Below, piece by piece: positions 1-64,000 of a stretch of DNA of 64,000 nt. The notes beneath the pieces were generated by a model. The model saw only the letters and a list, made by a program, of their open reading frames with translations. It made no database searches and had not been told where the DNA came from. A program made the position numbers and the translations under genes. The stretch comes from Phenylobacterium deserti. Its GTDB lineage: Bacteria; Pseudomonadota; Alphaproteobacteria; Caulobacterales; Caulobacteraceae. How positions within the stretch are numbered: the stretch's first letter is position 1; each line of letters opens with the position of its first letter. Where the stretch lies: the NCBI RefSeq assembly GCF_003254705.1, contig NZ_QFYR01000001.1, positions 806,001-870,000 on the forward strand, written 5' to 3'.

Positions 1-1739
1 TCCTTGCCCACCCAGACGGCGGTCACGAAGCCGCCGGTGTAGCCGACGAACCATGCGTCCCGGTAGTCGCTGGTGGTGCCGGTCTTGCCGGCCAGATCGA
101 AGCCGGGGACCCGCGCCGCCGTGCCGGTGCCGGCCACGATGACCTGCCGCATCATGCGGACCATGTAGGACAAGGCCGGCTGGCCGATGACCTGCCGCCG
201 GTCGGGCGCACCGACGCTGCGGTCGTAGAGCACCCGACCGTTGGAGGTGCGGATGCGCTCGATGGCATAGGCGCGGGCGAAGTAGCCGCCGTTGGAGAAC
301 GGGGCGTAGGCCTGGGTCAGCTCCAGCGGGCTCACTTCCACCGCGCCGAGGGCCATGGAGGGATCGAGCTGGATGCGCGAGGTGATGCCCAGCCGACGCG
401 CCGTGGAGGCGACGTTGGCGGTGCCGACCTCGTTGGCGAGCTGGGCCGCCACCGTGTTGATCGACTCCTGCATCGCGGTGGCGATGGTGATGGGGCCGAG
501 GAACTTGCCGGTGTAGTTGCGGGGCTGCCAGTTGCCGATGGTCACCGGCTGGTCCACCACCGGGGTGTCCGGCGTGCGGCCGCTTTCCATGGCGGTGAGG
601 TAGACGAAAGGCTTGAAGGCCGAGCCTGCCTGGCGCTTGGCCTGGGCGACGCGATCGAACTGGGTCTGCAGGTAGTTGGTCCCGCCGACATAGGCGCGCA
701 CGCGGCCCTCGCCGTCGATGGAGACGAGCGCGCCCTGGCCGACGCCCTGCCCGGCCGCGCCTGCGACGCCAGCCTGCAGGGACTGTTCGGCCGAGGCCTG
801 GAGCGGCAGGTCCAGGGTGGTCTCGACCACCAGATCCTCGGTCGGCTCGCCCACCAGGCTGCGGACCTCGTCATCCACCCAGTCCACGAAGTACTGGGCG
901 CGCTGGTTGGCCAGCACTGGATTGACCCGCACCTTCTGGGTGAAGGCCTCGTCCCGCTCCTGCGGGGTGATCGCCTTGATGCGCACCATCTCGTCCAGGA
1001 CCATGGTCGCCCGGCGCGCGGCGCGGTCGGTCGCGGACACCGGCGAATAGCGCGAAGGCCCTTTCATCATGCCAGCCAGCAGGGCGGCCTCGCCCAGGGT
1101 CAGCTCGGAAGCCGGCTTGCCGAAATAGCGCTGGGAGGCGGCCTCGATGCCGTAGGCGCCGGCGCCAAAGTAGACCCGGTTCAGATAGAGCTCGAGGATC
1201 TGCTTCTTGGAGAACTTGGCTTCCAGCCAGACGGCCAGGATCAGCTCCTGCGCCTTGCGGCGGTAGTTCTGCTTGGGCGTCAGGAACAGGTTGCGGGCCA
1301 GCTGCTGGGTGATGGTCGAGCCGCCGCGCAGCGGACCGCCCTCGCCCCTGTGGGTGACGTTGTAGATCTGGCTGCGGACGATGCCCCAGGGGTTGAAGCC
1401 GAAGTGGTAGTAGTACCAGCGGTCTTCGATGGCGATGAACGCCTTGGGCACATAGGGCGGCAGGCGATCGAGGTCGACGGGCGGCGCATACTGGCTGCCG
1501 CGGACGGCGATCAGTCCGCCCGAACGGTCGAGGTAAGAGACCGACGGCTGGCGCTTCACGTCATAGAGCTTGGAGGTGTCAGGCAGATCGACGCTGAACA
1601 CGGCGAAGAAGGCCACGACAAAGATGAGGGCCCAGACCCCCAGCACCATCGCCCAGTAGAGGATCGCCTGCAGCGGCGAGCGCCGCTTGCGCGGCTCGCG
1701 GCCGCGACCCTCGGGTCCTGGCGACTGCGCGTTGGCCAT
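1..1739 (-). CDS. class A penicillin-binding protein (PBP1A type), partial
   Basis: Bifunctional peptidoglycan glycosyltransferase/transpeptidase, anchored in the inner membrane with its catalytic domains in the periplasm. The C-terminus lies beyond the left edge; about 579 residues are visible. Translation from the ATG at 1739 gives a basic N-terminus, one membrane segment (about residues 25-48), then GT51 motifs: the catalytic-Glu region AIEDRWYYYHFG near residue 105 and GGSTITQQLARN near 140. The transpeptidase domain shows the SxxK motif in GSAFKP, the SxN motif in QESIN, and KTG in AGKTGTT just before the edge, so all three active-site motifs are present. AGGA lies 7 nt before the ATG. 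The leader contains a terminator-like hairpin (1763-1786). It is transcribed divergently from the GH16 gene. Confidence 0.93.
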   Translation of the reverse strand, partial: MANAQSPGPEGRGREPRKRRSPLQAILYWAMVLGVWALIFVVAFFAVFSVDLPDTSKLYDVKRQPSVSYLDRSGGLIAVRGSQYAPPVDLDRLPPYVPKAFIAIEDRWYYYHFGFNPWGIVRSQIYNVTHRGEGGPLRGGSTITQQLARNLFLTPKQNYRRKAQELILAVWLEAKFSKKQILELYLNRVYFGAGAYGIEAASQRYFGKPASELTLGEAALLAGMMKGPSRYSPVSATDRAARRATMVLDEMVRIKAITPQERDEAFTQKVRVNPVLANQRAQYFVDWVDDEVRSLVGEPTEDLVVETTLDLPLQASAEQSLQAGVAGAAGQGVGQGALVSIDGEGRVRAYVGGTNYLQTQFDRVAQAKRQAGSAFKPFVYLTAMESGRTPDTPVVDQPVTIGNWQPRNYTGKFLGPITIATAMQESINTVAAQLANEVGTANVASTARRLGITSRIQLDPSMALGAVEVSPLELTQAYAPFSNGGYFARAYAIERIRTSNGRVLYDRSVGAPDRRQVIGQPALSYMVRMMRQVIVAGTGTAARVPGFDLAGKTGTTSDYRDAWFVGYTGGFVTAVWVGK

Positions 1740-1762
1740 ATGGTCGTCCTAGAAAGTGGTAA

Positions 1763-1786
1763 AAGCCGCCGTCCCGCGGGCGGCTT
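1763..1786 (-). promoter_or_regulatory. leader hairpin with short U tract before the PBP gene
   Basis: AAGCCGCC (1763-1770) and GGCGGCTT (1779-1786) form a perfect 8-bp inverted repeat with an 8-nt loop. On the minus strand the stem runs straight into TTTTA, so it resembles an intrinsic terminator, yet it lies about 24 nt upstream of the PBP start codon and before its Shine-Dalgarno sequence. It could attenuate or stabilise the PBP transcript. It could also simply lie upstream of the real transcription start. Confidence 0.4.
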
Positions 1787-1881
1787 AGCACCCGCGCGGT
1801 ACGCCCAACAATATTGACAGCATATGAATGTGGTTTGCGGCGCCGCTGCGGCGAGCGCCGGCAGGGGAGGATGAGGGTCCG

Positions 1882-2748
1882 ATGAGGTGGAAAAGCGCGA
1901 TGGCGGCGCTGCTGGCGTTTGCAGCGGCGACGTCTGCGGCATCGGGCGCGGCGGCGCGCGAGCGGACCGTGTTCTTCGACGACTTCTCTGGCGCGAAGCT
2001 CGACCGGTTCAAGTGGAACGTGGTGGTCCCGGACTGGGTCGTGAACAACGAGCAGCAGGCCTATGTGGACGATCCCCGCGTCGTCGCCATCGTCCATGGC
2101 GCGGAAGCGGAAGGGGCGGAGAATGGCGCCTTGCGGATCCGGGCCGTGCCGCAAGCCGGGCACAAGACCCGCGCCGGACGCACCTTCGACTTCCTTTCGG
2201 GACGGCTCGACACGCGGGGCAAGTTCGCCTTCAGCCACGGAACGGCGGCCGCGCGGATCAAGATGACCGCCGGCCAGGGCCTTTGGCCGGCCTTCTGGAT
2301 CCTGGGCGAGGGGCAGTGGCCGGCGATCGGCGAGATCGACGTCATGGAGAACGTCGGCGAGGCCGACTGGACGAGCTTCGCCCTGCATGGGCCGGGCTAT
2401 TCGGGCGACACGCCGCTGGCCCAGCGCGCGCCGTTCCCGGCCGGCCAGGACATCACCGGCTGGCACATCTATTCGGTGGACTGGAGCGATGAGGCGCTGG
2501 TGTTCCGCGTCGACGGCGCCGAGCGCTATCGCGTCACCCGCGCCATGGTGGAGAAGCACGGCCGCTGGGCGTTCGATGACGCCAAGTACCTGATCGTGAA
2601 CCTGGCCCTGGGCGGCGGCTATCCGCAGGGCGTGAACAAGGTGGAGGCGCCCTACCCCGGCCTGCCGCAAAGCACGGTGGACCTGATCGGCGCCGGCAAG
2701 GGCCAGGTGCTGGTCGACTGGGTGAAGGTGACGAAGAGCGAGCCCTGA
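1882..2748 (+). CDS. secreted glycoside hydrolase family 16 (endo-beta-glucanase type)
   Basis: Hydrolyses beta-1,3 or mixed-linkage beta-1,3-1,4 glucans outside the cytoplasm. I chose the ATG at 1882 over the in-frame ATG at 1828 because it gives a clean signal peptide (basic start, Ala/Leu-rich core, AxA cleavage region near residues 23-26) and follows GGGGAGGA. The GH16 catalytic signature EIDVME is at about residues 151-156 (nucleophile Glu, auxiliary Asp, acid/base Glu). It is preceded by WPAFWILG, which is typical of the family. At 288 residues it is a single catalytic domain with no carbohydrate-binding module. Exact substrate (laminarin, lichenan or other) cannot be read from the sequence. 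Confidence 0.88.
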   Translation: MRWKSAMAALLAFAAATSAASGAAARERTVFFDDFSGAKLDRFKWNVVVPDWVVNNEQQAYVDDPRVVAIVHGAEAEGAENGALRIRAVPQAGHKTRAGRTFDFLSGRLDTRGKFAFSHGTAAARIKMTAGQGLWPAFWILGEGQWPAIGEIDVMENVGEADWTSFALHGPGYSGDTPLAQRAPFPAGQDITGWHIYSVDWSDEALVFRVDGAERYRVTRAMVEKHGRWAFDDAKYLIVNLALGGGYPQGVNKVEAPYPGLPQSTVDLIGAGKGQVLVDWVKVTKSEP

Positions 2749-2758
2749 GGGCCGTCCC

Positions 2759-3817
2759 TCAAAGGCTGGGGGACATCTTCGCCACGGCAGGGCGGCCGGT
2801 GAGGCGGCGGATCGTTCGGTCCACCGGCCGCTCGAACAGGTGGTGGACGGCCAGGCCGACCAGGGCGCACGCGACGATGCCGGACAGAGCGGCGAGAAGG
2901 CCGACGGTCGGCCCGCCGAGCCCGCCGAAACGCAGGGCGAGTATCACCGCCTGGCTGACGAACATGTGGGTCAGGTAGATGGCGTAGCTGGCGTGGCCCA
3001 GTTCCAGAACCGGGCGGGCGTGCGCAGCCGCGCCGCCGCGCTCCAGCACAATGGCCGCGAGCACCAGGCCGACCGCGCCGGCCATGGCTAAGGCGACGCG
3101 CAGCCGCTCGTCCGCGGCGGCCAGGCCGCTGGCGGCCAGCACCACCAGCATGGCGATCGCAAAGGCGAGCACGCCTGCGGCGGCCGGGCCCCGCCCGACG
3201 CGCGGCAGGCGGTCATAGGCCAGGGCAATCAGGACCCCCGCCGCGAACTCCAGCAGAATAGGGCGGGTGTAGAACTGAAGGTGCAGCTGTGAGAATTCGG
3301 CGACGAGGCCGACCAGCCCCAGGGCGCCGATGACGCCCACCACCGCCAGGTAGCGTCCGCGCCCCGACCGCAGAAAAAGCGCCAGGGCGAAGACGGCGTA
3401 GAAGAACATCTCATAGTTCAGGGTCCAGCCCACCGGCACCAAGGGATTGGCGGTGCCGTCGCCCTTGTCGAAGGGGATGAACAGCAGCGACTTCACCAGC
3501 CAGACGGGGTCAGGGCGGCTGGCGCCCAGCAGCGACGGGGCCGCGAGGGCGAGGGCGAACAGCGCCAGGGTGACGGCCCAGTAGAGCGGAACGATCCTCT
3601 GGATGCGGCGCAGGGCGAAGGTCTTCGGCCCCACCGGATCGCGCTCGGTCGTGTAGACCATGATGAAGCCGCTGATCACGAAGAACAGGTCGACGCCCGC
3701 GCGGCCAAGACCCACCCACTGAAGGGCTGGATGGGCTTGCATCAGCAGCGGCTGGAAATGGGCGACGACCACCAGCATGGCGGCGATCGCCCGCAGGGCC
3801 TGGATGTTGCGGATCAT
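2759..3817 (-). CDS. acyltransferase 3 family membrane protein (OafA type)
   Basis: Integral inner-membrane acyltransferase of the family that O-acetylates exported sugars such as O-antigen, exopolysaccharide or peptidoglycan-linked glycans. The 352-residue protein starts with NIQALRAIAAMLVVVAHF, the conserved Arg and His region of the family, followed by GVDLFFVISGFIMVY. Roughly ten hydrophobic segments follow. It has no SGNH C-terminal domain. Its ATG overlaps the vsr stop codon (ATGA at 3814-3817), so it is translationally coupled to vsr and probably in one transcript with cysK and vsr. The substrate is unknown; the GT/sulfotransferase island 12 kb away is one possible source, but that is a guess. 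Confidence 0.85.
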   Translation of the reverse strand: MIRNIQALRAIAAMLVVVAHFQPLLMQAHPALQWVGLGRAGVDLFFVISGFIMVYTTERDPVGPKTFALRRIQRIVPLYWAVTLALFALALAAPSLLGASRPDPVWLVKSLLFIPFDKGDGTANPLVPVGWTLNYEMFFYAVFALALFLRSGRGRYLAVVGVIGALGLVGLVAEFSQLHLQFYTRPILLEFAAGVLIALAYDRLPRVGRGPAAAGVLAFAIAMLVVLAASGLAAADERLRVALAMAGAVGLVLAAIVLERGGAAAHARPVLELGHASYAIYLTHMFVSQAVILALRFGGLGGPTVGLLAALSGIVACALVGLAVHHLFERPVDRTIRRLTGRPAVAKMSPSL

Positions 3818-4248
3818 CGGCGCAAAGGCGCCTCAGCCAGCAGGATCCGGAGGCGCGCCTCAAGCGCGGCGGCGTCCTTGAGATCACATTCCCAAAGCGT
3901 CTCGACCCGCCAGCCCTGGGCGGCGAGCGCCTCGTACGCCTGAGCGTCGCGGGCCTTGTTGCGGCCGACCTTGGCGGTCCAGTACTCGCGGTTGGTCTTG
4001 GGCACGCGCGAGCCGCGGGCGCAGTCGTGGCCGTGCCAGAAGCAGCCGTGGACGAAAAGGGCCAGGCGGCGGCCCGGCAGCACCACGTCGGGCGAGCCGG
4101 GCAGGTCCTTGCGGTGCAGGCGGTAGCGGGCTCCGAGCCTTGTCAGCGCCCGCCGCACCTGCATTTCCGGCGTCGTGTCGCGACCCTTGACCCGCCGCAT
4201 GACGGCGGATCGCTTGGCCGCATCGAAGACGTCGGTCCGCGTCTCCAA
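3814..4248 (-). CDS. vsr: very short patch repair endonuclease (Vsr)
   Basis: Sequence- and mismatch-specific endonuclease that nicks 5' of the T in T:G mismatches formed when 5-methylcytosine deaminates, thereby protecting C5-methylated sites. The 144 residues match the family over their full length: KRSAVMRRVKGRDTTPE at the start, GSPDVVLPGRRLALFVHGC with the catalytic Asp, then FWHGHDC with the aromatic intercalating and zinc-binding residues, and a C-terminal WECDLKD. The start is a TTG directly abutting the cysK stop codon, which suggests translational coupling. A dcm-type C5 methyltransferase lies on the same strand one gene upstream, the expected partner. Confidence 0.92.
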   Translation of the reverse strand: METRTDVFDAAKRSAVMRRVKGRDTTPEMQVRRALTRLGARYRLHRKDLPGSPDVVLPGRRLALFVHGCFWHGHDCARGSRVPKTNREYWTAKVGRNKARDAQAYEALAAQGWRVETLWECDLKDAAALEARLRILLAEAPLRR

Positions 4249-5238
4249 TCAGAGCCCGTCGAACAGGGCGGTGGAGAGGTAGCGTTCGGCGAAGCTCGGG
4301 ATGATCACCACCACCAGCTTGCCGGCCATGTCGTCGCGGCTGGCCACGTCGAAGGCGGCGGTCAGGGCGGCGCCGGAGGAGATGCCCACCGGAATGCCTT
4401 CCTCGCGCGCCACGCGGCGAGCCATGGAGAAGCTGTCGTCGTTGGAGACCTGGACGATCTCGTCGATGGTCCCGCGATCGATGATCGAGGGCACGAAGCC
4501 CGCGCCGATGCCCTGGATCTTGTGCGGGCCGGGCTGGCCGCCGGACAGCACTGGGGAAGCTTCCGGCTCGACCGCGATCATCTTCACCGACGGCTTGCGC
4601 GACTTCAGCACCTGGCCGACGCCGGTGATGGTGCCGCCGGTGCCGACGCCGGCGATCACCGCGTCCACGCGGCCCTCGGTGTCGTTCCAGATCTCTTCCG
4701 CCGTGGAGACGCGGTGGATGAGCGGGTTGGCGGGGTTGTCGAACTGCTGGGGCATCACCGCGCCGGGGTTGGCTTCCACCAGTTCCCGGGCTCTAGCGAC
4801 CGCGCCGGCCATGCCGCGCTCAGGGGCGGTGAGTTCCAGCTTGGCGCCCAGCAGCACCAGCATCTTGCGGCGTTCAATGGACATGCTCTCGGGCATGACC
4901 AGGGTCAGTTTGTAGCCTTTGGCCGCCGCGACGAAGGCGAGCGCAATGCCGGTGTTGCCGCTGGTCGGCTCGATGATCTGGCCGCCTGGCTTCAGGATGC
5001 CCTTGGCTTCCAGGTACTCGATCATCGCGACGCCGATGCGGTCCTTCACCGAGGCGAGCGGATTGAAGAACTCGAGCTTGGCGACCACCTCGGCCTTGGG
5101 CTGCAGCGCCTCGGTCAGGCGCGGCAGGCGCACCAGCGGCGTGTCGCCCACCAGGTCGAGAACGGAGTCGTAGATCCGGCCGCGGCCATTCCGATGGTAG
5201 CTGGCGGCGTCGTAGATGTTGTCCGGGGTAGCGTCCAT
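4249..5238 (-). CDS. cysK: cysteine synthase A (O-acetylserine sulfhydrylase)
   Basis: PLP enzyme making L-cysteine from O-acetyl-L-serine and sulfide in the cytoplasm. The 329 residues include the PLP-lysine motif [11 protein letters not shown] (near residue 60), the substrate loop [10 protein letters not shown], and the phosphate-binding glycine loop [19 protein letters not shown] near the C-terminus completes the fold type II pattern. It is the CysK/CysM/CBS family; length and motifs favour CysK. It is sandwiched between the C5 methyltransferase upstream (85 nt gap) and vsr immediately downstream, an odd place for a biosynthetic gene and possibly just operon packing. Confidence 0.93.
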
Positions 5239-5323
5239 GGATGGACCTTTCGTCGCAGAAGCCCTTCGGCCGCGAACCTAAGACTTCCCGACGCTTTTGG
5301 AAGGCCTCGCGTGAGGAAGATGG

Positions 5324-6460
5324 CTACTCGGCCGCCAGCGCCGCCGGCGGGGCGAGCAGCGGCTCCAGCAAACGCTCGGCCAGCCAGCGGACCACGGGGG
5401 CGGCGACGCCGTCGCCGGCGACGTGCAGGGCGGTCGTGGTCGCCTTGGGCAGGCGGTAGCTGTCGGGCAGGCCCATCAGGCGGGCGGCCTCGCGCGCGGT
5501 GAGCAGGCGGGTGCGGACCCGCTCGCCTTCCACCACCACCACCACCTGCCGGGACGAGCCGCCGCGGGGGGTGCGCAGGCAGCCGGCCAGGCCGTCGAAG
5601 CGAAGCTCGGCCCGTTGGACCCGGCGGCCGTCCTCGATGCGCATGCGGCGGAAGACGCCGCCGACGGTGCGCCGGCCGCTGGCCTTTGCGGCCTCGAGCT
5701 TGGCGCGATGCAGCGGCGAGAGCAGGTCCAGCCAGGCCGCGGTGCGGGAGGGATCGTGCCAGGCGACCTGGGCGTCGTCCTCCAGCACGGCGGCAAGGTC
5801 GGTGTTGCGGGCCGGCGGCGCGGGCAGGCTCCAGTCGATCCAGCGGGCGGCGAGTTCGGGCGTCAGGCGCTCGGCGGCGGCGCGAACGGCGCGGGTGCGG
5901 AACGGGCTGTCGCCCACCAGGTGCGCGGGCGGGGCTTGCCGCGTGGCGATCACGAAGACGCGGGGCCGCGACTGGGGCAGAAAGGCGGCCGCGTCGATCT
6001 CCAGCGCGCCGAAGCTGTAGCCGCGCTTAGCGAGGGCGGCGCCCAGGGCGGCGAAGTCGTCGCCGCCATGCGAGGTGAGCAGGCCCGAGACGTTCTCGAT
6101 GACGATGGTGCGGGGCGCGCGGCCCTCCTCGTCCAGGGCTTCCATCAGGCGCCAGAAGCCGAAGAAGGCGGAGGAGCGGCCGCCGGCCAGGCCGGCGCGG
6201 CCGCCCGCGAGGCTGAAGTCCTGGCAGGGCGAGGAGGCCCAGGCGAGGTCGGCGCGGCCCGGAAGGTCGGCGGGCTCCAGCTTCCAAACATCGCCTTGCA
6301 CGAGGTGGGTTTCGGCGTCCGGATAGTTGGCGCGGTAGGTGGCCGCCTTGGCCGCGTCGAAATCGTTGGCGAAAAGGCAGGACCAGCCCTCGCCCAGGCC
6401 GAGGCGGGCCATGCCGCCGCCGGCGAAGAATTCGTAGAAGGAGAGCGGCGCGCGACTCAT
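5324..6460 (-). CDS. DNA (cytosine-5-)-methyltransferase
   Basis: C5-cytosine methyltransferase of the Dcm type, about 378 residues. Motif I is FFAGGGMARLGLGEG at the N-terminus. Motif IV is ASSPCQDFS with the catalytic Cys (Ser-Pro-Cys rather than the usual Pro-Pro-Cys). Motif VI is IENV, motif VIII QSRPRVFVIA, motif IX AARLMGLPDSY and motif X GDGVAAPVVRWLA. The target-recognition region between VIII and IX is short. I prefer the ATG at 6460 over the in-frame ATG at 6520, because 6520 would overlap the divergent lipoprotein start at 6507. No restriction endonuclease gene is visible nearby, but vsr lies two genes downstream, so this looks like a solitary methyltransferase with its repair partner. 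The target sequence cannot be read. Confidence 0.9.
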   Translation of the reverse strand: MSRAPLSFYEFFAGGGMARLGLGEGWSCLFANDFDAAKAATYRANYPDAETHLVQGDVWKLEPADLPGRADLAWASSPCQDFSLAGGRAGLAGGRSSAFFGFWRLMEALDEEGRAPRTIVIENVSGLLTSHGGDDFAALGAALAKRGYSFGALEIDAAAFLPQSRPRVFVIATRQAPPAHLVGDSPFRTRAVRAAAERLTPELAARWIDWSLPAPPARNTDLAAVLEDDAQVAWHDPSRTAAWLDLLSPLHRAKLEAAKASGRRTVGGVFRRMRIEDGRRVQRAELRFDGLAGCLRTPRGGSSRQVVVVVEGERVRTRLLTAREAARLMGLPDSYRLPKATTTALHVAGDGVAAPVVRWLAERLLEPLLAPPAALAAE

Positions 6461-6506
6461 TGGCGGGGACTCTAACCTGCGTCGCGCCTGCCGAAAGGAG
6501 GCATCC

Positions 6507-6884
6507 ATGCGCCGGATCATCGCTCTCGCCGCGCTTGCTCTGTCCGGAGCTGCGGCGGGATGTCAGACGCCCATGCCGCCGCAGGTCGACGCGCGGATCG
6601 ACGCCCGCGGAACCGAGCCGTTCTGGGCGGTGCGGGTGCGGGACGCGCAGGTGACGCTGATCCGTCCCGAGCAGCCGGACCTGTCCGCGCCGGCGCAAAG
6701 GCGGACGGAAGGCGGGGCGTCGGTGTGGTCGGGCCGTACGGCGGACGGCCGCACCCTGACGCTGCGGGTGTGGCCGCAGGCGTGCTCGGACGGCATGAGC
6801 GACCTCGCCTACCCGATGGCGGCGGAGGTCAGCTTGACGGGGCGTGAGGTCTTGAAGGGGTGCGCGGCGCCGGCTCGCGGCTAG
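6507..6884 (+). CDS. small COG3650-like lipoprotein
   Basis: A 125-residue exported protein of unknown function. It begins with MRRIIALAALALSG and a lipobox ending in Cys19 (GAAAGC), so it is probably a lipoprotein. The mature part has ARGTEPFWAV near its start and ACSDGMSDLAYPM toward its end, a pattern I associate with the COG3650 family of uncharacterised envelope proteins. A strong Shine-Dalgarno (AAAGGAGG) lies just upstream of the ATG. It is divergent from the methyltransferase and convergent with a small exported peptide gene, with which it shares the four bases CTAG for both stop codons. Confidence 0.75.
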   Translation: MRRIIALAALALSGAAAGCQTPMPPQVDARIDARGTEPFWAVRVRDAQVTLIRPEQPDLSAPAQRRTEGGASVWSGRTADGRTLTLRVWPQACSDGMSDLAYPMAAEVSLTGREVLKGCAAPARG

Positions 6885-7012
6885 CCGTGGCCGAACTCGT
6901 AGGTGGCGAACTGAGACTTGGGCTCGGCTCGGGTGCTGTGGGGCACCGGGATGGCCAGGCCAACGGCTATGGCGGCGGCCGCGGCGGCCGCGAGAAACGC
7001 TTTCAGCGTCAT
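6881..7012 (-). CDS. small exported protein, 43 residues
   Basis: Unrecognised short protein: MTLKAFLAAAAAAAIAVG forms a signal peptide or single membrane segment, followed by a short polar tail ending YEFGHG. AAGGA sits about 5 nt before the ATG at 7012, which supports real translation and argues against the longer in-frame start at 7081. The stop overlaps that of the convergent lipoprotein in a shared CTAG. Function unknown. It could still be a chance reading frame, although the ribosome-binding site and the hydrophobic N-terminus make that less likely. Confidence 0.5.
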   Translation of the reverse strand: MTLKAFLAAAAAAAIAVGLAIPVPHSTRAEPKSQFATYEFGHG

Positions 7013-7189
7013 GGGAGTCCTTCGAACCGCGCCTCTTGCGGGCGGCTGCGCTTGAGCTTGTTCCAGTTCACAAGCGCCCAACTAACACCCTGAAGACATT
7101 GCGAGTTCCATCGGCCAAGCTGCGGAAGACCAGCGGAAAGCCGCAAAGCCGCATCGCCTTCGCCCGAAGCTTCGGCCATAAGCGGGCGG

Positions 7190-9034
7190 ATGAGCGCGGC
7201 CCCCGATCTTCTCCGAACGCCCCCCATGGAGGCGGCGCGCGAGATCCTGCGGCGGGTGTTCGGCCACAAGGATTTCCGCGGCCTGCAGGGTGACGTGATC
7301 GCCGAGGCGCTGGCCGGGCGCAGCGCCCTGGCGGTGCTGCCGACGGGCGGCGGGAAAAGCGTCTGCTACCAGATCCCCAGCCTGGTGCGGCCGGGGCTTG
7401 GGCTGGTGGTCTCGCCGCTGATCGCGCTTATGGCCGACCAGGTGGCGGGGCTGCAGCAGTCGGGCGTGGCGGCGGCGCGGATGGACTCCAACGTCGATCC
7501 GCAGACCAAGGCCGAGACCTGGCGGCGCATCGAGGCCGGCGAGCTGGACCTGCTCTACATCTCGCCCGAAGGCCTGATGCAGCCGTGGATGCTGGACCGG
7601 CTGAAGCGCACGCCGCTGGCGCTGATCGCCATCGACGAGGCGCACTGCGTCAGCCAATGGGGCCACGACTTCCGGCCCGAATACCGGATGCTGGGGAAGC
7701 TGGCCGAGCTGTTCCCCGACGTGCCGCGGCTGGCGGTCACCGCCACGGCCGACAACCGCACGCGCGACGACATCCGCGCCGAGCTGAAGCTGGAGGACAG
7801 CGCTGAGTTCGTGGCGAGCTTCGCCCGGCCTGAGCTGATCCTGTCGGCCGAGCGCAAGAAGGGCGGGGCCCAGAAGCGGGTGGTGGAGCTGGTCACAGCC
7901 CGGCCGAACCGCTCGGGCGTGGTCTACGCCGGCTCGCGCGACGGGACGGAGAAGATCGCCGAGGCGCTGCGGCAGGCGGGCGTGCCCGCCCTCGCCTACC
8001 ACGCCGGCCTGGAGCGGCGGCTGCGCGAGGAGCGGCTGGAGCAGTTCCTGGAGGCCGACGAGGCGGTGATGGTGGCGACCATCGCCTTCGGCATGGGCGT
8101 CGACAAGCCGGACGTCCGCTTCGTGATCCACGCCGATCCGCCAGCCTCCATCGAGGCCTATTGGCAGGAGATCGGGCGGGCGGGGCGCGACGGCGAGCCG
8201 GCCGAGGGGATCACCCTCTACGGATCGGCGGACATGGCCTGGGCCCTGCGGCGCATCGGCGAGCGGGACGTGGACGACGGCGTCAAGCAGGTGCAGACGC
8301 GCAAGCTGCGCCAGCTCTACGCGCTGCTGGACGGCACCGGCTGCCGGGCGGCGGCGGTGCGGCGCTACTTCGGCGAGGAAGCGGTCAAGCCCTGCGGCCA
8401 GTGCGACCTGTGCCTGGGCGAGGTGGAGACCACCGACATGACCGTGGCGGCCCAGAAGGCGCTGTCGGCGGTGCACCGGCTCGGCGGGCGCTTCGGGCGC
8501 GGGCGGCTGATCGACCACCTGCTGGGCAAGACCAAGGACGTGTCCGACCACGAGGCGGGGCTGCCCACCTTCGGCATCGGCGGCGAGCTGTCGGCGGTGG
8601 GCTGGCGCGACCTGATCGAGCAGCTGCTGTTCGAGGGGCTGCTGCGGGAAGATCCCAACGACGGGCGGCCGCTGATCATGCTGGGCGAGGCGGACGGGGT
8701 GCGGGGCGTCTATCGCGGCGAGCGGCAGGTGTCGGTGCGCACCCAGGCTGAGCCGGCGGAGACCGTGCGCCGGCCGCGCCGCAAGCAGAAGGAGCCGCCG
8801 CTGGCCCCCGCCGACCAGCCGCTGTTCCAGGCCCTGCGGTCCTGGCGGGCGTCGGAAGCCAAGACCCAGCACGTGCCGCCCTATGTGATCTTCCACGACG
8901 CCACCCTGGCGGCGATCGCCAGCGCCCGGCCGGGCACGCGGGCGCTGCTGGAGCGGATCAACGGCGTGGGCGAAGGCAAGCTCGCCCGCTATGGCGACGC
9001 CGTGCTGGAAGTCGTGCGCAGCTTCGAGGGCTGA
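7190..9034 (+). CDS. recQ: ATP-dependent DNA helicase RecQ
   Basis: 3'-5' superfamily 2 DNA helicase for recombination and stalled-fork repair. The 614 residues show Walker A (LPTGGGKSVCYQIP) near residue 58, the DEAH box (AIDEAHCVSQWGHDFRPEY) with the RecQ aromatic loop, and the helicase C-terminal domain with AFGMGVDKPDVR and EIGRAGRDG. A zinc-binding cysteine set follows (PCGQCDLC) together with RQC winged-helix sequence. The C-terminal part (LFQALRSWR onward, ending in INGVGEGKLARYG) is an HRDC domain. Length and order of domains are standard. It is followed by two hairpins before the M1 peptidase, so it is probably transcribed alone. Confidence 0.96.
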   Translation: MSAAPDLLRTPPMEAAREILRRVFGHKDFRGLQGDVIAEALAGRSALAVLPTGGGKSVCYQIPSLVRPGLGLVVSPLIALMADQVAGLQQSGVAAARMDSNVDPQTKAETWRRIEAGELDLLYISPEGLMQPWMLDRLKRTPLALIAIDEAHCVSQWGHDFRPEYRMLGKLAELFPDVPRLAVTATADNRTRDDIRAELKLEDSAEFVASFARPELILSAERKKGGAQKRVVELVTARPNRSGVVYAGSRDGTEKIAEALRQAGVPALAYHAGLERRLREERLEQFLEADEAVMVATIAFGMGVDKPDVRFVIHADPPASIEAYWQEIGRAGRDGEPAEGITLYGSADMAWALRRIGERDVDDGVKQVQTRKLRQLYALLDGTGCRAAAVRRYFGEEAVKPCGQCDLCLGEVETTDMTVAAQKALSAVHRLGGRFGRGRLIDHLLGKTKDVSDHEAGLPTFGIGGELSAVGWRDLIEQLLFEGLLREDPNDGRPLIMLGEADGVRGVYRGERQVSVRTQAEPAETVRRPRRKQKEPPLAPADQPLFQALRSWRASEAKTQHVPPYVIFHDATLAAIASARPGTRALLERINGVGEGKLARYGDAVLEVVRSFEG

Positions 9035-9035
9035 G

Positions 9036-9088
9036 GCGCAACGGGCTTGCGCAGAAGGCGAGCTTCACGGCAACTGTCGCCTCGCCTT
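9036..9088 (+). terminator. two consecutive hairpins after recQ
   Basis: GCGCAA (9036-9041) pairs with TTGCGC (9047-9052) around a 5-nt loop, and AAGGCGAG (9055-9062) pairs with CTCGCCTT (9081-9088) around an 18-nt loop followed by TC. They fill most of the recQ to M1 peptidase gap. They may terminate recQ transcription, but the T tract is poor and the second loop long, so termination is only a suggestion. Confidence 0.35.
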
Positions 9089-9102
9089 TCACGGAGTTCG
9101 GC

Positions 9103-10971
9103 ATGATCCTCGCCCGCCTGCTCGCCGCCGCGCTCGTGTTCGGGATGGCGGGCCAAGCCGTCGCCGCGCCGCGCGCAGTCGCTCCGATCCTGGCCCGCGC
9201 GGATGCGGTGGACGACCAGTCCTACGCCCGGCCACGGGAAGCACGGGTCACGCACGTGGACCTCGACCTGGCGGTGGACTTCGCCAGCAAGACGGTCGGC
9301 GGGACGGCGGCGCTGGACGTGCAGGCCGCGCCGGGCGCCAAGGAGATCGTCCTCGACGCTCTGAACCTCGACATCGCGAAGGTGACCGACGGCGCGGGCA
9401 AGCCGCTGGCCTGGGCCCTGGGCGCCACTGATCCGGAAAAGGGCGCGCCGCTGACGGTGCAGCTTGGCGGCGCCAAGCGGGTGGTGGTGGCCTACCGCTC
9501 GCGGCCGGACGCGCGAGCCCTGCAATGGCTGGCGCCGGAGCTGACCGCCGGCAAGCGCAAGCCGTTCCTGTTCAGCCAGGGCCAGGCGATCAACAACCGC
9601 AGCTGGATCCCCACCCAGGACTCGCCGGGGATCCGCCAGACCTGGACCGCCCGCATCGTCGTGCCGGAAGACCTGATGGCGGTGATGAGCGCCGACAAGC
9701 TGACGCCCAAGGGCGAAGCGGCCGGGGCCGGCAAGCGGGCCTTCCGCTTCCGCATGGATCATCCCGTGCCGCCTTACCTGATCGCGCTGGGCGTCGGCGA
9801 CATCGCCTTCCGGGCGCTGGGCCCGCGCACCGGCGTCTACACCGAGCCGGCGATGATGGACCGGGCCGCCTATGAGCTGGCCGACACCGAGAAGATGGTG
9901 ACAACCGCCGAGCAGCTCTACGGGCCGTATCGCTGGGGCCGCTATGACGTGCTGGTCCTGCCCCCGGCCTTTCCGTACGGCGGGATGGAGAACGCCACCC
10001 TCACCTTCCTGACGCCCACCTTCATCACCGGCGACCGCGCCAATGTGGGGCTGGTGGCGCACGAGCTGGCGCACAGCTGGTCGGGCAACCTCGTCACCAA
10101 CGCCACTTGGAAAGACATCTGGCTGAACGAGGGCTTCACCTCCTACGTCGAGAACCGGATCATGGAGGCGCTCTACGGCCGCGACCGGGCGGTGATGGAG
10201 GCGGACCTCACCTGGGACGGCATGCAGGCGTCGATCCGCGAGCTTGGCGGGCCGACCGCCGAGGGCACCAAGCTCTACGGCTCACCCGACGCCCAGATGG
10301 ACTACTTCAAGGGCGAGACCTTCCTGCGGACGATCGAGACGATCGTCGGCCGCGAACGGTTCGACGCCTATCTGCGCGGCTATTTCGACCGCCACGCCTT
10401 CCAGCCCCAGACCACGGCGGCTTTCCTGGAGGACATCCGGGCCAAGCTGATCAGGGGCGATGCAGCGCTCGAAGCCAAGCTGAAGCTGGACGAATGGGCC
10501 TACCAGCCCGGCCTGCCGGACAACGCTGTGCACCTGCGCTCCGCCCTCCTGGAAGCGGTGGACCAGAAGGTCGCCGCCTTTGTAGCCGGCACGCCCGCCG
10601 GCCAGCTGGGCGCCCGCGATTGGACGACCCAGGAGTGGCAGCGGTTCCTGAACAACCTGCCCCGCAAGCTGACGAACGCTCAGCTCGCCGACCTCGACAG
10701 CGCTTTCAAGCTGTCGGCTTCCACCAACGGCTATGTGCGGACCGCCTGGCTGGAGCTGGCCATCGCCAATCGCTACGAGCCGGCCCTGCCGTTCCTGGAG
10801 GCGTTCCTGGGCAGCGTGGGACGCGGGCTGTTCCTGCGGCCGCTGTACCAGGGCCTGATGCGGCAAGGTGACTGGGGCCGGCCGCTGGCGCGCCGCTACT
10901 TCGACGCCTCGCGCGCCGGCTACCACCCGACGGTGGCCAGCAGCGTCGAGCGCATCGTCATCGGGACCTGA
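9103..10971 (+). CDS. secreted M1 family metallo-aminopeptidase
   Basis: Zinc aminopeptidase of the gluzincin M1 family (622 residues), predicted exported: the N-terminus is a typical signal peptide (MILARLLAAALVFGMAGQ, cleavage near VAA). The catalytic motif HELAHSWSGN (HExxH) is near residue 320, and the third zinc ligand lies in NEGFTSYVE about 18 residues on. FPYGGMENATLTFL upstream is the M1 GxMEN exopeptidase motif. The C-terminal half contains the leukotriene A4 hydrolase-like helical region. The following gene is a secreted M14 peptidase on the same strand, so the pair may degrade extracytoplasmic peptides for uptake. Confidence 0.92.
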   Translation: MILARLLAAALVFGMAGQAVAAPRAVAPILARADAVDDQSYARPREARVTHVDLDLAVDFASKTVGGTAALDVQAAPGAKEIVLDALNLDIAKVTDGAGKPLAWALGATDPEKGAPLTVQLGGAKRVVVAYRSRPDARALQWLAPELTAGKRKPFLFSQGQAINNRSWIPTQDSPGIRQTWTARIVVPEDLMAVMSADKLTPKGEAAGAGKRAFRFRMDHPVPPYLIALGVGDIAFRALGPRTGVYTEPAMMDRAAYELADTEKMVTTAEQLYGPYRWGRYDVLVLPPAFPYGGMENATLTFLTPTFITGDRANVGLVAHELAHSWSGNLVTNATWKDIWLNEGFTSYVENRIMEALYGRDRAVMEADLTWDGMQASIRELGGPTAEGTKLYGSPDAQMDYFKGETFLRTIETIVGRERFDAYLRGYFDRHAFQPQTTAAFLEDIRAKLIRGDAALEAKLKLDEWAYQPGLPDNAVHLRSALLEAVDQKVAAFVAGTPAGQLGARDWTTQEWQRFLNNLPRKLTNAQLADLDSAFKLSASTNGYVRTAWLELAIANRYEPALPFLEAFLGSVGRGLFLRPLYQGLMRQGDWGRPLARRYFDASRAGYHPTVASSVERIVIGT

Positions 10972-11008
10972 ACCTGCACGAGGCGGCGAACTCAGCTATG
11001 CAGGCGGC

Positions 11009-12829
11009 ATGAAGACCGCCTGCAGCCTTCTCGCCCTCGCTCTCCTTGCCGCCGCGGCGCCTGCGCAAGCCCAGCCGGCGCCGTGGTCAGACACCCTGCC
11101 CCCAGCCCTGCCCTGGCGCGGCAAGAGCGAACAGCTGGTCGCCAAGGCGAGCGATCCGTGGATCACGCCGTCGGAGCGGGCCGGGTTCGCCTCCACGCCC
11201 AGCTATGCGGACACGGTCGCCTATGTGGAGCGGCTGGCCGCCGCCTCGCCTCTGTTCCGGATCGAGCGGTTCGGGCGCACGCCGGAAGGGCGCGACCTGA
11301 TCGCCGTCGTGGCCAGCAAGGACCCGGCCGGCGCGCTGGATCCGGCCAAGCCGCTGGTGCTGATCCAGGCGGGCATCCACTCCGGCGAGATCGACGGCAA
11401 GGACGCCGGCCTGATGCTGCTGCGGGACATGGCGTTTCGGGGCAAGGCCGGCCTGCTGGACCGCGCAAATCTCGTCTTCGTGCCGATCTTCAACGCCGAC
11501 GGACACGAGAACACCTCGCCCTTCAGCCGGCCTAACCAGCGGGGGCCGCAGAGCCAGGGCTGGCGCACCACCGGCCAGAACATCAACCTCAACCGGGACT
11601 ACGCCAAGGCCGACAGCCCGGAGATGCAGGCCATGCTAGGCCTGATCGGCAAGTACGATCCGGACCTCTACCTGGACGTCCACGTCACCGACGGCGTGGA
11701 CTATGTCCACGACATCACCTTCTCCTTCCCCGGCTGGCACGGCCGCTACGCCCGCAGCCCGCAGGGCGGCGCATGGCTGGACAAGGTCTACCGCCCGCAG
11801 CTGGAAGCGGCCTTGCGGGCGGCTGGTCACTTCCCCGCGCCGTATCTCGATCCCGTTGATCCCCGCGCGCCGGAAAAGGGCATCGCGGTGGGGCCGGACA
11901 GCCCCCGCTTTTCCACCGGCTATGGCGATGCGCGGCGGCTGCCGACCGTGCTGATCGAGACCCATTCGCTGAAGCCGTACCGGCAGCGGGTGCTGGGAAC
12001 CTATGTGCTGCTGGAGCAGACGCTGAAGACCGCGGCGGCGGCAGGCGCCGAGCTGAAGGCGGCCAAGGCGGCGGACCGAGCGCTGCGCCCCGAGAAGGTC
12101 GTGCTGTCCTACAAGCCCAATGAGACCACCCCGGTGGACAGCTTCGAGTTCCTGCCGGTGCAGCGCGAAACCTACCGCTCGGCCGCGTCGGGGCGTGACG
12201 AAGTCCGCTGGCTGGGCAAGCCCGGCAAGCCAGTCCGCGTGCCGGTGTTCGGGGCCGATCCCGACATCGTGGTGGAGCGTCCGGCCGCTTACTGGGTGTC
12301 GGCGACCAAGCCCGAGATCATCGACCGCCTGCGCCGCCACGGGGTGCAGTTCGAAACGCTGTCAGAGCCCCGCACCGTCAGCGTCGAAGTGACCCGGCTG
12401 AGCGGCGCGGTCCAGAACCCGCGCGCCGACAAGGAGGGCCGCTGGCCGGTGAAGGTCGAGGGCTATGCGCCCGAGATGCGGCAGATGACCTATCCGGCCG
12501 ACTCGGTGCGCGTGGCCACCGACCAGCCGCTGGGCGAGCTGGCCAGCCTGATGCTGGAGGCTCGCAGCCCCGACGGCTTCCTGGCCTGGGGCTTCTTCCC
12601 GGAAATCCTGCAGCGCACCGAATACATGGAGGGCTACATCGTAGCTCCCCTGGCCGAGCGCATGCTGGCCGCCGATCCCACGCTGAAGGCCGAGTTCGAG
12701 GCCAAGCTCGCCGCCGACCCGGCCTTTGCGGCAGACGCCAACGCCCGCCTCGCCTGGTTCTACCAGCGCACGCCCTTCTTCGACCGCCGCTTCGAGATCT
12801 ACCCGGTGGGGCGCGAGCTGGCGCGCTGA
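11009..12829 (+). CDS. secreted M14 family zinc carboxypeptidase
   Basis: Zinc carboxypeptidase-type peptidase, 606 residues. The ATG at 11009 is chosen over upstream in-frame starts, which would lie inside the M1 gene, and it yields a signal peptide (MKTACSLLALALLAAAAPAQA). Zinc-binding HSGEIDGKD (HxxE) near residue 130 and the distal His in LDVHVTDGVDY are visible. ETHSLKPYRQRV probably carries the catalytic Glu region. The long C-terminal part (from about residue 350) is a family-specific extension of unknown role. It begins 37 nt after the M1 peptidase and is likely co-transcribed with it. Confidence 0.9.
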   Translation: MKTACSLLALALLAAAAPAQAQPAPWSDTLPPALPWRGKSEQLVAKASDPWITPSERAGFASTPSYADTVAYVERLAAASPLFRIERFGRTPEGRDLIAVVASKDPAGALDPAKPLVLIQAGIHSGEIDGKDAGLMLLRDMAFRGKAGLLDRANLVFVPIFNADGHENTSPFSRPNQRGPQSQGWRTTGQNINLNRDYAKADSPEMQAMLGLIGKYDPDLYLDVHVTDGVDYVHDITFSFPGWHGRYARSPQGGAWLDKVYRPQLEAALRAAGHFPAPYLDPVDPRAPEKGIAVGPDSPRFSTGYGDARRLPTVLIETHSLKPYRQRVLGTYVLLEQTLKTAAAAGAELKAAKAADRALRPEKVVLSYKPNETTPVDSFEFLPVQRETYRSAASGRDEVRWLGKPGKPVRVPVFGADPDIVVERPAAYWVSATKPEIIDRLRRHGVQFETLSEPRTVSVEVTRLSGAVQNPRADKEGRWPVKVEGYAPEMRQMTYPADSVRVATDQPLGELASLMLEARSPDGFLAWGFFPEILQRTEYMEGYIVAPLAERMLAADPTLKAEFEAKLAADPAFAADANARLAWFYQRTPFFDRRFEIYPVGRELAR

Positions 12830-12855
12830 GCGCCTGGCTCGGGCCCCGCGCCTCC

Positions 12856-13848
12856 TTATGAGCCCGGCTGCGCCCCCGTGCGCGTCGGGCGGGTGCGGAT
12901 GACGTAGTCGACGCCTTCGGGCGCGACCGGCAGCTTGGTCCGGTTGGCCTTCAACCAGCCGATGAAGTCGGCCTCGATCGCCGGCGTCCAGGCGGTGTCG
13001 ATCTCGCCCGCCGTATACTTCTTCTCACGCAGCCGCTGGTGACCGAACGCGTCGGCGAGGCGAACTTCTTCGCTTTCCTGCACCACCCGTTCGGCCAGTT
13101 GCGCGGGGATGAACAGCACCCCGCCGTTGCGGCCGAGCACGACATCCCCGGGCATCACCGTCGCCTTGCCGATGTGGGTGGGGCCGTTGATGCTGACCAT
13201 GGTCGAGTTGAGCCGCGCGCCCGTGGAAAGGGCGCCGAAGTGGTGCGAGGGGTCGTAGGAGCGCACGAAGGCGGTGAAGTTCGGCAACTCCTTCAGCCCT
13301 TCGATGTCGCGCACCGCCCCGTCATAGACGATGCCGTTGCCGGTGCGGGCGTAGATGGCGTTGCCGACGTTGTCGCCGATGGAAGGGCCGTTCTCCTTCA
13401 GCCCGAAGTGGTCGGCGACATAGACGTCGCGCGGCTGCAGCATGTCGACCGGCCAGGCGTTCTGAGCGCCCTTGCGGTTCATGCGGCGCCCATCCTCTTC
13501 GAGGACCTTCTGCAGGTCGGGCCTGCCTGGGACCCATTGGGCGGTGAGCGCGCGGCCGACCAGCACCTTGTCGGGGAAGAGGCTCAGCCAGCCGTCCTCG
13601 TACTGGTGGTTGAAGCCGGCCGAGCGCAGGGTCGCCCAGGCCTCCTCCAGCGTCACCTGGCGCATGCGGTCGAGGATCGCGTCCGGCACCTTGGGGCGTC
13701 CGTCAGGGAAGCGCTCGCCGGTCCATTCCGGCGAATAGTGGACGACCTCCTCGCGCGACATGAAGCCGGGCGCCGGCGATTGTGCGCCGGCGGAGACGGC
13801 GCTGAGAAGGGCGATCGCGGCGGCGCAGATCGGCAGCTTGAAGGGCAT
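12856..13848 (-). CDS. exported RraA-like (aldolase/demethylmenaquinone methyltransferase family) protein
   Basis: The 330-residue protein belongs to the RraA-like fold, which in other bacteria includes 4-hydroxy-4-methyl-2-oxoglutarate and related aldolases and the RNase E regulator RraA. The conserved divalent-metal/substrate motif DGAVRDIEGL is present, followed by a GDVVLG-type strand. The ATG at 13848 follows AAGGATCCTCC and gives a clear signal peptide (MPFKLPICAAAIALLSAVSAGA), whereas RraA proteins are normally cytoplasmic. A long N-terminal extension (to about residue 110) precedes the RraA core. It lies 55 nt downstream of an exported ThuA-like gene on the same strand, suggesting a periplasmic degradative pair. 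The substrate is unknown. Confidence 0.8.
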   Translation of the reverse strand: MPFKLPICAAAIALLSAVSAGAQSPAPGFMSREEVVHYSPEWTGERFPDGRPKVPDAILDRMRQVTLEEAWATLRSAGFNHQYEDGWLSLFPDKVLVGRALTAQWVPGRPDLQKVLEEDGRRMNRKGAQNAWPVDMLQPRDVYVADHFGLKENGPSIGDNVGNAIYARTGNGIVYDGAVRDIEGLKELPNFTAFVRSYDPSHHFGALSTGARLNSTMVSINGPTHIGKATVMPGDVVLGRNGGVLFIPAQLAERVVQESEEVRLADAFGHQRLREKKYTAGEIDTAWTPAIEADFIGWLKANRTKLPVAPEGVDYVIRTRPTRTGAQPGS

Positions 13849-13903
13849 GGAGGATCCTTGTTCTTGTCGTTCGGGCGCAGCCGCGCGCGGCGGTTCTATG
13901 TGA

Positions 13904-14869
13904 TCAGAGTTCGGGCGGAGGCGGCGAGGAGACGCCGCCACGCGGGACCTTGCCCGTGGCCGTCCAAAGGATGCCGTTGAGCAGGAAGCGGCGGTAATCG
14001 GCGAACTTGTGCATGTTGTCGTGGAAGTCCGAGCCGCCCCACACCAGGGAGCGCCCGCCGTCCGGACGTTGGTAGGCCCAGGCGACCGGACCGCCGGAGC
14101 CGTTCTCCGGCTTGGCAGGGGTGGCCGTGAGGAGCTCGGTCCGGCCCGGATTGTCGAACAGGAAGTACCGCGAATACATCTCTTCGCGGAACGTCCAGGG
14201 CTTCACCCCGTCCAGCACCGGGTGGCGGGTCTTGAGCGGCTTCACCGCCCAGGTGTCGACCGGATTGTGCGAGGCATAGGGGATCCACAGGCCGCCCAGC
14301 CAATCGAGCAGGTAGCGGCGGCCGACCCAGTTCTCGACCCACATGGTGTAGTGGAAGATGGCGACGCCCATCTGCTTGCGCTTGATCAGCGCATCGAGCT
14401 TGGCGAGCCAGGCCGTGGTCTCGGCGTCGTAGGTGCGGCCGTCGGTGTCCTGGAATTGCGGAAACAGCGCGCCGGTTTCCCGCCGAAGCCAGTCGCCGTT
14501 GCCGTCGATCACGAGGGCGTCGGCGCCTTCGATGATGCTGAGGTCGCGCGGCGAGCCGCCGACCACCACCTGGGTGGTGACGTTCTGTACGTTGGCGGCA
14601 TGTTCCAGAGACCAGGCGAGTTCACGCAGGTCCTTTTCGTACTCGTGCCGGCCGGGCGCGCCATGTTGCTTCGGGCCGGCCAGGAACACGATCTTGTAGG
14701 TTCGGGCAGGCTCGGCCGGTTTCGGCGCCGCCTGCGCCGCCGTGCTGAAGAGGGCCGCTATCATGGCCAGCAGGGCCGCGATCGGCCGCAGCCACGCCGT
14801 GCCGCCCCGCTCGCCCGGACGTCCCAGCGCGCGCCCCAGCGGGCGCCGCGTGGTCGCGCTTCCAGTCAT
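13904..14869 (-). CDS. exported ThuA-like domain protein
   Basis: A 321-residue protein with an N-terminal hydrophobic segment (IAALLAMIAALFSTAAQA) acting as signal peptide or anchor, followed by a ThuA-like class I glutamine-amidotransferase fold: YKIVFLAGPKQHG at the start, ADALVIDGNGDWL, then GVAIFHYTMW, and LVWGGSDFHDN near the end. ThuA proteins occur in sugar (trehalose, sucrose) utilisation and in secreted degradation gene sets of many Gram-negative bacteria; the reaction is usually unassigned. It is the first gene of a two-gene unit with the RraA-like gene. The upstream region is the palindrome-containing gap before the glycan island. Confidence 0.8.
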   Translation of the reverse strand: MTGSATTRRPLGRALGRPGERGGTAWLRPIAALLAMIAALFSTAAQAAPKPAEPARTYKIVFLAGPKQHGAPGRHEYEKDLRELAWSLEHAANVQNVTTQVVVGGSPRDLSIIEGADALVIDGNGDWLRRETGALFPQFQDTDGRTYDAETTAWLAKLDALIKRKQMGVAIFHYTMWVENWVGRRYLLDWLGGLWIPYASHNPVDTWAVKPLKTRHPVLDGVKPWTFREEMYSRYFLFDNPGRTELLTATPAKPENGSGGPVAWAYQRPDGGRSLVWGGSDFHDNMHKFADYRRFLLNGILWTATGKVPRGGVSSPPPPEL

Positions 14870-15174
14870 GTTCCTCTCCGTCCCGTCCAGCCGCTTTGCG
14901 CGGTCTCGGCATGATCGGAACAGGCGCGCCGATCATATAGGATACGGAGGGTTCAAGCCTGACGTGCAGACGTCAAGCCAGGCTTTGGAGCAGGGTGGGT
15001 ACGCTCAAGCCGTTCGGAGCGATCACGATCCTACATTGCGTTACTCGGCAGAGCGCAGCCGCACCTGCGTCAGATGTAGGCGCGAGCCAGCACATGTGCT
15101 GACGGAAAGACCCTTGACGATGTCGCACCTGCGACCTCTACCGGTGCGGCTCGAACATCATCTGGACCTACATC
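14870..15174. other. 305-nt intergenic region with several dyads
   Basis: No convincing gene. It separates the divergent ThuA-like gene and the first island methyltransferase and marks where the base composition becomes visibly more AT-rich. It contains three inverted repeats: TGACGT/ACGTCA (14960-14975), a 14-bp perfect palindrome (15088-15101) and GTCGCA/TGCGAC (15122-15135). A TTGACG hexamer at 15114-15119 could be a -35 element for the rightward gene; the matching -10 is poor. Confidence 0.6.
15088..15135 (+). promoter_or_regulatory. candidate operator/promoter region before island methyltransferase
   Basis: CAGCACATGTGCTG (15088-15101) is a perfect 14-bp palindrome. TTGACG (15114-15119) resembles a sigma-70 -35 hexamer. 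GTCGCA-CC-TGCGAC (15122-15135) is a second dyad, lying between the -35 and the expected -10 position. The spacing to the TTG start at 15175 is compatible with a repressor-controlled promoter. No regulator gene lies adjacent, so the binding factor is unknown. Confidence 0.35.
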
Positions 15175-15918
15175 TTGGCCGCATTCTTTGAAGAACATGA
15201 CCGGTTCCTCGCCACAAGCGAGGTTGGCGCCTGGCCGGCTCGTTTGAACGGAAGGTACGAGGCTATCATTGCGCGACATGTGGATCAGCTCCGCGGTGCG
15301 CGCGTGCTGGACATCGGAAGCCATGATGGGAGGTGGGCGCTAGCCGCATTGAAGGCAGGAGCAGCGCACGTCACGGGCGTTGAAGCTCGACCTGAGTTGG
15401 TTCAGCGGGCTGAGGAGAACCTGACCTCGTACGGCGTGGACGGCTCAAGGTTCAGCTTCTTGGTCAGCGACATGAACCACAAGCGCAACGTTCAAGGCGC
15501 TAGCTTCGACGTCGTCCTCTGCCTCGGCTATTTCTATCACACGCTCAATCACATGGCGCTTTGGCAGCTTATGGCGTCGACCGGTGCACGGCACCTGATC
15601 CTGGACGGCACCGTAGAGCCAACCGACGCGCCAGTGATCGCGCTTATGCAGGAGGATATCTCCCACCACGCAAATGGAACTTCGGCTGAGGGCGTGATCG
15701 GCGGGCAGATCTTGGTCGGACACCCGAGCCCTAGCGCGCTTGGGCTTCTCTGCGAGCAGGTTGGCTTCTCTTTCGCGCTGGTGGATTGGGGTCCGATCCT
15801 GCAGAAGCTCCGACCGGAAGCAGAACCGCTGCGGCGACTTCCTTCTGCGGGCGATCCGCTGGCAGACTACGCGTACGGAAGTCGTGTCACGGGGCTCGCC
15901 ACGCGCCGGGTCCTCTGA
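15175..15918 (+). CDS. class I SAM-dependent methyltransferase
   Basis: A 247-residue methyltransferase of unknown substrate. SAM motif I is RVLDIGSHDGRWALAAL near residue 45, followed by the acidic ribose-binding strand VTGVEARPE. Motif IV-like sequence is FDVVLCLGYFYHTL, as in Methyltransf_11/23 proteins. The only usable start in this frame is TTG at 15175; the frame is open upstream only to 15118 and offers no ATG or GTG. No strong Shine-Dalgarno is visible. Codon choice and base composition look more AT-rich than the flanking genes. With the next methyltransferase and the glycosyltransferase-sulfotransferase gene it probably modifies a surface glycan or its lipid-linked precursor. Confidence 0.78.
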   Translation: MAAFFEEHDRFLATSEVGAWPARLNGRYEAIIARHVDQLRGARVLDIGSHDGRWALAALKAGAAHVTGVEARPELVQRAEENLTSYGVDGSRFSFLVSDMNHKRNVQGASFDVVLCLGYFYHTLNHMALWQLMASTGARHLILDGTVEPTDAPVIALMQEDISHHANGTSAEGVIGGQILVGHPSPSALGLLCEQVGFSFALVDWGPILQKLRPEAEPLRRLPSAGDPLADYAYGSRVTGLATRRVL

Positions 15919-16043
15919 GTGCTTGCGAGCGAACTCGACGTCGAACAGTCGCGTCTTCTGCTCAAAGGGACCGTGGATCAGCGACGCTCAGGGCCGAGCA
16001 GAGTTGGTAGCGGGTCGCGCGGCTACGGTGCTAAACGCCCACC

Positions 16044-16799
16044 ATGGAACAGATCTGGCTCTCCGAAGATCATGGCACCCTTAGAGGTGTTCCATTCCGC
16101 TTTCACAACGGCAACTACGAGAACCTGCGAACCACCGCAGATGAGATCGTTGTCCTGAAGCGTCGCTTTTTCATGGAGAACTATCGTGCGCTCGCAGCCC
16201 ATGGGCCTGTGCGGCGCATGCTTGAAGTAGGCGTTTTCCAGGGGGGCTCTTCTCTACTGTTCGCGGATATGTTCCCGGAAGCAAAGATCGTCGGAATAGA
16301 CTGGAACCAGGGAAACCCCGAGATCCAGGCGCATCTGGAACGGATGGGGTACGCCGACCGTGTAAAGCTCTACTGGGGCGTCTCACAAGACGACAGAGCG
16401 CGCATTGAAGGGATACTCCGAGCGGAGTTTGAAGGCGAACCTCTGGATTGGGTGGTCGACGACTGCTCCCACCTTTACAGCTACACCACGAAGTCTTTCG
16501 ACGTAGTCTATCCGCATATCCGACGGGGCGGGTTCTATGCGCTGGAGGACTGGGGCTGCGTTCACAAGCTCGGGCGTGCGCTCCCCGCTTACTTCTTCGA
16601 AACTGAACAGAAGCCGTTATCGGCCATGGTGCTGGAACTGGCGATGGCGGCTGTCTGCTACCCGCAATCCTGCGAGCTATCGCTGACCTTTCAGCAGGCT
16701 TTCGTGCGCAAGCTCAACGACTTGCCGCCGTTCGAGCAACTCGCAAGGCCGCAGAGCGGCGCCTTCGATTGGGTAGGCTTCCGCCCGGCCACCTCGTAG
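16044..16799 (+). CDS. class I SAM-dependent methyltransferase, CmcI/Methyltransf_24-like
   Basis: A 251-residue protein with the Rossmann methyltransferase core: RRMLEVGVFQGGSSLLFADMF (motif I), AKIVGIDWNQGNP (acidic loop), and DWVVDDCSHLYSYT with the metal/acceptor-binding Asp-Asp and His pattern seen in CmcI- and TylF-like sugar O-methyltransferases. The substrate is likely a sugar or glycan, judged only from family and context. The start ATG at 16044 is 125 nt after the previous gene. It converges with the large fusion gene, whose stop lies 20 nt downstream. Confidence 0.78.
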   Translation: MEQIWLSEDHGTLRGVPFRFHNGNYENLRTTADEIVVLKRRFFMENYRALAAHGPVRRMLEVGVFQGGSSLLFADMFPEAKIVGIDWNQGNPEIQAHLERMGYADRVKLYWGVSQDDRARIEGILRAEFEGEPLDWVVDDCSHLYSYTTKSFDVVYPHIRRGGFYALEDWGCVHKLGRALPAYFFETEQKPLSAMVLELAMAAVCYPQSCELSLTFQQAFVRKLNDLPPFEQLARPQSGAFDWVGFRPATS

Positions 16800-16819
16800 T
16801 TTGCGCGCGACGCTCGCCA

Positions 16820-19800
16820 TCACGGAAGCGGGTCAGCTTCGAAGAACCGGGCGTAAGAGCTTCCTTGGAAATGGGCGGCCAAGTCATCCCAGTTGGCGAC
16901 GATCTCGCGAGAAGAGCGCGCGAGTTGCTTCCGAATGGCGGGCGTTACCGGCCGCGGAGAGACACCGAGGAACTCGTAGAGCGCCTTAGACTGGCTTTCG
17001 AAGCTTGCGGCGAAGTCGGAGTACCGAACGCGAATGGCCGACATGTCAGCGACATAGCTGTCGAAGAACGCTTTGGTCTGTTCATGCGCACGGAAGAAGT
17101 CTTCAGCTTCGTCTGGCAAGATCGTGATCTGACGCCGCTCATCCGGCACGGCGGATGCACCAACGCGACGAACCCATTCACCTGTGCTCTCAGCCATTCT
17201 CCGCGAGACGAGCACGTCCATGAGATTGTCGCGCCAGACGTACACAACCTTCAGATCGGGCACGTCCGACTTCAGGCGGGCGAATAGATCCCTTGTTCCT
17301 TCAGTCGCGACGTGCTCGTTGAACAGCTTGAACCCGACGGCGCGAGCGCTGCTGACCTCCGCATTCCAGACGTTCGCCCACAGGAAGTCCAGCGCGTCCT
17401 CGGCGTCAGGTTGGTAGGCTCGACGCCCCGAGGGTGTGATCATTGCGTGATCGCCCTCTCGCTCAGACGCCACCCAGTGAAATAGCTCGCCGTAAGCTCG
17501 GATGTCGGGATGTTGGTCCAAGGTTGTTTGGATCAAAGTCGAGCCAGTGCGTGGCGCACCGATCACGATGAACTTCTGCATCGTTGCCTGCGGCTTGGCT
17601 TTCGCTGCGGCCGCCGTGGTCAAAGCTCCCTGTAGCGCCCGCCCGGTCGCGTTGAGGTAGGCGGATCCGAAGTGCACGTCGGGCTCGAGGTAGGCACCTT
17701 CAGCCCACTCGTTCCAAGCATTGATCGCAACCACAGGACGCCCTTGCACCGGAGTCTCGATCGCTCGATCGATCAGGGCCTTCAGCCAAGCTTGGTATTT
17801 CGCAGGGGAAGACCCCTCGAGCATCAAGCCACGATTTGGTCGCCTAGCTTCGTTGTCCCAGCTGGGCAGAGCCGTCTTAATGATCGGGAATGGAGGTTGC
17901 GGTTCCTCAAGAGAGCTCTTCACGAAGTCATCGTAAGCGATGACCTGGCCGGAGAAATCCCGGGAGAACGCGTCCAGGACGTCCCGACGCGGCGCCCGCG
18001 AGCCGATCTTGTGTGGCGGGAACTCCAGGGCGCCATCCAGGCCATACCCACGGGGATCATCTCGGCCAAAGGTCTGGGACAGATAGATCAGCGGATTCAG
18101 ACCGAACTGATCACGCCACTTCTGTCGCCACCGCCCAATGGTCTCTGTCGTATTCGGGATAGGCCCGGGATTGTAGATCACGAACAGTGGCCGCCCATCG
18201 AGTCGCACATAACGCTCGTCCAGCATGTGCCTGGCTAGATCGGCGAGTAGCGCGTCTTCGTCTTCGTCGCGGTATTCCTGCTCCAGAAGCACGTCGTGCG
18301 CACCTCCGTCCCAGGTGCGCGTCCAGTTCTCGTTCGCCCAGATAAGCAGGAAGGGCATGTCGATGTCCGACCCGAGAAACTGCTCGATCGGCTTTTCTAG
18401 GACGCGCTTCCTGTTGAACCAGTAGTAGTAGAACGCGAAGGCGCCGATGCCTCCGGCTTTAGCCATGTCCGCCTGGCGACGCATCACATCCAGGTCGAGC
18501 AGGTTGTAGAAGCCAAGATCCCTTGGGATCCTGGGCTGATAGTGCCCGGGGAAACGCGGCGCTCCGCGCGCGAGTTGACGCCATTCCGTAAAGCCTGGGC
18601 CCCAGAACTGATCGTTCTCAGGGATCGCGTGGTACTGCGAGAGGTAGAACGCGATGATTAGGGGATCGGCGTTTGGGGACAATGACGCTCGTTTTTGGCC
18701 AAGCGATAGATCGAATTCCTCGAACTCTGCTCCAGCCGCGGTGAACCTTGCGTGCTCCCGCAGGACGGCAGCGCCACCCTCTCCGGTGACGGCCGGCATG
18801 CTCTCCAGCGGGGGAAGCTGAAGGTCCGTTTCGAGCCATTCAGGCGTATCCAGAAACAGGCGCAGCTTCGGACGCTCGTCACCCGCCAGTGGCCGGTAGA
18901 AGTTCACAACGAAGCCGTACCTTCCGGTGCCGATGTTCCGGCGCTGGAGGTCCGCGCGGGGGTAGTTCGCTTCCCCGTGTCCGATCACCTCGTCGTTCAG
19001 CACGGCTTCGACCATGACGGTTCGCTCGGGCTCTTCCGGAACCCAAGCCCAACCATGTACCTCTCGGCGGGTCAGCTTGTTGACCTCGCCCAAGATCCTG
19101 TTCGTGCTGGTGGCTTGGACATCGGCACTCTGCCCGTCACCTTGCGTACTGCCCTGCCGCACGCTGATCAGAACTTCGGCCTGACGCACTTCCTTGAGGA
19201 ACTCGTCGGTCAGAACCTCTTTGGCACCCGCTGCAAGGGCGGATGTTAGTGCTGGAGCCTGGCGCAACATCACGTGGGCTTCGGGGAACCGGCGACTGGC
19301 CCAGCGGTACTCACTCTGTAGCTGCGCAGCCCCGAGCAACGCAGTGTTGGTTTTCGCGAAGCCGCATTGCACCGCACTCCGGAGCGCGATGTCTCTCTCG
19401 ATGATAGAAAGCGACGATCCGCCCTGCGTTTCGGCCGTTGGTTGACGTAGCCGAGCGAGGAACTTGCTCGTAGCCACAGTGGGCCCGACCTCAGCGCTGG
19501 CGAGAAGCAGCGCGAGGCCCGGATCGGTGGGGAAGCGCAAGCCTCGGAAGCCGCTCAGGAAGCCGGCCTGAGCAAACGCTGCTCGGCGGATCAGGCAGTT
19601 GCTCACACGGACCAGAGGATTTTTCGCGACGCGCGAAAAGTGCTCAGTGATCTGTTTCTGATCAAACCACAGCCAACCATCGTTTGGGAACAGGAGGGGG
19701 CGCTCAATGGCGCGGCCCAGAGCATCAATGATGGCGTATCGGCTGAAGGCGAACACATAACGGGCATCGCGCTGCAGATGCCCTGCGAGCTCCTCGATGA

Positions 19801-20080
19801 ATTCCGGCTCGAATGCGTCGCCGTCATTCAGCATGGCGAAAAACGCGCCGCCACCCTCGTTCCAGACGCGGGCTGCCGCGCCGGCATAGGTGTTCTCACC
19901 CTGGATCACACGCAGACGCGGGTCCCTGATACGGGCGGCCAGCTTAGACACCGAGCCGTCAGCACTGCCGTCAACAACGATGAGTTCGAGATCCGAGAAC
20001 GTCTGCGCCAAAACGCTCGAGATTGACTCGAGCAGGAACTGCGTTTGAGCGGCGTAGAGTCCTACAGTGATCTGCGCCAT
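16820..20080 (-). CDS. GT2 - beta-domain - WbsX/GH99-like - sulfotransferase fusion protein
   Basis: A 1086-residue multidomain protein. Residues 1-230 are a GT-A family 2 glycosyltransferase (IVVDGSADGS, metal-binding NDGD near 85-88). Residues about 335-425 form a beta-rich accessory domain starting VHGWAWVP. Residues about 473-825 match the WbsX/GH99-like domain (IAFYLSQYHAIPEND, FWGPGFTEW, WANENWTRTWDG, INAWNEWAEGAYLEP). Residues 834-1086 are a sulfotransferase with the PAPS 5'-phosphosulfate loop GAPRTGSTLI and an Arg-x8-Ser 3'-phosphate region (RDNLMDVLVS). No signal peptide or membrane span is seen, so it is probably cytoplasmic or membrane-peripheral. It likely builds and sulfates a surface polysaccharide. 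WbsX and sulfotransferase domains are usually separate genes; a frameshift-joined artefact is unlikely because the frame is continuous with inter-domain linkers. Confidence 0.85.
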   Translation of the reverse strand: MAQITVGLYAAQTQFLLESISSVLAQTFSDLELIVVDGSADGSVSKLAARIRDPRLRVIQGENTYAGAAARVWNEGGGAFFAMLNDGDAFEPEFIEELAGHLQRDARYVFAFSRYAIIDALGRAIERPLLFPNDGWLWFDQKQITEHFSRVAKNPLVRVSNCLIRRAAFAQAGFLSGFRGLRFPTDPGLALLLASAEVGPTVATSKFLARLRQPTAETQGGSSLSIIERDIALRSAVQCGFAKTNTALLGAAQLQSEYRWASRRFPEAHVMLRQAPALTSALAAGAKEVLTDEFLKEVRQAEVLISVRQGSTQGDGQSADVQATSTNRILGEVNKLTRREVHGWAWVPEEPERTVMVEAVLNDEVIGHGEANYPRADLQRRNIGTGRYGFVVNFYRPLAGDERPKLRLFLDTPEWLETDLQLPPLESMPAVTGEGGAAVLREHARFTAAGAEFEEFDLSLGQKRASLSPNADPLIIAFYLSQYHAIPENDQFWGPGFTEWRQLARGAPRFPGHYQPRIPRDLGFYNLLDLDVMRRQADMAKAGGIGAFAFYYYWFNRKRVLEKPIEQFLGSDIDMPFLLIWANENWTRTWDGGAHDVLLEQEYRDEDEDALLADLARHMLDERYVRLDGRPLFVIYNPGPIPNTTETIGRWRQKWRDQFGLNPLIYLSQTFGRDDPRGYGLDGALEFPPHKIGSRAPRRDVLDAFSRDFSGQVIAYDDFVKSSLEEPQPPFPIIKTALPSWDNEARRPNRGLMLEGSSPAKYQAWLKALIDRAIETPVQGRPVVAINAWNEWAEGAYLEPDVHFGSAYLNATGRALQGALTTAAAAKAKPQATMQKFIVIGAPRTGSTLIQTTLDQHPDIRAYGELFHWVASEREGDHAMITPSGRRAYQPDAEDALDFLWANVWNAEVSSARAVGFKLFNEHVATEGTRDLFARLKSDVPDLKVVYVWRDNLMDVLVSRRMAESTGEWVRRVGASAVPDERRQITILPDEAEDFFRAHEQTKAFFDSYVADMSAIRVRYSDFAASFESQSKALYEFLGVSPRPVTPAIRKQLARSSREIVANWDDLAAHFQGSSYARFFEADPLP

Positions 20081-20246
20081 GAACGAGCCCCTTCCGCCTC
20101 AGCGGCGGACAACTAGCCAGGACTATCGGCGCAGGCAACTGGGGTACGCGCCACGCCGCGCCTCAGGTCGGGTTTGGGCGCGCCAACATAGCTGGGGATG
20201 TCGGAGCGCGCCCGCGTGCTGTCAGACGCGCTCCGTTGCTACACCC

Positions 20247-22754
<2,508 letters not shown>

Positions 22755-22766
22755 TCAGGCGCCCGC

Positions 22767-22790
22767 GACTCACGCGCGCGCCCGCGATTC
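22767..22790 (-). promoter_or_regulatory. two GANTC sites upstream of gyrB
   Basis: GACTC (22767-22771) and GATTC (22786-22790) are both GANTC, the CcrM methylation target in Caulobacter-type alphaproteobacteria, where methylation can modulate GcrA-dependent promoters. On the minus strand, TATATT (near 22803-22808) could be the -10 of a gyrB promoter, but the -35 is weak. Cell-cycle methylation control is inferred only from position; GANTC also occurs by chance. Confidence 0.3.
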
Positions 22791-22918
22791 AATAGAGGCA
22801 ATATAGGGATCACGGCGGATTTGGCACGCTTTTGCGCGCCGCAGCGGAGGCAAAATCGTCGCCCCTTCCAAGGGTCCACAACCACAGGCTAAGGTTGTGG
22901 CTCGCTGGAGCCGCTCGT

Positions 22919-24553
22919 ATGTCCGCAGTCTGGATGCTTGCCGCTGTCGCCTTGGCCGCACCAACCGAGCTCAAGCCGCACGGCGGGATGATCACGCAGC
23001 CCGATTGGCAGGAGACGCCCTCGCCCGAGCAGCTCTCCCAAGCTTATCCGAAGTTCGGTTACCTGTTCTGGCTGGAGGCGCGCGTGACGCTCGACTGCCG
23101 GGTCACGATCCACGGGGCGCTGGAGGCCTGCAAAGTCGGCGATGTAACGCACAAGGACTTCGGCTTCGAGGAGGCGGCGTTGAGCATGGCGCGCTTCTTC
23201 CGGATGCGGCCGGAGACCCGCAACGGAGAGCCAGTGGCCGGCGCCAGCGTGCGCGTGCCGATCCGCTTCAAGCTGCCCGAACCTCCACCGGCGCCGAAGC
23301 TGCCAGCGGAGCCCGCCACTCCGGCCCTGCGGGAACTTGCGGTGAAGTGGGTGGACGCCGGTGGCGGCATCGAGGCGTATGACGCGAGCTTCGAGCGCTT
23401 GGCCAGCACGCTCGACTGTAAGGCGGATGCCTGTCTCCACGCAGAACGCCGCAAGGCTACCGCCCAGGCGCTGCGAGCCGCGGCCGACGCAAACAGGAGC
23501 AAGGTCCGCGAAGACCTCCTGCGAATATTGACCGCCGATCTGACCGAAGCGGATTTGCGCGATCTGATCGCGTTCGCCTCCACGCCGGCTGGCGCGAGCG
23601 TCTTGAAGAGAGATCAAGATGAGCATGAGCTGACCGCCGCGCTCGTGCTTGAGCAGCGACGCCGGATGGCGATCGAAGGCCAAGCCGAGTTCTGCAAGCG
23701 CTGGGACTGCAAGGCGCCGACGGTAGATGAGGCCAAGGAGGCGCTCGCTATCGCGGCCCGGTCCCTCGACCTGCCGAATCCCGCCTGGTCTCAATGGCCG
23801 CCGGTCCAAGCCATGCGGGCCCAGCGACCGCCGCTGGCAAAGATCGTCAACTTGGCCGGCTCCGCGCGGCTGGAGTGCACGGTCGGTGAGAACGGGGTGC
23901 TGACCCGATGCGAGGCGGCGGACGAGGCGCCCAAGGGGATTGGCTTTGGCGCAGCCGCGCTGAGGATGCGCGGCTTCTTCAAGATCAACCCGGTGCAAAT
24001 GGCGCAGGGCGGCTACGGCAAAACCACAGCGGTGATCGTTCCCTTCCTTCCGGAGCCGCAGCCGCCTTCCACCTTCGCTGCGCCCAAGCCGCGGTCGGAA
24101 CACGCCCTGCAGCTGGCGCTGGCGGCTCTCTCCACCGAACAAGACCGAGCCTTGCAGAACGCCTGGAAGGTCGAAGTCGCCGAGCGGCTGAAGGCGGAGC
24201 CCTTGCCGGATGCGTCTCCTCAGGCGCAGGCAGCGTTGATCGCCGCCACAGCGACGGCGGGCGAGAAGGTCGGCGCCGAGATGCTGCGGCATCGTGCGGC
24301 GGCGCTCAGCCAGCGACTTACAGACGACGAGCTACGCACCGCCGCAATCTTCTGGCGGTCACCCTTGGGGCAGCGGCTACGGCTCAGCCGCTCCCGCAAC
24401 CAGCTCGCTTATCAGGAAATGGGGATGCACCACGTGTGGATGGTGCACGCCGAAACGGGCAAGCGTCTTTGCGAAGCCTTGGGCTGCGAAGCAGCCCTTG
24501 AGCCTGCACAGCAGCAGCGGTCCCAGGTGGATCGCGTAAAGCCCGACACCTGA
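22919..24553 (+). CDS. exported protein with two tandem TonB_C-plus-helical modules
   Basis: A 544-residue protein from the ATG at 22919, starting with a short signal peptide (MSAVWMLAAVALAAP). Residues about 40-120 and 300-380 are TonB C-terminal-like domains (first: ARVTLDCRVTIHGALEAC, GFEEAALSMARFFRM; second: SARLECTVGENGVLTRC, GFGAAALRMRGFFKI). Each is followed by a helical region with a DUF2059-like motif (LTEADLRDLIAFASTPAG; LTDDELRTAAIFWRSPLG) and a cysteine pair (FCKRWDC; LCEALGC). So the protein is an internal duplication. It lies opposite in orientation between recF and gyrB. No ExbB/ExbD gene is near, so energy transduction is unlikely; a periplasmic structural or binding role is possible. 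Function unknown. Confidence 0.75.
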   Translation: MSAVWMLAAVALAAPTELKPHGGMITQPDWQETPSPEQLSQAYPKFGYLFWLEARVTLDCRVTIHGALEACKVGDVTHKDFGFEEAALSMARFFRMRPETRNGEPVAGASVRVPIRFKLPEPPPAPKLPAEPATPALRELAVKWVDAGGGIEAYDASFERLASTLDCKADACLHAERRKATAQALRAAADANRSKVREDLLRILTADLTEADLRDLIAFASTPAGASVLKRDQDEHELTAALVLEQRRRMAIEGQAEFCKRWDCKAPTVDEAKEALAIAARSLDLPNPAWSQWPPVQAMRAQRPPLAKIVNLAGSARLECTVGENGVLTRCEAADEAPKGIGFGAAALRMRGFFKINPVQMAQGGYGKTTAVIVPFLPEPQPPSTFAAPKPRSEHALQLALAALSTEQDRALQNAWKVEVAERLKAEPLPDASPQAQAALIAATATAGEKVGAEMLRHRAAALSQRLTDDELRTAAIFWRSPLGQRLRLSRSRNQLAYQEMGMHHVWMVHAETGKRLCEALGCEAALEPAQQQRSQVDRVKPDT

Positions 24554-24572
24554 GAACCGATGGTGCGCTCCC

Positions 24573-25712
24573 TCAGCCGATCTCCGTAAGCCCTGCGGAG
24601 TCCACCGCAAAGCCCTGGGCGCGGCCGGCGAGGCCTTCGAAGAGGTGCTCGTCGGTGCCGGTGAGGAAGGCCTGCAGGCCGAGGGCCTCGATCTCGTCGA
24701 ACAAGGCGGTGCGGCGGCGGCGGTCGAGGTGGGCGGCGACCTCGTCCAGCAAAAGGATGGGGCCGGGCTGGCCGGGCGCGCGAGCCAGGCGCGCGGCCTG
24801 GGCCAGGACCAGGTTCAGGATCAGAGCCTTTTGCTCGCCGGTGGAGCATTCGGCGGCCGGGCGATCTTTTTCGGCGTGCACCACCGCAAGGTCGCCGCGG
24901 TGCGGGCCGGTGAGGGCCCGGCCCGCCGCGGCGTCGCGCTCGCGGGCCTGGCGCAGGGCAGCGGCGAGACGGGCCTCGATGTCGGCGATCTCCGCCCCCG
25001 CGCCGGCCATCTGCTCCCAGTCGCCGGTGAGGGCGAGGCGGGCCTGGGGGAACGGGCGCTCGCCGCGGCTGTCGATCTCGGCCTGCAGCGCCTCCAGGGC
25101 GCGGGCGCGGGAGTCGGCCATAAGGGCGCCGGCTTCGGCCAGGCGGGCTTCCAGAGCGTCCAGCCAGGCGGGATCGGCAGGGCCGTCGGTGAGCAGGCGC
25201 ATCCGCTCGCGCTGGGCCTTCTCGTAGGCCGCGGCGTGGGCGGCGTGGCGCGGCTCGGCGGCGAACACCAGGCGGTCGAAGAAGCGGCGGCGATCTCCGG
25301 CGCCTTCCAGAAACAGACGGTCCTGGGCCGGGGTGAGCCAGACCTGGCGGACGTGGTCGGCGAGACGGCCGGGCGGGGCGGGCTCGCCTTCGACGCGGAC
25401 GATGCGGCGGCTGGCGCCGGCCTGCTCGACGCCGGTGCCCAGGCGCACCTCGTCTTCGCCGGACTGCACCGTGGCGGCCACGGCCCAGGCGCGGCCGGTG
25501 CGCTCGCCCGGCAGACGGCGGCCCACCTCCGCAAGGCTGGAGCCGCGCAGACCCTTGCCGGGCATGAAGAAGCTGACGGCCTCCAGGAGGTTGGTCTTGC
25601 CCGCGCCGTTGGGGCCCACCAGGAACACGGGCCGGCCGGTGAGCGCGAGCTCCGCCCGCTCGTACGAGCGGAAGTCGGTGAGGATCAGGCGTGTGAGGGC
25701 CGTGGAGGTCAC
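24573..25712 (-). CDS. recF: DNA replication and repair protein RecF
   Basis: SMC-like ATPase that loads RecA at gapped DNA. The GTG at 25712 gives 379 residues, the normal RecF length; the open frame extends further upstream but without family similarity. Walker A is [15 protein letters not shown] near residue 32. The signature motif region is [11 protein letters not shown], and [15 protein letters not shown] with [13 protein letters not shown] gives the ABC signature and Walker B. It is divergent from the PEP mutase family gene. In Caulobacter recF lies next to gyrB; here the duplicated TonB_C protein gene intervenes. Confidence 0.95.
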
Positions 25713-25832
25713 CGCCCGGTCATACAGGGTTTTGGAGATCGCGGGAGAGAACCTCCACGTCCGGTTTCCGCGTGCATGGCCGCAAAGCTTGCGCCTATGT
25801 TCGCGGCGAGCTTTTGAGCCGGGGGGCCGCCA

Positions 25833-26642
25833 ATGAACCAGACCGACAAGGCCGAGCGGTTCGCCGCCCTGCACCGCGGCGCCGAGATCCTGGTGCTGCC
25901 CAACGCGTGGGACGCGGCCAGCGCGGCTCTGATGGAAGCGGCGGGAGCCAAGGCGGTGGCGACCTCGTCGGCGGCGGTGGCCTGGGCGCACGGCTACCCG
26001 GATGGAGACGCCCTGCCGCTGGACCGGCTGATCGCCACAATCGAGGCGGCGGCCCGGAACCTCACCGTCCCGCTGAGCGCCGACATCGAGGGCGGCTACA
26101 CCGACGACCTCCAAGAGCTGGCCGACACCGTGCGGCGGGTGATCGGCGCGGGCGCGGTGGGGATCAACCTGGAGGACGGCCTGCGCACGCCGGATCTCGC
26201 CGCCCGCAAGGTGGAAGCTGCGCGCAAGGCGGCGGAAGCGGAAGGCGCGGCGCTGTTCATCAACGCCCGCACGGACGTCTACCTGCGGAACCTGAGCGAG
26301 GGGCACGCGGCCTACGTGGAAGCGATCACCCGGGCCGAGCTCTATCGCGCAGCCGGGGCGAGCGGGATCTTCATCCCAGGGCCGACGGACGAGGACCTCA
26401 TCGGCCGGCTGGCTGATGCGGTGCGCCTGCCTCTGAACGTGATGGGACGGGCCGGCGCGCCCTCGGCGGCGCGACTGCAGGCGCTGGGCGTTCGCCGGTT
26501 GAGCTCCGCGACGGCGCCGTTCCGCGTCGCCTATGCCGCCATGGCCGCGCAGGTGGCGGACTATCTGGCGAGCGGCGACAGCTCAGCCCTGGCCGCGGCG
26601 GGCCAGGGGCTGCCGGACCTCAACGCGCGCTTTGCGGACTGA
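25833..26642 (+). CDS. isocitrate lyase/PEP mutase family protein
   Basis: A 269-residue TIM-barrel enzyme of the PEP mutase/isocitrate lyase superfamily, which makes or breaks C-C or P-C bonds in alpha-keto acids. Visible motifs: [13 protein letters not shown] near the N-terminus, LSADIEGGY with metal-binding acidic residues, VGINLEDG, and [10 protein letters not shown]. The active-site loop KKCGH of true isocitrate lyases is absent, so a 2-methylisocitrate lyase-like, oxaloacetate hydrolase-like or carboxyphosphonoenolpyruvate-type activity is possible. The following TPR glycosyltransferase starts 7 nt after its stop, implying co-transcription, though no functional link is evident. Confidence 0.82.
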
Positions 26643-26649
26643 AGCAGCG

Positions 26650-27720
26650 ATGGCCGACTACGACGCGCTGATGGCGCAGGCTGACGCCGCGCGGGGAAGC
26701 CGGCGGCGGGGCGAGGCCGAAGCGCTTTACCGGCAGGCGATCCAGGCGGCTCCGGAGCGGCCTGAGCCGTTGCACTACCTGGCGGGCCTGAGGGTGCTGG
26801 CGGGCGACCTTGCCGAGGCGGAGGCGCTGTATCGCGCGGCTCTGGCGCGGGATGGGTCGGCGGACGCCTCGGCCCGGGGCCTGGCGTCGGTGCTGCTTGA
26901 GCAGGGGCGCTACCGGGAAGGCTTCGCCTACTGGGAAGCGCGGCACCAGCTGGCGCGGATGGCCAAGCCGCCGTTGCCGTTTGCGGAGTGGCGAGGCGAG
27001 CCGATCGCCGGAAAGCGGCTGCTAGTGTGGCCCGAGCAGGGGTTCGGCGACCAGATCCAGTTCGCCCGCTTCCTGCCGATGCTGCAGGCTCGGGGGGCGG
27101 AGCTGACGGTGTTCTGCCGGCCGGGGCTGGAGCGGCTGCTGTCGCAGTGGCCGGGCGTCGACGTGAGGCCGGCGGACGGCCCGGTGGAGTTCCCCGACCC
27201 GGACTACTGGGTGATGTTCTGTTCGCTAGCCGGGCGCATGGGCTTGGAGGTCGGCGACATCCCGGGCGGGGCTTATCTGCGAGCCCCCCAGGAGGGCCCC
27301 TCCCCGCCGGCGGGCGCCCGGATCGGGGTGATGACAGCCGGTAATCCGGAGCATGGCAACGACGCTCACCGATCCCTGCCGGCCGAGCAGGCGGCGCGGC
27401 TGCACGCCCTGCCAGGGACGATCGACTTGTCGCCGGCCAGCACCGGGGCGCGGGACTTCGCCGACACCGCCAAGATCATCGCCGGGCTCGATCTCGTCAT
27501 TTCGGTGGACACCTCGGCGGCGCACCTGGCGGGCGCCCTGGGCCGGCCGTGCTGGACCTTGCTGCCGGCGGTGGGCACCGACTGGCGCTGGATGCACGGA
27601 AGGCGCGACACGCCCTGGTACGAGAGCATGCGGCTCTACCGCCAGCCGGGCGAAGGGCGATGGGCCGAGGTGGTGGACCAGGTGCTGGAAGATGCCGCTG
27701 GCCTGAACGGTCGCAGATGA
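26650..27720 (+). CDS. TPR-containing glycosyltransferase (GT9/FlmG-like C-terminus)
   Basis: A 356-residue protein from the ATG at 26650. The N-terminal third is TPR-like: AEALYRQAIQAAPERPEPL and AEALYRAALARDGSADA, two repeats plus a capping helix. The C-terminal two thirds resemble the ADP-heptose/GT9-like fold seen downstream of TPRs in many alphaproteobacterial proteins: LLVWPEQGFGDQIQFARFLPML, an HRSLPAEQAARL segment, and DLVISVDTSAAHLAGALGRP with the nucleotide-sugar-binding loop. No signal peptide. Proteins of this architecture include flagellin glycosyltransferases such as Caulobacter FlmG, but this one is shorter, so the acceptor is unknown. It follows the PEP mutase gene by 7 nt. 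Confidence 0.78.
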   Translation: MADYDALMAQADAARGSRRRGEAEALYRQAIQAAPERPEPLHYLAGLRVLAGDLAEAEALYRAALARDGSADASARGLASVLLEQGRYREGFAYWEARHQLARMAKPPLPFAEWRGEPIAGKRLLVWPEQGFGDQIQFARFLPMLQARGAELTVFCRPGLERLLSQWPGVDVRPADGPVEFPDPDYWVMFCSLAGRMGLEVGDIPGGAYLRAPQEGPSPPAGARIGVMTAGNPEHGNDAHRSLPAEQAARLHALPGTIDLSPASTGARDFADTAKIIAGLDLVISVDTSAAHLAGALGRPCWTLLPAVGTDWRWMHGRRDTPWYESMRLYRQPGEGRWAEVVDQVLEDAAGLNGRR

Positions 27721-27751
27721 CCTGAGCGCTCGGCGGCCCTATCTTCCGCCC

Positions 27752-30628
27752 ATGACCGACATCCTCGACGCCGCCGACGCTTCCGCGCCCGTGACCCTGG
27801 ACGAGATCCCGCGTGAGCCGACGCAGGACGGGCCGAAGGTCCGGCTCTATCTGATCGACGGCTCGGGCTTCATTTTCCGGGCGTTCCACGCCCTGCCGCC
27901 GCTGACCCGCAAGAGCGACGGCCTGCCGATCGGCGCCGTGTCTGGCTTCTGCAACATGCTTTGGAAGCTGCTGGTGGATATGAAAGCCTCCGACGAGGCG
28001 CCTACCCACTTGGCTGTGGTGTTCGACAAGTCCGAGCAGACGTTCCGCAAGGATCTCTACGCCGACTACAAGGCGCACCGTCCGCCGCCGCCGGAGGATC
28101 TGGTTCCGCAGTTTCCGCTGGTGCGGGAAGCCACGCGAGCGTTCGGCGTGCCGTGTCTGGAGCTGTCCGGCTACGAAGCCGACGACCTCATCGCCGCCTA
28201 CGCCTGCAAGGTGCGAGACCTGGGCGGCGAGGTGGTCATCGTCTCGTCCGACAAGGACCTGATGCAACTGGTCGGGCCGCAGGTGTCGATGCTCGACACC
28301 ATGAAGAACGTGAAGATCGGACCTGAACAGGTCGTCGAGAAATTCGGCGTCCCGCCGGAGAAGGTCGTCGATGTGCAGGCGCTCTGCGGCGATTCGGTGG
28401 ACAACGTGCCGGGCGCGCCGGGGATCGGCATCAAGACCGCGTCGGCGCTGATCCTCGAATACGGCGACATCGACACGCTTCTGGCGCGCGCCGGAGAGAT
28501 CAAGCAGCAGAAGCGTCGCGAAACGCTGATCAACTTCGCCGACCAGATCCGGCTGTCGCGTGAGCTGGTTCGGCTGGACTGCGACACGCCCTTGCCCGAG
28601 CCGATCGACAGCCTGGCGGTGCAGGAGCCGGGCCCCGAGCTTGCGGCGTTCCTGGAGGACATGGGTTTCCGCACGCTGGCTCGCCGCATCACGGACGCCA
28701 AGTCGGGCGCCGGCGCGCCCGCCACGCCCACCGCGGAAGCCAAGGCGCCCGCCCGGCCGCAGCACGGCGCCATCGACGTCAACGCCTACCAGTGCGTTCG
28801 CGACGTGGAGACCCTGGACGCCTGGATCGCCCGCGCCCGCACGGCGGGGATCGTTGCGTTCGACACCGAGACGGACGCCCTGTCGTCAGCCAGCGCCGAG
28901 CTTTGCGGCGTGTCCCTGGCCGTTGCGCCGGGCGAGGCTTGCTACATTCCGGTGGGGCATCAGCACGAAAGCGACGGCGGCCTCGACTTTGAGGCCAAGG
29001 AGCACCTGGAGCAGATCCCCTGCGAGGAGGTGATCGCCCGCCTGAAGCCCCTGCTGGAAGACCCCTCGGTGCTGAAAGTGGCGCAGAACGCCAAATACGA
29101 CATGGCGGTGCTGTCGCGATACGGGATCGAGGTGGGTCCCATCGAGGACACCATGCTGATCTCGTTCGTGCTGGAAGGCGGGCTGCACAAGAGCCACGGC
29201 ATGGACGAGCTGTCCAAGCGGTGGCTGGAGCACGAACCCATCAGCTTCAAGACGGTGGCCGGCACGGGCAAGGGGCAGAAGAGCTTCAAGCACGTGGCTC
29301 TGAGCGAGGCGACCTGCTACGCGGCCGAGGACTCCGACGTCACCCTGCGCCTGTACGAGCACCTGCGGCCGCGCCTGGCGCACGAAGGTCTGCTGGGCGT
29401 CTACGAGACGGTCGAGCGGCCAATGCCCAAGGTGCTGGCCGACATGGAGCTGGCGGGCGTCAAGGTCGACCCCGAGCAGCTGCGCATTCTGTCCAACGAC
29501 TTCTCAGTCCGGATGGCCGAGCTGGAGACCAAGGCGCACGAACTGGCCGGGCGGCCGTTCAACCTGGGCTCGCCCAAGCAGATCGGCGAGATCCTGTTCG
29601 CGGAGATGGGGCTGTCGAGCGGCAAGAAGACCGCCACCGGCGCCATGTCGACAGACGCCTCCCTGCTGGAAGACCTGGCGGCGCAAGGCCACGAGCTGCC
29701 GCGCACCCTGCTGGACTGGCGCCAGCTGTCGAAGCTGAAGGGCACCTACACGGACAACCTGATCGAGGCGATCTCGCCGAAGACGGGGCGGGTGCACACC
29801 TCCTTCAGCCTGGCGGCGGCCACCACCGGGCGCCTGGCGTCGTCGGACCCCAACCTGCAGAACATCCCGATTCGCACGGAGGAAGGTCGCAAGATCCGCC
29901 GCGCCTTCATCGCCGAGCCGGGTCATGTGCTGATCAGCGCCGACTACAGCCAGATCGAGCTGCGCCTGCTGGCCCACATCGGCGACATTCCGCAGCTGAA
30001 GCGGGCGTTCGCCGAGGGCCTCGACATCCACGCCATGACCGCGTCGGAGATGTTCGGCGTGCCGGTGGAAGGCATGCCCGCGGAGACGCGGCGGCGCGCC
30101 AAGGCCATCAACTTCGGCATCGTCTACGGCATCTCGGCCTTCGGGCTCTCGAACCAGCTGTCGATCCCGCGCGAAGAGGCCAGCGCCTACATCAAGACCT
30201 ACTTCGAGCGGTTCCCCGGGATCCGCAGCTACATGGATCGCATGCAGCAGCAGGTCCGGGCAGAGGCGTTCGTCACCACCATCTTCGGGCGCAAGGTCCA
30301 CATCCCGGCGGCCCGCGGCAAGAGCCAGGCGGAACGCAGCTTCGCCGACCGCGCCGCCATCAACGCGCCGATCCAGGGCGCGGCCGCCGACGTGATCCGC
30401 CGGGCGATGATCCGCATGCCGGGCGCGCTGGAGAAGGCGGGGCTGCAGGCCAGGATGCTGCTGCAGGTGCACGACGAACTGGTGTTCGAAGCGCCCGAGG
30501 CTGAAGCCGACCGGGTCATCGAAGTGGCCAAGCAGGTGATGGAGCGGGCGGCCGAGCCGGCGATCTCGCTGTCCGTGCCGCTTGTGGTGGAAGCCCGCGC
30601 GGCCGCCAACTGGGACGACGCGCACTAG
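27752..30628 (+). CDS. polA: DNA polymerase I
   Basis: Family A polymerase for Okazaki-fragment processing and repair, 958 residues. The 5' nuclease domain (to about residue 320) has YEADDLIAAYA and SSDKDLMQLV with VQALCGDSVDNVPG. The proofreading domain has the acidic ExoI motif VAFDTETDAL near residue 370 and later ISFVLEGG, so exonuclease appears active. The polymerase domain has motif A DYSQIELRLLAHI, motif B RRRAKAINFGIVYG and motif C VHDELVFE. The protein is longer than E. coli Pol I by about 30 residues, including an N-terminal extension. Start ATG 27752; the next gene on the opposite strand ends 40 nt downstream. Confidence 0.97.
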   Translation: MTDILDAADASAPVTLDEIPREPTQDGPKVRLYLIDGSGFIFRAFHALPPLTRKSDGLPIGAVSGFCNMLWKLLVDMKASDEAPTHLAVVFDKSEQTFRKDLYADYKAHRPPPPEDLVPQFPLVREATRAFGVPCLELSGYEADDLIAAYACKVRDLGGEVVIVSSDKDLMQLVGPQVSMLDTMKNVKIGPEQVVEKFGVPPEKVVDVQALCGDSVDNVPGAPGIGIKTASALILEYGDIDTLLARAGEIKQQKRRETLINFADQIRLSRELVRLDCDTPLPEPIDSLAVQEPGPELAAFLEDMGFRTLARRITDAKSGAGAPATPTAEAKAPARPQHGAIDVNAYQCVRDVETLDAWIARARTAGIVAFDTETDALSSASAELCGVSLAVAPGEACYIPVGHQHESDGGLDFEAKEHLEQIPCEEVIARLKPLLEDPSVLKVAQNAKYDMAVLSRYGIEVGPIEDTMLISFVLEGGLHKSHGMDELSKRWLEHEPISFKTVAGTGKGQKSFKHVALSEATCYAAEDSDVTLRLYEHLRPRLAHEGLLGVYETVERPMPKVLADMELAGVKVDPEQLRILSNDFSVRMAELETKAHELAGRPFNLGSPKQIGEILFAEMGLSSGKKTATGAMSTDASLLEDLAAQGHELPRTLLDWRQLSKLKGTYTDNLIEAISPKTGRVHTSFSLAAATTGRLASSDPNLQNIPIRTEEGRKIRRAFIAEPGHVLISADYSQIELRLLAHIGDIPQLKRAFAEGLDIHAMTASEMFGVPVEGMPAETRRRAKAINFGIVYGISAFGLSNQLSIPREEASAYIKTYFERFPGIRSYMDRMQQQVRAEAFVTTIFGRKVHIPAARGKSQAERSFADRAAINAPIQGAAADVIRRAMIRMPGALEKAGLQARMLLQVHDELVFEAPEAEADRVIEVAKQVMERAAEPAISLSVPLVVEARAAANWDDAH

Positions 30629-30667
30629 GGCCGATGCACGCCCGTGCTTAGCCAGGAGGAGAGAGGC

Positions 30668-31510
30668 TCAGCCGATGCGGCGCTGGCTGCGGGCCTGGAT
30701 CAGGCTTTGGCTGTCGCCATACAGGCGCACGGCGGTCAGCACGCCGGTGGCGTAGGCTCCAGTGTCGATGCCGATCCGGCAGGGCGTGAGCTGCGCCTCT
30801 TCGGACGGGGTGTGCCCGTGGACGATCACCTTGCCGAAGGGGCCGCGGTCGCGGATGAACTCGTGGCGGATCCAGAGCAGGTCGCGTTCGGACTGGTCTT
30901 CCAGCGCCACGCCCGGCCGCACACCCGCGTGGACGAAGGCGTAGTCGCCCACCACGCGCATGAGCTCGAGTTGCTGGTAGAAGGCGCGGTGCGAGGCCGG
31001 TAGAGCGGCGTTGAGGGCGTCCCGGGTCGCGGCCCAGGTGTCGGAGTCCATGCGGGTGGACGGCGGCTGCACGCCATAGGCCGCCAGGGTCGCCCCGCCG
31101 CCGTGATCGAGCCAGGTCGAGCCGAAGCCCGGGTCCTGCACGAACTGCATCAGGGCTTCCTCGTGGTTGCCCTTCAGCACGGTGACGTCGAAGGCCGGGT
31201 CGGACTTCAGGGTCAGGATCAGATCGACGACGCCGCGGCTGTCGGGACCACGATCCACGTAGTCGCCCAGGAAGATCAGGACCGGCCGCTCGGGCGGGCG
31301 GGTGGCCAGCACATCGTTGGCGATGTCGCGGACCAGCATCTGCAACACGTCCAGGCGGCCATGAACGTCGCCTACCGCATAGACGAGCCGCCCGCCGGTG
31401 GACGGCAGGACTTCACGGGAACGCTTCTGGCCCAACAGTCGGGAGAACACGGCGAACTCTTCCGGCTTACGCCCGTGGATTGAGCCCAGGATAGGCCCCG
31501 TGTCGCCCAC
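30668..31510 (-). CDS. calcineurin-like metallophosphoesterase (serine/threonine phosphatase type)
   Basis: A 280-residue dinuclear-metal phosphatase of the PPP family. The three signature blocks are intact: GDVHGRLD near residue 47, GDYVDRG near 85, and GNHEEAL near 117. HAGVRPG near 195 and VHGHTP near 235 supply distal metal-binding histidines. It resembles bacterial PrpA/PrpB-type protein phosphatases and Ap4A hydrolase-like enzymes of the same fold; the substrate cannot be decided from sequence alone. The ATG at 31510 is used. It is transcribed toward polA, whose stop codon is 40 nt away. Confidence 0.88.
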   Translation of the reverse strand: MGDTGPILGSIHGRKPEEFAVFSRLLGQKRSREVLPSTGGRLVYAVGDVHGRLDVLQMLVRDIANDVLATRPPERPVLIFLGDYVDRGPDSRGVVDLILTLKSDPAFDVTVLKGNHEEALMQFVQDPGFGSTWLDHGGGATLAAYGVQPPSTRMDSDTWAATRDALNAALPASHRAFYQQLELMRVVGDYAFVHAGVRPGVALEDQSERDLLWIRHEFIRDRGPFGKVIVHGHTPSEEAQLTPCRIGIDTGAYATGVLTAVRLYGDSQSLIQARSQRRIG

Positions 31511-31642
31511 CTACAACGCAAGGGCGTCTGAAAGCTAGGCTGCGATGTCGTGTGGACGTCGTGCCGCGGCCGGTTGCGCAATCAAGAAGCGCTCCATCAG
31601 CTGACCGAGGCGGTCAATGTCGCCGATGTGCGAGAAGGTTCC

Positions 31643-31718
31643 TGGTGGAGCCGAGGGGAGTCGAACCCCTGACCTCCTCATTGCGAACGAGGCGCTCTAC
31701 CAACTGAGCTACGGCCCC
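31643..31718 (-). tRNA. tRNA-Ala (CGC)
   Basis: Read on the minus strand this folds as a complete cloverleaf: acceptor GGGGCCG/CGGCTCC, D arm GCTC/GAGC, anticodon arm CCTCG/TGAGG with loop TTCGCAA, T arm AGGGG/CCCCT with TTCGA, and an encoded CCA. The anticodon is CGC, reading GCG alanine codons, which are abundant in this GC-rich genome. No integrase or att-like duplication is seen beside it. Confidence 0.95.
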
Positions 31719-31847
31719 AGGAAGGCGCGGAATAAGTCGCGTGTTGGGTGCGCTGTCAAGCGGCCATTGCGGGTCAGCCTGCCGAACAACCGGCGGCCGG
31801 GGCGGCGGCGGCTTTGCGTTGCGGCGAAAGATCGCTAGAAGCGGCGC

Positions 31848-32162
31848 ATGGCCGCCATCGTCGACTTCGCGATCTCGCTGCTCCAGGCGCTGATTCAGCT
31901 CTTCATCTGGGCCTTGATCATCAATGCCGTGCTGTCGTGGCTGATCGCCTTCAACGTGATCAATGTCCGCAACAGCTTCGTCTACAACGTGGTGCGTTTC
32001 CTGGACCGGGTGACCGCGCCTGTGATGGCGCCGTTCCAGCGCATCATCCCGCCGCTGGGCGGCGTGGACATCAGCCCGATCATCGTGATCATCGTGCTGC
32101 AGCTGGCCAGCTCCAAGCTGCTGACGCCGCTGAAGTACTATCTGATGTCGGTGCTCGGCTAG
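31848..32162 (+). CDS. YggT family membrane protein
   Basis: A 104-residue integral membrane protein with two strongly hydrophobic blocks: residues about 4-35 (IVDFAISLLQALIQLFIWAL) and about 75-98 (ISPIIVIIVLQLASSKL), and the family motif DRVTAPVMAPFQRIIPPLGG between them. YggT proteins are linked to osmotic-stress tolerance and, in some bacteria, cell division or cofactor assembly; the mechanism is unresolved. It is followed at 2 nt by the DUF167 gene, the commonly observed yggT-yggU pairing. Confidence 0.9.
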   Translation: MAAIVDFAISLLQALIQLFIWALIINAVLSWLIAFNVINVRNSFVYNVVRFLDRVTAPVMAPFQRIIPPLGGVDISPIIVIIVLQLASSKLLTPLKYYLMSVLG

Positions 32163-32164
32163 GC

Positions 32165-32446
32165 ATGCGCCTGGCCGTGCGGGCGACGCCCCGCGGCGGA
32201 CGTGATGCGATCGACGGCTGGACCAGGGACGAGGCCGGACGGCCCGTGCTGAAGGTCCGCGTGTCGGCGGCGGCCAGCGAAGGCGCGGCCAATGCGGCCG
32301 TGCTGGCTCTGCTGGCCAAGAGCCTGGGCATCCCCAAGTCGCGCCTGAGCCTGGCGCGCGGCGACACATCCCGCCTGAAGCAGATCGAAGCCGAAGGCGT
32401 GACGCCCGAGGACCTGGCCCGCGCCTTCGGGGCGCCGCCCGGCTGA
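32165..32446 (+). CDS. DUF167 family protein (YggU)
   Basis: A 93-residue small cytoplasmic protein of the DUF167 family. The conserved features are RLAVRATPRGGRDAIDGW at the start and VLKVRVSAAASEGAANAAV in the middle (KVxVxAxPxEGxAN pattern), then LGIPKSRLSLARGDTSRLK. The function of the family is not established. The ATG at 32165 follows the yggT stop by 2 nt, so it is the second gene of a yggT-yggU operon. Confidence 0.9.
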   Translation: MRLAVRATPRGGRDAIDGWTRDEAGRPVLKVRVSAAASEGAANAAVLALLAKSLGIPKSRLSLARGDTSRLKQIEAEGVTPEDLARAFGAPPG

Positions 32447-32502
32447 CGGGAACAACCGGCGCCCGCACCCGCTTCCTTGCCGACCATCAACGGAGGCCCG
32501 CC

Positions 32503-32802
32503 ATGCCCGAGAACCAGTCCCAGCCCAACATGTCCGGCCAGACCAGCCCTACGGCCGACACCCGCCTGACGCCGCAGGAGAACCCGTCTTTCGCGGACGC
32601 AGGCCCGTCCGACACCGAAGCGGCGCACGCGCCGGAGGAAGGCGGCGCGGTGCGCGACCCGCGCCTGCAGACCGAAGAAGCCATTGACCGGATGGCTGAC
32701 CAAAACCACGGCAGCCTGGATGGCCACCCGTCCAAGGATCTGTCCGGCGAGGCCCAGACCGGCGAACGGCTGGGCGAGCGGGGCAACCGCCTGGGAAGCT
32801 GA
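32503..32802 (+). CDS. hydrophilic hypothetical protein, 99 residues
   Basis: Not recognised. The protein is strongly hydrophilic and rich in Pro, Gln, Asn, Glu, Asp and Gly, with no hydrophobic segment or cysteine, so it is probably intrinsically disordered. It contains ASP-rich stretches such as TEEAIDRMADQNHGSLDG and ends in GERLGERGNRLGS. AACGGAGG upstream of the ATG at 32503 supports translation. Its composition resembles small stress-related hydrophilic proteins of alphaproteobacteria, but that is only an impression. It is followed by a hairpin terminator candidate and the convergent marR gene. Confidence 0.65.
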   Translation: MPENQSQPNMSGQTSPTADTRLTPQENPSFADAGPSDTEAAHAPEEGGAVRDPRLQTEEAIDRMADQNHGSLDGHPSKDLSGEAQTGERLGERGNRLGS

Positions 32803-32891
32803 ATTTTTCTCCGGACGGGCCGGAACATGCTCTTTTGAGGCGTGTTGATGGCCCGGACGGCTCTGATCCTTCCTGTCGGATCGAGCAGTCC

Positions 32892-32945
32892 AGATCGGCC
32901 CGGCCCACACCCCTGGCATCCCCCCGACCAAGGTCGGGCCGATCT
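32892..32945. terminator. bidirectional terminator candidate with two mutually exclusive hairpins
   Basis: AGATCGGCCCG (32892-32902) is an exact inverted repeat of CGGGCCGATCT (32935-32945). CCCGACC (32923-32929) pairs with GGTCGGG (32932-32938) around AA. The two stems share bases 32935-32938, so both cannot form fully at once. The element lies between the convergent hydrophilic-protein gene and marR and probably terminates one or both. T tracts are modest (CTTCCTT on the plus strand). Confidence 0.55.
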
Positions 32946-32974
32946 TCCTTAAGTGGGCGCCCAGGCCTGTGGCG

Positions 32975-33418
32975 TCAGGCGCGCTCGAGCTTGCGCGACA
33001 GGGTTTCCAGCACCCGCAAGGTCGCGGCCAGGTCGGCCGGATCCATGTCGGCGAACAGCTCTTCCTGAAGATCGGCGACGATCTCCTGGGCTTGGTCGAT
33101 CACCGGCTCGGCGCCCGGCTTCAGATGCACCACCTTGGCGCGGCGATCACCGCTGTGCGCGCGCCGCTCCACCCAGTTCTGCGCTTCCAGCGCATCGATC
33201 AGCCGCACGATGGTGGGCTCTTCCACGCCAAGACGCTGGGACAGTTCGCGTTGGACCACGCCGCTGGAGGAGCCGGCGATCTCAACCAAAGCGGCACAGC
33301 GTGCGTCGGTCTGGCCGATGATCTTGAGCCGCTCATTAAGACGCGCGCGCCAGCGGCGCCCGGCAAGTTGAAGGCCCTGAGCCACCGCGGACCGCATGTC
33401 GTCGCCGCAGTTCTGCAT
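32975..33418 (-). CDS. MarR family transcriptional regulator
   Basis: A 147-residue winged-helix regulator from the ATG at 33418; the open frame extends to 33613 but the upstream part has no family similarity. The DNA-binding core is GVVQRELSQRLGVEEPTIVRLIDALEAQNWVERRAHSGDRRAKVVHL, with the recognition helix EEPTIVRLIDAL and the wing SGDRRAK. The N-terminal ARLNERLKIIGQTDARCAALVEIAG helix and the C-terminal helices form the dimer interface typical of MarR. It contains Cys4 near the start, not obviously redox-sensing. Regulated gene and ligand are unknown. A palindrome lies 45 nt upstream of its start. Confidence 0.88.
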   Translation of the reverse strand: MQNCGDDMRSAVAQGLQLAGRRWRARLNERLKIIGQTDARCAALVEIAGSSSGVVQRELSQRLGVEEPTIVRLIDALEAQNWVERRAHSGDRRAKVVHLKPGAEPVIDQAQEIVADLQEELFADMDPADLAATLRVLETLSRKLERA

Positions 33419-33754
33419 ACTGAGACCTTGCACCCTCGAAGCTCCTGAACATTGAACGCCATCCCGGAACCGTCCGGGTACATGAGGAAACGCCGGGCCC
33501 GTTAGTGAACCCCAGCCTCTTGTATGCAAGTGCGACAATCTGCCCGGACAAACGGGGCAAACACAACGCCAGGTAAGTAAACCCGGCGAACGCCGATACC
33601 ACACACCTATCAATAAGGGAGTTCAGCAGGTTGCATCCGCTCAGCACGCGGCGTCGCCCAACTGGCCAAGGACAATGCTTAACCAGCTAAGTAACTGATT
33701 CATAACGAGCGAAATCTCCAATTCGCGCACCGACGTCAGAAGACTCGTTGCGCT
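33419..33754. other. 336-nt divergent intergenic region between marR and the che operon
   Basis: No gene seen. It must hold the promoters of marR (leftward) and the che operon (rightward). CCCGGA-ACCG-TCCGGG (33463-33478) is a perfect 6-bp dyad 45 nt before the marR start. TTAA-CCAGCTA-AGTA at 33679-33693 has one intact CtrA half-site; the second half-site is poor. A GATTC (GANTC) lies near 33697. No sigma-54 element with correct spacing is found. Confidence 0.6.
33463..33478 (-). promoter_or_regulatory. candidate MarR autoregulatory operator
   Basis: CCCGGA and TCCGGG are exact inverted halves separated by ACCG, located 45-60 nt upstream of the marR ATG, where autorepressing MarR proteins usually bind. 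The dyad is GC-rich and short, so it may also be chance in this GC-rich DNA. Confidence 0.35.
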
Positions 33755-35707
33755 ATGGAGCCGCTACTCGTGCTGAATAACCTTAAGTTCTCCTGGAAAC
33801 TGATCCTCGCCTTCACCGCCCTCGTCCTAGTGACCATGGCTGGCGATGCGCTGGTCCTCGCGAAGATCAACGAGATCCGCGTGGCGTCGGAGAAGAACGA
33901 CCGCACCTACGACCTGTCGATGGACGTCCAGGTCATGTTCCGCGGGCTGGTTGAGCAGCAAAACGCTATCCGCGGCTTCGTGTTGGCCAACGACCCCGCG
34001 TTCCTGGAGACGTACCAAGAGAACGCCGCCGCGGTGGACAAGGCGATCGACCACTTCGCCAGCTTGACCAGCAGCCCGGAGCAAAAGGAACGGGCGCTGA
34101 AGCTGAAGGAGCAGTTCGCCGCCTGGCGGGTGGAGTACGGCGAGCGCCCGCTGGAGCTGTCCAGAGACCCGGCGACGCGGCCGCAGGCTTACGAGATCAT
34201 GGGCAAGAAGACGCTGGGCGCTCTGCGCGCGGCCATCGACGAGATCTCCCGCGATCAGGACAAGATTCAGAACGAGCGGATGGAGGCCCAGAAGGAGGAC
34301 ATCCGAACGGCGACCTTCGTGCTGATCGGCGGGGCCGTGGTCGCCCTGATCAGCTCGCTGATGATCGCCTGGCTGCTGGCCAAGACCGTCGCCCAGCCCG
34401 TGGTGCGGATGACCAACGCCATGCGCAAGCTGGCCGCGGGCGACAACACCGTCGAAGTGCCGGGCGCGGGCCGCAAGGACGAGATCGGCGACATGGCCGG
34501 GGCGGTGCAGAGCTTCAAGGACGCGGCGATCGAGAAGCTGCGCCTGGAAGGCATGACCGCCGAACAGCACAAGGCGGCCGAAGAGGAGCGTCGCCGCACC
34601 GAGGCGGCCAAGGCCGAAGCCGCCCGCCAGCTGTCCGACGTGGTGGAGAACGTGGCTTCGGGCCTGGAGAAGCTGTCCAAGGGCGAGCTGACCTTCCGCA
34701 TCGATCAGGCCTTCCCGGCCGAGTACGAAAAGCTGCGGGCCGACTTCAACGAAGCCATGCAGACCCTGCAGGACACCATGAAGGTGATCAGCGGGGCGGC
34801 CCACGGCATCCGCTCGGGCACCGACGAGATCAGCCAGGCGTCCGAGGACCTGTCACGCCGCACCGAGCAGCAGGCAGCGAGCCTGGAAGAGACGGCGGCG
34901 GCCCTGGACGAGATCACCGCCACGGTTCGCAAGACGTCCGAGGGCGCGAATCACGCTCGCGAGGTGGTCTCCACCGCCAAGCGCGACGCCGAACATTCCG
35001 GCGAGGTGGTGCGCCAGGCGATCAGCGCCATGACCGGCATCGAGCAGTCCTCGAATCAGATCGGCAACATCATCGGGGTGATCGACGAGATCGCCTTCCA
35101 AACCAACCTGCTGGCCCTCAACGCGGGGGTGGAAGCCGCGCGCGCCGGGGATGCGGGCAAGGGCTTTGCGGTGGTCGCCTCCGAGGTGCGGGCGCTGGCC
35201 CAGCGCTCGGCCGACGCCGCCAAGGAGATCAAGACGCTGATCTCCGCGTCCAGCACCCAGGTCGAGCAGGGCGTAACTTTGGTCGGTCAAACCGGCGAGG
35301 CTCTTAACCGTATCGTCACCCAGGTCGCGGACATCAATAGCGTGGTCTCGGAAATCGCGGCCTCGGCTCAGGAGCAGGCGACCGGCCTGCAGCAGGTGAA
35401 TACGGCGGTGAACCAGATGGATCAGGTCACCCAACAGAACGCCGCGATGGTCGAGCAATCGACTGCCGCGAGCCATTCCCTGTCCCAGGAAACCGAAGAG
35501 CTGGCCCGCCTCGTGGGCCGCTTCCAGGTGGGCGCACCGAGCATCGTGTCTCCGACCCGGCGAGGCGCTCCGGCGCCCGCAGCCGCTCCGGCGAAGTCCG
35601 CGGCGGCCCAACCGGGTCTCAAGACCCTGTCCACCCACGCCGGCGGCGGCGGCGCGTTGCGCAAGCCCCAACCGGTCCACGCTCACGACACCTGGGAAGA
35701 ATTCTGA
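33755..35707 (+). CDS. mcpA: methyl-accepting chemotaxis protein (McpA-like)
   Basis: Transmembrane chemoreceptor of 650 residues at the head of the che operon. TM1 is about residues 13-36 ([20 protein letters not shown]), a CHASE3-like periplasmic helical domain covers about 40-185, TM2 is about 187-212, followed by HAMP, a long coiled coil and the MCP signalling tip [19 protein letters not shown]. The C-terminus ends DTWEEF, fitting the [aromatic]xx[aromatic] tether that binds CheR/CheB. The signal molecule is unknown. Position and order match Caulobacter mcpA. Start ATG 33755. Confidence 0.93.
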
Positions 35708-35715
35708 GGCGAGCC

Positions 35716-36015
35716 ATGGCAACCACGTCACCCCCATCGAGCGTCGTACGGCTCTCACAGGTCCTGGACCTGAACGCCGCGACCCCGCTCGCCAACGAAC
35801 TTCTGGCCCTCCGGGGCCAGACCCTCGAGGTGGACGCGTCCGCCGTGGAGCGGTTGGGCGCCCAGTGCCTGCAGGTGCTGCTGTCGGCGCGGGCCACCTG
35901 GGAGGCCGACGGCGCAGCCTTCGCCTTGGTTAGTCCGTCTTCAGAATTTGAGTCCACTCTCGCCCTGCTTGGGGCGCCTCTTGAGCAGTATTTCCAACCC
36001 GTGGAGCTCGCATGA
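35716..36015 (+). CDS. STAS-domain chemotaxis protein (cheX position)
   Basis: A 99-residue protein with an STAS-like fold: short strand VVRLSQVLDL, then LANELLALRGQTLEVDASAVERLGAQCLQVLLSARATW with the conserved acidic strand-loop, then FALVSPSSEFESTLALLGA. STAS domains bind nucleotides or partner proteins in anti-sigma and chemoreceptor-linked systems. It lies 8 nt after mcpA and overlaps the following cheY start (ATGA at 36012-36015). In the Caulobacter cluster the gene in this position is called cheX, although this product is not the CheX phosphatase fold. Function unknown; probably a structural or adaptor component of the array. Confidence 0.72.
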   Translation: MATTSPPSSVVRLSQVLDLNAATPLANELLALRGQTLEVDASAVERLGAQCLQVLLSARATWEADGAAFALVSPSSEFESTLALLGAPLEQYFQPVELA

Positions 36016-36377
36016 GCAAGACCATCCTGACGGTCGATGACTCCCGCACCATGCGCGACATGCTGCGCATGGCCCTCGTCGACGCCGGCTTCAAAGTCGT
36101 GCAGGCCGAAGACGGCGTGCATGGCCTGGAGGTCCTGGCGGGCGAGACGCCCGACGTGATCATCACCGACATCAACATGCCGCGCATGGACGGCTACGGC
36201 TTCATCGAAGGCGTTCGCGCCGACCCGAAGCATCGCGCCGTGCCGATCCTGGTGCTGTCCACCGAGTCCTCGCCCGAGAAGAAGATGCGGGCTCGCGACG
36301 CGGGAGCGACCGGCTGGATCGTGAAGCCATTCAATTCCGAGAAGCTGGTGGACGCAATCCGCCGCGTGGCCGCCTAA
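36012..36377 (+). CDS. cheYI: response regulator CheY (first of three)
   Basis: A 121-residue single-domain receiver. The acidic pair is in ILTVDDSRTMRDML (residues 8-9), the phosphoacceptor in DVIITDINMPRMDGYGF, the conserved Thr/Ser in VLSTESSP, and the Lys in WIVKPFNSEKL. All canonical phosphorylation residues are present, so it can accept phosphate from CheA. Its ATG overlaps the preceding STAS gene stop. It is expected to carry the signal to the flagellar motor or act as a phosphate sink; three CheY-like proteins share the operon, so the roles cannot be assigned from sequence. Confidence 0.94.
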   Translation: MSKTILTVDDSRTMRDMLRMALVDAGFKVVQAEDGVHGLEVLAGETPDVIITDINMPRMDGYGFIEGVRADPKHRAVPILVLSTESSPEKKMRARDAGATGWIVKPFNSEKLVDAIRRVAA

Positions 36378-36395
36378 AACAGAGGTACTGCGTCC

Positions 36396-38678
36396 ATGGA
36401 CCCGATGGCGGAGATCAAGGCCACCTTCTTCCAGGAGTGCGAGGAACAGCTCGTCGAACTGGAAAGCGGCCTGCTGGCGATGGATGCCGGCGATGACAGC
36501 AGCGAAACCGTCAACGCCGTCTTCCGCGCCGTGCACTCGGTGAAGGGCGGCGCCGGGGCCTTCGGCCTCGACGATCTCGTGCACTTCGCCCACGTCTTCG
36601 AGACCACCCTGGACGAGGTCCGGGCCGGACGCCTCGCCGCCACCGCCGAGGTGGTGAAGCCCATGCTGCGGGCCGCCGACATCCTGGCGGACCTGGTTCG
36701 CGCCGCCCGCGACGGCGGCTTCGTCGACCCGGCGCGCTGCGAAACCAGCTCGGCCGAGCTGAAGAAGATCACCGGCATCGAGGACACGGCCGCCGCCGAC
36801 GACGACGGCATGGACGGCCTGGTGTTCCAGCCGATGCAGGTGGCCCTGCCGCCGATCGGCGACGCCCCGGCCTCCGGCGCGCCGGACCTGGACATCGCGG
36901 CCCTGCTGGCCGCCGCCCAGCCGGAGCCCGAACCCGCCCCGGCCGAGCCCGGCGGCTGGACGCTCACCTTCAAGCCGAAGGCCGAGCTCTACAAGAAAGC
37001 CAATGAGACCGTCCTGCTGCTGCGTGAACTGGCGCGGCTGGGCGACGTGGAAGTCGAGCTGGACGCCAGCGAGCTGCCGCTGCTGCCGCACCTCGACCCC
37101 GAAGGCTCCTATCTGTCATGGAACATCAAGGTCCGCGGCCCGGCGCCGGAAGGCGACATCCGCGAAGTGTTCGACTTCGTGGAAAGCGACTGCGACCTGA
37201 CGGTGGCGCCGATCGGGGCGGAGGGCGAGGACGCGTCCGGCCTGAGCGCCGATGACGTGGCCGCCATCGCCTCGGCCGAGGCCGAACTGGACATCGCCGC
37301 CCTGATCAGCCGGGCGCAAGGCGGGATCGCCGAGACGTCCGAGCCCGTAGGGCAAAGCTCCGAGCAGCAACCGGCCCCGGTGATCGCGCCGGCCCCGGCC
37401 GCGCCCGTCGCCGCTGCGCCTGCGCCAGCGCCGGCAGCCGCCGCCCCGCCGGAAGGCCGCGAAGCCAAGGCCGCGGCCGCCGCAGCCACCATCCGGGTCG
37501 ACCTCGACCGCGTCGACCGGGTCATCGACCTGGTGGGCGAACTGGTGATCAACCAGGCCATGCTGGCCCAGCGCGTGACCGAAGCAGGCATGGCGCGGGC
37601 CTCCAGCGTGGCCGTCGGCCTGGACGAGCTCGAGCAACTGACGCGCGAGATCCAGGACAGCGTCATGGCCATGCGCGCCCAGCCGGTGAAATCGGTGTTC
37701 CAGCGCATGCCGCGCCTGGTTCGCGAAGTCGCCGCCGTGGTGGGCAAGCAGGTCCGCCTGGTCACCGACGGCGAAGGCACCGAGGTCGACAAGACGGTCA
37801 TCGAACGCCTGACCGACCCGCTGACCCACATGATCCGCAACGCGATCGACCACGGGCTGGAAAGCCCGGAGAAGCGCATCGCCGCCGGCAAGAACCCCGA
37901 GGGGGTGGTGCGCCTGTCCGCCCTGCACCGCTCGGGCCGCATCGTGATCGAAGTCGCCGACGACGGCGGCGGCATCAACCGCGAGCGGGTCAAGAACATC
38001 GCCATCGAGAAGGGTCTGATCGCCGCGGACGCCGCGCTGACGGACGAAGAGATCGACAACCTGATCTTCCTGCCCGGCTTCTCCACCGCCGCGACGATCT
38101 CCGACATCTCGGGCCGCGGCGTCGGCATGGACGTGGTGAAGCGCTCGATCCAGGAACTGGGCGGCCGCATCTCCATCAGCTCGCGCCCGGGCCTCGGCTC
38201 GACCTTCACCATGAGCCTGCCGCTGACCCTGGCGGTTCTGGACGGCATGGTGGTCACCGCGGGCCAGCAGACGCTGGTGGCGCCGCTGACGGCCATCGTC
38301 GAAACCCTGCAGCCCCGTCGGGCGGACGTCAGCAACCTGGGCGACGGCGCCCGGGTGATCTCGATCCGCGGCTCCTACGTGCCGCTGGTGGATGTGGGCC
38401 TGTCGCTGGGCTACCGCAGCGAGCCGCTGGACGCCGAACAGGGCGTGGCCCTGCTGATCGAAGGCGAAGGCGGCCGCCGCGCGGTGCTGCTGGTGGACGC
38501 CATCCAGGGCCAGCGCCAGGTGGTGATCAAGAGCCTGGAAGCCAACTACCGCCGTGTGCCCGGCATCGCCGCGGCCACCATCCTGGGCGACGGCCGCGTC
38601 GCCCTGATCCTCGACATCGACGCCCTGGTGGCCGCCTCCCGCGGCACCGAGGCGCCGCGCATGCTGCAAGCCGGATGA
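36396..38678 (+). CDS. cheA: chemotaxis histidine kinase CheA
   Basis: Sensor kinase of the chemosensory array, 760 residues. The P1 HPt domain is at the N-terminus, with the phosphorylated His in [16 protein letters not shown]2-like CheY-docking domain (about residues 185-265) lies between acidic, Ala/Pro-rich linkers. The dimerisation and HATPase domains show [16 protein letters not shown] (N box), VADDGGGI (G1), FLPGFSTA and [11 protein letters not shown] (G2). The C-terminal P5/CheW-like regulatory domain begins near [13 protein letters not shown]. Start ATG 36396 is 18 nt after cheYI. Its TGA overlaps the cheW start. Confidence 0.96.
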
Positions 38679-39166
38679 ACGTCCTAGGGATGACTCAGAT
38701 GAGCGATCCACTCACCCACGCCGGCATGGGCCGGGAGCTGATCTCCTTCCGCATCGGCAGCCAGGAATTCTGCGTGGACATCATGGATGTCCGCGAGATC
38801 CGCGGCTGGACGCCGGCCACCGCCCTGCCCCAGGCGCCGCCCTTCGTGCGCGGCGTGATCAACCTGCGCGGCGCGGTTCTGCCGATCGTCGACCTGGGCT
38901 CGCGACTGGGCCTCGGCCAGGCCGACCCGACCGCCCGACACGTGATCATCGTGGCCCAGGTGCAGAACCAGATCGTCGGACTGCTGGTCGATGCGGTCTC
39001 CGACATCCTCACGGTCACGGACGACATGATCCAGCCGACCCCGGACGTGGCGTCGGAGATGGTGCGCAACTTCGTGCGCGGCTTGCTGGCGATCGACGGA
39101 CGCATGGTCTCGTTCATCAGCCTCGATCGGGTTCTGCCTGAGAAAGACCTCGAAGTCGCAGCATGA
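38675..39166 (+). CDS. cheW: chemotaxis coupling protein CheW
   Basis: Adaptor linking MCPs to CheA. The SH3-like CheW fold is recognised from [22 protein letters not shown], then [26 protein letters not shown], and [20 protein letters not shown]. The protein may begin at ATG 38675 (overlapping the cheA stop), 38690 or 38699; the family core begins near residue 18 in any case. At about 155 residues it is normal length. It is translationally linked to both neighbours: its stop overlaps the cheR start (ATGA at 39163-39166). Confidence 0.95.
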
Positions 39167-40044
39167 CCTCGCCGCCCACCATGACTGCACGAGAGGACCG
39201 GCGCGAACGGCTGGTCGACGGCGAATTCCTGTTCACCGCCGACGACTTCCGGGCGATCGCGGCGACCCTGCACGACGCCGCCGGCATCGCGCTGCCGGAC
39301 TCCAAGGCGACCCTGGTCTATTCGCGCCTGGCCAAGCGCCTGCGCGCCCTCGGCCTGGAAAACTTCCGCGACTACTGCGCCCTGGTGCAGGGGGCCGACG
39401 GCCTCGACGAGCGCCAGCAGATGATCGTGGCGCTGACCACCAACGTCACCCGCTTCTTCCGCGAGCCGCACCACTTCGAGCACCTGAAGAGCCAGGTGCT
39501 GCCGCCCCTGCTGAACGCCGCCCGCCGCGGCGGCAGCGTGCGGATCTGGTCGGCCGGCTGCTCCAACGGGCAGGAGCCCTACTCCATCGCCCTGACGATC
39601 CTGTCGATGATGCCGGAAGCGCCGGAGCACGACATCCGCATCCTGGCCACCGACATCGACACCCAGATGCTGGCCGAGGGCCGGGCGGGCGTCTACGGCG
39701 CCTCCGTCATGGCGCCGGTGCCAGGCGAGATGCGCGCGCGCTGGTTCGAGCGCGAAGGCGACCGCTGGCGCGCGTCCGAGCCGCTGCGCAAGCTGGTGGT
39801 GTTCAACGAGCTGAACCTGATGGGCCAGTGGCCCATGAAGAAGCAGTTCAACGCCATCTTCTGCCGCAACGTGGTGATCTATTTCGAGGAAGCGACGCAG
39901 GCGCGCGTGTTCTCGCGCTTCCTGCCGCTGATGGCGCCCGACGCACGGCTCTACATCGGCCATTCGGAGCGGATCACCGGCGAAGCCGCCGACCGCCTCG
40001 ACACCGACGGCGTCACCACCTACCGCATGCGAGCCGGCCGATGA
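39163..40044 (+). CDS. cheR: chemoreceptor methyltransferase CheR
   Basis: SAM-dependent glutamate O-methyltransferase that methylates MCP helices for adaptation. N-terminal helical domain (to about residue 95) with [16 protein letters not shown] and the arginine-rich [11 protein letters not shown], then SAM-binding [16 protein letters not shown] and [11 protein letters not shown]. The acceptor motif [13 protein letters not shown] is near residue 230. The 293-residue length is normal. It can use the DTWEEF tail of the receptor as a tether. Its stop overlaps the cheB ATG (ATGA at 40041-40044). Confidence 0.95.
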
Positions 40045-41063
40045 TCCGGGCGCTTATCGTCGATGACTCCGCCACCATGCGGAGCCTTATTTCCGCGGTG
40101 CTGTCGCGCGATCCCGAGATCGAGGTCGTCGGCCAGGCCGGCGATCCTTTCGAGGCGCGCGAGGCGATCAAGCAGCTCAATCCCGACGTCATCACCCTCG
40201 ACGTCGAGATGCCGAACATGAACGGCATCGAGTTCCTCGAGAAGATCATGCGCCTGCGGCCGATGCCGGTGGTCATGGTCTCGACCCTGACGGTGAAGGG
40301 CGCCGAGGCGACTTTGGCCGCCCTGGAGCTCGGCGCCATCGACTGCATCGCCAAGCCGTCGACCGGAGGCCTGGAAGGCTTCCGCGAGCTGCCCGAGAAG
40401 GTGAAGGCCGCCGCCCGCGCTCGGGTTCGCCCGCTGCGCACCACGCCCGCCGCGGCCGCACCGGCGCCCCTGGAAGCGCCCGACGACCGGCTGATCGCCA
40501 TCGGCTCGTCCACAGGAGGCGTCGAGGCCCTGATCACCGTTCTGAGCCGCTTCCCGGCGAACTGCCCGCCCGTCGTGGTGACGCAGCACATGCCCGCGAC
40601 CTTCACGAAGAGCTTCGCCGAGCGGCTGGACCGCCTGTGCCAGCCCAAGGTGGAGGAGGCCTACGAAGGCGCCCCCATCGAGCCGGGCCGCATCTACATC
40701 GCCGCCGGCGGGCCGGCCCACCTGGAAGTCGCCGGCCGCGGCCGGATGTACTGCCGGGTGCAGCCCGGCGAGCCGGTCAACGGCCACCGTCCCTCCGTGG
40801 ACGTCCTGTTCCGCTCCGTCGCCAAGGTGGCGGGCGCGCGCGCTGTCGGCGCCATCCTGACGGGCATGGGTCGCGACGGCGCCCAAGGCCTGCTGGAGAT
40901 GCGCCAGGCCGGCGCCCGCACCATCGGCCAGGACGAGTCCAGCTCCGTCGTCTACGGCATGCCCAAGGCCGCCTTCGAGCTCGGCGCGGTCGAGCGGCAG
41001 GCGCCCCTTGAGCGCATCGCCGCGGAACTCCTGAAAGCCCCCAACCCGATCGAGAGAGTCTGA
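40041..41063 (+). CDS. cheB: chemoreceptor methylesterase/glutamine deamidase CheB
   Basis: Phosphorylation-activated esterase that removes methyl groups from MCPs. From the ATG at 40041 the N-terminal receiver has [14 protein letters not shown], the phosphoacceptor in [10 protein letters not shown], Ser/Thr in STLTVKG and Lys in CIAKPS. A linker rich in Ala/Pro leads to the C-terminal esterase with the catalytic Ser in [11 protein letters not shown], His in [13 protein letters not shown], and Asp in [12 protein letters not shown]. 340 residues. The stop overlaps the next cheY start by one base. Confidence 0.95.
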
Positions 41064-41452
41064 TGCCTGCTGCGGCTTCCATCAGCGTCGTCGTCGTCGA
41101 CGACCAGCAAACCATGCGCTCTCTGGTGCGCACCGGTCTCCAGCAGCTTGGCTTCAAGGACATCCGCGAAGCCGGCGACGGGGAAGCGGGCCTGCGCCAG
41201 GTGCTCACCGGCACCACCCATCTGGTGATCTCGGACTTCAACATGCCCAAGCTGGATGGCCTGGGCCTGCTCCGGGCCATCCGCAGCCATGAGCCGATCC
41301 GCGGCACCGCCTTCATCATGCTCACCGGCCGCGCCGACAAGGAGCTGGTGCAGCGGGCGGTGCAGTTCGGGGTCAACAACTACCTGGTGAAGCCCTTCAC
41401 CGTGGCGCAGCTCAAGGAGAAGATCGAAGCGGTCTTCGGTCCGCTCACGTGA
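41063..41452 (+). CDS. cheYII: response regulator CheY (second of three)
   Basis: A 129-residue single-domain receiver with all catalytic residues: SVVVVDDQQTMRSL (acidic pair), LVISDFNMPKLDGLGLL (phosphoacceptor), IMLTGRAD (Thr), NYLVKPFT (Lys). In sequence it resembles the flagellar-motor-binding CheY of enteric type more than the other two do, which suggests it may be the main motor switch regulator; that is inference. It overlaps the cheB stop and its own stop overlaps the cheD GTG start at 41449. Confidence 0.93.
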   Translation: MPAAASISVVVVDDQQTMRSLVRTGLQQLGFKDIREAGDGEAGLRQVLTGTTHLVISDFNMPKLDGLGLLRAIRSHEPIRGTAFIMLTGRADKELVQRAVQFGVNNYLVKPFTVAQLKEKIEAVFGPLT

Positions 41453-42009
41453 CGATGGTCGGGGGGCTTCAGCGTCTGGACGGCCTGCGGCCAATCCACG
41501 TGGTCCAGGGCGAGCAGTACGTCACCGATGATCCGGAGGCGGTGCTGACCACCATCCTGGGAAGCTGCGTGTCGGCGTGCATGCGCGATCCGCTCGCAGG
41601 CGTGGGCGGCATGAACCACTTCCTGCTGCCCGGCGCGCGCCCTGGGGAGACGGACTCCGTCCGCCACGGCGTCCACGCCATGGAGCTGTTGGTCAACGCC
41701 CTGCTGGGCCGCGGCGCGCGGCGCGAGCGGCTGGAGGTGAAGCTGTTCGGCGGCGCCCGGCTGATCAAGGGCCTGACGGACGTGGGCGCGCTGAACGCCG
41801 GCTTCGCCGAGGAGTTCGTCCGGCGCGAAGGCCTGCAGCACGTCGGCGGCTCGCTGCGCGGCGACAGCGGGCGGCGCATCCAGTACTGGCCCGGCAGCGG
41901 CAGAGCCCGGCAGGTCTTCCTGCCGAAGCAGGCCGAGGAACTGATCGCCATCGAGACGCGGACGCCCAAGCCCGCGCCGGCCCAAACCGGCGCCCTGGAG
42001 CTGTTCTAA
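41449..42009 (+). CDS. cheD: chemoreceptor glutamine deamidase CheD
   Basis: Converts receptor Gln to Glu and, with CheY-P, can act in adaptation feedback. The GTG at 41449 overlaps the preceding cheY. The catalytic cysteine is in TTILGSCVSACMRDP (near residue 45) and the histidine in GGMNHFLLPG; the Thr/Ser-containing strand KLFGGARLI follows. The 186-residue length fits the family, with a short Pro-rich C-terminal tail. Position between cheY and cheU is the Caulobacter order. Confidence 0.93.
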   Translation: MTMVGGLQRLDGLRPIHVVQGEQYVTDDPEAVLTTILGSCVSACMRDPLAGVGGMNHFLLPGARPGETDSVRHGVHAMELLVNALLGRGARRERLEVKLFGGARLIKGLTDVGALNAGFAEEFVRREGLQHVGGSLRGDSGRRIQYWPGSGRARQVFLPKQAEELIAIETRTPKPAPAQTGALELF

Positions 42010-42020
42010 GGAGATCCGTG

Positions 42021-42368
42021 ATGACCGCCGCCTCCGCCATGTCGGTCGCCCAGGCCATGGAAGCTTGCGCCAGCGAGCTTTCCGCCCTCGCGCGGCGGTG
42101 CGAGGCGCTGCAGCATCACCTTGCGCCGGCCCTGGAAGGAACAGCCCTGGTAGAGGAAGCCCAGGCGCTGGACCTGATGACCCAGACCCTGGGCGCGCTG
42201 GGCCACTACCTGTCGGCTCTGGCCGATGACGTACCGGCCGATGCGATGGTCGATCCCCGCGCGGCGGCGGCGGGCGTCACCCTGACGGATCTCGCCCATC
42301 GGCTGATCGGGCACGAGGCGCCTGGCGCAGGAGCGTCCGGCGACTTCGAGATGTTCGGGGGCGCCTGA
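42021..42368 (+). CDS. cheU: chemotaxis operon protein CheU (unknown function)
   Basis: A 115-residue acidic helical protein in the cheU slot of the Caulobacter-type cluster. The start ATG at 42021 follows AAGGAG and lies 11 nt after cheD; the open frame extends upstream but would run through cheD. The sequence is mostly alanine- and leucine-rich helices (AMEACASELSALARRCEALQ, QTLGALGHYLSALADD), with no recognised domain or catalytic motif. It could be a helical scaffold or a CheY/CheA-interacting protein. Its last bases overlap the start of the third cheY-like gene at 42368. Confidence 0.7.
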   Translation: MTAASAMSVAQAMEACASELSALARRCEALQHHLAPALEGTALVEEAQALDLMTQTLGALGHYLSALADDVPADAMVDPRAAAAGVTLTDLAHRLIGHEAPGAGASGDFEMFGGA

Positions 42369-42964
42369 TGAGCGGAACGGGCGAGCCACGGCTGAACCTG
42401 TCCAAGGCGACGGTTCTGCTGATCCAGAACAACCAAAGCGAACTGGACATCCTGGGCCAGGTCTTCATCGGCTTCGGCGTCAAGGCGATCCGCAAGTTCC
42501 TGCTGATCGACGAGGCGGAAGAGGCGGTGAAGCGCGCGCCGTTCGACCTGATCGTGGCCGACAGCGACATGGCCGACGGCGCCGGCTTCGACTTCGTCAG
42601 CCGGGTGCGCCGCATGGACGACAATCCCAACCGCCTGGCCCCTATCCTGCTGGTGTCGGGCCACACCCCGCCGAGCGTGGTGCTGCGGGCGCGGGACTCC
42701 GGCGCCAACTTCATTGTCGCCAAGCCGATCACCCCGAAGGTGATGTTCGACCGGGTGAGCTGGCTGGCGCGGGAAGAGCGCCAGTTCGTGGTCAGCGACA
42801 CCTACGCCGGCCCGGATCGGCGGCACAAGATGTTCGGCCCGCCGGTGGGCACCAAGGGCCGCCGCCACGACGACCTGTCCGCGGAGGTCGGCCGTGCGGT
42901 CGGCCCCGATCTTTCTCAGTCCGACATCGACGCGATGTTCAATCCGAAAAGGGCCACGGGGTGA
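42368..42964 (+). CDS. cheYIII: CheY-like receiver with degenerate acidic pocket and arginine-rich tail (CheYIII/CleA position)
   Basis: A 198-residue protein: receiver fold at about residues 14-135, then a 60-residue tail. The candidate phosphoacceptor Asp65 is in LIVADSDMADG and a Lys in IVAKPIT, but the usual Asp-Asp at the end of strand 1 is QNN (residues 20-22), so Mg2+ binding and phosphorylation are probably impaired. The tail GPDRRHKMFGPPVGTKGRRHDD is arginine-rich, like the tails of Caulobacter Cle proteins, CheY-like c-di-GMP effectors acting on the flagellar motor, one of which I recall being encoded in this same che position. It ends SDIDAMFN. Overlaps cheU and cheE. Confidence 0.8.
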   Translation: MSGTGEPRLNLSKATVLLIQNNQSELDILGQVFIGFGVKAIRKFLLIDEAEEAVKRAPFDLIVADSDMADGAGFDFVSRVRRMDDNPNRLAPILLVSGHTPPSVVLRARDSGANFIVAKPITPKVMFDRVSWLAREERQFVVSDTYAGPDRRHKMFGPPVGTKGRRHDDLSAEVGRAVGPDLSQSDIDAMFNPKRATG

Positions 42965-43422
42965 CCAAGGCCAACGTGTTCAAGTACGAAAACCGCCTGG
43001 CCAAGAGCCTGGTCACCAAGGGCGGCATGACCGCGTCGGAGGCGATCCGCACCGCCACCGCGGCCGTGGAGCAGGTGCGCCAGCCGACGCTGAACGAGAT
43101 CGACGCCACCTTGCGCGAGATCTACGAACTCGGCGAGCGCCTGCGGGCGGGGGCCGATCCCGAAGCCTTGCGGGCCATGTACGCGGCCGGCAACCGCGTC
43201 GTCGCCATGGCGGGCGTGTTCGGCCTGGCCGAGCTGGGGCAGGCTGCCTACAGCCTTTGCGAGCTGATCAGCCGCCTGCAGACCAGCGAGCGCCACAACT
43301 GGCGGATGATCGAAGTGCACCTGGACGGCCTGCGCCTGCTGCGGGCGCCGGATGAACACTCGCCAGAGCACCGCCAGGCGGTGTTGGCCGGCCTGCGTCA
43401 GGTCGCCACCAGCATCGGCTGA
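42961..43422 (+). CDS. cheE: chemotaxis operon protein CheE (unknown function)
   Basis: A 153-residue helical protein, the last gene of the cluster and a Caulobacter-type marker. It starts at a GTG overlapping the preceding stop (42961-42964). Hydrophobic and amphipathic helices form a four-helix-like pattern (GMTASEAIRTATAAVEQV, NEIDATLREIYELGERLRAG, GVFGLAELGQAAYSLCELI) reminiscent of an HPt fold, but no phosphorylatable His is placed where an HPt would have it. It may bind a CheY or CheA. Stop TGA at 43420-43422. Confidence 0.72.
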   Translation: MTKANVFKYENRLAKSLVTKGGMTASEAIRTATAAVEQVRQPTLNEIDATLREIYELGERLRAGADPEALRAMYAAGNRVVAMAGVFGLAELGQAAYSLCELISRLQTSERHNWRMIEVHLDGLRLLRAPDEHSPEHRQAVLAGLRQVATSIG

Positions 43423-43484
43423 GGCCAGGAACAGGACGGCTGGGGCGCCGGTTGAGCGAAAGGACGCTCACGGTGGAGACCCGC

Positions 43485-43646
43485 ATGCCGACCGACCCGG
43501 CCGAACCGAACCTGCCCCCGCAAGACGACAGCGCCGCCGGTGAGAACATCTGCCCGCAATGCAGCGGCAGCGGCCGCCTGGACGGTCAGCCTTGCCCGAC
43601 CTGCGACGGCACGGGCAAGGTGATGGAAGGCATCGGCGGCGGCTGA
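43485..43646 (+). CDS. minimal DnaJ-type zinc-finger protein, 53 residues
   Basis: A very short protein with one pair of CxxCxGxG motifs (CPQCSGSG, CPTCDGTG), the half-module of the DnaJ cysteine-rich domain that binds one Zn2+. The N-terminal half is acidic and Pro-rich and the C-terminus is Gly-rich; no J domain is present. I prefer the ATG at 43485, preceded by GGTGGAG, over the in-frame TTG at 43452. It follows cheE by 62 nt and precedes tRNA-Thr. It may be a chaperone accessory or an assembly factor; function unknown. Confidence 0.7.
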   Translation: MPTDPAEPNLPPQDDSAAGENICPQCSGSGRLDGQPCPTCDGTGKVMEGIGGG

Positions 43647-43667
43647 TCGCCGGCTAAGATCTGGGGA

Positions 43668-43692
43668 GAAAGGCCCGCCTTCCGGAGGAAGG
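43668..43692 (-). terminator. terminator candidate of tRNA-Thr
   Basis: Immediately 3' of the tRNA-Thr on the minus strand, CCTTCC and GGAAGG (43692-43687 and 43683-43678) are exact inverted repeats around TCC. An overlapping stem, AAGGC/GCCTT (43681-43670), is followed by TCT. Either could terminate the tRNA transcript; the T tract is short. Confidence 0.4.
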
Positions 43693-43693
43693 A

Positions 43694-43769
43694 TGGTGCC
43701 GCCTAGGTGACTCGAACACCTGACCTACGCATTACGAATGCGCCGCTCTACCGGCTGAGCTAAGGCGGC
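43694..43769 (-). tRNA. tRNA-Thr (CGT)
   Basis: Complete cloverleaf on the minus strand: acceptor GCCGCCT/AGGCGGC, D arm GCTC/GAGC, anticodon arm GCGCA/TGCGT with loop TTCGTAA, T arm AGGTG/CACCT with TTCGA, encoded CCA. Anticodon CGT reads ACG threonine codons. A hairpin terminator follows. Confidence 0.95.
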
Positions 43770-43900
43770 CCAATGGGCGTTTGCCGGATCGCGAACGGCG
43801 GGCCGGTCGCGAAGGCGGCCTATTTAGCGGGTCTTGAGGCGCTCGCCAAGCGCCGGCTGCGCATCCGCGACACCGAGGCTTTCCGACCGCGCGGACCGGC

Positions 43901-44605
43901 TCAGGACGCGGGGCTGATCAGGCTCAGAAGAGCCGCTTCCAGAGGATGCGGCGGGCTAAGGCGGCCTGCGAGCTTCACCCGCGTCAAGGGCTTGAGCACG
44001 TTCTTGGAAAGCCCGAGGGCTCGCAAGGTCGGGGTCGGTTGGGCCTTGAGCAGCTTTGCCAACACCTCGGCGGCGCGCGGCGAGTGGAGCAGGACGGTGT
44101 CGCAGCGCAGCAGTTCGGCAAGGCGCGCCTCGGCGATCTCGGCGGACACCGTCTCGTAGACGGTCAGCCGGCGGGCGGCGACGCCTTGGGCTTCCAGCGC
44201 GCCCACGAGGTCTCCCGCCAGATCCACCGCGCCGGGGTGGAGAACCGCCCCGCCGAGCTCGCTCTTACGCGCGGCGATGCTGCCCGCCAGGGCCGACACG
44301 TCGCCGTCGGAGGAGAGCACTGTCCGGAAACCAGCCTGCCGGGCGGCCTGGCCGGTGGCTGAGCCGACGGCGAACACCCGCAAGGAGCGGTCGCCGGAAA
44401 CATCGGTGAAGGCCCGCACGCCGTTGGCGCTGGTGAAGGCCAACGCTCCGACGCCGCTCAGATCCACGTCCACGTCGGCGAGATTGCGGACCAGAAGCAG
44501 CGGCTCGACCATCGCCGTGTGGCCCAGAGCTCGCACGCGCTCGGCGGTGAGATCCGCGCCCGGCTGAGCGCGGGTGATCCAGACTTGCTTGCGACGCCCC
44601 GCCAT
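43901..44605 (-). CDS. hemD: uroporphyrinogen-III synthase
   Basis: Cyclises hydroxymethylbilane to uroporphyrinogen III in tetrapyrrole biosynthesis. The family is poorly conserved, but the 234-residue protein shows the two-lobed pattern: ITRAQPGADLTAERVRALGH at the N-terminus, then ALAFTSANGVRAF, VFAVGSATGQAARQAGF, and VYETVSA, LLHSPRAAEVL near the second-lobe linker. Its position directly downstream of hemC on the same strand (58 nt gap) supports the call. Start ATG 44605. Confidence 0.88.
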   Translation of the reverse strand: MAGRRKQVWITRAQPGADLTAERVRALGHTAMVEPLLLVRNLADVDVDLSGVGALAFTSANGVRAFTDVSGDRSLRVFAVGSATGQAARQAGFRTVLSSDGDVSALAGSIAARKSELGGAVLHPGAVDLAGDLVGALEAQGVAARRLTVYETVSAEIAEARLAELLRCDTVLLHSPRAAEVLAKLLKAQPTPTLRALGLSKNVLKPLTRVKLAGRLSPPHPLEAALLSLISPAS

Positions 44606-44663
44606 GCGGCGACCCTTGTCACGCGAAAGTGGCTAAAGCATTGACCGCAACCTGAGGCGCCAG

Positions 44664-45626
44664 TCAGAGGACGAGGGCGTCTCCGGCTTCGTCCTTCACC
44701 GCCTGCCCGAGAGACAGGCCGAGATCGCGGGCGGAGCCTTCCGGATCGGCAAGCTGCGAAAGCTCGGCCGACCCTGAGTGACGGAAACGGCGCGCACCGT
44801 CAGGGGTCAGGGCCTCCACCACCAGGTTCAGGGAGCCGCCTTCCAGCCAGGCGTGAGCGCCGATCGCGGTGCGGCAGGAGGCTTCCAGCGCCCACATCGC
44901 CCCGCGTTCGGCGGCGACGGTGAGCATCGTGGGCTCGTGCCGGACGGCCGCCAGCCAGGCGGCGTCCCGGTCGGCGATGCGCGTCTGGATGGCCAGGGCG
45001 CCCTGGCCGGGGGCCGGCGGGCACTGCACCGCGTCGATCAGGCTGGTGGGCAGGTGACCAAGCCCCAGGCGCTTGAGCCCCGCATAGGCCAGGAGGATGG
45101 CGTCCGCCTCCCCCGCCGCGAGCTTGGCGAGGCGCGTGTCGACATTGCCGCGCAGCATCTCGACCTTCAGGTCGGGTCGGCGGAACAGCGACTGGGCCTG
45201 GCGACGGAGGCTGGCGGTGCCAAGCACGGCGCCGTCCGTGAGGTCCTCCAGCCGTTCGGGACCGCGGCTCAGAAAGGCGTCACGGGGATCCTCCCGCTCC
45301 GGAATGGCGGCGATGCACAGGCCGTCGACCATGGCCGCCGGCACGTCCTTCATGGAGTGGACGGCGCAATCGATGCGCCCGTCGAGCAGGGCTTCCTCGA
45401 TCTCCTTGGTGAAGAGCCCCTTGCCGCCGATCTCCAGCAGGCGGCGGTCCTGCACCCGGTCCCCTGTGGTGGTGATCACCACGAGGGGCGCCACGCGCTC
45501 GACTTCGGCCGCATTGGTGGGGTCCGCACCGAGGGCGGCGGCGATGCGACGCTGCATCATCCCGGACTGGGCGAGCGACAGCTTGGAGCCACGGGCCCCG
45601 ATCCGGACGGGCGGTTGCATGGGCAC
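44664..45626 (-). CDS. hemC: hydroxymethylbilane synthase (porphobilinogen deaminase)
   Basis: Polymerises four porphobilinogen molecules to hydroxymethylbilane. The 320 residues show IGARGSKLSLAQSG at the N-terminus, the catalytic Asp region KDVPA, the arginine-rich substrate loops GTASLRRQAQ, EMLRGNVDTRL, and the dipyrromethane cofactor Cys in ALEASCRTAIGAHA. All key residues are present. It is upstream of hemD in the same direction, and divergent from tsaD. The start ATG is 45626, with an in-frame ATG two codons on. Confidence 0.95.
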   Translation of the reverse strand: MPMQPPVRIGARGSKLSLAQSGMMQRRIAAALGADPTNAAEVERVAPLVVITTTGDRVQDRRLLEIGGKGLFTKEIEEALLDGRIDCAVHSMKDVPAAMVDGLCIAAIPEREDPRDAFLSRGPERLEDLTDGAVLGTASLRRQAQSLFRRPDLKVEMLRGNVDTRLAKLAAGEADAILLAYAGLKRLGLGHLPTSLIDAVQCPPAPGQGALAIQTRIADRDAAWLAAVRHEPTMLTVAAERGAMWALEASCRTAIGAHAWLEGGSLNLVVEALTPDGARRFRHSGSAELSQLADPEGSARDLGLSLGQAVKDEAGDALVL

Positions 45627-45697
45627 GGCGGGCGGTCTACCTCGAAGCCGAAACTGTGAAGGGCCTGCTACAGGAGCGGGCCTCCCCCGGCAACCGG

Positions 45698-46789
45698 ATG
45701 ACCACGCCCCAGACCGTCCTCGGCCTCGAGACCAGCTGCGACGAAACCGCCGCGGCGGTCGTGCGCCTGCACGCCGATGGAACCAGCGAGGTGCTATCCT
45801 CGGTGATCGCCAGCCAGATCGCGGCCCATGCGCCCTATGGCGGGGTGGTGCCGGAGATCGCGGCCCGCGCCCACGTGGAGGGCGTCGACGGCATCACGGC
45901 GGAGGCGATGAGCCAGGCAGGCGTCGGCTATGACGCGCTCACCGGCGTTGCGGCGACGGCGGGGCCGGGCCTCGTCGGTGGGGTGATGGTGGGGCTGTCG
46001 TTCGGCAAGGCGGTCGCCCTGGCCCGCGGCCTGCCGCTGATCGCCGTGAACCACCTGGAAGGCCATGCGGTGTCCGCACGGCTCGGGGCGCAAGTCGACT
46101 ATCCGTTCCTGCTGCTGCTGGTGTCCGGCGGGCACTGCCAGCTGCTGGAGGTGGAAGGCGTGGGCGCCTGCCGCCGCATCGGCACGACCATCGACGATGC
46201 GGCTGGCGAGGCCTTTGACAAGATCGCCAAGACCCTGGGCCTGCCGTACCCGGGCGGGCCTGCGCTGGAGAAGCTGGCGGAAGGCGGCGATGCGGAGCGG
46301 TTTGTGCTGCCGCGCATGCTGCTGGGCCGCAAGGATTGCGACTTCTCGTTCTCGGGCTTGAAGACGGCGGCCGCGCGCCTGGCCGAGGGCCTGACGTCGG
46401 ACGATGAGCGGCACGATCTCGCCGCCAGCGTTCAAACCGCCATCGCCCGCCAGCTGGCCGAACGCAGCGACCGGGCCATGGCCGCCTATGCGGAGACGCA
46501 TGGCGGCCAGGAACTGCGCTTCGTGGTGGCCGGAGGGGTGGCGGCCAACAAGTCCGTGCGGGCGTTGCTGCAGCAAACCGCCGCCAAGCGCGGCTTTTCC
46601 TTCACCGCGCCGCCGATGGCGTTCTGCACCGACAACGCGGCGATGATCGCTTTGGCGGGCGCCGAGCGTTTGGCTCTCGGGCAGGCCGATCCGCTGGACG
46701 CGCCGGCCCGACCGCGCTGGCCGCTGGACCAGGCCGCGGCGTTGGCTAACCCGACCCACGTGGCGGGACGCAAGGGAGCGAAGGCATGA
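45698..46789 (+). CDS. tsaD: tRNA N6-adenosine threonylcarbamoyltransferase
   Basis: Transfers the threonylcarbamoyl group to A37 of ANN-reading tRNAs, with TsaB/E and TsaC. The ATG at 45698 gives 363 residues starting [21 protein letters not shown]; an in-frame GTG at 45656 would add 14 residues. The Fe/Zn-binding motif is [12 protein letters not shown] (canonical HMEGH with Leu for Met). [24 protein letters not shown] and [12 protein letters not shown] are also seen. Its stop overlaps the gpsA start (ATGA at 46786-46789). Divergent from hemC. Confidence 0.95.
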
Positions 46790-47778
46790 GAAGAGCCGGG
46801 GTGATCGGCGGCGGCGCGTGGGGCACGGCCCTGGCGCAGGTGTGCGCCCGCGCGGGGCTGGAGACGGTGCTCTGGGCGCGCGAGCGCGAGGTGGTCGACG
46901 GCGTCAACGACCGTCACCAGAACGAGCTGTTCCTGCCGGGCGTGGAGCTGGATCACGGGGTTCGCGCCTCCAGCGATTTCGTGGACCTGGCGCGCAGCGA
47001 GCTGATCCTGGCGGTGGCTCCGGCCCAGCACCTGCGCTCGGCCCTGGAGGCCTTTGCGCCCAACGCCTTCGAAGGCCTGCCGATCGTGCTCTGCGCCAAG
47101 GGCGTGGAGCAGGGCTCGCTGAAGCTGATGACCGAAGTGCTGGCCGAAACCGTGCCGCAGGCGGCGCCCGCGGTGCTGTCCGGTCCGAGCTTCGCCGGAG
47201 AAGTGGCGCGCGGGCTGCCCACCGCTGTCACCCTCGCCTGCCCGGATGAGGCGCTGGGCCGGACCATTGCGGAGGCCATCGCCACTCCGACCTTCCGGCC
47301 GTACCTCGCCACCGACATGATCGGGGCGGAAGCCGGCGGCGCGGTGAAGAACGTCCTGGCCATCGCTTGCGGCATCGTCGAGGGGCGCGGCATGGGCCGC
47401 AGCGCTCACGCGGCGCTGATCACCCGCGGGTTCGCGGAGATGACCCGACTGGCGGTTGCGCTGGGCGCACGGGCCGAGACCCTGGCGGGCCTGTGCGGCC
47501 TGGGCGACCTGGTGCTGACCTGCTCCAGCCCGCAGTCGCGCAACATGAGCGTCGGCCTGGCGCTGGGCCGCGGCGAGACGCTGCAGGGGGCGCTGTCCGG
47601 CAAGTTGTCCGTGGCGGAAGGCGTGGCCTCCGCGCCGGCGGTGCGCCAGCTGGCCCGCAGCCTGGGCATCGACACGCCGATCTGCGAGGCCGTGGCCGCC
47701 ATCCTGGCGGGCGAAGCCGATGTGGACGCCGCCATCGCGGGCCTGCTGGCCCGACCGCTTCGCGACGAACAAGGATAA
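46786..47778 (+). CDS. gpsA: glycerol-3-phosphate dehydrogenase [NAD(P)+]
   Basis: Makes sn-glycerol-3-phosphate from dihydroxyacetone phosphate for phospholipid synthesis. N-terminal Rossmann motif [19 protein letters not shown], cofactor strand [15 protein letters not shown], and the catalytic lysine region [18 protein letters not shown] near residue 190. [18 protein letters not shown] is the family signature. 330 residues. It overlaps the tsaD stop and is followed at 4 nt by the YciI gene. Confidence 0.96.
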
Positions 47779-47781
47779 GCC

Positions 47782-48063
47782 ATGCCGCTCTTCGTGCTGA
47801 CCTGCCTGGACAAGCCGAACGCCCTGGAGGTGCGCCTGGGCGCGCGCGAGGCGCACCTGGCCTATGTGGCCGAGCGCGGCGTGCTGAAGCTGGGCGGTCC
47901 GTTCCTGAACGAGGCCGGCGACATGGCGGGCTCGCTGATGATCATCGAGACGGCCGACCTCAAGGCGGCGCGCGAGTTCAACGCCAACGACCCCTACACC
48001 AAGGCGGGCCTGTTCGAGAGCGTCGAGATCCGCCCCTTCCGGGTGACGATTGGCAGTCTCTAA
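47782..48063 (+). CDS. YciI family protein
   Basis: A 93-residue protein of the YCII-related family, a ferredoxin-like fold often dimeric, with the conserved His-Asp pair: His in RLGAREAHLAYVAERG near residue 26 and Asp in NANDPYTKAGLF. The role of the family is generally unestablished; some members have dehydrochlorinase-like or hydrolase activity. It lies between gpsA and the Rieske gene, whose TTG start overlaps its 3' end by 14 nt. Confidence 0.85.
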   Translation: MPLFVLTCLDKPNALEVRLGAREAHLAYVAERGVLKLGGPFLNEAGDMAGSLMIIETADLKAAREFNANDPYTKAGLFESVEIRPFRVTIGSL

Positions 48064-48406
48064 CCCGGCGCAGCCGGCCGCGGGAGTGCGCCTGTGCGCA
48101 CTGGACGAGCTGGCTGAGCCCGGATCCAAAGGCTTCCGCTTCCGACACGAGAACCGGCTGTTCGCGGGTTTCCTGGTGCGGGCGGGCGGAACGGTGCGCG
48201 GCTTCGTCGACAGCTGCCCGCATGCCGGCTGGCCCCTTTCGGCGCTCGACGACCGCTATCTCACGCGGGACGGCGGTCACATCCTTTGCGCCGGCCACGG
48301 GGCCCTGTTCGACCTGGACGGCCTGGGCGTGACCAGCCCCTGCGCAGGCGAGCGGCTGACCGACTGGCCGGTGGAGATCCGTGACGGCGAGGTGTTCACC
48401 GCCTAA
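48050..48406 (+). CDS. Rieske [2Fe-2S] ferredoxin-like protein
   Basis: A 118-residue single-domain Rieske protein. The cluster ligands are in CPHAGWPL (Cys and His) and CAGHGALFDL (Cys and His), spaced as in soluble Rieske ferredoxins. The family acts as an electron carrier to oxygenases, or may function alone. The TTG at 48050 overlaps the YciI gene (ends 48063); the next in-frame starts are far inside, so coupling is likely. It may serve an unlinked dioxygenase. Confidence 0.82.
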   Translation: MAVSNPAQPAAGVRLCALDELAEPGSKGFRFRHENRLFAGFLVRAGGTVRGFVDSCPHAGWPLSALDDRYLTRDGGHILCAGHGALFDLDGLGVTSPCAGERLTDWPVEIRDGEVFTA

Positions 48407-48489
48407 TCAAACAGGCGGCGCTGAAGATTTTTGTGCAACGCACAATGCGGTTAATGCCCTCATTTGACTGTAGAAATTCAGATCGCTGG

Positions 48490-48504
48490 TTAACCATTGG
48501 TTAA
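48490..48504 (+). promoter_or_regulatory. CtrA-type box TTAA-N7-TTAA
   Basis: TTAA (48490-48493), CCATTGG, TTAA (48501-48504) matches the full Caulobacter CtrA consensus exactly. It sits in a 133-nt AT-rich intergenic stretch (48407-48539), otherwise rare in this window, upstream of the cell wall hydrolase gene, whose GTG start is 36 nt downstream. CtrA could activate or repress it. The exact match is notable; occupancy is unproven. Confidence 0.55.
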
Positions 48505-48539
48505 ATAAAAGACTCGCGTTCGCCGAGCCCCGCGACTAT

Positions 48540-49661
48540 GTGGTCACGCTTCCGAAACAGCTTCACCGGTCCAGCGTGCTTCACCGCTTCCGCAGCCTTG
48601 TCCGTCATCCGCTTCCCGCCACCCAGGTGGCGGGCCTGCAGCTTGGCCTGCTCTCGGTCCTGTGCCTCGCGATCAGCCTCGCGGCCCTGCCGTCGCAGAC
48701 GAACAGCGCACGACTGACGCAAGCGCCAGTCAGCGCGCCGCGGGCGATGGTGCTCACGCCCGCCGCGACAAGCGGCGAGGACCAGGCCTCGCAGGACGAC
48801 CTCATCCGGCTCCAGGACCTGTCGCCCGACGCAGCACGGCTGTGGAACGCGTCCAACCCGATTTCCGACCTGCCGAACCCGCCGGCGCGTCCCTTCCGGC
48901 TGGAAGCCGAAGGCGTGCTGGACGAGGCGCGCGCGACCGACTGCCTGACCGCCGCCATCTACTACGAGGCTGCCTTCGAGAGCGTCGATGGCCAGCGTGC
49001 GGTGGCGCAGGTGGTTCTGAACCGGATGCGCCATCCGGCCTTCCCGAAGACGGTGTGCGGCGTTGTCTTCCAGGGTTCGGAGCGGACCACCGGCTGCCAG
49101 TTCACCTTCACCTGCGACGGATCGCTGGCCCGCAAGCCGGCCGAAGAAGGCTGGATGCGCGCCCGCAAGATCGCGGAGGCGGCGCTGCACGGCTACGTCA
49201 TGAAGAAGGTCGGCAACGCCACCCACTATCACGCGGAATACGTCGCCCCGTACTGGAGCCCGAGCCTGGTGAAGGTGCGGGTGATCGGCGCCCACATCTT
49301 CTATCGCTGGACCGGCGGCGCGGGCCTGCCCCCGGCTTTCGGCGGGCGCTATGCCGGCGGCGAAGCCAAGGGCATGCAGCTGGCCGTGCTGGACGACCTC
49401 GCCAAGAACCAGGGCAAGCTCAACCTCACGCCGGTCAGCGAGACAGCCGCCATCGACCCGGCGGCGGTGGAACCCGTGGCGGCTCCTGTCGCGGAAGCCG
49501 CCCCTGCGGTCGCCGCAGACGCCGTGGAACTGGTCACGCCGGCCAAGGCCGCTCCGGCGCCGGAAGCTCTCACCAAGAGCGAAGAGCTCGACTGGGCCGG
49601 GCGCCCGAAGGCGAAAGGGCCGCCGCGACTGGCCATGCCCTCCGGCGGGATGAGCTTCTAG
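48540..49661 (+). CDS. cell wall hydrolase (SleB/Hydrolase_2 domain)
   Basis: A 373-residue predicted secreted or membrane-anchored peptidoglycan hydrolase. A hydrophobic segment lies near residues 32-52. The Hydrolase_2 (SleB-like) core runs about 135-260: ATDCLTAAIYYEAAFESVDGQ (with the catalytic Glu), AVAQVVLNRMRHP, VVFQGSERTTGCQFTF, and THYHAEYVAPYW. It is related to spore cortex lytic enzymes but here in a non-sporulating bacterium. A Pro/Ala-rich C-terminal tail follows. The start is GTG 48540 with no strong Shine-Dalgarno; GTG 48576 is an alternative. The CtrA box upstream suggests cell-cycle-regulated wall remodelling. Confidence 0.85.
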   Translation: MVTLPKQLHRSSVLHRFRSLVRHPLPATQVAGLQLGLLSVLCLAISLAALPSQTNSARLTQAPVSAPRAMVLTPAATSGEDQASQDDLIRLQDLSPDAARLWNASNPISDLPNPPARPFRLEAEGVLDEARATDCLTAAIYYEAAFESVDGQRAVAQVVLNRMRHPAFPKTVCGVVFQGSERTTGCQFTFTCDGSLARKPAEEGWMRARKIAEAALHGYVMKKVGNATHYHAEYVAPYWSPSLVKVRVIGAHIFYRWTGGAGLPPAFGGRYAGGEAKGMQLAVLDDLAKNQGKLNLTPVSETAAIDPAAVEPVAAPVAEAAPAVAADAVELVTPAKAAPAPEALTKSEELDWAGRPKAKGPPRLAMPSGGMSF

Positions 49662-49662
49662 A

Positions 49663-50412
49663 TCAGATCACCGGCGCTTCGGCGGCGAAGGCCGCCACGT
49701 CGCGGATCAGTCCGGCCGCTGCCGCGCGCACCAGCTCGCCGCCCTTTTCCGGCGTGGCCAGCGCCGGGTCCGAACCCATGCGGCCATCGGGGAAGCGCGC
49801 GCGGAAGTCCATCGCTTCACGGATCGGACCGGTGGGCGCGATCTGCGGCGCGTAGTTGGCCGTCTTGATCTGGTCCGGATAGGCCCACTGGGTGACGGCG
49901 ATCTCCGACGGCGTGGCGTGGCTGCCGTGGCCACTCGGGAACTGCCGATTGGCAAGCGCCGTGACACCCTCCAGGTCCCACCAGTTCTTCAGCTTGCAGG
50001 CGAAGCCGCGCTTCACGCCGGCGTAGCTCGCTTCGGCGTAGAGCTCCGAGAAGGCGGCTTCGATGGTGGCGACGTTGCCGCCATGACCGTTCAGGAAGTA
50101 AAGCTTCTCGAACCCGGCCGCAGCCAGGCTTTTGCACCAGTCGCCGATGGCCGCCATGAAGGTGGAGGGTCGCAGGGCGATGGTGCCCGGAAAGCCCAGG
50201 TGGTGCTGCGCCATGCCGATGTTGAAGGTGGGCGCCACCAGCAGGTCGCCGCCCTTCTGCGCTTCATGCGCGATGATCTCAGGACACAGCCAGTCGGTGC
50301 CCAGCAGGCCGGTCGGGCCGTGCTGCTCATTGGAGCCGATGGGGATCACCACCGTCCGGGAGCGTTTGAGATAGGCTTCGATCTCGACCCAAGTGGACAG
50401 GTGCAGCAGCAT
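49663..50412 (-). CDS. creatininase family amidohydrolase
   Basis: A 249-residue member of the creatininase family (hydrolases acting on creatinine and other cyclic amides). Metal-binding blocks are VIPIGSNEQHGPTG near residue 30, FLNGHGGN near 110, and GSHATPSEIAVTQ near 165. Members include creatininase and enzymes of cofactor or natural product pathways, so the substrate is open. It lies 23 nt after the methyltransferase on the same strand and converges with the SleB gene, whose stop is 1 nt away. Confidence 0.87.
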   Translation of the reverse strand: MLLHLSTWVEIEAYLKRSRTVVIPIGSNEQHGPTGLLGTDWLCPEIIAHEAQKGGDLLVAPTFNIGMAQHHLGFPGTIALRPSTFMAAIGDWCKSLAAAGFEKLYFLNGHGGNVATIEAAFSELYAEASYAGVKRGFACKLKNWWDLEGVTALANRQFPSGHGSHATPSEIAVTQWAYPDQIKTANYAPQIAPTGPIREAMDFRARFPDGRMGSDPALATPEKGGELVRAAAAGLIRDVAAFAAEAPVI

Positions 50413-50435
50413 CTCAGCGCCTCGCGTTCAGGGGA

Positions 50436-51647
50436 TCAGCCGCGCAGGCCCCTGCGGGACCAGCCGGAGTAGGTCATGGTGGTCAGCGGCGGGTAGTCGG
50501 CATAGGCGTAACCGGAAAGCCCGCTGGTGCTTTCCATCGCCACCCGGACCAGGGCGCCGTCGGAGGCCTGCGCGCGCGGCAAGCGGAAGCGCCAGGCCTG
50601 GGGCGCATTGGCCGAGCGGGGGAAGTGGCGCAGCACGTCGGGGCGCTCGCCCTGCGGCTCGACCGACAGACGCTCAGCTCCGTCGACGCTGACGGCGAGG
50701 CGGGCGATGCGCTCGCCGGGGGTGCGCTCCAGAACCCACCCGGCGAATTCAACGTCGCCGTTGGTCAAGGCCGTGGCGGTCTCGAAGCCTCCCATCGGCG
50801 TGCTGGCCACCTTGAGCTGGGAGACGTCGCGGCCGGGCCCTGCCACCACATAGAGGTCCTGGTTCTCATAGAGCCCCTTGTGGAACCGCCGCCAGCCGGG
50901 CGCGCCGGGCAGCCGGCCGATGGCCTCGCCCACGAACGCCTCGCTGACGTAGCTCATGCCGTAGATGTCGTGGTCGAGGGAGCCGCTTTCGCTGGTGCGG
51001 AAGTAGCTGAGGCCCGACGGATCCAGCGGCTGGCCTTCCGGCAGGAAGGTCTCGTCATGCACGCTGAAGGCCAGCACGCCGCCAGGCGCGACGAGGCTGT
51101 AGAGGCGCGCAAGCCAGGCGTGGAACAGCTCGGTCGGCAGGTGAGAGAACAACGAGCCGACGAAGACGATGTCGTGGCGCAGGTCGTGCCGGAATTCGGA
51201 TGGGCTGGGCGCGGACGGCACGGCGTTGACGCCGAAGGTCCGGGCCTGCCAGGCGATGGCTTCGGCGTAGATGTCGCTGACGAACACCTGCGAGGGGGCA
51301 AGCTTCTGGGTCAGCACACGGGTCAGGCGCCCGTAGCCCGAGGCGAAGTCGAGCACCGTTCCCAGCTTGTCGAAGCCGCCGAACACCTGGCCGACGATCT
51401 GCCGATAGGCGTCGAACAGGCGAAGGGTGCTCTCGGTGAACTTGAAGGCGGCGATGCCGGTGTCGTGCTCGAAGTTCGGCAAGATCGCCTTGAAGAACAT
51501 CTCGTCGGCTGCCGGCAGCGGCGCCCAGAAACGATCGGCGTCCAGGCCGTAGCGGGAGATGGAGTCGAGCAGGAACCTGCGGTAGCGCGGATCCACCGCA
51601 TCGAGCGAAAGGTCGCCCACGTCCGGGCCGGCGGTCAGGATCGGCAT
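50436..51647 (-). CDS. SAM-dependent methyltransferase with C-terminal beta-domain
   Basis: A 403-residue protein from the ATG at 51647 (the in-frame start at 51716 would overlap the upstream gene). SAM motif I is TVLDFASGYGRLTRVL near residue 97, followed by VFVSDIYAEAIAWQ and HDIVFVGSLFSHLP (motif IV-like), then GVLAFSVHDETFLPEG. The last 110 residues resemble a beta-sandwich: EFAGWVLERTPGERIARLAV, then RPDVLRHFP and WRFRLP. That is the same pattern as the accessory domain of the large fusion protein near 19 kb. Likely a glycan-associated methyltransferase; substrate unknown. Confidence 0.78.
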   Translation of the reverse strand: MPILTAGPDVGDLSLDAVDPRYRRFLLDSISRYGLDADRFWAPLPAADEMFFKAILPNFEHDTGIAAFKFTESTLRLFDAYRQIVGQVFGGFDKLGTVLDFASGYGRLTRVLTQKLAPSQVFVSDIYAEAIAWQARTFGVNAVPSAPSPSEFRHDLRHDIVFVGSLFSHLPTELFHAWLARLYSLVAPGGVLAFSVHDETFLPEGQPLDPSGLSYFRTSESGSLDHDIYGMSYVSEAFVGEAIGRLPGAPGWRRFHKGLYENQDLYVVAGPGRDVSQLKVASTPMGGFETATALTNGDVEFAGWVLERTPGERIARLAVSVDGAERLSVEPQGERPDVLRHFPRSANAPQAWRFRLPRAQASDGALVRVAMESTSGLSGYAYADYPPLTTMTYSGWSRRGLRG

Positions 51648-51693
51648 CTGCGTCTGATGGCCCAGGGCGCCGCCCCGCACAAGCCCAACCGCC

Positions 51694-52233
51694 TCACGAC
51701 GCCGGCGGCGGAGCAATGGCGATCTGCAGGTGATTGGCCGGCATGCCCGTCAGACGCCAGCCGGCCTGGCGGGTCTCGCCCGCCTCGTCCTTGGTCCCGC
51801 CCTTCTGCTTTTGGAAGGTCAGGAGGCAGCCCTGCTGGGGGGTGCCGTCGTGCAGGCAGACGACGCCCTTCTCGACAGTCTTCAGCATCGGCCGCACCTG
51901 TTCGACGGTCGGCGGTGACATCATCGGCTGGCCGCTGGCGGCGTCGACGAGCTGCAGGTTGTCGGGCCCGATCATCCGGTTGAGGGCGAACTCGGACGGG
52001 CCGCCCTCGACCTCCAGCCCTGCAGCGCGGCTAAGCTCGACCATCTGGGCGCGCAGCACGCCGCGAACCGCAGGCCGGTCGATGGCGCGCTCGAACTCGG
52101 CGACGTCACGCTGCTGAACAGCGGCCAGGAACGTCTGCACGTCGGCGGCAGCGTCCTTTTCCGGCTTTCCGCCGCAAGACGCCGCAGCCAAAGCAAGCGC
52201 CGCCAGCGCCAGAACCCGACCCGTTCGAAGCAT
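51694..52233 (-). CDS. lipoprotein, DUF2939-like
   Basis: A 179-residue envelope protein from the ATG at 52233. The N-terminus [20 protein letters not shown] ends in a lipobox Cys at residue 20. The mature part starts acidic and then carries [30 protein letters not shown], which resembles the DUF2939 pattern of small membrane-associated proteins. Two further cysteines flank a [11 protein letters not shown] loop. Function unknown. It is the first of three minus-strand genes with the methyltransferase and creatininase-like gene and is divergent from acs. Confidence 0.65.
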
Positions 52234-52347
52234 CGCGGGAACATGGCCGCCGTGTCCGGGTGGGGCAAGCTTGGCCGCAGCACGAATATTGCGCCTCGCG
52301 GTCCATCGGCCTACTCCATCCCCAACTTCTTGCGCGGAGATTGTGCT

Positions 52348-54291
52348 GTGTCCGACGGCGAGGTTTTCCCGGTTTTCGAAACCTGGGCCCAGAAGGCTCA
52401 CCTGGACGCCGCCGGCTATGAGGCCGCGGCCGCTCGGGCCAAGACCGATCCGGACGGATTTTGGCGCGAGGTGGCCGGCCGCCTCGACTGGATCACGCCG
52501 CCGACGCAGATCAAGGACGTCTCGTTCAATAAGTCCGACTTCCGGATCCGCTGGTTCGCGGACGGCGTGCTGAACGTCTCGGTGAACTGCCTGGACCGGC
52601 ACATCGCCGCGCGCGGCGACCAGACTGCGATCATCTGGGAAAGCGACGACCCAGAGATCCATACGACCCTGACCTACCGCGAGCTGCTCGCCGAGGTCTG
52701 CCGCATGGCCAATGTGCTGAAAGCCAAGGGCGTCCGAAAGGGCGACCGGGTGACCATCTACCTGCCGATGATCCCGGCGGCGGCGGTGGCCATGCTGGCC
52801 TGCGCTCGCATCGGCGCGGTGCACTCCGTGGTGTTCGGCGGCTTCTCGCCCGACGCCCTCGCTGGCCGGATCCAGGACTGCGACTCCAAGGTGGTGATCA
52901 CCGCCGACGAGGGTCTGCGCGGCGGCAAGACGGTGCCCCTGAAGCGCAATGTGGACGAGGCGCTGAAGACCTGCCCGGGCGTCACCGACGTGGTGGTCGT
53001 GCGCCGCACCCGCGGCGAGGTTCCGATGACGGAGGGCCGCGACGCCTTCTACTCGGAGCTGAAGACCACGGTCGCGGACACCTGCGAGCCAGAGCCGATG
53101 AACGCGGAGGACCCGCTGTTCATCCTCTACACCTCCGGCTCGACGGGTAAGCCCAAGGGCGTGCTGCACACCACCGGCGGCTACCTGACCTGGGCGGCCT
53201 ATACGCACGAGCTGGTGTTCGACTATCGGCCCGGCGAGATTTTCTGGTGCACCGCCGACATCGGCTGGGTCACCGGCCACAGCTATGTTGTCTATGGGCC
53301 GCTGGCTAATGCGGCGACCAGCCTGATGTTCGAGGGCGTGCCGAACTACCCGACCAATTCGCGGTTCTGGGACGTCATCGACAAGCACCAGGTTGAGATC
53401 TTCTACACCGCGCCGACGGCCATCCGCGCCCTGATGCGCGAAGGCGACGAGCCGGTGACCCGCACCTCCCGCAAGTCCCTGCGCCTACTGGGCTCGGTGG
53501 GCGAGCCGATCAATCCAGAAGCCTGGCTCTGGTACTACCGGGTGGTGGGCGAGGCGCGTTGCCCCATCGTCGACACCTGGTGGCAGACGGAAACCGGGGG
53601 CGTCCTGATGAGCCCGCTGCCGGGCGCCACGCACATGAAGCCTGGCTCCTGCACAAAGCCGTTGCCGGGCGTGCAGCCGCAATTGGTGGACGCCGAGGGC
53701 AAGGTTCTGGACGGCGCGGTCAGCGGCAACCTGGTGATCACCGACAGCTGGCCTGGCCAGATGCGGACGGTGTACGGCGACCACGAGCGCTTTATCGCCA
53801 CCTACTTCACCACCTATCCCGGGAAGTACTTCACCGGCGACGGCGCACGGCGTGACGAGGACGGCGACTACTGGATCACCGGCCGCGTGGACGACGTGAT
53901 CAACGTGTCCGGCCACCGGATCGGCACGGCGGAGGTGGAGTCGGCCCTGGTAGCCAACCCGAACGTCGCCGAGGCGGCGGTGGTGGGCTATCCGCACCCG
54001 GTGAAGGGCCAGGGCATCTACTGCTACGTGACCCTGAACGCCGACGTGACGCCCACCGACATCCTGGAAGCCGAGCTGAAGGGCTGGGTGCGCCGGGAGA
54101 TCGGCCCCTTCGCGGCGCCGGACGTGGTGCAGTTCGCGCCGGGGCTGCCGAAGACCCGCTCGGGCAAGATCATGCGCCGGATCCTGCGCAAGATCGCCGA
54201 GGACGATCTGTCCAACCTGGGCGACACCTCGACGCTTGCGGACCCGTCCGTGGTGGACGATCTGGTGAAGAACCGCACCCAGCAATCGTAG
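52348..54291 (+). CDS. acs: acetyl-CoA synthetase (AMP-forming)
   Basis: Converts acetate, ATP and CoA to acetyl-CoA. The GTG at 52348 follows GGAGA by 7 nt and gives 647 residues, the usual Acs length; longer frames start at 52243 but add no family sequence. Motifs: phosphate loop [11 protein letters not shown] near residue 265, WWQTETGG near 411, adenylation hinge [16 protein letters not shown] near 520, and the acetylatable catalytic Lys in [11 protein letters not shown] near 607. The rsm22-like gene starts 8 nt after its stop, so the two may be co-transcribed. Confidence 0.96.
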
Positions 54292-54298
54292 AGTTCAC

Positions 54299-55294
54299 GT
54301 GACGCCCGAGCTTCCGGCGCCCCTTCGCGCCGCCATCGACCGCGAGCTGCAGGGCGTTTCCCGCAAAGGCCTGGCCGAGCGCGCCCAGCGCACCTCGGCC
54401 GCCTATCGCGCCGGCCAGTCGTCCGCGGGCGTGATCCGCAGCGCGGAGGATGCGCTGGCTTATGCACTGGCGCGCCTGCCGGCGACCTACGCCGCTTGCC
54501 TGACCGTCTTCGCCGAGGCCGAGCGGATGGCCCCGCAGTACACGCCGCGCCGGCTGCTCGACGCCGGCTCCGGCACGGCGGCGGCGAGCTGGGCGGCCAG
54601 CGCCGTCTGGCCGTTGGAGCAGGTCACCTGGCTCGACTCCAGCCGGCCTTTCCTCGAGATGGCCGCGCGCCTTGCGAGCGAGGGACCTGGCGCCCTGAAG
54701 GGCAGCGAGCGCATTCGCGCGGACCTCACCGGGGCCGCCGACAGCTGGCCCAAGGCGGACGTCGTCTGCGCCAGCTATGCCCTGGCGGAGATCGCGGCCG
54801 AGCGGCAGGCGGCGGTGGTATCCGGACTCTGGGCGGCGTGCGAGGGGCTGCTGGTGCTGGTGGAGCCGGGCACGCCGGCCGGCTACGCGCGGATCCTGGC
54901 GGCGCGCCAGGCGCTGATCGCCCAGGGCGCGGCCCTGCTGGCGCCCTGCCCTCATTCGGCGGACTGCCCGCTGACCGGCTCGGACTGGTGCCATTTCAGC
55001 GTCCGCCTGCCCCGCAGCCGTGATCACCGCCTGGCCAAGGGCGCCGAGGTCCCGTTCGAGGACGAGCGGTTCGCCTACCTGATCGCCGCCCGCCCGGACG
55101 TCGCCGCCGGTGCCCGCAGCCCACGCGTGCTGGCCCCGCCCCGCAGTGGAAAGCCTGGCATCGACCTGAAGCTCTGCACCGACCAGGGCCTCGAGCAGCG
55201 GTTCGTCGGCAAGCGGGACAAGGCGGGCCACGGCGTGGCGCGCCGGCTCGGCTGGGGCGATGTGTGGCCGGCCAGCGGGCCCGGCGAGGACTAG
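54299..55294 (+). CDS. Rsm22/METTL17-like small ribosomal subunit methyltransferase family
   Basis: A 331-residue protein starting at GTG 54299. The Rossmann SAM motif I is RRLLDAGSGTAAASWA near residue 87. The distal CPHSADCPLTGSDWCHF (three Cys near residue 218) is the iron-sulfur/zinc cysteine signature of the Rsm22 family, whose mitochondrial members support small-subunit assembly; bacterial members are less studied. FEDERFAYLIA follows. Its stop shares a CTAG with that of the convergent LysR gene (55291-55294). Confidence 0.82.
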   Translation: MTPELPAPLRAAIDRELQGVSRKGLAERAQRTSAAYRAGQSSAGVIRSAEDALAYALARLPATYAACLTVFAEAERMAPQYTPRRLLDAGSGTAAASWAASAVWPLEQVTWLDSSRPFLEMAARLASEGPGALKGSERIRADLTGAADSWPKADVVCASYALAEIAAERQAAVVSGLWAACEGLLVLVEPGTPAGYARILAARQALIAQGAALLAPCPHSADCPLTGSDWCHFSVRLPRSRDHRLAKGAEVPFEDERFAYLIAARPDVAAGARSPRVLAPPRSGKPGIDLKLCTDQGLEQRFVGKRDKAGHGVARRLGWGDVWPASGPGED

Positions 55295-56265
55295 GCCAGC
55301 TCGCCCAGCGCCGGGGCGATGATCTCCAGAGCCGCGAGCTCCTCCGCCACCTGGCGGCGGACCAGCCGATTGTGGGCCTCACGCCTGCGGTGTTCCTGCG
55401 CCATGTGGGGCACCAAGAAGTCGATAAAGGCGCGAATGCGGGGCGTGTCCTTCAGCTCCCGCCGAGTGACGATCCAAGCCGTGGCGCGGGCCTCGGCGAT
55501 GGGCTCGGTGCAGCGGATCAGAGCGGGGTCGCTGTCGGCCAGCAGGCAGCCCAAGGGCGCGATGCCCAAGCCGGCCCGCACCGCGTGGGACAGGTTGGTC
55601 AGGCTGTTGCAGCGGTGGGCCGGGGTCTTGCCGCCGGCATGGGCGAACATCCATTCGACGCCCGGTAGGACGCCCTGCTCGGTCTCGCCGGCGATCAGGT
55701 CGTGGTGGCGCAGGTCCTCAGGCCCGGCCGGAAAGCCGTTCCGGGCGGCATAGTCCCGGCTGCAGTAGAGCGCGAATTCGTATTCGGTGAGCTTGCGCGC
55801 GATCAGGTTCGACGGCGGCAGAACCTTGCCGGCGCGGATCGCGAGATCGGCTTCGCCGCCCTCGATGTCCAGCGGCCGGTCGGACACGTCCAGATCGATC
55901 CGCACCTCGGGGTAGAGCTTCCGGAACACGCCGATCGCGGGGGTGATGGAGTTGTTGGCGATCGCCTCCGTGGCGGTGATCTTGATGCCGCCGGCGAGGC
56001 CCCGCTGGTGCGCCTGGGCGCGGGTGGCCAGAACCTCGGCCGCATGCTCCAACGTCTCGGCCTGGGGCATCAGATCGCGGCCGGCTTCGGTGATCCGGCT
56101 GCCGGACTGGCCGCGCTCGAACAGCTTCAGGCCGAGCGCCGCTTCCAGCGCCTCGATCCGACGCGCCACCGTGGTCTGGTTGACGCCCAGCGCCTTGGCG
56201 GCGGCCAGGGTCGAGCCGCCGCGCGCCACGGCGAGAAAGGCTCTCACGTCGTTCCAGTCGAACAT
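55291..56265 (-). CDS. LysR family transcriptional regulator
   Basis: A 324-residue LysR-type regulator. The N-terminal HTH is WNDVRAFLAVARGGST-x-AAAKALGVNQTTVARRIEALE (residues 3-42), then LKLFERGQ. The remaining part is the substrate-binding domain with GIKITATEAIANN, RIDLDVSDRPLDI, and a C-terminal alpha/beta fold. It resembles the subgroup that regulates neighbouring divergent genes; the M16 peptidase gene is divergent but 182 nt away, and effector and target are unknown. It shares stop-codon bases with rsm22. Confidence 0.9.
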   Translation of the reverse strand: MFDWNDVRAFLAVARGGSTLAAAKALGVNQTTVARRIEALEAALGLKLFERGQSGSRITEAGRDLMPQAETLEHAAEVLATRAQAHQRGLAGGIKITATEAIANNSITPAIGVFRKLYPEVRIDLDVSDRPLDIEGGEADLAIRAGKVLPPSNLIARKLTEYEFALYCSRDYAARNGFPAGPEDLRHHDLIAGETEQGVLPGVEWMFAHAGGKTPAHRCNSLTNLSHAVRAGLGIAPLGCLLADSDPALIRCTEPIAEARATAWIVTRRELKDTPRIRAFIDFLVPHMAQEHRRREAHNRLVRRQVAEELAALEIIAPALGELA

Positions 56266-56447
56266 CGGACCCGTCCCGTCCTGCAGCCCCGCCGCCGCCC
56301 ATGTTTAGCACAGGTTGGGCGCACGCTTTAAGAACAATGGTTGTCGAACTCGCGCATGAGCTGCAGGCGGGCGACATGACAAGGCGGTAATCCACCATCT
56401 CTTCGCGCGGTGCTAAGGAGGAGCCACAAGCTCATCGGGGAAGCCTC

Positions 56448-59282
56448 ATGCTCCGCACTGCCCGCGCCGCCGGATTGGCGCTGTTCCTGGCCACGACCGC
56501 CTTGACGGCGCCGGCCATCGCCCAGACTGCGGCCGCGTCCAGCGCCGTGCCGCCCATCGCCTTCAAGCAACGCACGCTGCCCAACGGGATGAAGGTCTTC
56601 ACTTCTCTGGACCGGGGCACGCCCAATGTGACGGTGCAGGTCTGGTACGGCGTGGGATCGAAGGACGATCCGCAAGGGCGCTCCGGCTTCGCACACCTGT
56701 TCGAACACATGATGTTCAAGGCGACCCGCAATCTGCCGTCCGAGAGCTTCGACCGGATGACGGAGGACGTGGGCGGCTTCAACAACGCCTCCACCTGGGA
56801 CGATTTCACCAACTACTACGAGGTCGTGCCGGCGAATCACCTGGAGCGGCTGCTTTGGGCCGAGGCCGAGCGCATGGGCTCGCTGGTGGTGGACGAGGCC
56901 GCCTTCAAGTCGGAGCGGGACGTGGTGAAGGAGGAGCTGCGTCAGCGCGTGCTCGCCTCGCCGTACGGCCGGCTGTTCAGCCTCTACCTGCCGCAGGCGA
57001 CCTATACGACGCACCCCTACAAGCGTCCGGGGATCGGCTCGATCGAGGAGCTGGACGCGGCCACGGTGGATGACGTGCGCGCCTTCCACGCCGCCAACTA
57101 CCGCCCGGACAACGCGGCGCTGATCGTGGTGGGCAATTTCGACGAAGCCCAGCTGAACGCCTGGGTCGACAAGTACTTCGGGCCGCTGAAGAAGCCGGCC
57201 CAGCCGATCAAGCGGGTGAGCGCCGTGGAGCCGGCTCGCGCCGCGCCGGGCGTCTTCGACGGCTATGGACCCAACGTGCCGCTGCCGGCGCTGGCTATCA
57301 CTTGGCTCGGGCCCAAGGCCGCTGATCCCGACGCCCCGGCCTTGAAGGTGCTGGACGCCATCCTGTCGGGCGGCAAGTCCTCGCGCCTCTACAACAGCCT
57401 GGTCTACGATAAGCAGATCGCGGCCGAGATCATGTCCAACGCCGACCTGCCCCAGCAGCCGGGCAGCTTCATGGTCGGCGCGATCATGGCGTCCGGCCAT
57501 AACCTGCAGGAGGGCGAAAGCGCCCTGCTGGCCGAGGTCGCCCGACTGCGCGACGCACCGCCGTCGGCCGCGGAGCTGAACGAAGCCAAGAACGAGCTGG
57601 TGGCCGGCAAGCTGCGCGGCCGCGAAACGGTGGACGGTCGGGCCTTCGCCATCGGCTATGCGCTGCAGATCAACGGCGACCCCGCCAAGGCCAACACCGA
57701 GATCTCGGACCTGCAGGCGGTCACCGCTGCCGACGTCCAGCGCGTCGCCCGCAAGTACCTGGACCCGCAGAAGCGGATGACCATCCGGTATCAGGCCGAG
57801 AGCGCCCGGCCGGCCGGCCAAGCCGCGCCGGCTGCGCCCACGCCGCCGAAGACAGTGGCGAGCTACAACGGCCCGATCGTCACCCTCGCCCCGCCTGAAC
57901 AGCGGGTCGCCCCGCCGGCCCTGGGCGCGCCGGTGCAGCCCGTGCTGCCGGCGCCTGTGGAGCGCACGCTGCCGAACGGATTGCGCGTGATCGTGGCGCG
58001 CTCGACTGACCTTCCGCTGGTCACGGCGGACCTGACGGTGAAGACCGGCGGCTGGGCCGACCCGCAAGGCCTGTCCGGGGCGGCGGCCATGACCGCGAAC
58101 ATGCTGACCGAGGGCACCAAGACGCGCTCGGCGCAGGAGATCGCCAGCCAGATCGAAGCCCTGGGCGCCAGCCTGTCTTCCGGCGCGGCCCTGGAATCCT
58201 CGTCCGTCACCCTGAACGTCATGCCGGACAAGCTGCTCCAGGCCATGGCGATCATGGCGGACGTGGCCAAGAACCCGGCCTTCAGCCCCGAAGAGCTGGA
58301 GCGTCAACGCCAGCAGTCGCTGGACGGCTTGCAGGTCGCCTACCAGCAGCCCGGCAGCCTCACGACCATGGCGGCCGCGCCGGTGAACTTCGCCGGGACG
58401 CCGTTCGGCCATGTGGCCACGGGCACGCCGGCCTCCCTGGAGAAGATCAAGCCGCAGGACCTTTCGGCCATTCACCGGACCTGGTTCCGCCCGGACAACG
58501 CCATCCTGGTGCTGACCGGCGCCATCACGCCCGAGCAGGGCTTCGCCCTCGCCCAGCAGGCGTTCGGGGACTGGAGCAAGCCCGCCGCGCCGCTCAGCCC
58601 CGCCCCGGCGATCGCGCCGAAGGCCGCGCCGCGCGCCATCGCCATCGACCTGCCGGGTACTGGACAAGCCTCGGTAACGGTGGCCAAGCCGGCCATCGCC
58701 CGCAACGATCCGGCCTACTACGAGGGCCTGGTCGCCAACACGATCCTGGGGGTCGGCTTCTCCTCGCGCCTCAATCAGGAGATCCGCATCAAGCGCGGCC
58801 TCAGCTATGGCGCCGGCTCCGGGCTGTCGGCGAACCGCACCACCGGCTCGTTCCGCGCCGTGGCGCAGACCAAGAACGAGAGCGCGCCGGAAGTGCTGGA
58901 CCTGATCCAGGCCGAGATCCGCGGGATCGCATCCCGTCCGGCGACGGCGGACGAGATGACGGCCCGCAAGTCGGTGCTAGTGGGCGACTTCGGTCGCGAC
59001 CTGGCCACCACCAGCGGCTTGGCCGACATCCTGGGCAACCTGGCGCTTTACGGCGTGCCGCTGGACGAGATCGGCGCCTACACCCGCAAGGTGGAGGCGG
59101 TGACGCCAGGTCAGGTGCAGGCTTTCGCCGCCCGAGTGATGGATCCGGCCCAGGCGAACGTCATCGTCGCCGGCGACGCCAAGGCCTTCTCCACTCAGCT
59201 TAAGTCGAAGCTGCCGAACCTGGAGGTGATCCCGGTCACCGATCTTGATCTCGACAGCCCGACGCTGCGCAAGGGGCGGTAA
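56448..59282 (+). CDS. M16 family zinc peptidase (pitrilysin type), exported
   Basis: A 944-residue two-lobed M16 peptidase with a signal peptide (MLRTARAAGLALFLATTALTAPAIA). The zinc site HLFEH (inverted HxxEH) is at residues 83-87, with the distal Glu in SERDVVKEELR. Two peptidase-like units are present: the first is catalytic, the second (from about residue 505, RTLPNGLRVIV) lacks HxxEH and is structural, as in the family. Likely degrades peptides in the periplasm. The ATG at 56448 is used; AGGAGG occurs 28 nt upstream, and a closer GGGGAA precedes the ATG. It is divergent from the LysR gene. Confidence 0.93.
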   Translation: MLRTARAAGLALFLATTALTAPAIAQTAAASSAVPPIAFKQRTLPNGMKVFTSLDRGTPNVTVQVWYGVGSKDDPQGRSGFAHLFEHMMFKATRNLPSESFDRMTEDVGGFNNASTWDDFTNYYEVVPANHLERLLWAEAERMGSLVVDEAAFKSERDVVKEELRQRVLASPYGRLFSLYLPQATYTTHPYKRPGIGSIEELDAATVDDVRAFHAANYRPDNAALIVVGNFDEAQLNAWVDKYFGPLKKPAQPIKRVSAVEPARAAPGVFDGYGPNVPLPALAITWLGPKAADPDAPALKVLDAILSGGKSSRLYNSLVYDKQIAAEIMSNADLPQQPGSFMVGAIMASGHNLQEGESALLAEVARLRDAPPSAAELNEAKNELVAGKLRGRETVDGRAFAIGYALQINGDPAKANTEISDLQAVTAADVQRVARKYLDPQKRMTIRYQAESARPAGQAAPAAPTPPKTVASYNGPIVTLAPPEQRVAPPALGAPVQPVLPAPVERTLPNGLRVIVARSTDLPLVTADLTVKTGGWADPQGLSGAAAMTANMLTEGTKTRSAQEIASQIEALGASLSSGAALESSSVTLNVMPDKLLQAMAIMADVAKNPAFSPEELERQRQQSLDGLQVAYQQPGSLTTMAAAPVNFAGTPFGHVATGTPASLEKIKPQDLSAIHRTWFRPDNAILVLTGAITPEQGFALAQQAFGDWSKPAAPLSPAPAIAPKAAPRAIAIDLPGTGQASVTVAKPAIARNDPAYYEGLVANTILGVGFSSRLNQEIRIKRGLSYGAGSGLSANRTTGSFRAVAQTKNESAPEVLDLIQAEIRGIASRPATADEMTARKSVLVGDFGRDLATTSGLADILGNLALYGVPLDEIGAYTRKVEAVTPGQVQAFAARVMDPAQANVIVAGDAKAFSTQLKSKLPNLEVIPVTDLDLDSPTLRKGR

Positions 59283-59317
59283 GGGAAAGAAGCTTCGGCC
59301 GCGGCGTTCAGCACCCC

Positions 59318-60577
59318 ATGCAGGATCGTTTCGATGTGGTGGTGATCGGCGCGGGCGCCGCCGGGATCGCGGCGCTGCGGCGCTTGCGGGCTGCGGGCGT
59401 CTCGGCGGTGGCGCTGGAGGCGCAGGGTCGGATCGGCGGGCGAGCGCACACCGTGCTCGCCCGGCCGGATCTGCCGCTGGACCTGGGCTGCGGCTGGCTA
59501 CACTCGGCTGACGTCAATCCGCTGGTGACGCCGATCGAACAGGCCGGCTTTCACATCGACCGGACGCCGCCGCACTGGGAGCGGCAGGCGGGCAACCAGG
59601 ACTTCACGCCGCAGGACCAGCAGGCGTTCGGGTCCGCTTACGAAGCCTTCGAAAACCGCCTGGAGGAGGCCGCCAGGAGCGGTCGCGACCAGCCGGCCAG
59701 CGATTTCTTCGACCCGGAGTGCCGCTGGAACGTCCTGATGGATGCGGTGTCGAGCTACTACAACGGCGCGGAGTACGATCAGGTATCGGTTCTGGACTAT
59801 GCGGCCTACGACGACACCGAGGTGAACTACCGAGTGGCGGACGGGTACGGCGCGGCCATCCGCCACTTCGCGCCGCTGGACGCCATTGTGACCGACTGCG
59901 CGGTGGAGGTCGTGCACCATGACGGACCGGAGCTGCGGCTCGAGACCACGCGCGGGACCGTGAGCTGTCGGGCGGCGATCGTGGCCGTGCCGACGCCCAC
60001 CTTGGCCGAGGGACGTCTTTCGTTCTCGCCTGGCCTCAGCGACAAGCAGGCCGCGGCCGCCGGCCTGCCGCTGGGCCTCGCCGACAAGGCCTTCCTGCTG
60101 CTTGAGGAGCCGGAGGCGCTGCCGACTGAAGAGCACATGTTTGGCCGCACCGACCGGACCGAGACCGGCAGCTATCATCTGCGGCCGTTCAAGCGCCCAT
60201 ACATCGAGGTGTTTCTAGGCGGGCGGCTGGCGCGCCACCTGGAAGGCGAGGGTCCTGGGGCGCAGGTGGGGTTTGCGGTCGAGGAGCTGGTGGGGCTGTT
60301 GGGCTCCGACTTCCGCCGCAAGCTGACGCCCGTGGGCGAGACGCACTGGGCCGGCGATCCATGGACGCTGGGCAGCTATTCGCACGCCCTCCCCGGTCAC
60401 GCCGGGGCTCGGGCGGTGCTCGCCGCGCCCGTGGAGAACCGGATTTTCTTCGCCGGCGAGGCGACAAGCCCCCACGCCTATTCCACCTGCCACGGCGCGT
60501 GGGAGACGGGGCTTCGCGCGGCGGATGAGGCGCTTGCGGCGCTTGGCGTCAGCTCGCCCGCAGCGTCCAGCGGCTGA
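59318..60577 (+). CDS. FAD-dependent amine oxidase/flavin-containing oxidoreductase
   Basis: A 419-residue flavoprotein. The FAD dinucleotide motif FDVVVIGAGAAGIAALRRL is at residues 4-22, with RIGGRAHT following (glutathione reductase/MAO family signature), and a C-terminal FAD motif EATSPHAYSTCHGAWETG near residue 384. VNYRVADGYGAAI and IVAVPTPTL are typical of monoamine oxidase-like proteins. Substrate cannot be predicted. It begins 36 nt after the M16 gene and converges with the Hsp70-like gene, overlapping its 3' end by 29 nt. Confidence 0.88.
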   Translation: MQDRFDVVVIGAGAAGIAALRRLRAAGVSAVALEAQGRIGGRAHTVLARPDLPLDLGCGWLHSADVNPLVTPIEQAGFHIDRTPPHWERQAGNQDFTPQDQQAFGSAYEAFENRLEEAARSGRDQPASDFFDPECRWNVLMDAVSSYYNGAEYDQVSVLDYAAYDDTEVNYRVADGYGAAIRHFAPLDAIVTDCAVEVVHHDGPELRLETTRGTVSCRAAIVAVPTPTLAEGRLSFSPGLSDKQAAAAGLPLGLADKAFLLLEEPEALPTEEHMFGRTDRTETGSYHLRPFKRPYIEVFLGGRLARHLEGEGPGAQVGFAVEELVGLLGSDFRRKLTPVGETHWAGDPWTLGSYSHALPGHAGARAVLAAPVENRIFFAGEATSPHAYSTCHGAWETGLRAADEALAALGVSSPAASSG

Positions 60578-61847
60578 GGTCATCCTCACGGCCCATAAGG
60601 GCGAGACCCGAGGCGATGGATTCCAGCTCCGCCCCGCTGGCGATCCGGCCAGCCGGGAAGCGGCGATGGAAGATTTCGCGCACTGCCGGCACCAGCGACG
60701 AGCCGCCGGTGAGAAACACGCGATCCACGCCTTCGAGGTTCAGTCCGGCATCGGCCAGGGCGGCGTCCACGGCGTTTTCGATCAACGCCAGCTCGGGCGC
60801 GATCCAGCCTTCGAACTCGGCTCGGGCGACATCGCGCACGATGCTGATGGAGCCCGCCTCGAAGCGGAACTCGGCGCTCTTCGCAGAGGACAAGGCCTCC
60901 TTCAGGCGTGAGACCGAACGATAGAGCAGGTAGCCGTGGTTCTCGTCGAGCATCTCGACCATGCGCTCGAACTTCTCGGGCTCGACCGCATCCTTGGCGA
61001 GTTGGCGGATCTCGCGCATCTCGCGGCTCTGGCGCATGAGGGCTAGCTGATCCCAGCGCGCGAAGGCGGAGTAGTAGCGGTTCGGCACCGGCAGCACCTT
61101 GCCGAACGAAGTGTAGCTGGAGCCCTTGCCGAGCTGCGGCGAGACCAGGTTGTCGATGATCCGGTAGTCGAAGGCGTCGCCCGCGACGCCCACGCCGGCG
61201 CGGCCCAGCGGCACGGCGCGAACCTGCCCCGCTTCCCGCTCGAAACGGATCACCGAAAAGTCGGAGGTGCCGCCGCCGAAGTCGCCCACGAGGACCGTGG
61301 CGTCGTTATCGAGCTCGCGCGCGAAGAAGAAGGCCGCCCCGACGGGCTCGAAGGCGTAGAGCACCTCTTCGAAGCCGAGCCTGCGGAACGCCTCCTCGTA
61401 GCGGCGCATGGCGAGCTCCGGGTCCGCCGAAGCGCCGACGAAGGTCACCGGTCGGCCGACGATCACCCGCTTGGGCAGGTCGGCCAGCTGCGCCCCGCCG
61501 TGCTCGCGCACCTTCAGCAGAAAGGTCGAGAGCAGGTCCTCGAAGCGGTAGCGCTTACCCAGCACCTGGGTCTCGGAGAAGCTTTCCTGGGCGGCGAAGC
61601 TCTTGAAGGACTGAATGAACCGGGTCTCGCCCGGGTCCTCCATATAGGCCTCGATGGCCCACGGTCCGGCTTCGATGGTGCGGGCCTGCGGCCGTTCGGG
61701 AGGGGCGAAGAAGCTGAGGGCCGAGCGGACCGCGAACAGCTCGCCGGCCGGCCCATCGAACCTGGCCAGCCGCGCAGGGCCGTCAGCGTCCGCAAGGGCG
61801 ATCACCGTGTTGGTGGTGCCGAAGTCGACGCCGAGGGTCAGGGTCAT
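60549..61847 (-). CDS. Hsp70 family protein (YegD-like)
   Basis: A 432-residue Hsp70-like ATPase without a conserved substrate-binding domain. The nucleotide-binding domain shows LGVDFGTTNTVIALAD (phosphate 1), VLVGDFGGGTSDFSVIRF (phosphate 2), and FLTGGSSLVPAVREIF (adenosine region). YegD-type proteins of this size lack the peptide-binding C-terminus, so the role is unknown. It starts at ATG 61847. The upstream neighbour on the same strand, malic enzyme, is separated by a repeat element. It converges with the FAD oxidase. Confidence 0.88.
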   Translation of the reverse strand: MTLTLGVDFGTTNTVIALADADGPARLARFDGPAGELFAVRSALSFFAPPERPQARTIEAGPWAIEAYMEDPGETRFIQSFKSFAAQESFSETQVLGKRYRFEDLLSTFLLKVREHGGAQLADLPKRVIVGRPVTFVGASADPELAMRRYEEAFRRLGFEEVLYAFEPVGAAFFFARELDNDATVLVGDFGGGTSDFSVIRFEREAGQVRAVPLGRAGVGVAGDAFDYRIIDNLVSPQLGKGSSYTSFGKVLPVPNRYYSAFARWDQLALMRQSREMREIRQLAKDAVEPEKFERMVEMLDENHGYLLYRSVSRLKEALSSAKSAEFRFEAGSISIVRDVARAEFEGWIAPELALIENAVDAALADAGLNLEGVDRVFLTGGSSLVPAVREIFHRRFPAGRIASGAELESIASGLALMGREDDLSRWTLRAS

Positions 61848-61870
61848 GGGACGTCCAAGCTGGTCAGCTG

Positions 61871-61979
61871 GCTCCCTGGAGAGGGAGCTCCCGCAGAGCG
61901 GGTGAGGGGGTTACAGCTCTGGCGCTGCGGAGGAAACCCCCTCCGTCCTTTCGGGACACCTCCCCCTGAAGGGGAGGAT
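61871..61979. repeat. multi-hairpin intergenic repeat (CCCTCCG/CACCTCCCC type)
   Basis: Four perfect short stems in a row fill the gap between malic enzyme and the Hsp70 gene: GCTCCCT/AGGGAGC (61871-61888), CCCGC/GCGGG (61890-61902), GTCC/GGAC (near 61943-61957), and CCTCCCC/GGGGAGG (near 61959-61978). AGGGGGTT and AACCCCCT additionally pair as an outer inverted repeat. The element resembles dispersed palindromic repeats common in Caulobacter-type genomes. It probably acts as or beside the malic enzyme terminator. Confidence 0.6.
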
Positions 61980-61984
61980 CGACG

Positions 61985-64000
61985 CTAGTCTTCGACGTTC
62001 AGCGGCTGCTCGTAGGCGGCCATGGTCGCCATGTGCAGGATGCGGGACACCGACGAGGACAGCGGACAGATCTGAACCGCATGGCTCATGCCCAGCAGGA
62101 TCGGGCCGAGCACGGTCGCGCCGCCGATCGACTGGATGAGCTGGGTGGAGATCGCCGCCGAGTGAATGGCCGGCATGATCAGCACGTTCGCCGGCCCGGA
62201 GAGGCGCATGAAGGGGTAGTTCACGCGCCGGGCGGGATCGAGCGCCAGGGCCGGCGGCATCTCGCCTTCGTATTCGAAGTCGATGTCCGGCATCATGTCG
62301 AGCATCGCCACTGCGTCGCGGACCTTTTCCGACCGCAGGCCCATCGGGTTGCCGAAGGTCGAGTAGCTCATGAAAGCCACGCGCGGCGTGTAGCCCAGGG
62401 CGCGGACCGCACGAGCCGCCTCGCGGGCGATCTCCACCAGGTCCTCGGCTTCCGGCATCTCCGTGACGTTGGTGTCGGCGATGAACAGGGTCCGGCCGCG
62501 GGCCAGGACGACGCTCATGCCCATGACGCGGCCGTCCGGAGTGGGGTCGATCACCCGCAGCACTTCCTCCAGCACCTGGTCGAAGGAACGCGTCACGCCG
62601 GTGACCATGCCGTCCGCATAGCCCAGGGCCACCATGGAGGCGGCGAAGGAGTTGCGGTCCTGATTGATCAGGCGCTGGACGTCGCGGCGCAGGTAGCCTT
62701 CCCGCTGCAGGCGCTCGTAGAGGCGATCCACGAACTCCGGATTGCGATCCGACTTGCGGGCGTTGACGATCTCGATCTTCACGTCGGCGGGGTCGAGGCC
62801 GACGGCGCGCATGTTCTGCTCGACCAGCTCCTCGCGGCCGCACAGAACGGCATCGCCCAATCCCGCCGTCTGGAAGGCGTAGGCGGCGCGGATGACGCTG
62901 GGCTCCTCGCCTTCGGCGAAGACGATCCGCTTCTTGGGCTGGGACAGCACCGCGCCCTGCACCTTCTGCAGGAAGGCCGCGGTGGGATCGAGCCGCTGAG
63001 CGAGGATGGCGCGGTAGGCGTCCATGTCCTCGATCGGCTTGCGGGCGACGCCGGTGTCCATGGCCGCCTGGGCCACGAACGGCGGGATGTACCAGATCAG
63101 CCGCGGATCGAAGGGCGTCGGGATGATGTACTTGGGCCCGAACTTCAGCTGGGTGCCGTGGTAGGCGGCGGCCACTTCGTCGGGCACGTCCTCGCGGGCG
63201 AGCTCGGCCAGCGCCTGGGCGCAGGCGATCTTCATCTCCATGTTCACCCGCCGGGCGCGCACGTCGAGCGCGCCGCGGAAGATGTAGGGGAAGCCCAGGA
63301 CGTTGTTCACCTGGTTCGGATAGTCGCTCCGGCCGGTGGCGACGATCGCGTCCGGACGCACGGAGTAGACGTCCTCCGGCAGGATCTCGGGATCCGGGTT
63401 GGCCATGGCGAAGATGATCGGCTTGTCGTTCATCTTCTGAACCAGCTCGGGCGTCAGGGCGCCCTTCACCGACAGGCCGATGAAGACGTCGGCCCCCTCC
63501 AGGGCTTCGGCCAGGGTGCGCTTGTCGGTGTCCACCGCGTGGGCGGACTTCCACTGGTTCATGTCTTCCGAGCGGCCGCGCCACAGCACGCCCGTCCGGT
63601 CGACGGCGAGGACGTTCTCGGATGGGACGCCCATGGCCTTGATCAGTTCGAGCGTGGCGATGCCGGCGGCGCCAGGGCCGTTCAGCACCACCTTGACCGT
63701 CTTCAGGTCGCGGCCGGTGACGGCGCAGGCGTTGATCAGGCCGGCGGCGCAGATAATCGCCGTGCCGTGCTGGTCATCGTGGAAAACCGGAATGTCGAGG
63801 AGCTCCTGCAGCTCCGTCTCGATCCGGAAGCACTCGGGAGAGCGGATGTCCTCGAGGTTGATGCCGCCGTAAGTCAGGCCGATGTTCTTGACGACGGTGA
63901 TGATCTCGTCGGGATCGGTGGAGGCGACTTCCACGTCGATGGCGTCAACGTCGGCGAAGCGCTTGAAGAGGACGCCTTTGCCTTCCATCACCGGCTTTGA
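61985..64000 (-). CDS. maeB: NADP-dependent malic enzyme with phosphotransacetylase-like domain (MaeB), partial
   Basis: Decarboxylates malate to pyruvate, making NADPH. The frame stays open to the window edge, so the N-terminus (roughly 85-90 residues) is missing; 671 residues are visible, starting SKPVMEGKGVLFKRFA. The malic-enzyme part includes FHDDQHGTAIICAAGLINA, LNGPGAAGIA (NADP-binding glycines) and FAMANPDPEI. The C-terminal half is phosphotransacetylase-like (FAEGEEPSVIRAAYAF, MSYSTFGNPMG), as in the hybrid malic enzymes of Gram-negative bacteria, where it is regulatory (acetyl-CoA). Short repeats precede its downstream neighbour. Confidence 0.95.
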   Translation of the reverse strand, partial: SKPVMEGKGVLFKRFADVDAIDVEVASTDPDEIITVVKNIGLTYGGINLEDIRSPECFRIETELQELLDIPVFHDDQHGTAIICAAGLINACAVTGRDLKTVKVVLNGPGAAGIATLELIKAMGVPSENVLAVDRTGVLWRGRSEDMNQWKSAHAVDTDKRTLAEALEGADVFIGLSVKGALTPELVQKMNDKPIIFAMANPDPEILPEDVYSVRPDAIVATGRSDYPNQVNNVLGFPYIFRGALDVRARRVNMEMKIACAQALAELAREDVPDEVAAAYHGTQLKFGPKYIIPTPFDPRLIWYIPPFVAQAAMDTGVARKPIEDMDAYRAILAQRLDPTAAFLQKVQGAVLSQPKKRIVFAEGEEPSVIRAAYAFQTAGLGDAVLCGREELVEQNMRAVGLDPADVKIEIVNARKSDRNPEFVDRLYERLQREGYLRRDVQRLINQDRNSFAASMVALGYADGMVTGVTRSFDQVLEEVLRVIDPTPDGRVMGMSVVLARGRTLFIADTNVTEMPEAEDLVEIAREAARAVRALGYTPRVAFMSYSTFGNPMGLRSEKVRDAVAMLDMMPDIDFEYEGEMPPALALDPARRVNYPFMRLSGPANVLIMPAIHSAAISTQLIQSIGGATVLGPILLGMSHAVQICPLSSSVSRILHMATMAAYEQPLNVED

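Follow-up and report, generated by a model that had tools for sequence, protein, structure and literature searches.

A Phenylobacterium fusion protein joins GT2, WbsX and NodH-like sulfotransferase modules and may build and sulfate a surface glycan

A single reading frame next to gyrB encodes the fusion protein

We analyzed a window of 64,000 nucleotides from Phenylobacterium deserti, in which a fusion gene on the minus strand (16820..20080) runs from an ATG to a stop codon and encodes a protein of 1086 aa. Its upstream neighbor on the same strand is gyrB (20247..22673, minus strand), and at its other side it lies end to end with a methyltransferase gene (Methyltransf_24; 16044..16799, plus strand). 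A second methyltransferase gene (Methyltransf_25) is found at 15175..15918 of the plus strand, and both are of similarly low GC. The fusion gene adjoins gyrB outside any recognized O-antigen or capsule cluster, which counts against a role in surface-glycan assembly. Together with the methyltransferase genes it was absent from beside gyrB in the nine relatives examined, and the low-GC stretch formed by the three genes looks acquired. A Shine-Dalgarno-like AAGGGG, read by eye, stands 7 bases 5' of the start codon, and scans for promoters and terminators gave no signal above chance. The highest hydropathy mean over 19 residues is 1.12, which suggests that the protein has no membrane segment.

Three Pfam domains exceed their curated cut-offs in this one frame, namely GT2 (residues 14-169), WbsX (475-812) and Sulfotransfer_3 (838-1041). 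The original prediction of one polypeptide comprising GT2, WbsX/GH99-like and sulfotransferase parts is therefore borne out. The predicted WbsX and sulfotransferase limits came within ~15 residues of Pfam (both starts and the WbsX end), while the stretches predicted for GT2 and the sulfotransferase extend beyond what Pfam matched, as a complete module should.

A stop codon between the modules had been named as the mark of an artefact, and the same module order was absent from every other genome searched, as would fit an assembly or sequencing error. However, the frame contains neither an internal stop nor a frameshift, all modules are present and intact, and the gene sits within a 1.9-Mb contig of an assembly of 10 contigs. 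Moreover, GC and GC3 are level across the gene, GC3 being 0.71-0.77 over every module (0.94 in the adjoining gyrB). In a comparison with a homolog from the same genus (genome G036; 285 codons), 76, 56 and 164 differences fell on codon positions 1, 2 and 3, respectively. From its even GC3 and this third-position divergence, the fusion is a genuine gene. Given the composition, the pattern of codon positions and the intactness of every module, we rejected an assembly artefact and regard it as extremely improbable.

The GT2 module is followed by a strand-rich insert

The GT2 module spans residues 1-230 (19391..20080, minus strand) and matches Glycos_transf_2 (PF00535) at residues 14-169 with 48.9 bits (curated cut-off 23.3). 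Its DxD region is altered, reading LNDGD at residues 84-88 here and AEGD in the G036 homolog; DGD could act as the DxD motif. The following residues 231-330 (19091..19390, minus strand) belong to no family and are weakly similar to the G036 homolog (36% over 77 residues).

Between the GT2 and WbsX modules, a beta-domain had been predicted. Residues ~331-430 (18791..19090, minus strand) form a strand-rich module in our model (pLDDT averaged by block, 47-92) and resemble four tandem copies preceding WbsX in a protein of Rhodoblastus sphagnicola (L034; 30-42% identity); three copies occur in L226, from the same-family genome G754. The tandem copies and the strand-rich model both speak for such a domain. 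It gave no match in Pfam, and a sequence search for a solved relative returned none, with two matches at chance level.

The WbsX module is predicted to adopt a GH99-type fold

The WbsX module (residues 475-812; 17645..18658, minus strand) matches Glyco_tran_WbsX (PF14307) with 389 bits (curated cut-off 25.1) over profile positions 1-350 of 350. A full-length alignment for structure prediction was discarded because GT2 and sulfotransferase fragments fell in the WbsX region. The model of the module (pLDDT 89.6) shows a GH99-type barrel. Its top match in a structure search was 5ngw (Z 25.5), and rows 2-29 were GH99 entries, with Z of 22.5-23.9 and rmsd of 3.2-4.7 over 281-296 aligned residues. 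The GH99 model of Pfam gave no match in the fusion protein at E up to 0.01, WbsX being assigned instead. At the sequence level, the WbsX profile did reach GH99 with an E of 4e-5, aligning NEWAEG with NEWHEG. The NEWAEG motif occupies residues 790-795 (17696..17713, minus strand) and places E791 and E794 at the positions of the catalytic glutamates of GH99, which are E333/E336 in Bacteroides and E404/E407 in MANEA. E404/E407 are reported to be catalytic and common to bacterial GH99 (PMC11025385).

The glutamate pair was present in 95/95 fragments, a count biased by NAWNEWAE being one of the six search patterns. NEW[AG]EG was found in 25 of the 29 loci fetched by the Pfam model (L002-L030); these carry flanks of up to 1.5 kb, so that end modules may be missing, and are partly duplicated by L133-L158. 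The WbsX module thus has a predicted GH99-type fold and, by alignment, keeps the catalytic pair.

The fold and the conserved pair, along with the recurrence of the motif, would also be consistent with a module that is no nucleotide-sugar glycosyltransferase but trims a sugar or links it anew, as a hydrolase or transglycosidase of GH99-type mechanism, so that the protein edits and sulfates rather than polymerises. Against this stand the bias of the 95/95 count and the usual company of WbsX. Pfam scans of 25 WbsX proteins gave GT2- or GT1-type matches in 20, RgpF in four further ones and neither in one (L062). This fusion to glycosyltransferase-type modules in 24/25 proteins, counting RgpF, suggests synthesis. 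We consider editing possible, though rather less probable than glycan building.

The C-terminal module resembles NodH-type sulfotransferases

The sulfotransferase module (residues 838-1041; 16958..17569, minus strand) matches Sulfotransfer_3 (PF13469) with 56 bits (curated cut-off 27) over profile positions 3-213 of 216. It is NodH-like, as the best solved match of its profile is annotated 'LPS sulfotransferase NodH' (PDB 9vki; E 3.5e-25, positions 8-233 of 263). The predicted motif GAPRTGSTLI was indeed found at residues 841-850 (17531..17560, minus strand), which we take to be the loop binding the 5'-phosphosulfate of PAPS. Downstream follows RDNLMDVLVS from R950 to S959 (17204..17233, minus strand), presumably the stretch binding the 3'-phosphate, so that the loop and the downstream Arg and Ser are both in place. 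In an alignment of five sequences including that of the window, G846, K918 and R950 are among the invariant residues; S959 is not among the invariants listed. A model of this module built from two sequences was unusable (pLDDT 39).

In favor of sulfation, the source genome contains APS-kinase matches, of which the strong ones are two partial copies (profile positions 82-152) at both ends of one contig; PAPS synthesis is therefore not fully proven. This partial evidence for PAPS supply would fit a module that is inactive or acts elsewhere, e.g., on a lipid or another sugar, its fusion to WbsX being irrelevant to a glycan. In the same direction points the O-antigen cluster of Aeromonas salmonicida, which contains a sulfotransferase-domain ORF although the glycan, whose structure is known, is reported to have no residue that corresponds to it (PMC4483657). 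However, the Sulfotransfer_3 score lies well over its cut-off, and the expected PAPS loop and the invariant residues are kept. We thus consider an inactive or otherwise directed module unlikely.

Relatives share the core but differ in their terminal modules

A homolog within the genus is the G036 protein (locus L133), with the order GT2-WbsX-GT4. Its GT2 and WbsX parts are 40% and 66% identical to those of the fusion protein and follow the same order, but neither the beta module nor the sulfotransferase finds a match in it, and a GT4 domain comes after WbsX. This copy is split over several frames; gyrB and a second gyrB-like gene of that genome are likewise broken. L034 (four beta modules-WbsX-GT2-GT4) and L226 (three beta modules-WbsX-GT2-GT4) have their beta modules directly before WbsX as well and are 56% and 50% identical to the fusion protein over ~510 residues. 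They differ in the number of beta modules, in having GT2 and GT4 after WbsX, and in giving no sulfotransferase match. GT4 and GT2 also follow WbsX in L037, L043 and L086, whereas L109 is methyltransferase-WbsX-RgpF and L062 is WbsX alone. Unlike these scanned relatives without a sulfotransferase-like part, the fusion protein has GT2 first and the sulfotransferase last. Judging from domain matches, it is common for WbsX mega-proteins to carry their GT modules in shuffled arrangements.

The same architecture was sought in genome samples comprising one genome per species. Among the matches listed, best first, none was full-length in the 100 other genomes of the genus and none crossed the fusion junction in the 397 other sampled genomes of the order; with best-first listing, a full-length match would have appeared. 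The order GT2-WbsX-C-terminal NodH-type module was found in none of the best 80 of 591 related loci. On plasmids, 142 records matched, none with a single place covering 80% of the query. Eleven loci on viral contigs had no NodH-type part in the WbsX frame, and when viral sequences were scanned again for sulfotransferases, our own query was all that matched.

Sulfotransferase-like modules do recur at the other end of WbsX proteins. An N-terminal one lies in the WbsX frame in 10 of the best 80 of 591 loci, a single one of them above the Pfam cut-off (L110), and 6 of 15 hand-picked regions from the order search contain sulfotransferase-like and WbsX fusions; the profile for N-terminal modules was built from the same proteins that were later counted with it. 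When 18 such proteins were scanned, two exceeded the Sulfotransfer_3 cut-off (L110, 56 bits; L230, 32.5 bits), ten stayed below it (17.5-26.4 bits) and six gave no Sulfotransfer_3 row. L110 and L230 count against the rarity of our finding, and the recurrence of such fusions led us to reject a unique combination of activities. In L110, L230, L042, L095 and others, a single chain unites WbsX with sulfotransferase-like and GT-type modules, as here, but their sulfotransferase is N-terminal and of a different subfamily; a profile of ten N-terminal modules did not match the window.

Our literature searches, which covered few subscription journals, found no paper joining WbsX with a sulfotransferase and a glycosyltransferase, nor with GH99, and fixed phrases found no glycosyltransferase-sulfotransferase fusion. 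In the original prediction, this order was not known to have been described. In its exact form the order is indeed absent elsewhere in our searches, but the combination of GT-type, WbsX and N-terminal sulfotransferase-like modules recurs.

A proposed role in glycan building and sulfation

We slightly favor a real, soluble multi-module glycan-assembly enzyme that would build and sulfate a surface glycan; its activities, its substrates and the nature of the polysaccharide are inferred. The GT2 module may extend a surface glycan by one sugar, the WbsX module with its GH99 fold may make or remake a second glycosidic linkage via E791/E794, and the C-terminal NodH-like module could move sulfate from PAPS onto a hydroxyl group of that chain. 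The strand-rich insert might hold the glycan or serve as a spacer. The gene probably arose by module shuffling inside the widespread WbsX mega-protein class, same-core relatives having GT4 or GT2-GT4 in place of its sulfotransferase. Of the initial idea that one enzyme extends and sulfates a glycan, the real fusion stands and building plus sulfating is the best reading; its extending part is weakened by the GH99 fold and pair of WbsX and the altered DxD of GT2. As the central module has a glycosidase fold and catalytic pair, extension is most safely assigned to GT2. In a bolder version, the GH99-fold module would form glycosidic bonds by its glycosidase-type glutamate pair and the NodH-like module would sulfate the product, yielding a sulfated repeat or sulfate-ended chain without any other protein, which we hold to be quite unlikely.

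No biochemical assignment of WbsX modules was found in the paper listings searched, though they are common in large glycan enzymes. In favor of a role in surface glycans, truncating mutations of a multi-domain wbsX are reported from phage-resistant isolates of Burkholderia gladioli, where they are interpreted as altered O-antigen (PMC13391952). A compact protein with an intact GH99 pair and an attached sulfotransferase may offer a sulfate handle to read out WbsX function, and is a lead towards new sulfated bacterial polysaccharides.

Comparison with known systems

ABC-transporter-dependent polymerase-terminators of the WbbB and WbdA/WbdD type also hold several glycan-assembly modules per polypeptide, catalysis in our protein being inferred. 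For Klebsiella O-antigens, polymerising GT modules and a terminating module are reported in single polypeptides (PMC11231755), a precedent for our main reading. By analogy with the methyl, phosphomethyl and Kdo caps there, the sulfotransferase might act as a chain terminator, a sulfate cap at the non-reducing end halting extension. However, such a cap feeds an ABC transporter, and these systems have a glycan-binding Wzt C-domain, for which the source genome gave no match (Wzt_C, PF14524; 0/1); this absence also weighs against our main reading. We find a capping role very improbable.

WbsX O-antigen glycosyltransferases (PF14307), which are annotated as 'glycoside hydrolase family 99-like domain-containing protein', likewise carry WbsX in a large multi-domain protein. 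With GH99 endo-alpha-mannosidase/mannanase, the WbsX module has the barrel fold and both catalytic glutamates in common, but identity in the aligned core is 15-19% and Pfam assigns no GH99 family. Finally, the NodH-type LPS sulfotransferase 9vki, whose profile match is given above, is a separate 264-residue chain, whereas in the fusion protein its counterpart forms the C-terminal module.

A single reading frame joins the three modules

The gene at window 16820-20080 (-) lies within a 1.9-Mb contig and reads through 1086 codons, ATG to stop, in one open frame. Pfam places GT2 at residues 14-169, WbsX at residues 475-812 and Sulfotransfer_3 at residues 838-1041, each above the curated cut-off, which bears out the modules and coordinates of the original prediction. 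GT2 is followed by a stretch without family (residues 231-330) and a strand-rich β-module (residues about 331-430) that precedes WbsX. NCBIfam yielded sub-threshold GT2-type names only. The modules are alike in composition (GC 0.60-0.64, GC3 0.71-0.77); the adjacent gyrB has a GC3 of 0.94, and the window flanks of the fusion have a mean GC of 0.70 and 0.69.

In its WbsX part, the fusion aligns over 285 codons with its closest homolog, from a same-genus genome (G036); 189 residues are shared, and differences number 76, 56 and 164 at codon positions 1, 2 and 3, a pattern typical of protein-coding sequence. An assembly or sequencing artefact is very unlikely for the fusion. In G036, the WbsX homolog is split over three frames, which reflects assembly errors or decay, as gyrB and a second gyrB-like gene are also split there. 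The breaks between frames in these three genes (L133, L208) look as if indel errors were widespread in that genome.

The fusion lies downstream of gyrB on the same strand (gap of 166 bases), and two methyltransferase genes end against it (15175-15918 (+), GC 0.62; 16044-16799 (+), GC 0.58). We looked for gyrB in ten genomes of the genus and retrieved the region around it from nine of them. The fusion, both methyltransferases and the ThuA, RraA-like and M14 genes had no match in any of the nine (E up to 1e-8). The distance between gyrB and the gene at window 7190-9034 is ~40 bases in G010, 2-3 kb in G024 and G049 and ~13 kb in G028; in the remaining five that gene is outside the fetched stretch or absent. 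Relative to G010, the window carries ~11 kb extra (9.0-20.2 kb). Window 9034-20247 (M14 peptidase, RraA-like, ThuA, two methyltransferases, fusion and others) has no counterpart near gyrB in these nine genomes.

The WbsX module is modelled with a glycosidase fold and retains an expected catalytic pair

A model of the WbsX region (residues 325-826, from 45 sequences) reached a mean pLDDT of 89.6. Its top re-aligned structure match was the ‘glycoside hydrolase-like protein’ 5ngw (Z 25.5), followed by GH99 enzymes (Z 22.5-23.9), GH71-type enzymes (Z 18.5-19.8) and other enzymes (Z ≤15.9). Agn1 is counted here with the GH71-type enzymes. The WbsX-family profile also matched a Bacteroides GH99 enzyme in sequence (E 4e-5), placing NEWAEG opposite NEWHEG, whose first glutamate is the residue replaced in 5mel, by its title an E333Q variant. 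E791 and E794 of the fusion are expected to form the catalytic pair because of this alignment and because E404 and E407 of human MANEA, identical in bacterial GH99, are catalytic according to PMC11025385. Both glutamates are kept in 95 of 95 fragments, a count biased by the use of NAWNEWAE itself as search pattern; NEW[AG]EG is present in 25 of the 29 loci retrieved via the Pfam model and missing from four divergent ones, L026-L029. Divergent WbsX-like genes without an intact NEWxEG occur within the genus (L026, L027, L028, L029 and L157).

Judging from its fold, the WbsX module, although named a glycosyltransferase, may employ glycosidase-like chemistry. Of chief interest, rather than the fusion itself, is that a presumed biosynthetic enzyme retains both the fold and the catalytic pair of a glycosidase.

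The flanking modules resemble chondroitin synthase and NodH

Among solved structures, the GT2 module is closest to chondroitin synthase (2z86/2z87; E 2.9e-5), followed by SpsA (E 0.00099). Where a DxD motif is usual, it has LNDGD (residues 84-88), and the G036 counterpart AEGD. The sulfotransferase module contains GAPRTGSTLI, the expected PAPS loop. When it is aligned with four relatives that are not fused, the invariant positions include G846, G916, K918, R950 and Y1020. The resulting five-sequence profile matched ‘LPS sulfotransferase NodH’ (9vki) with an E of 3.5e-25, ahead of tyrosylprotein sulfotransferases (4e-14). The best sequence matches listed for the module are frames of mostly ~210-310 residues with 25-32% identity over the matched part.

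The own genome holds one WbsX gene, three Sulfotransfer_3 matches and one copy of the β-module; no Wzt_C was found in it. The APS-kinase matches consist of a single partial domain, present at either end of contig C6, and a further weak hit, so PAPS supply is likely, short of proven. The partial match recurs with equal score and opposite orientations at bases 2-211 and 408130-408339 (L171, L172), as if the ends were a repeat or assembly overlap.

Related fusions carry a sulfotransferase-like part at the other end

Among 85 WbsX-bearing frames (best 80 of 591 loci), ten carry an N-terminal sulfotransferase-like part and none a NodH-type part. Adding two proteins from the Pfam relatives search and six from the order search gave 18 proteins of the N-terminal type. 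Sulfotransfer_3 exceeded its 27-bit cut-off in L110 (56 bits) and L230 (32.5 bits); another ten stayed under it (17.5-26.4 bits), and for the other six, among them L113, cut at a contig end, it was unlisted. The fusion as such has N-terminal counterparts. The module of our fusion comes from another branch, because a profile built from ten N-terminal parts had no match in the window.

L110:8660-12673, from a Chloroflexi MAG (1338 aa), reads sulfotransferase-WbsX-RgpF-NKWYS, each above the Pfam cut-off, a second sulfotransferase-WbsX fusion from another phylum with different module order. Among the matches listed, query 1-1086 (101 genus genomes including the own) and junction 770-1086 (398 sampled order genomes including the own) were matched over their whole length in the own genome only. 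The class sample (385 genomes including the own) has WbsX in 9 and Sulfotransfer_3 in 204; in stretches fetched from the eight other WbsX-bearing genomes, WbsX frames lack a NodH-type part. Elsewhere, L224:3734-6448 (G722) encodes 905 aa with TPR repeats and then two tandem sulfotransferase domains, and L233 and L234 (G527, G650; another genus of the family) each hold two NodH-type genes on opposite strands within ~8 kb.

The G036 homolog is ordered GT2-WbsX-GT4, without match to the β-module or sulfotransferase of the fusion. A Rhodoblastus sphagnicola locus (L034) reads β×4-WbsX-GT2-GT4 and a same-family locus (L226, genome G754) β×3-WbsX-GT2-GT4, 56% and 50% identical to the fusion over the β-WbsX core; no Pfam model matched their tandem modules.

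Proposed function and comparison with known systems

The fusion protein has no membrane-like segment and, by analogy to multi-module O-antigen enzymes, would be a cytoplasmic enzyme acting on a lipid-linked chain. Most likely, the GT2 module would add a sugar, WbsX would form or remodel a second linkage, and sulfation of the product would fall to the NodH-like module. The fusion itself is confirmed; the proposal that one enzyme extends and sulfates a glycan is partly supported. In the available parts of PMC11766843 and PMC11641403, the sulfotransferases behind sulfated capsules of Cobetia and Vibrio are cluster genes, with no sulfotransferase fusion mentioned. The A. salmonicida cluster cautions against reading a sulfated glycan from such a domain: it has a sulfotransferase-domain ORF, yet its O-antigen no such residue (PMC4483657). 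The proposed working finds support from experiments elsewhere, in Burkholderia gladioli, where a large multi-domain wbsX bears nonsense and frameshift mutations in phage-resistant isolates and the authors infer altered O-antigen (PMC13391952), and in Klebsiella O-antigen enzymes, which combine polymerising GT modules and a terminator in one chain (PMC11231755).
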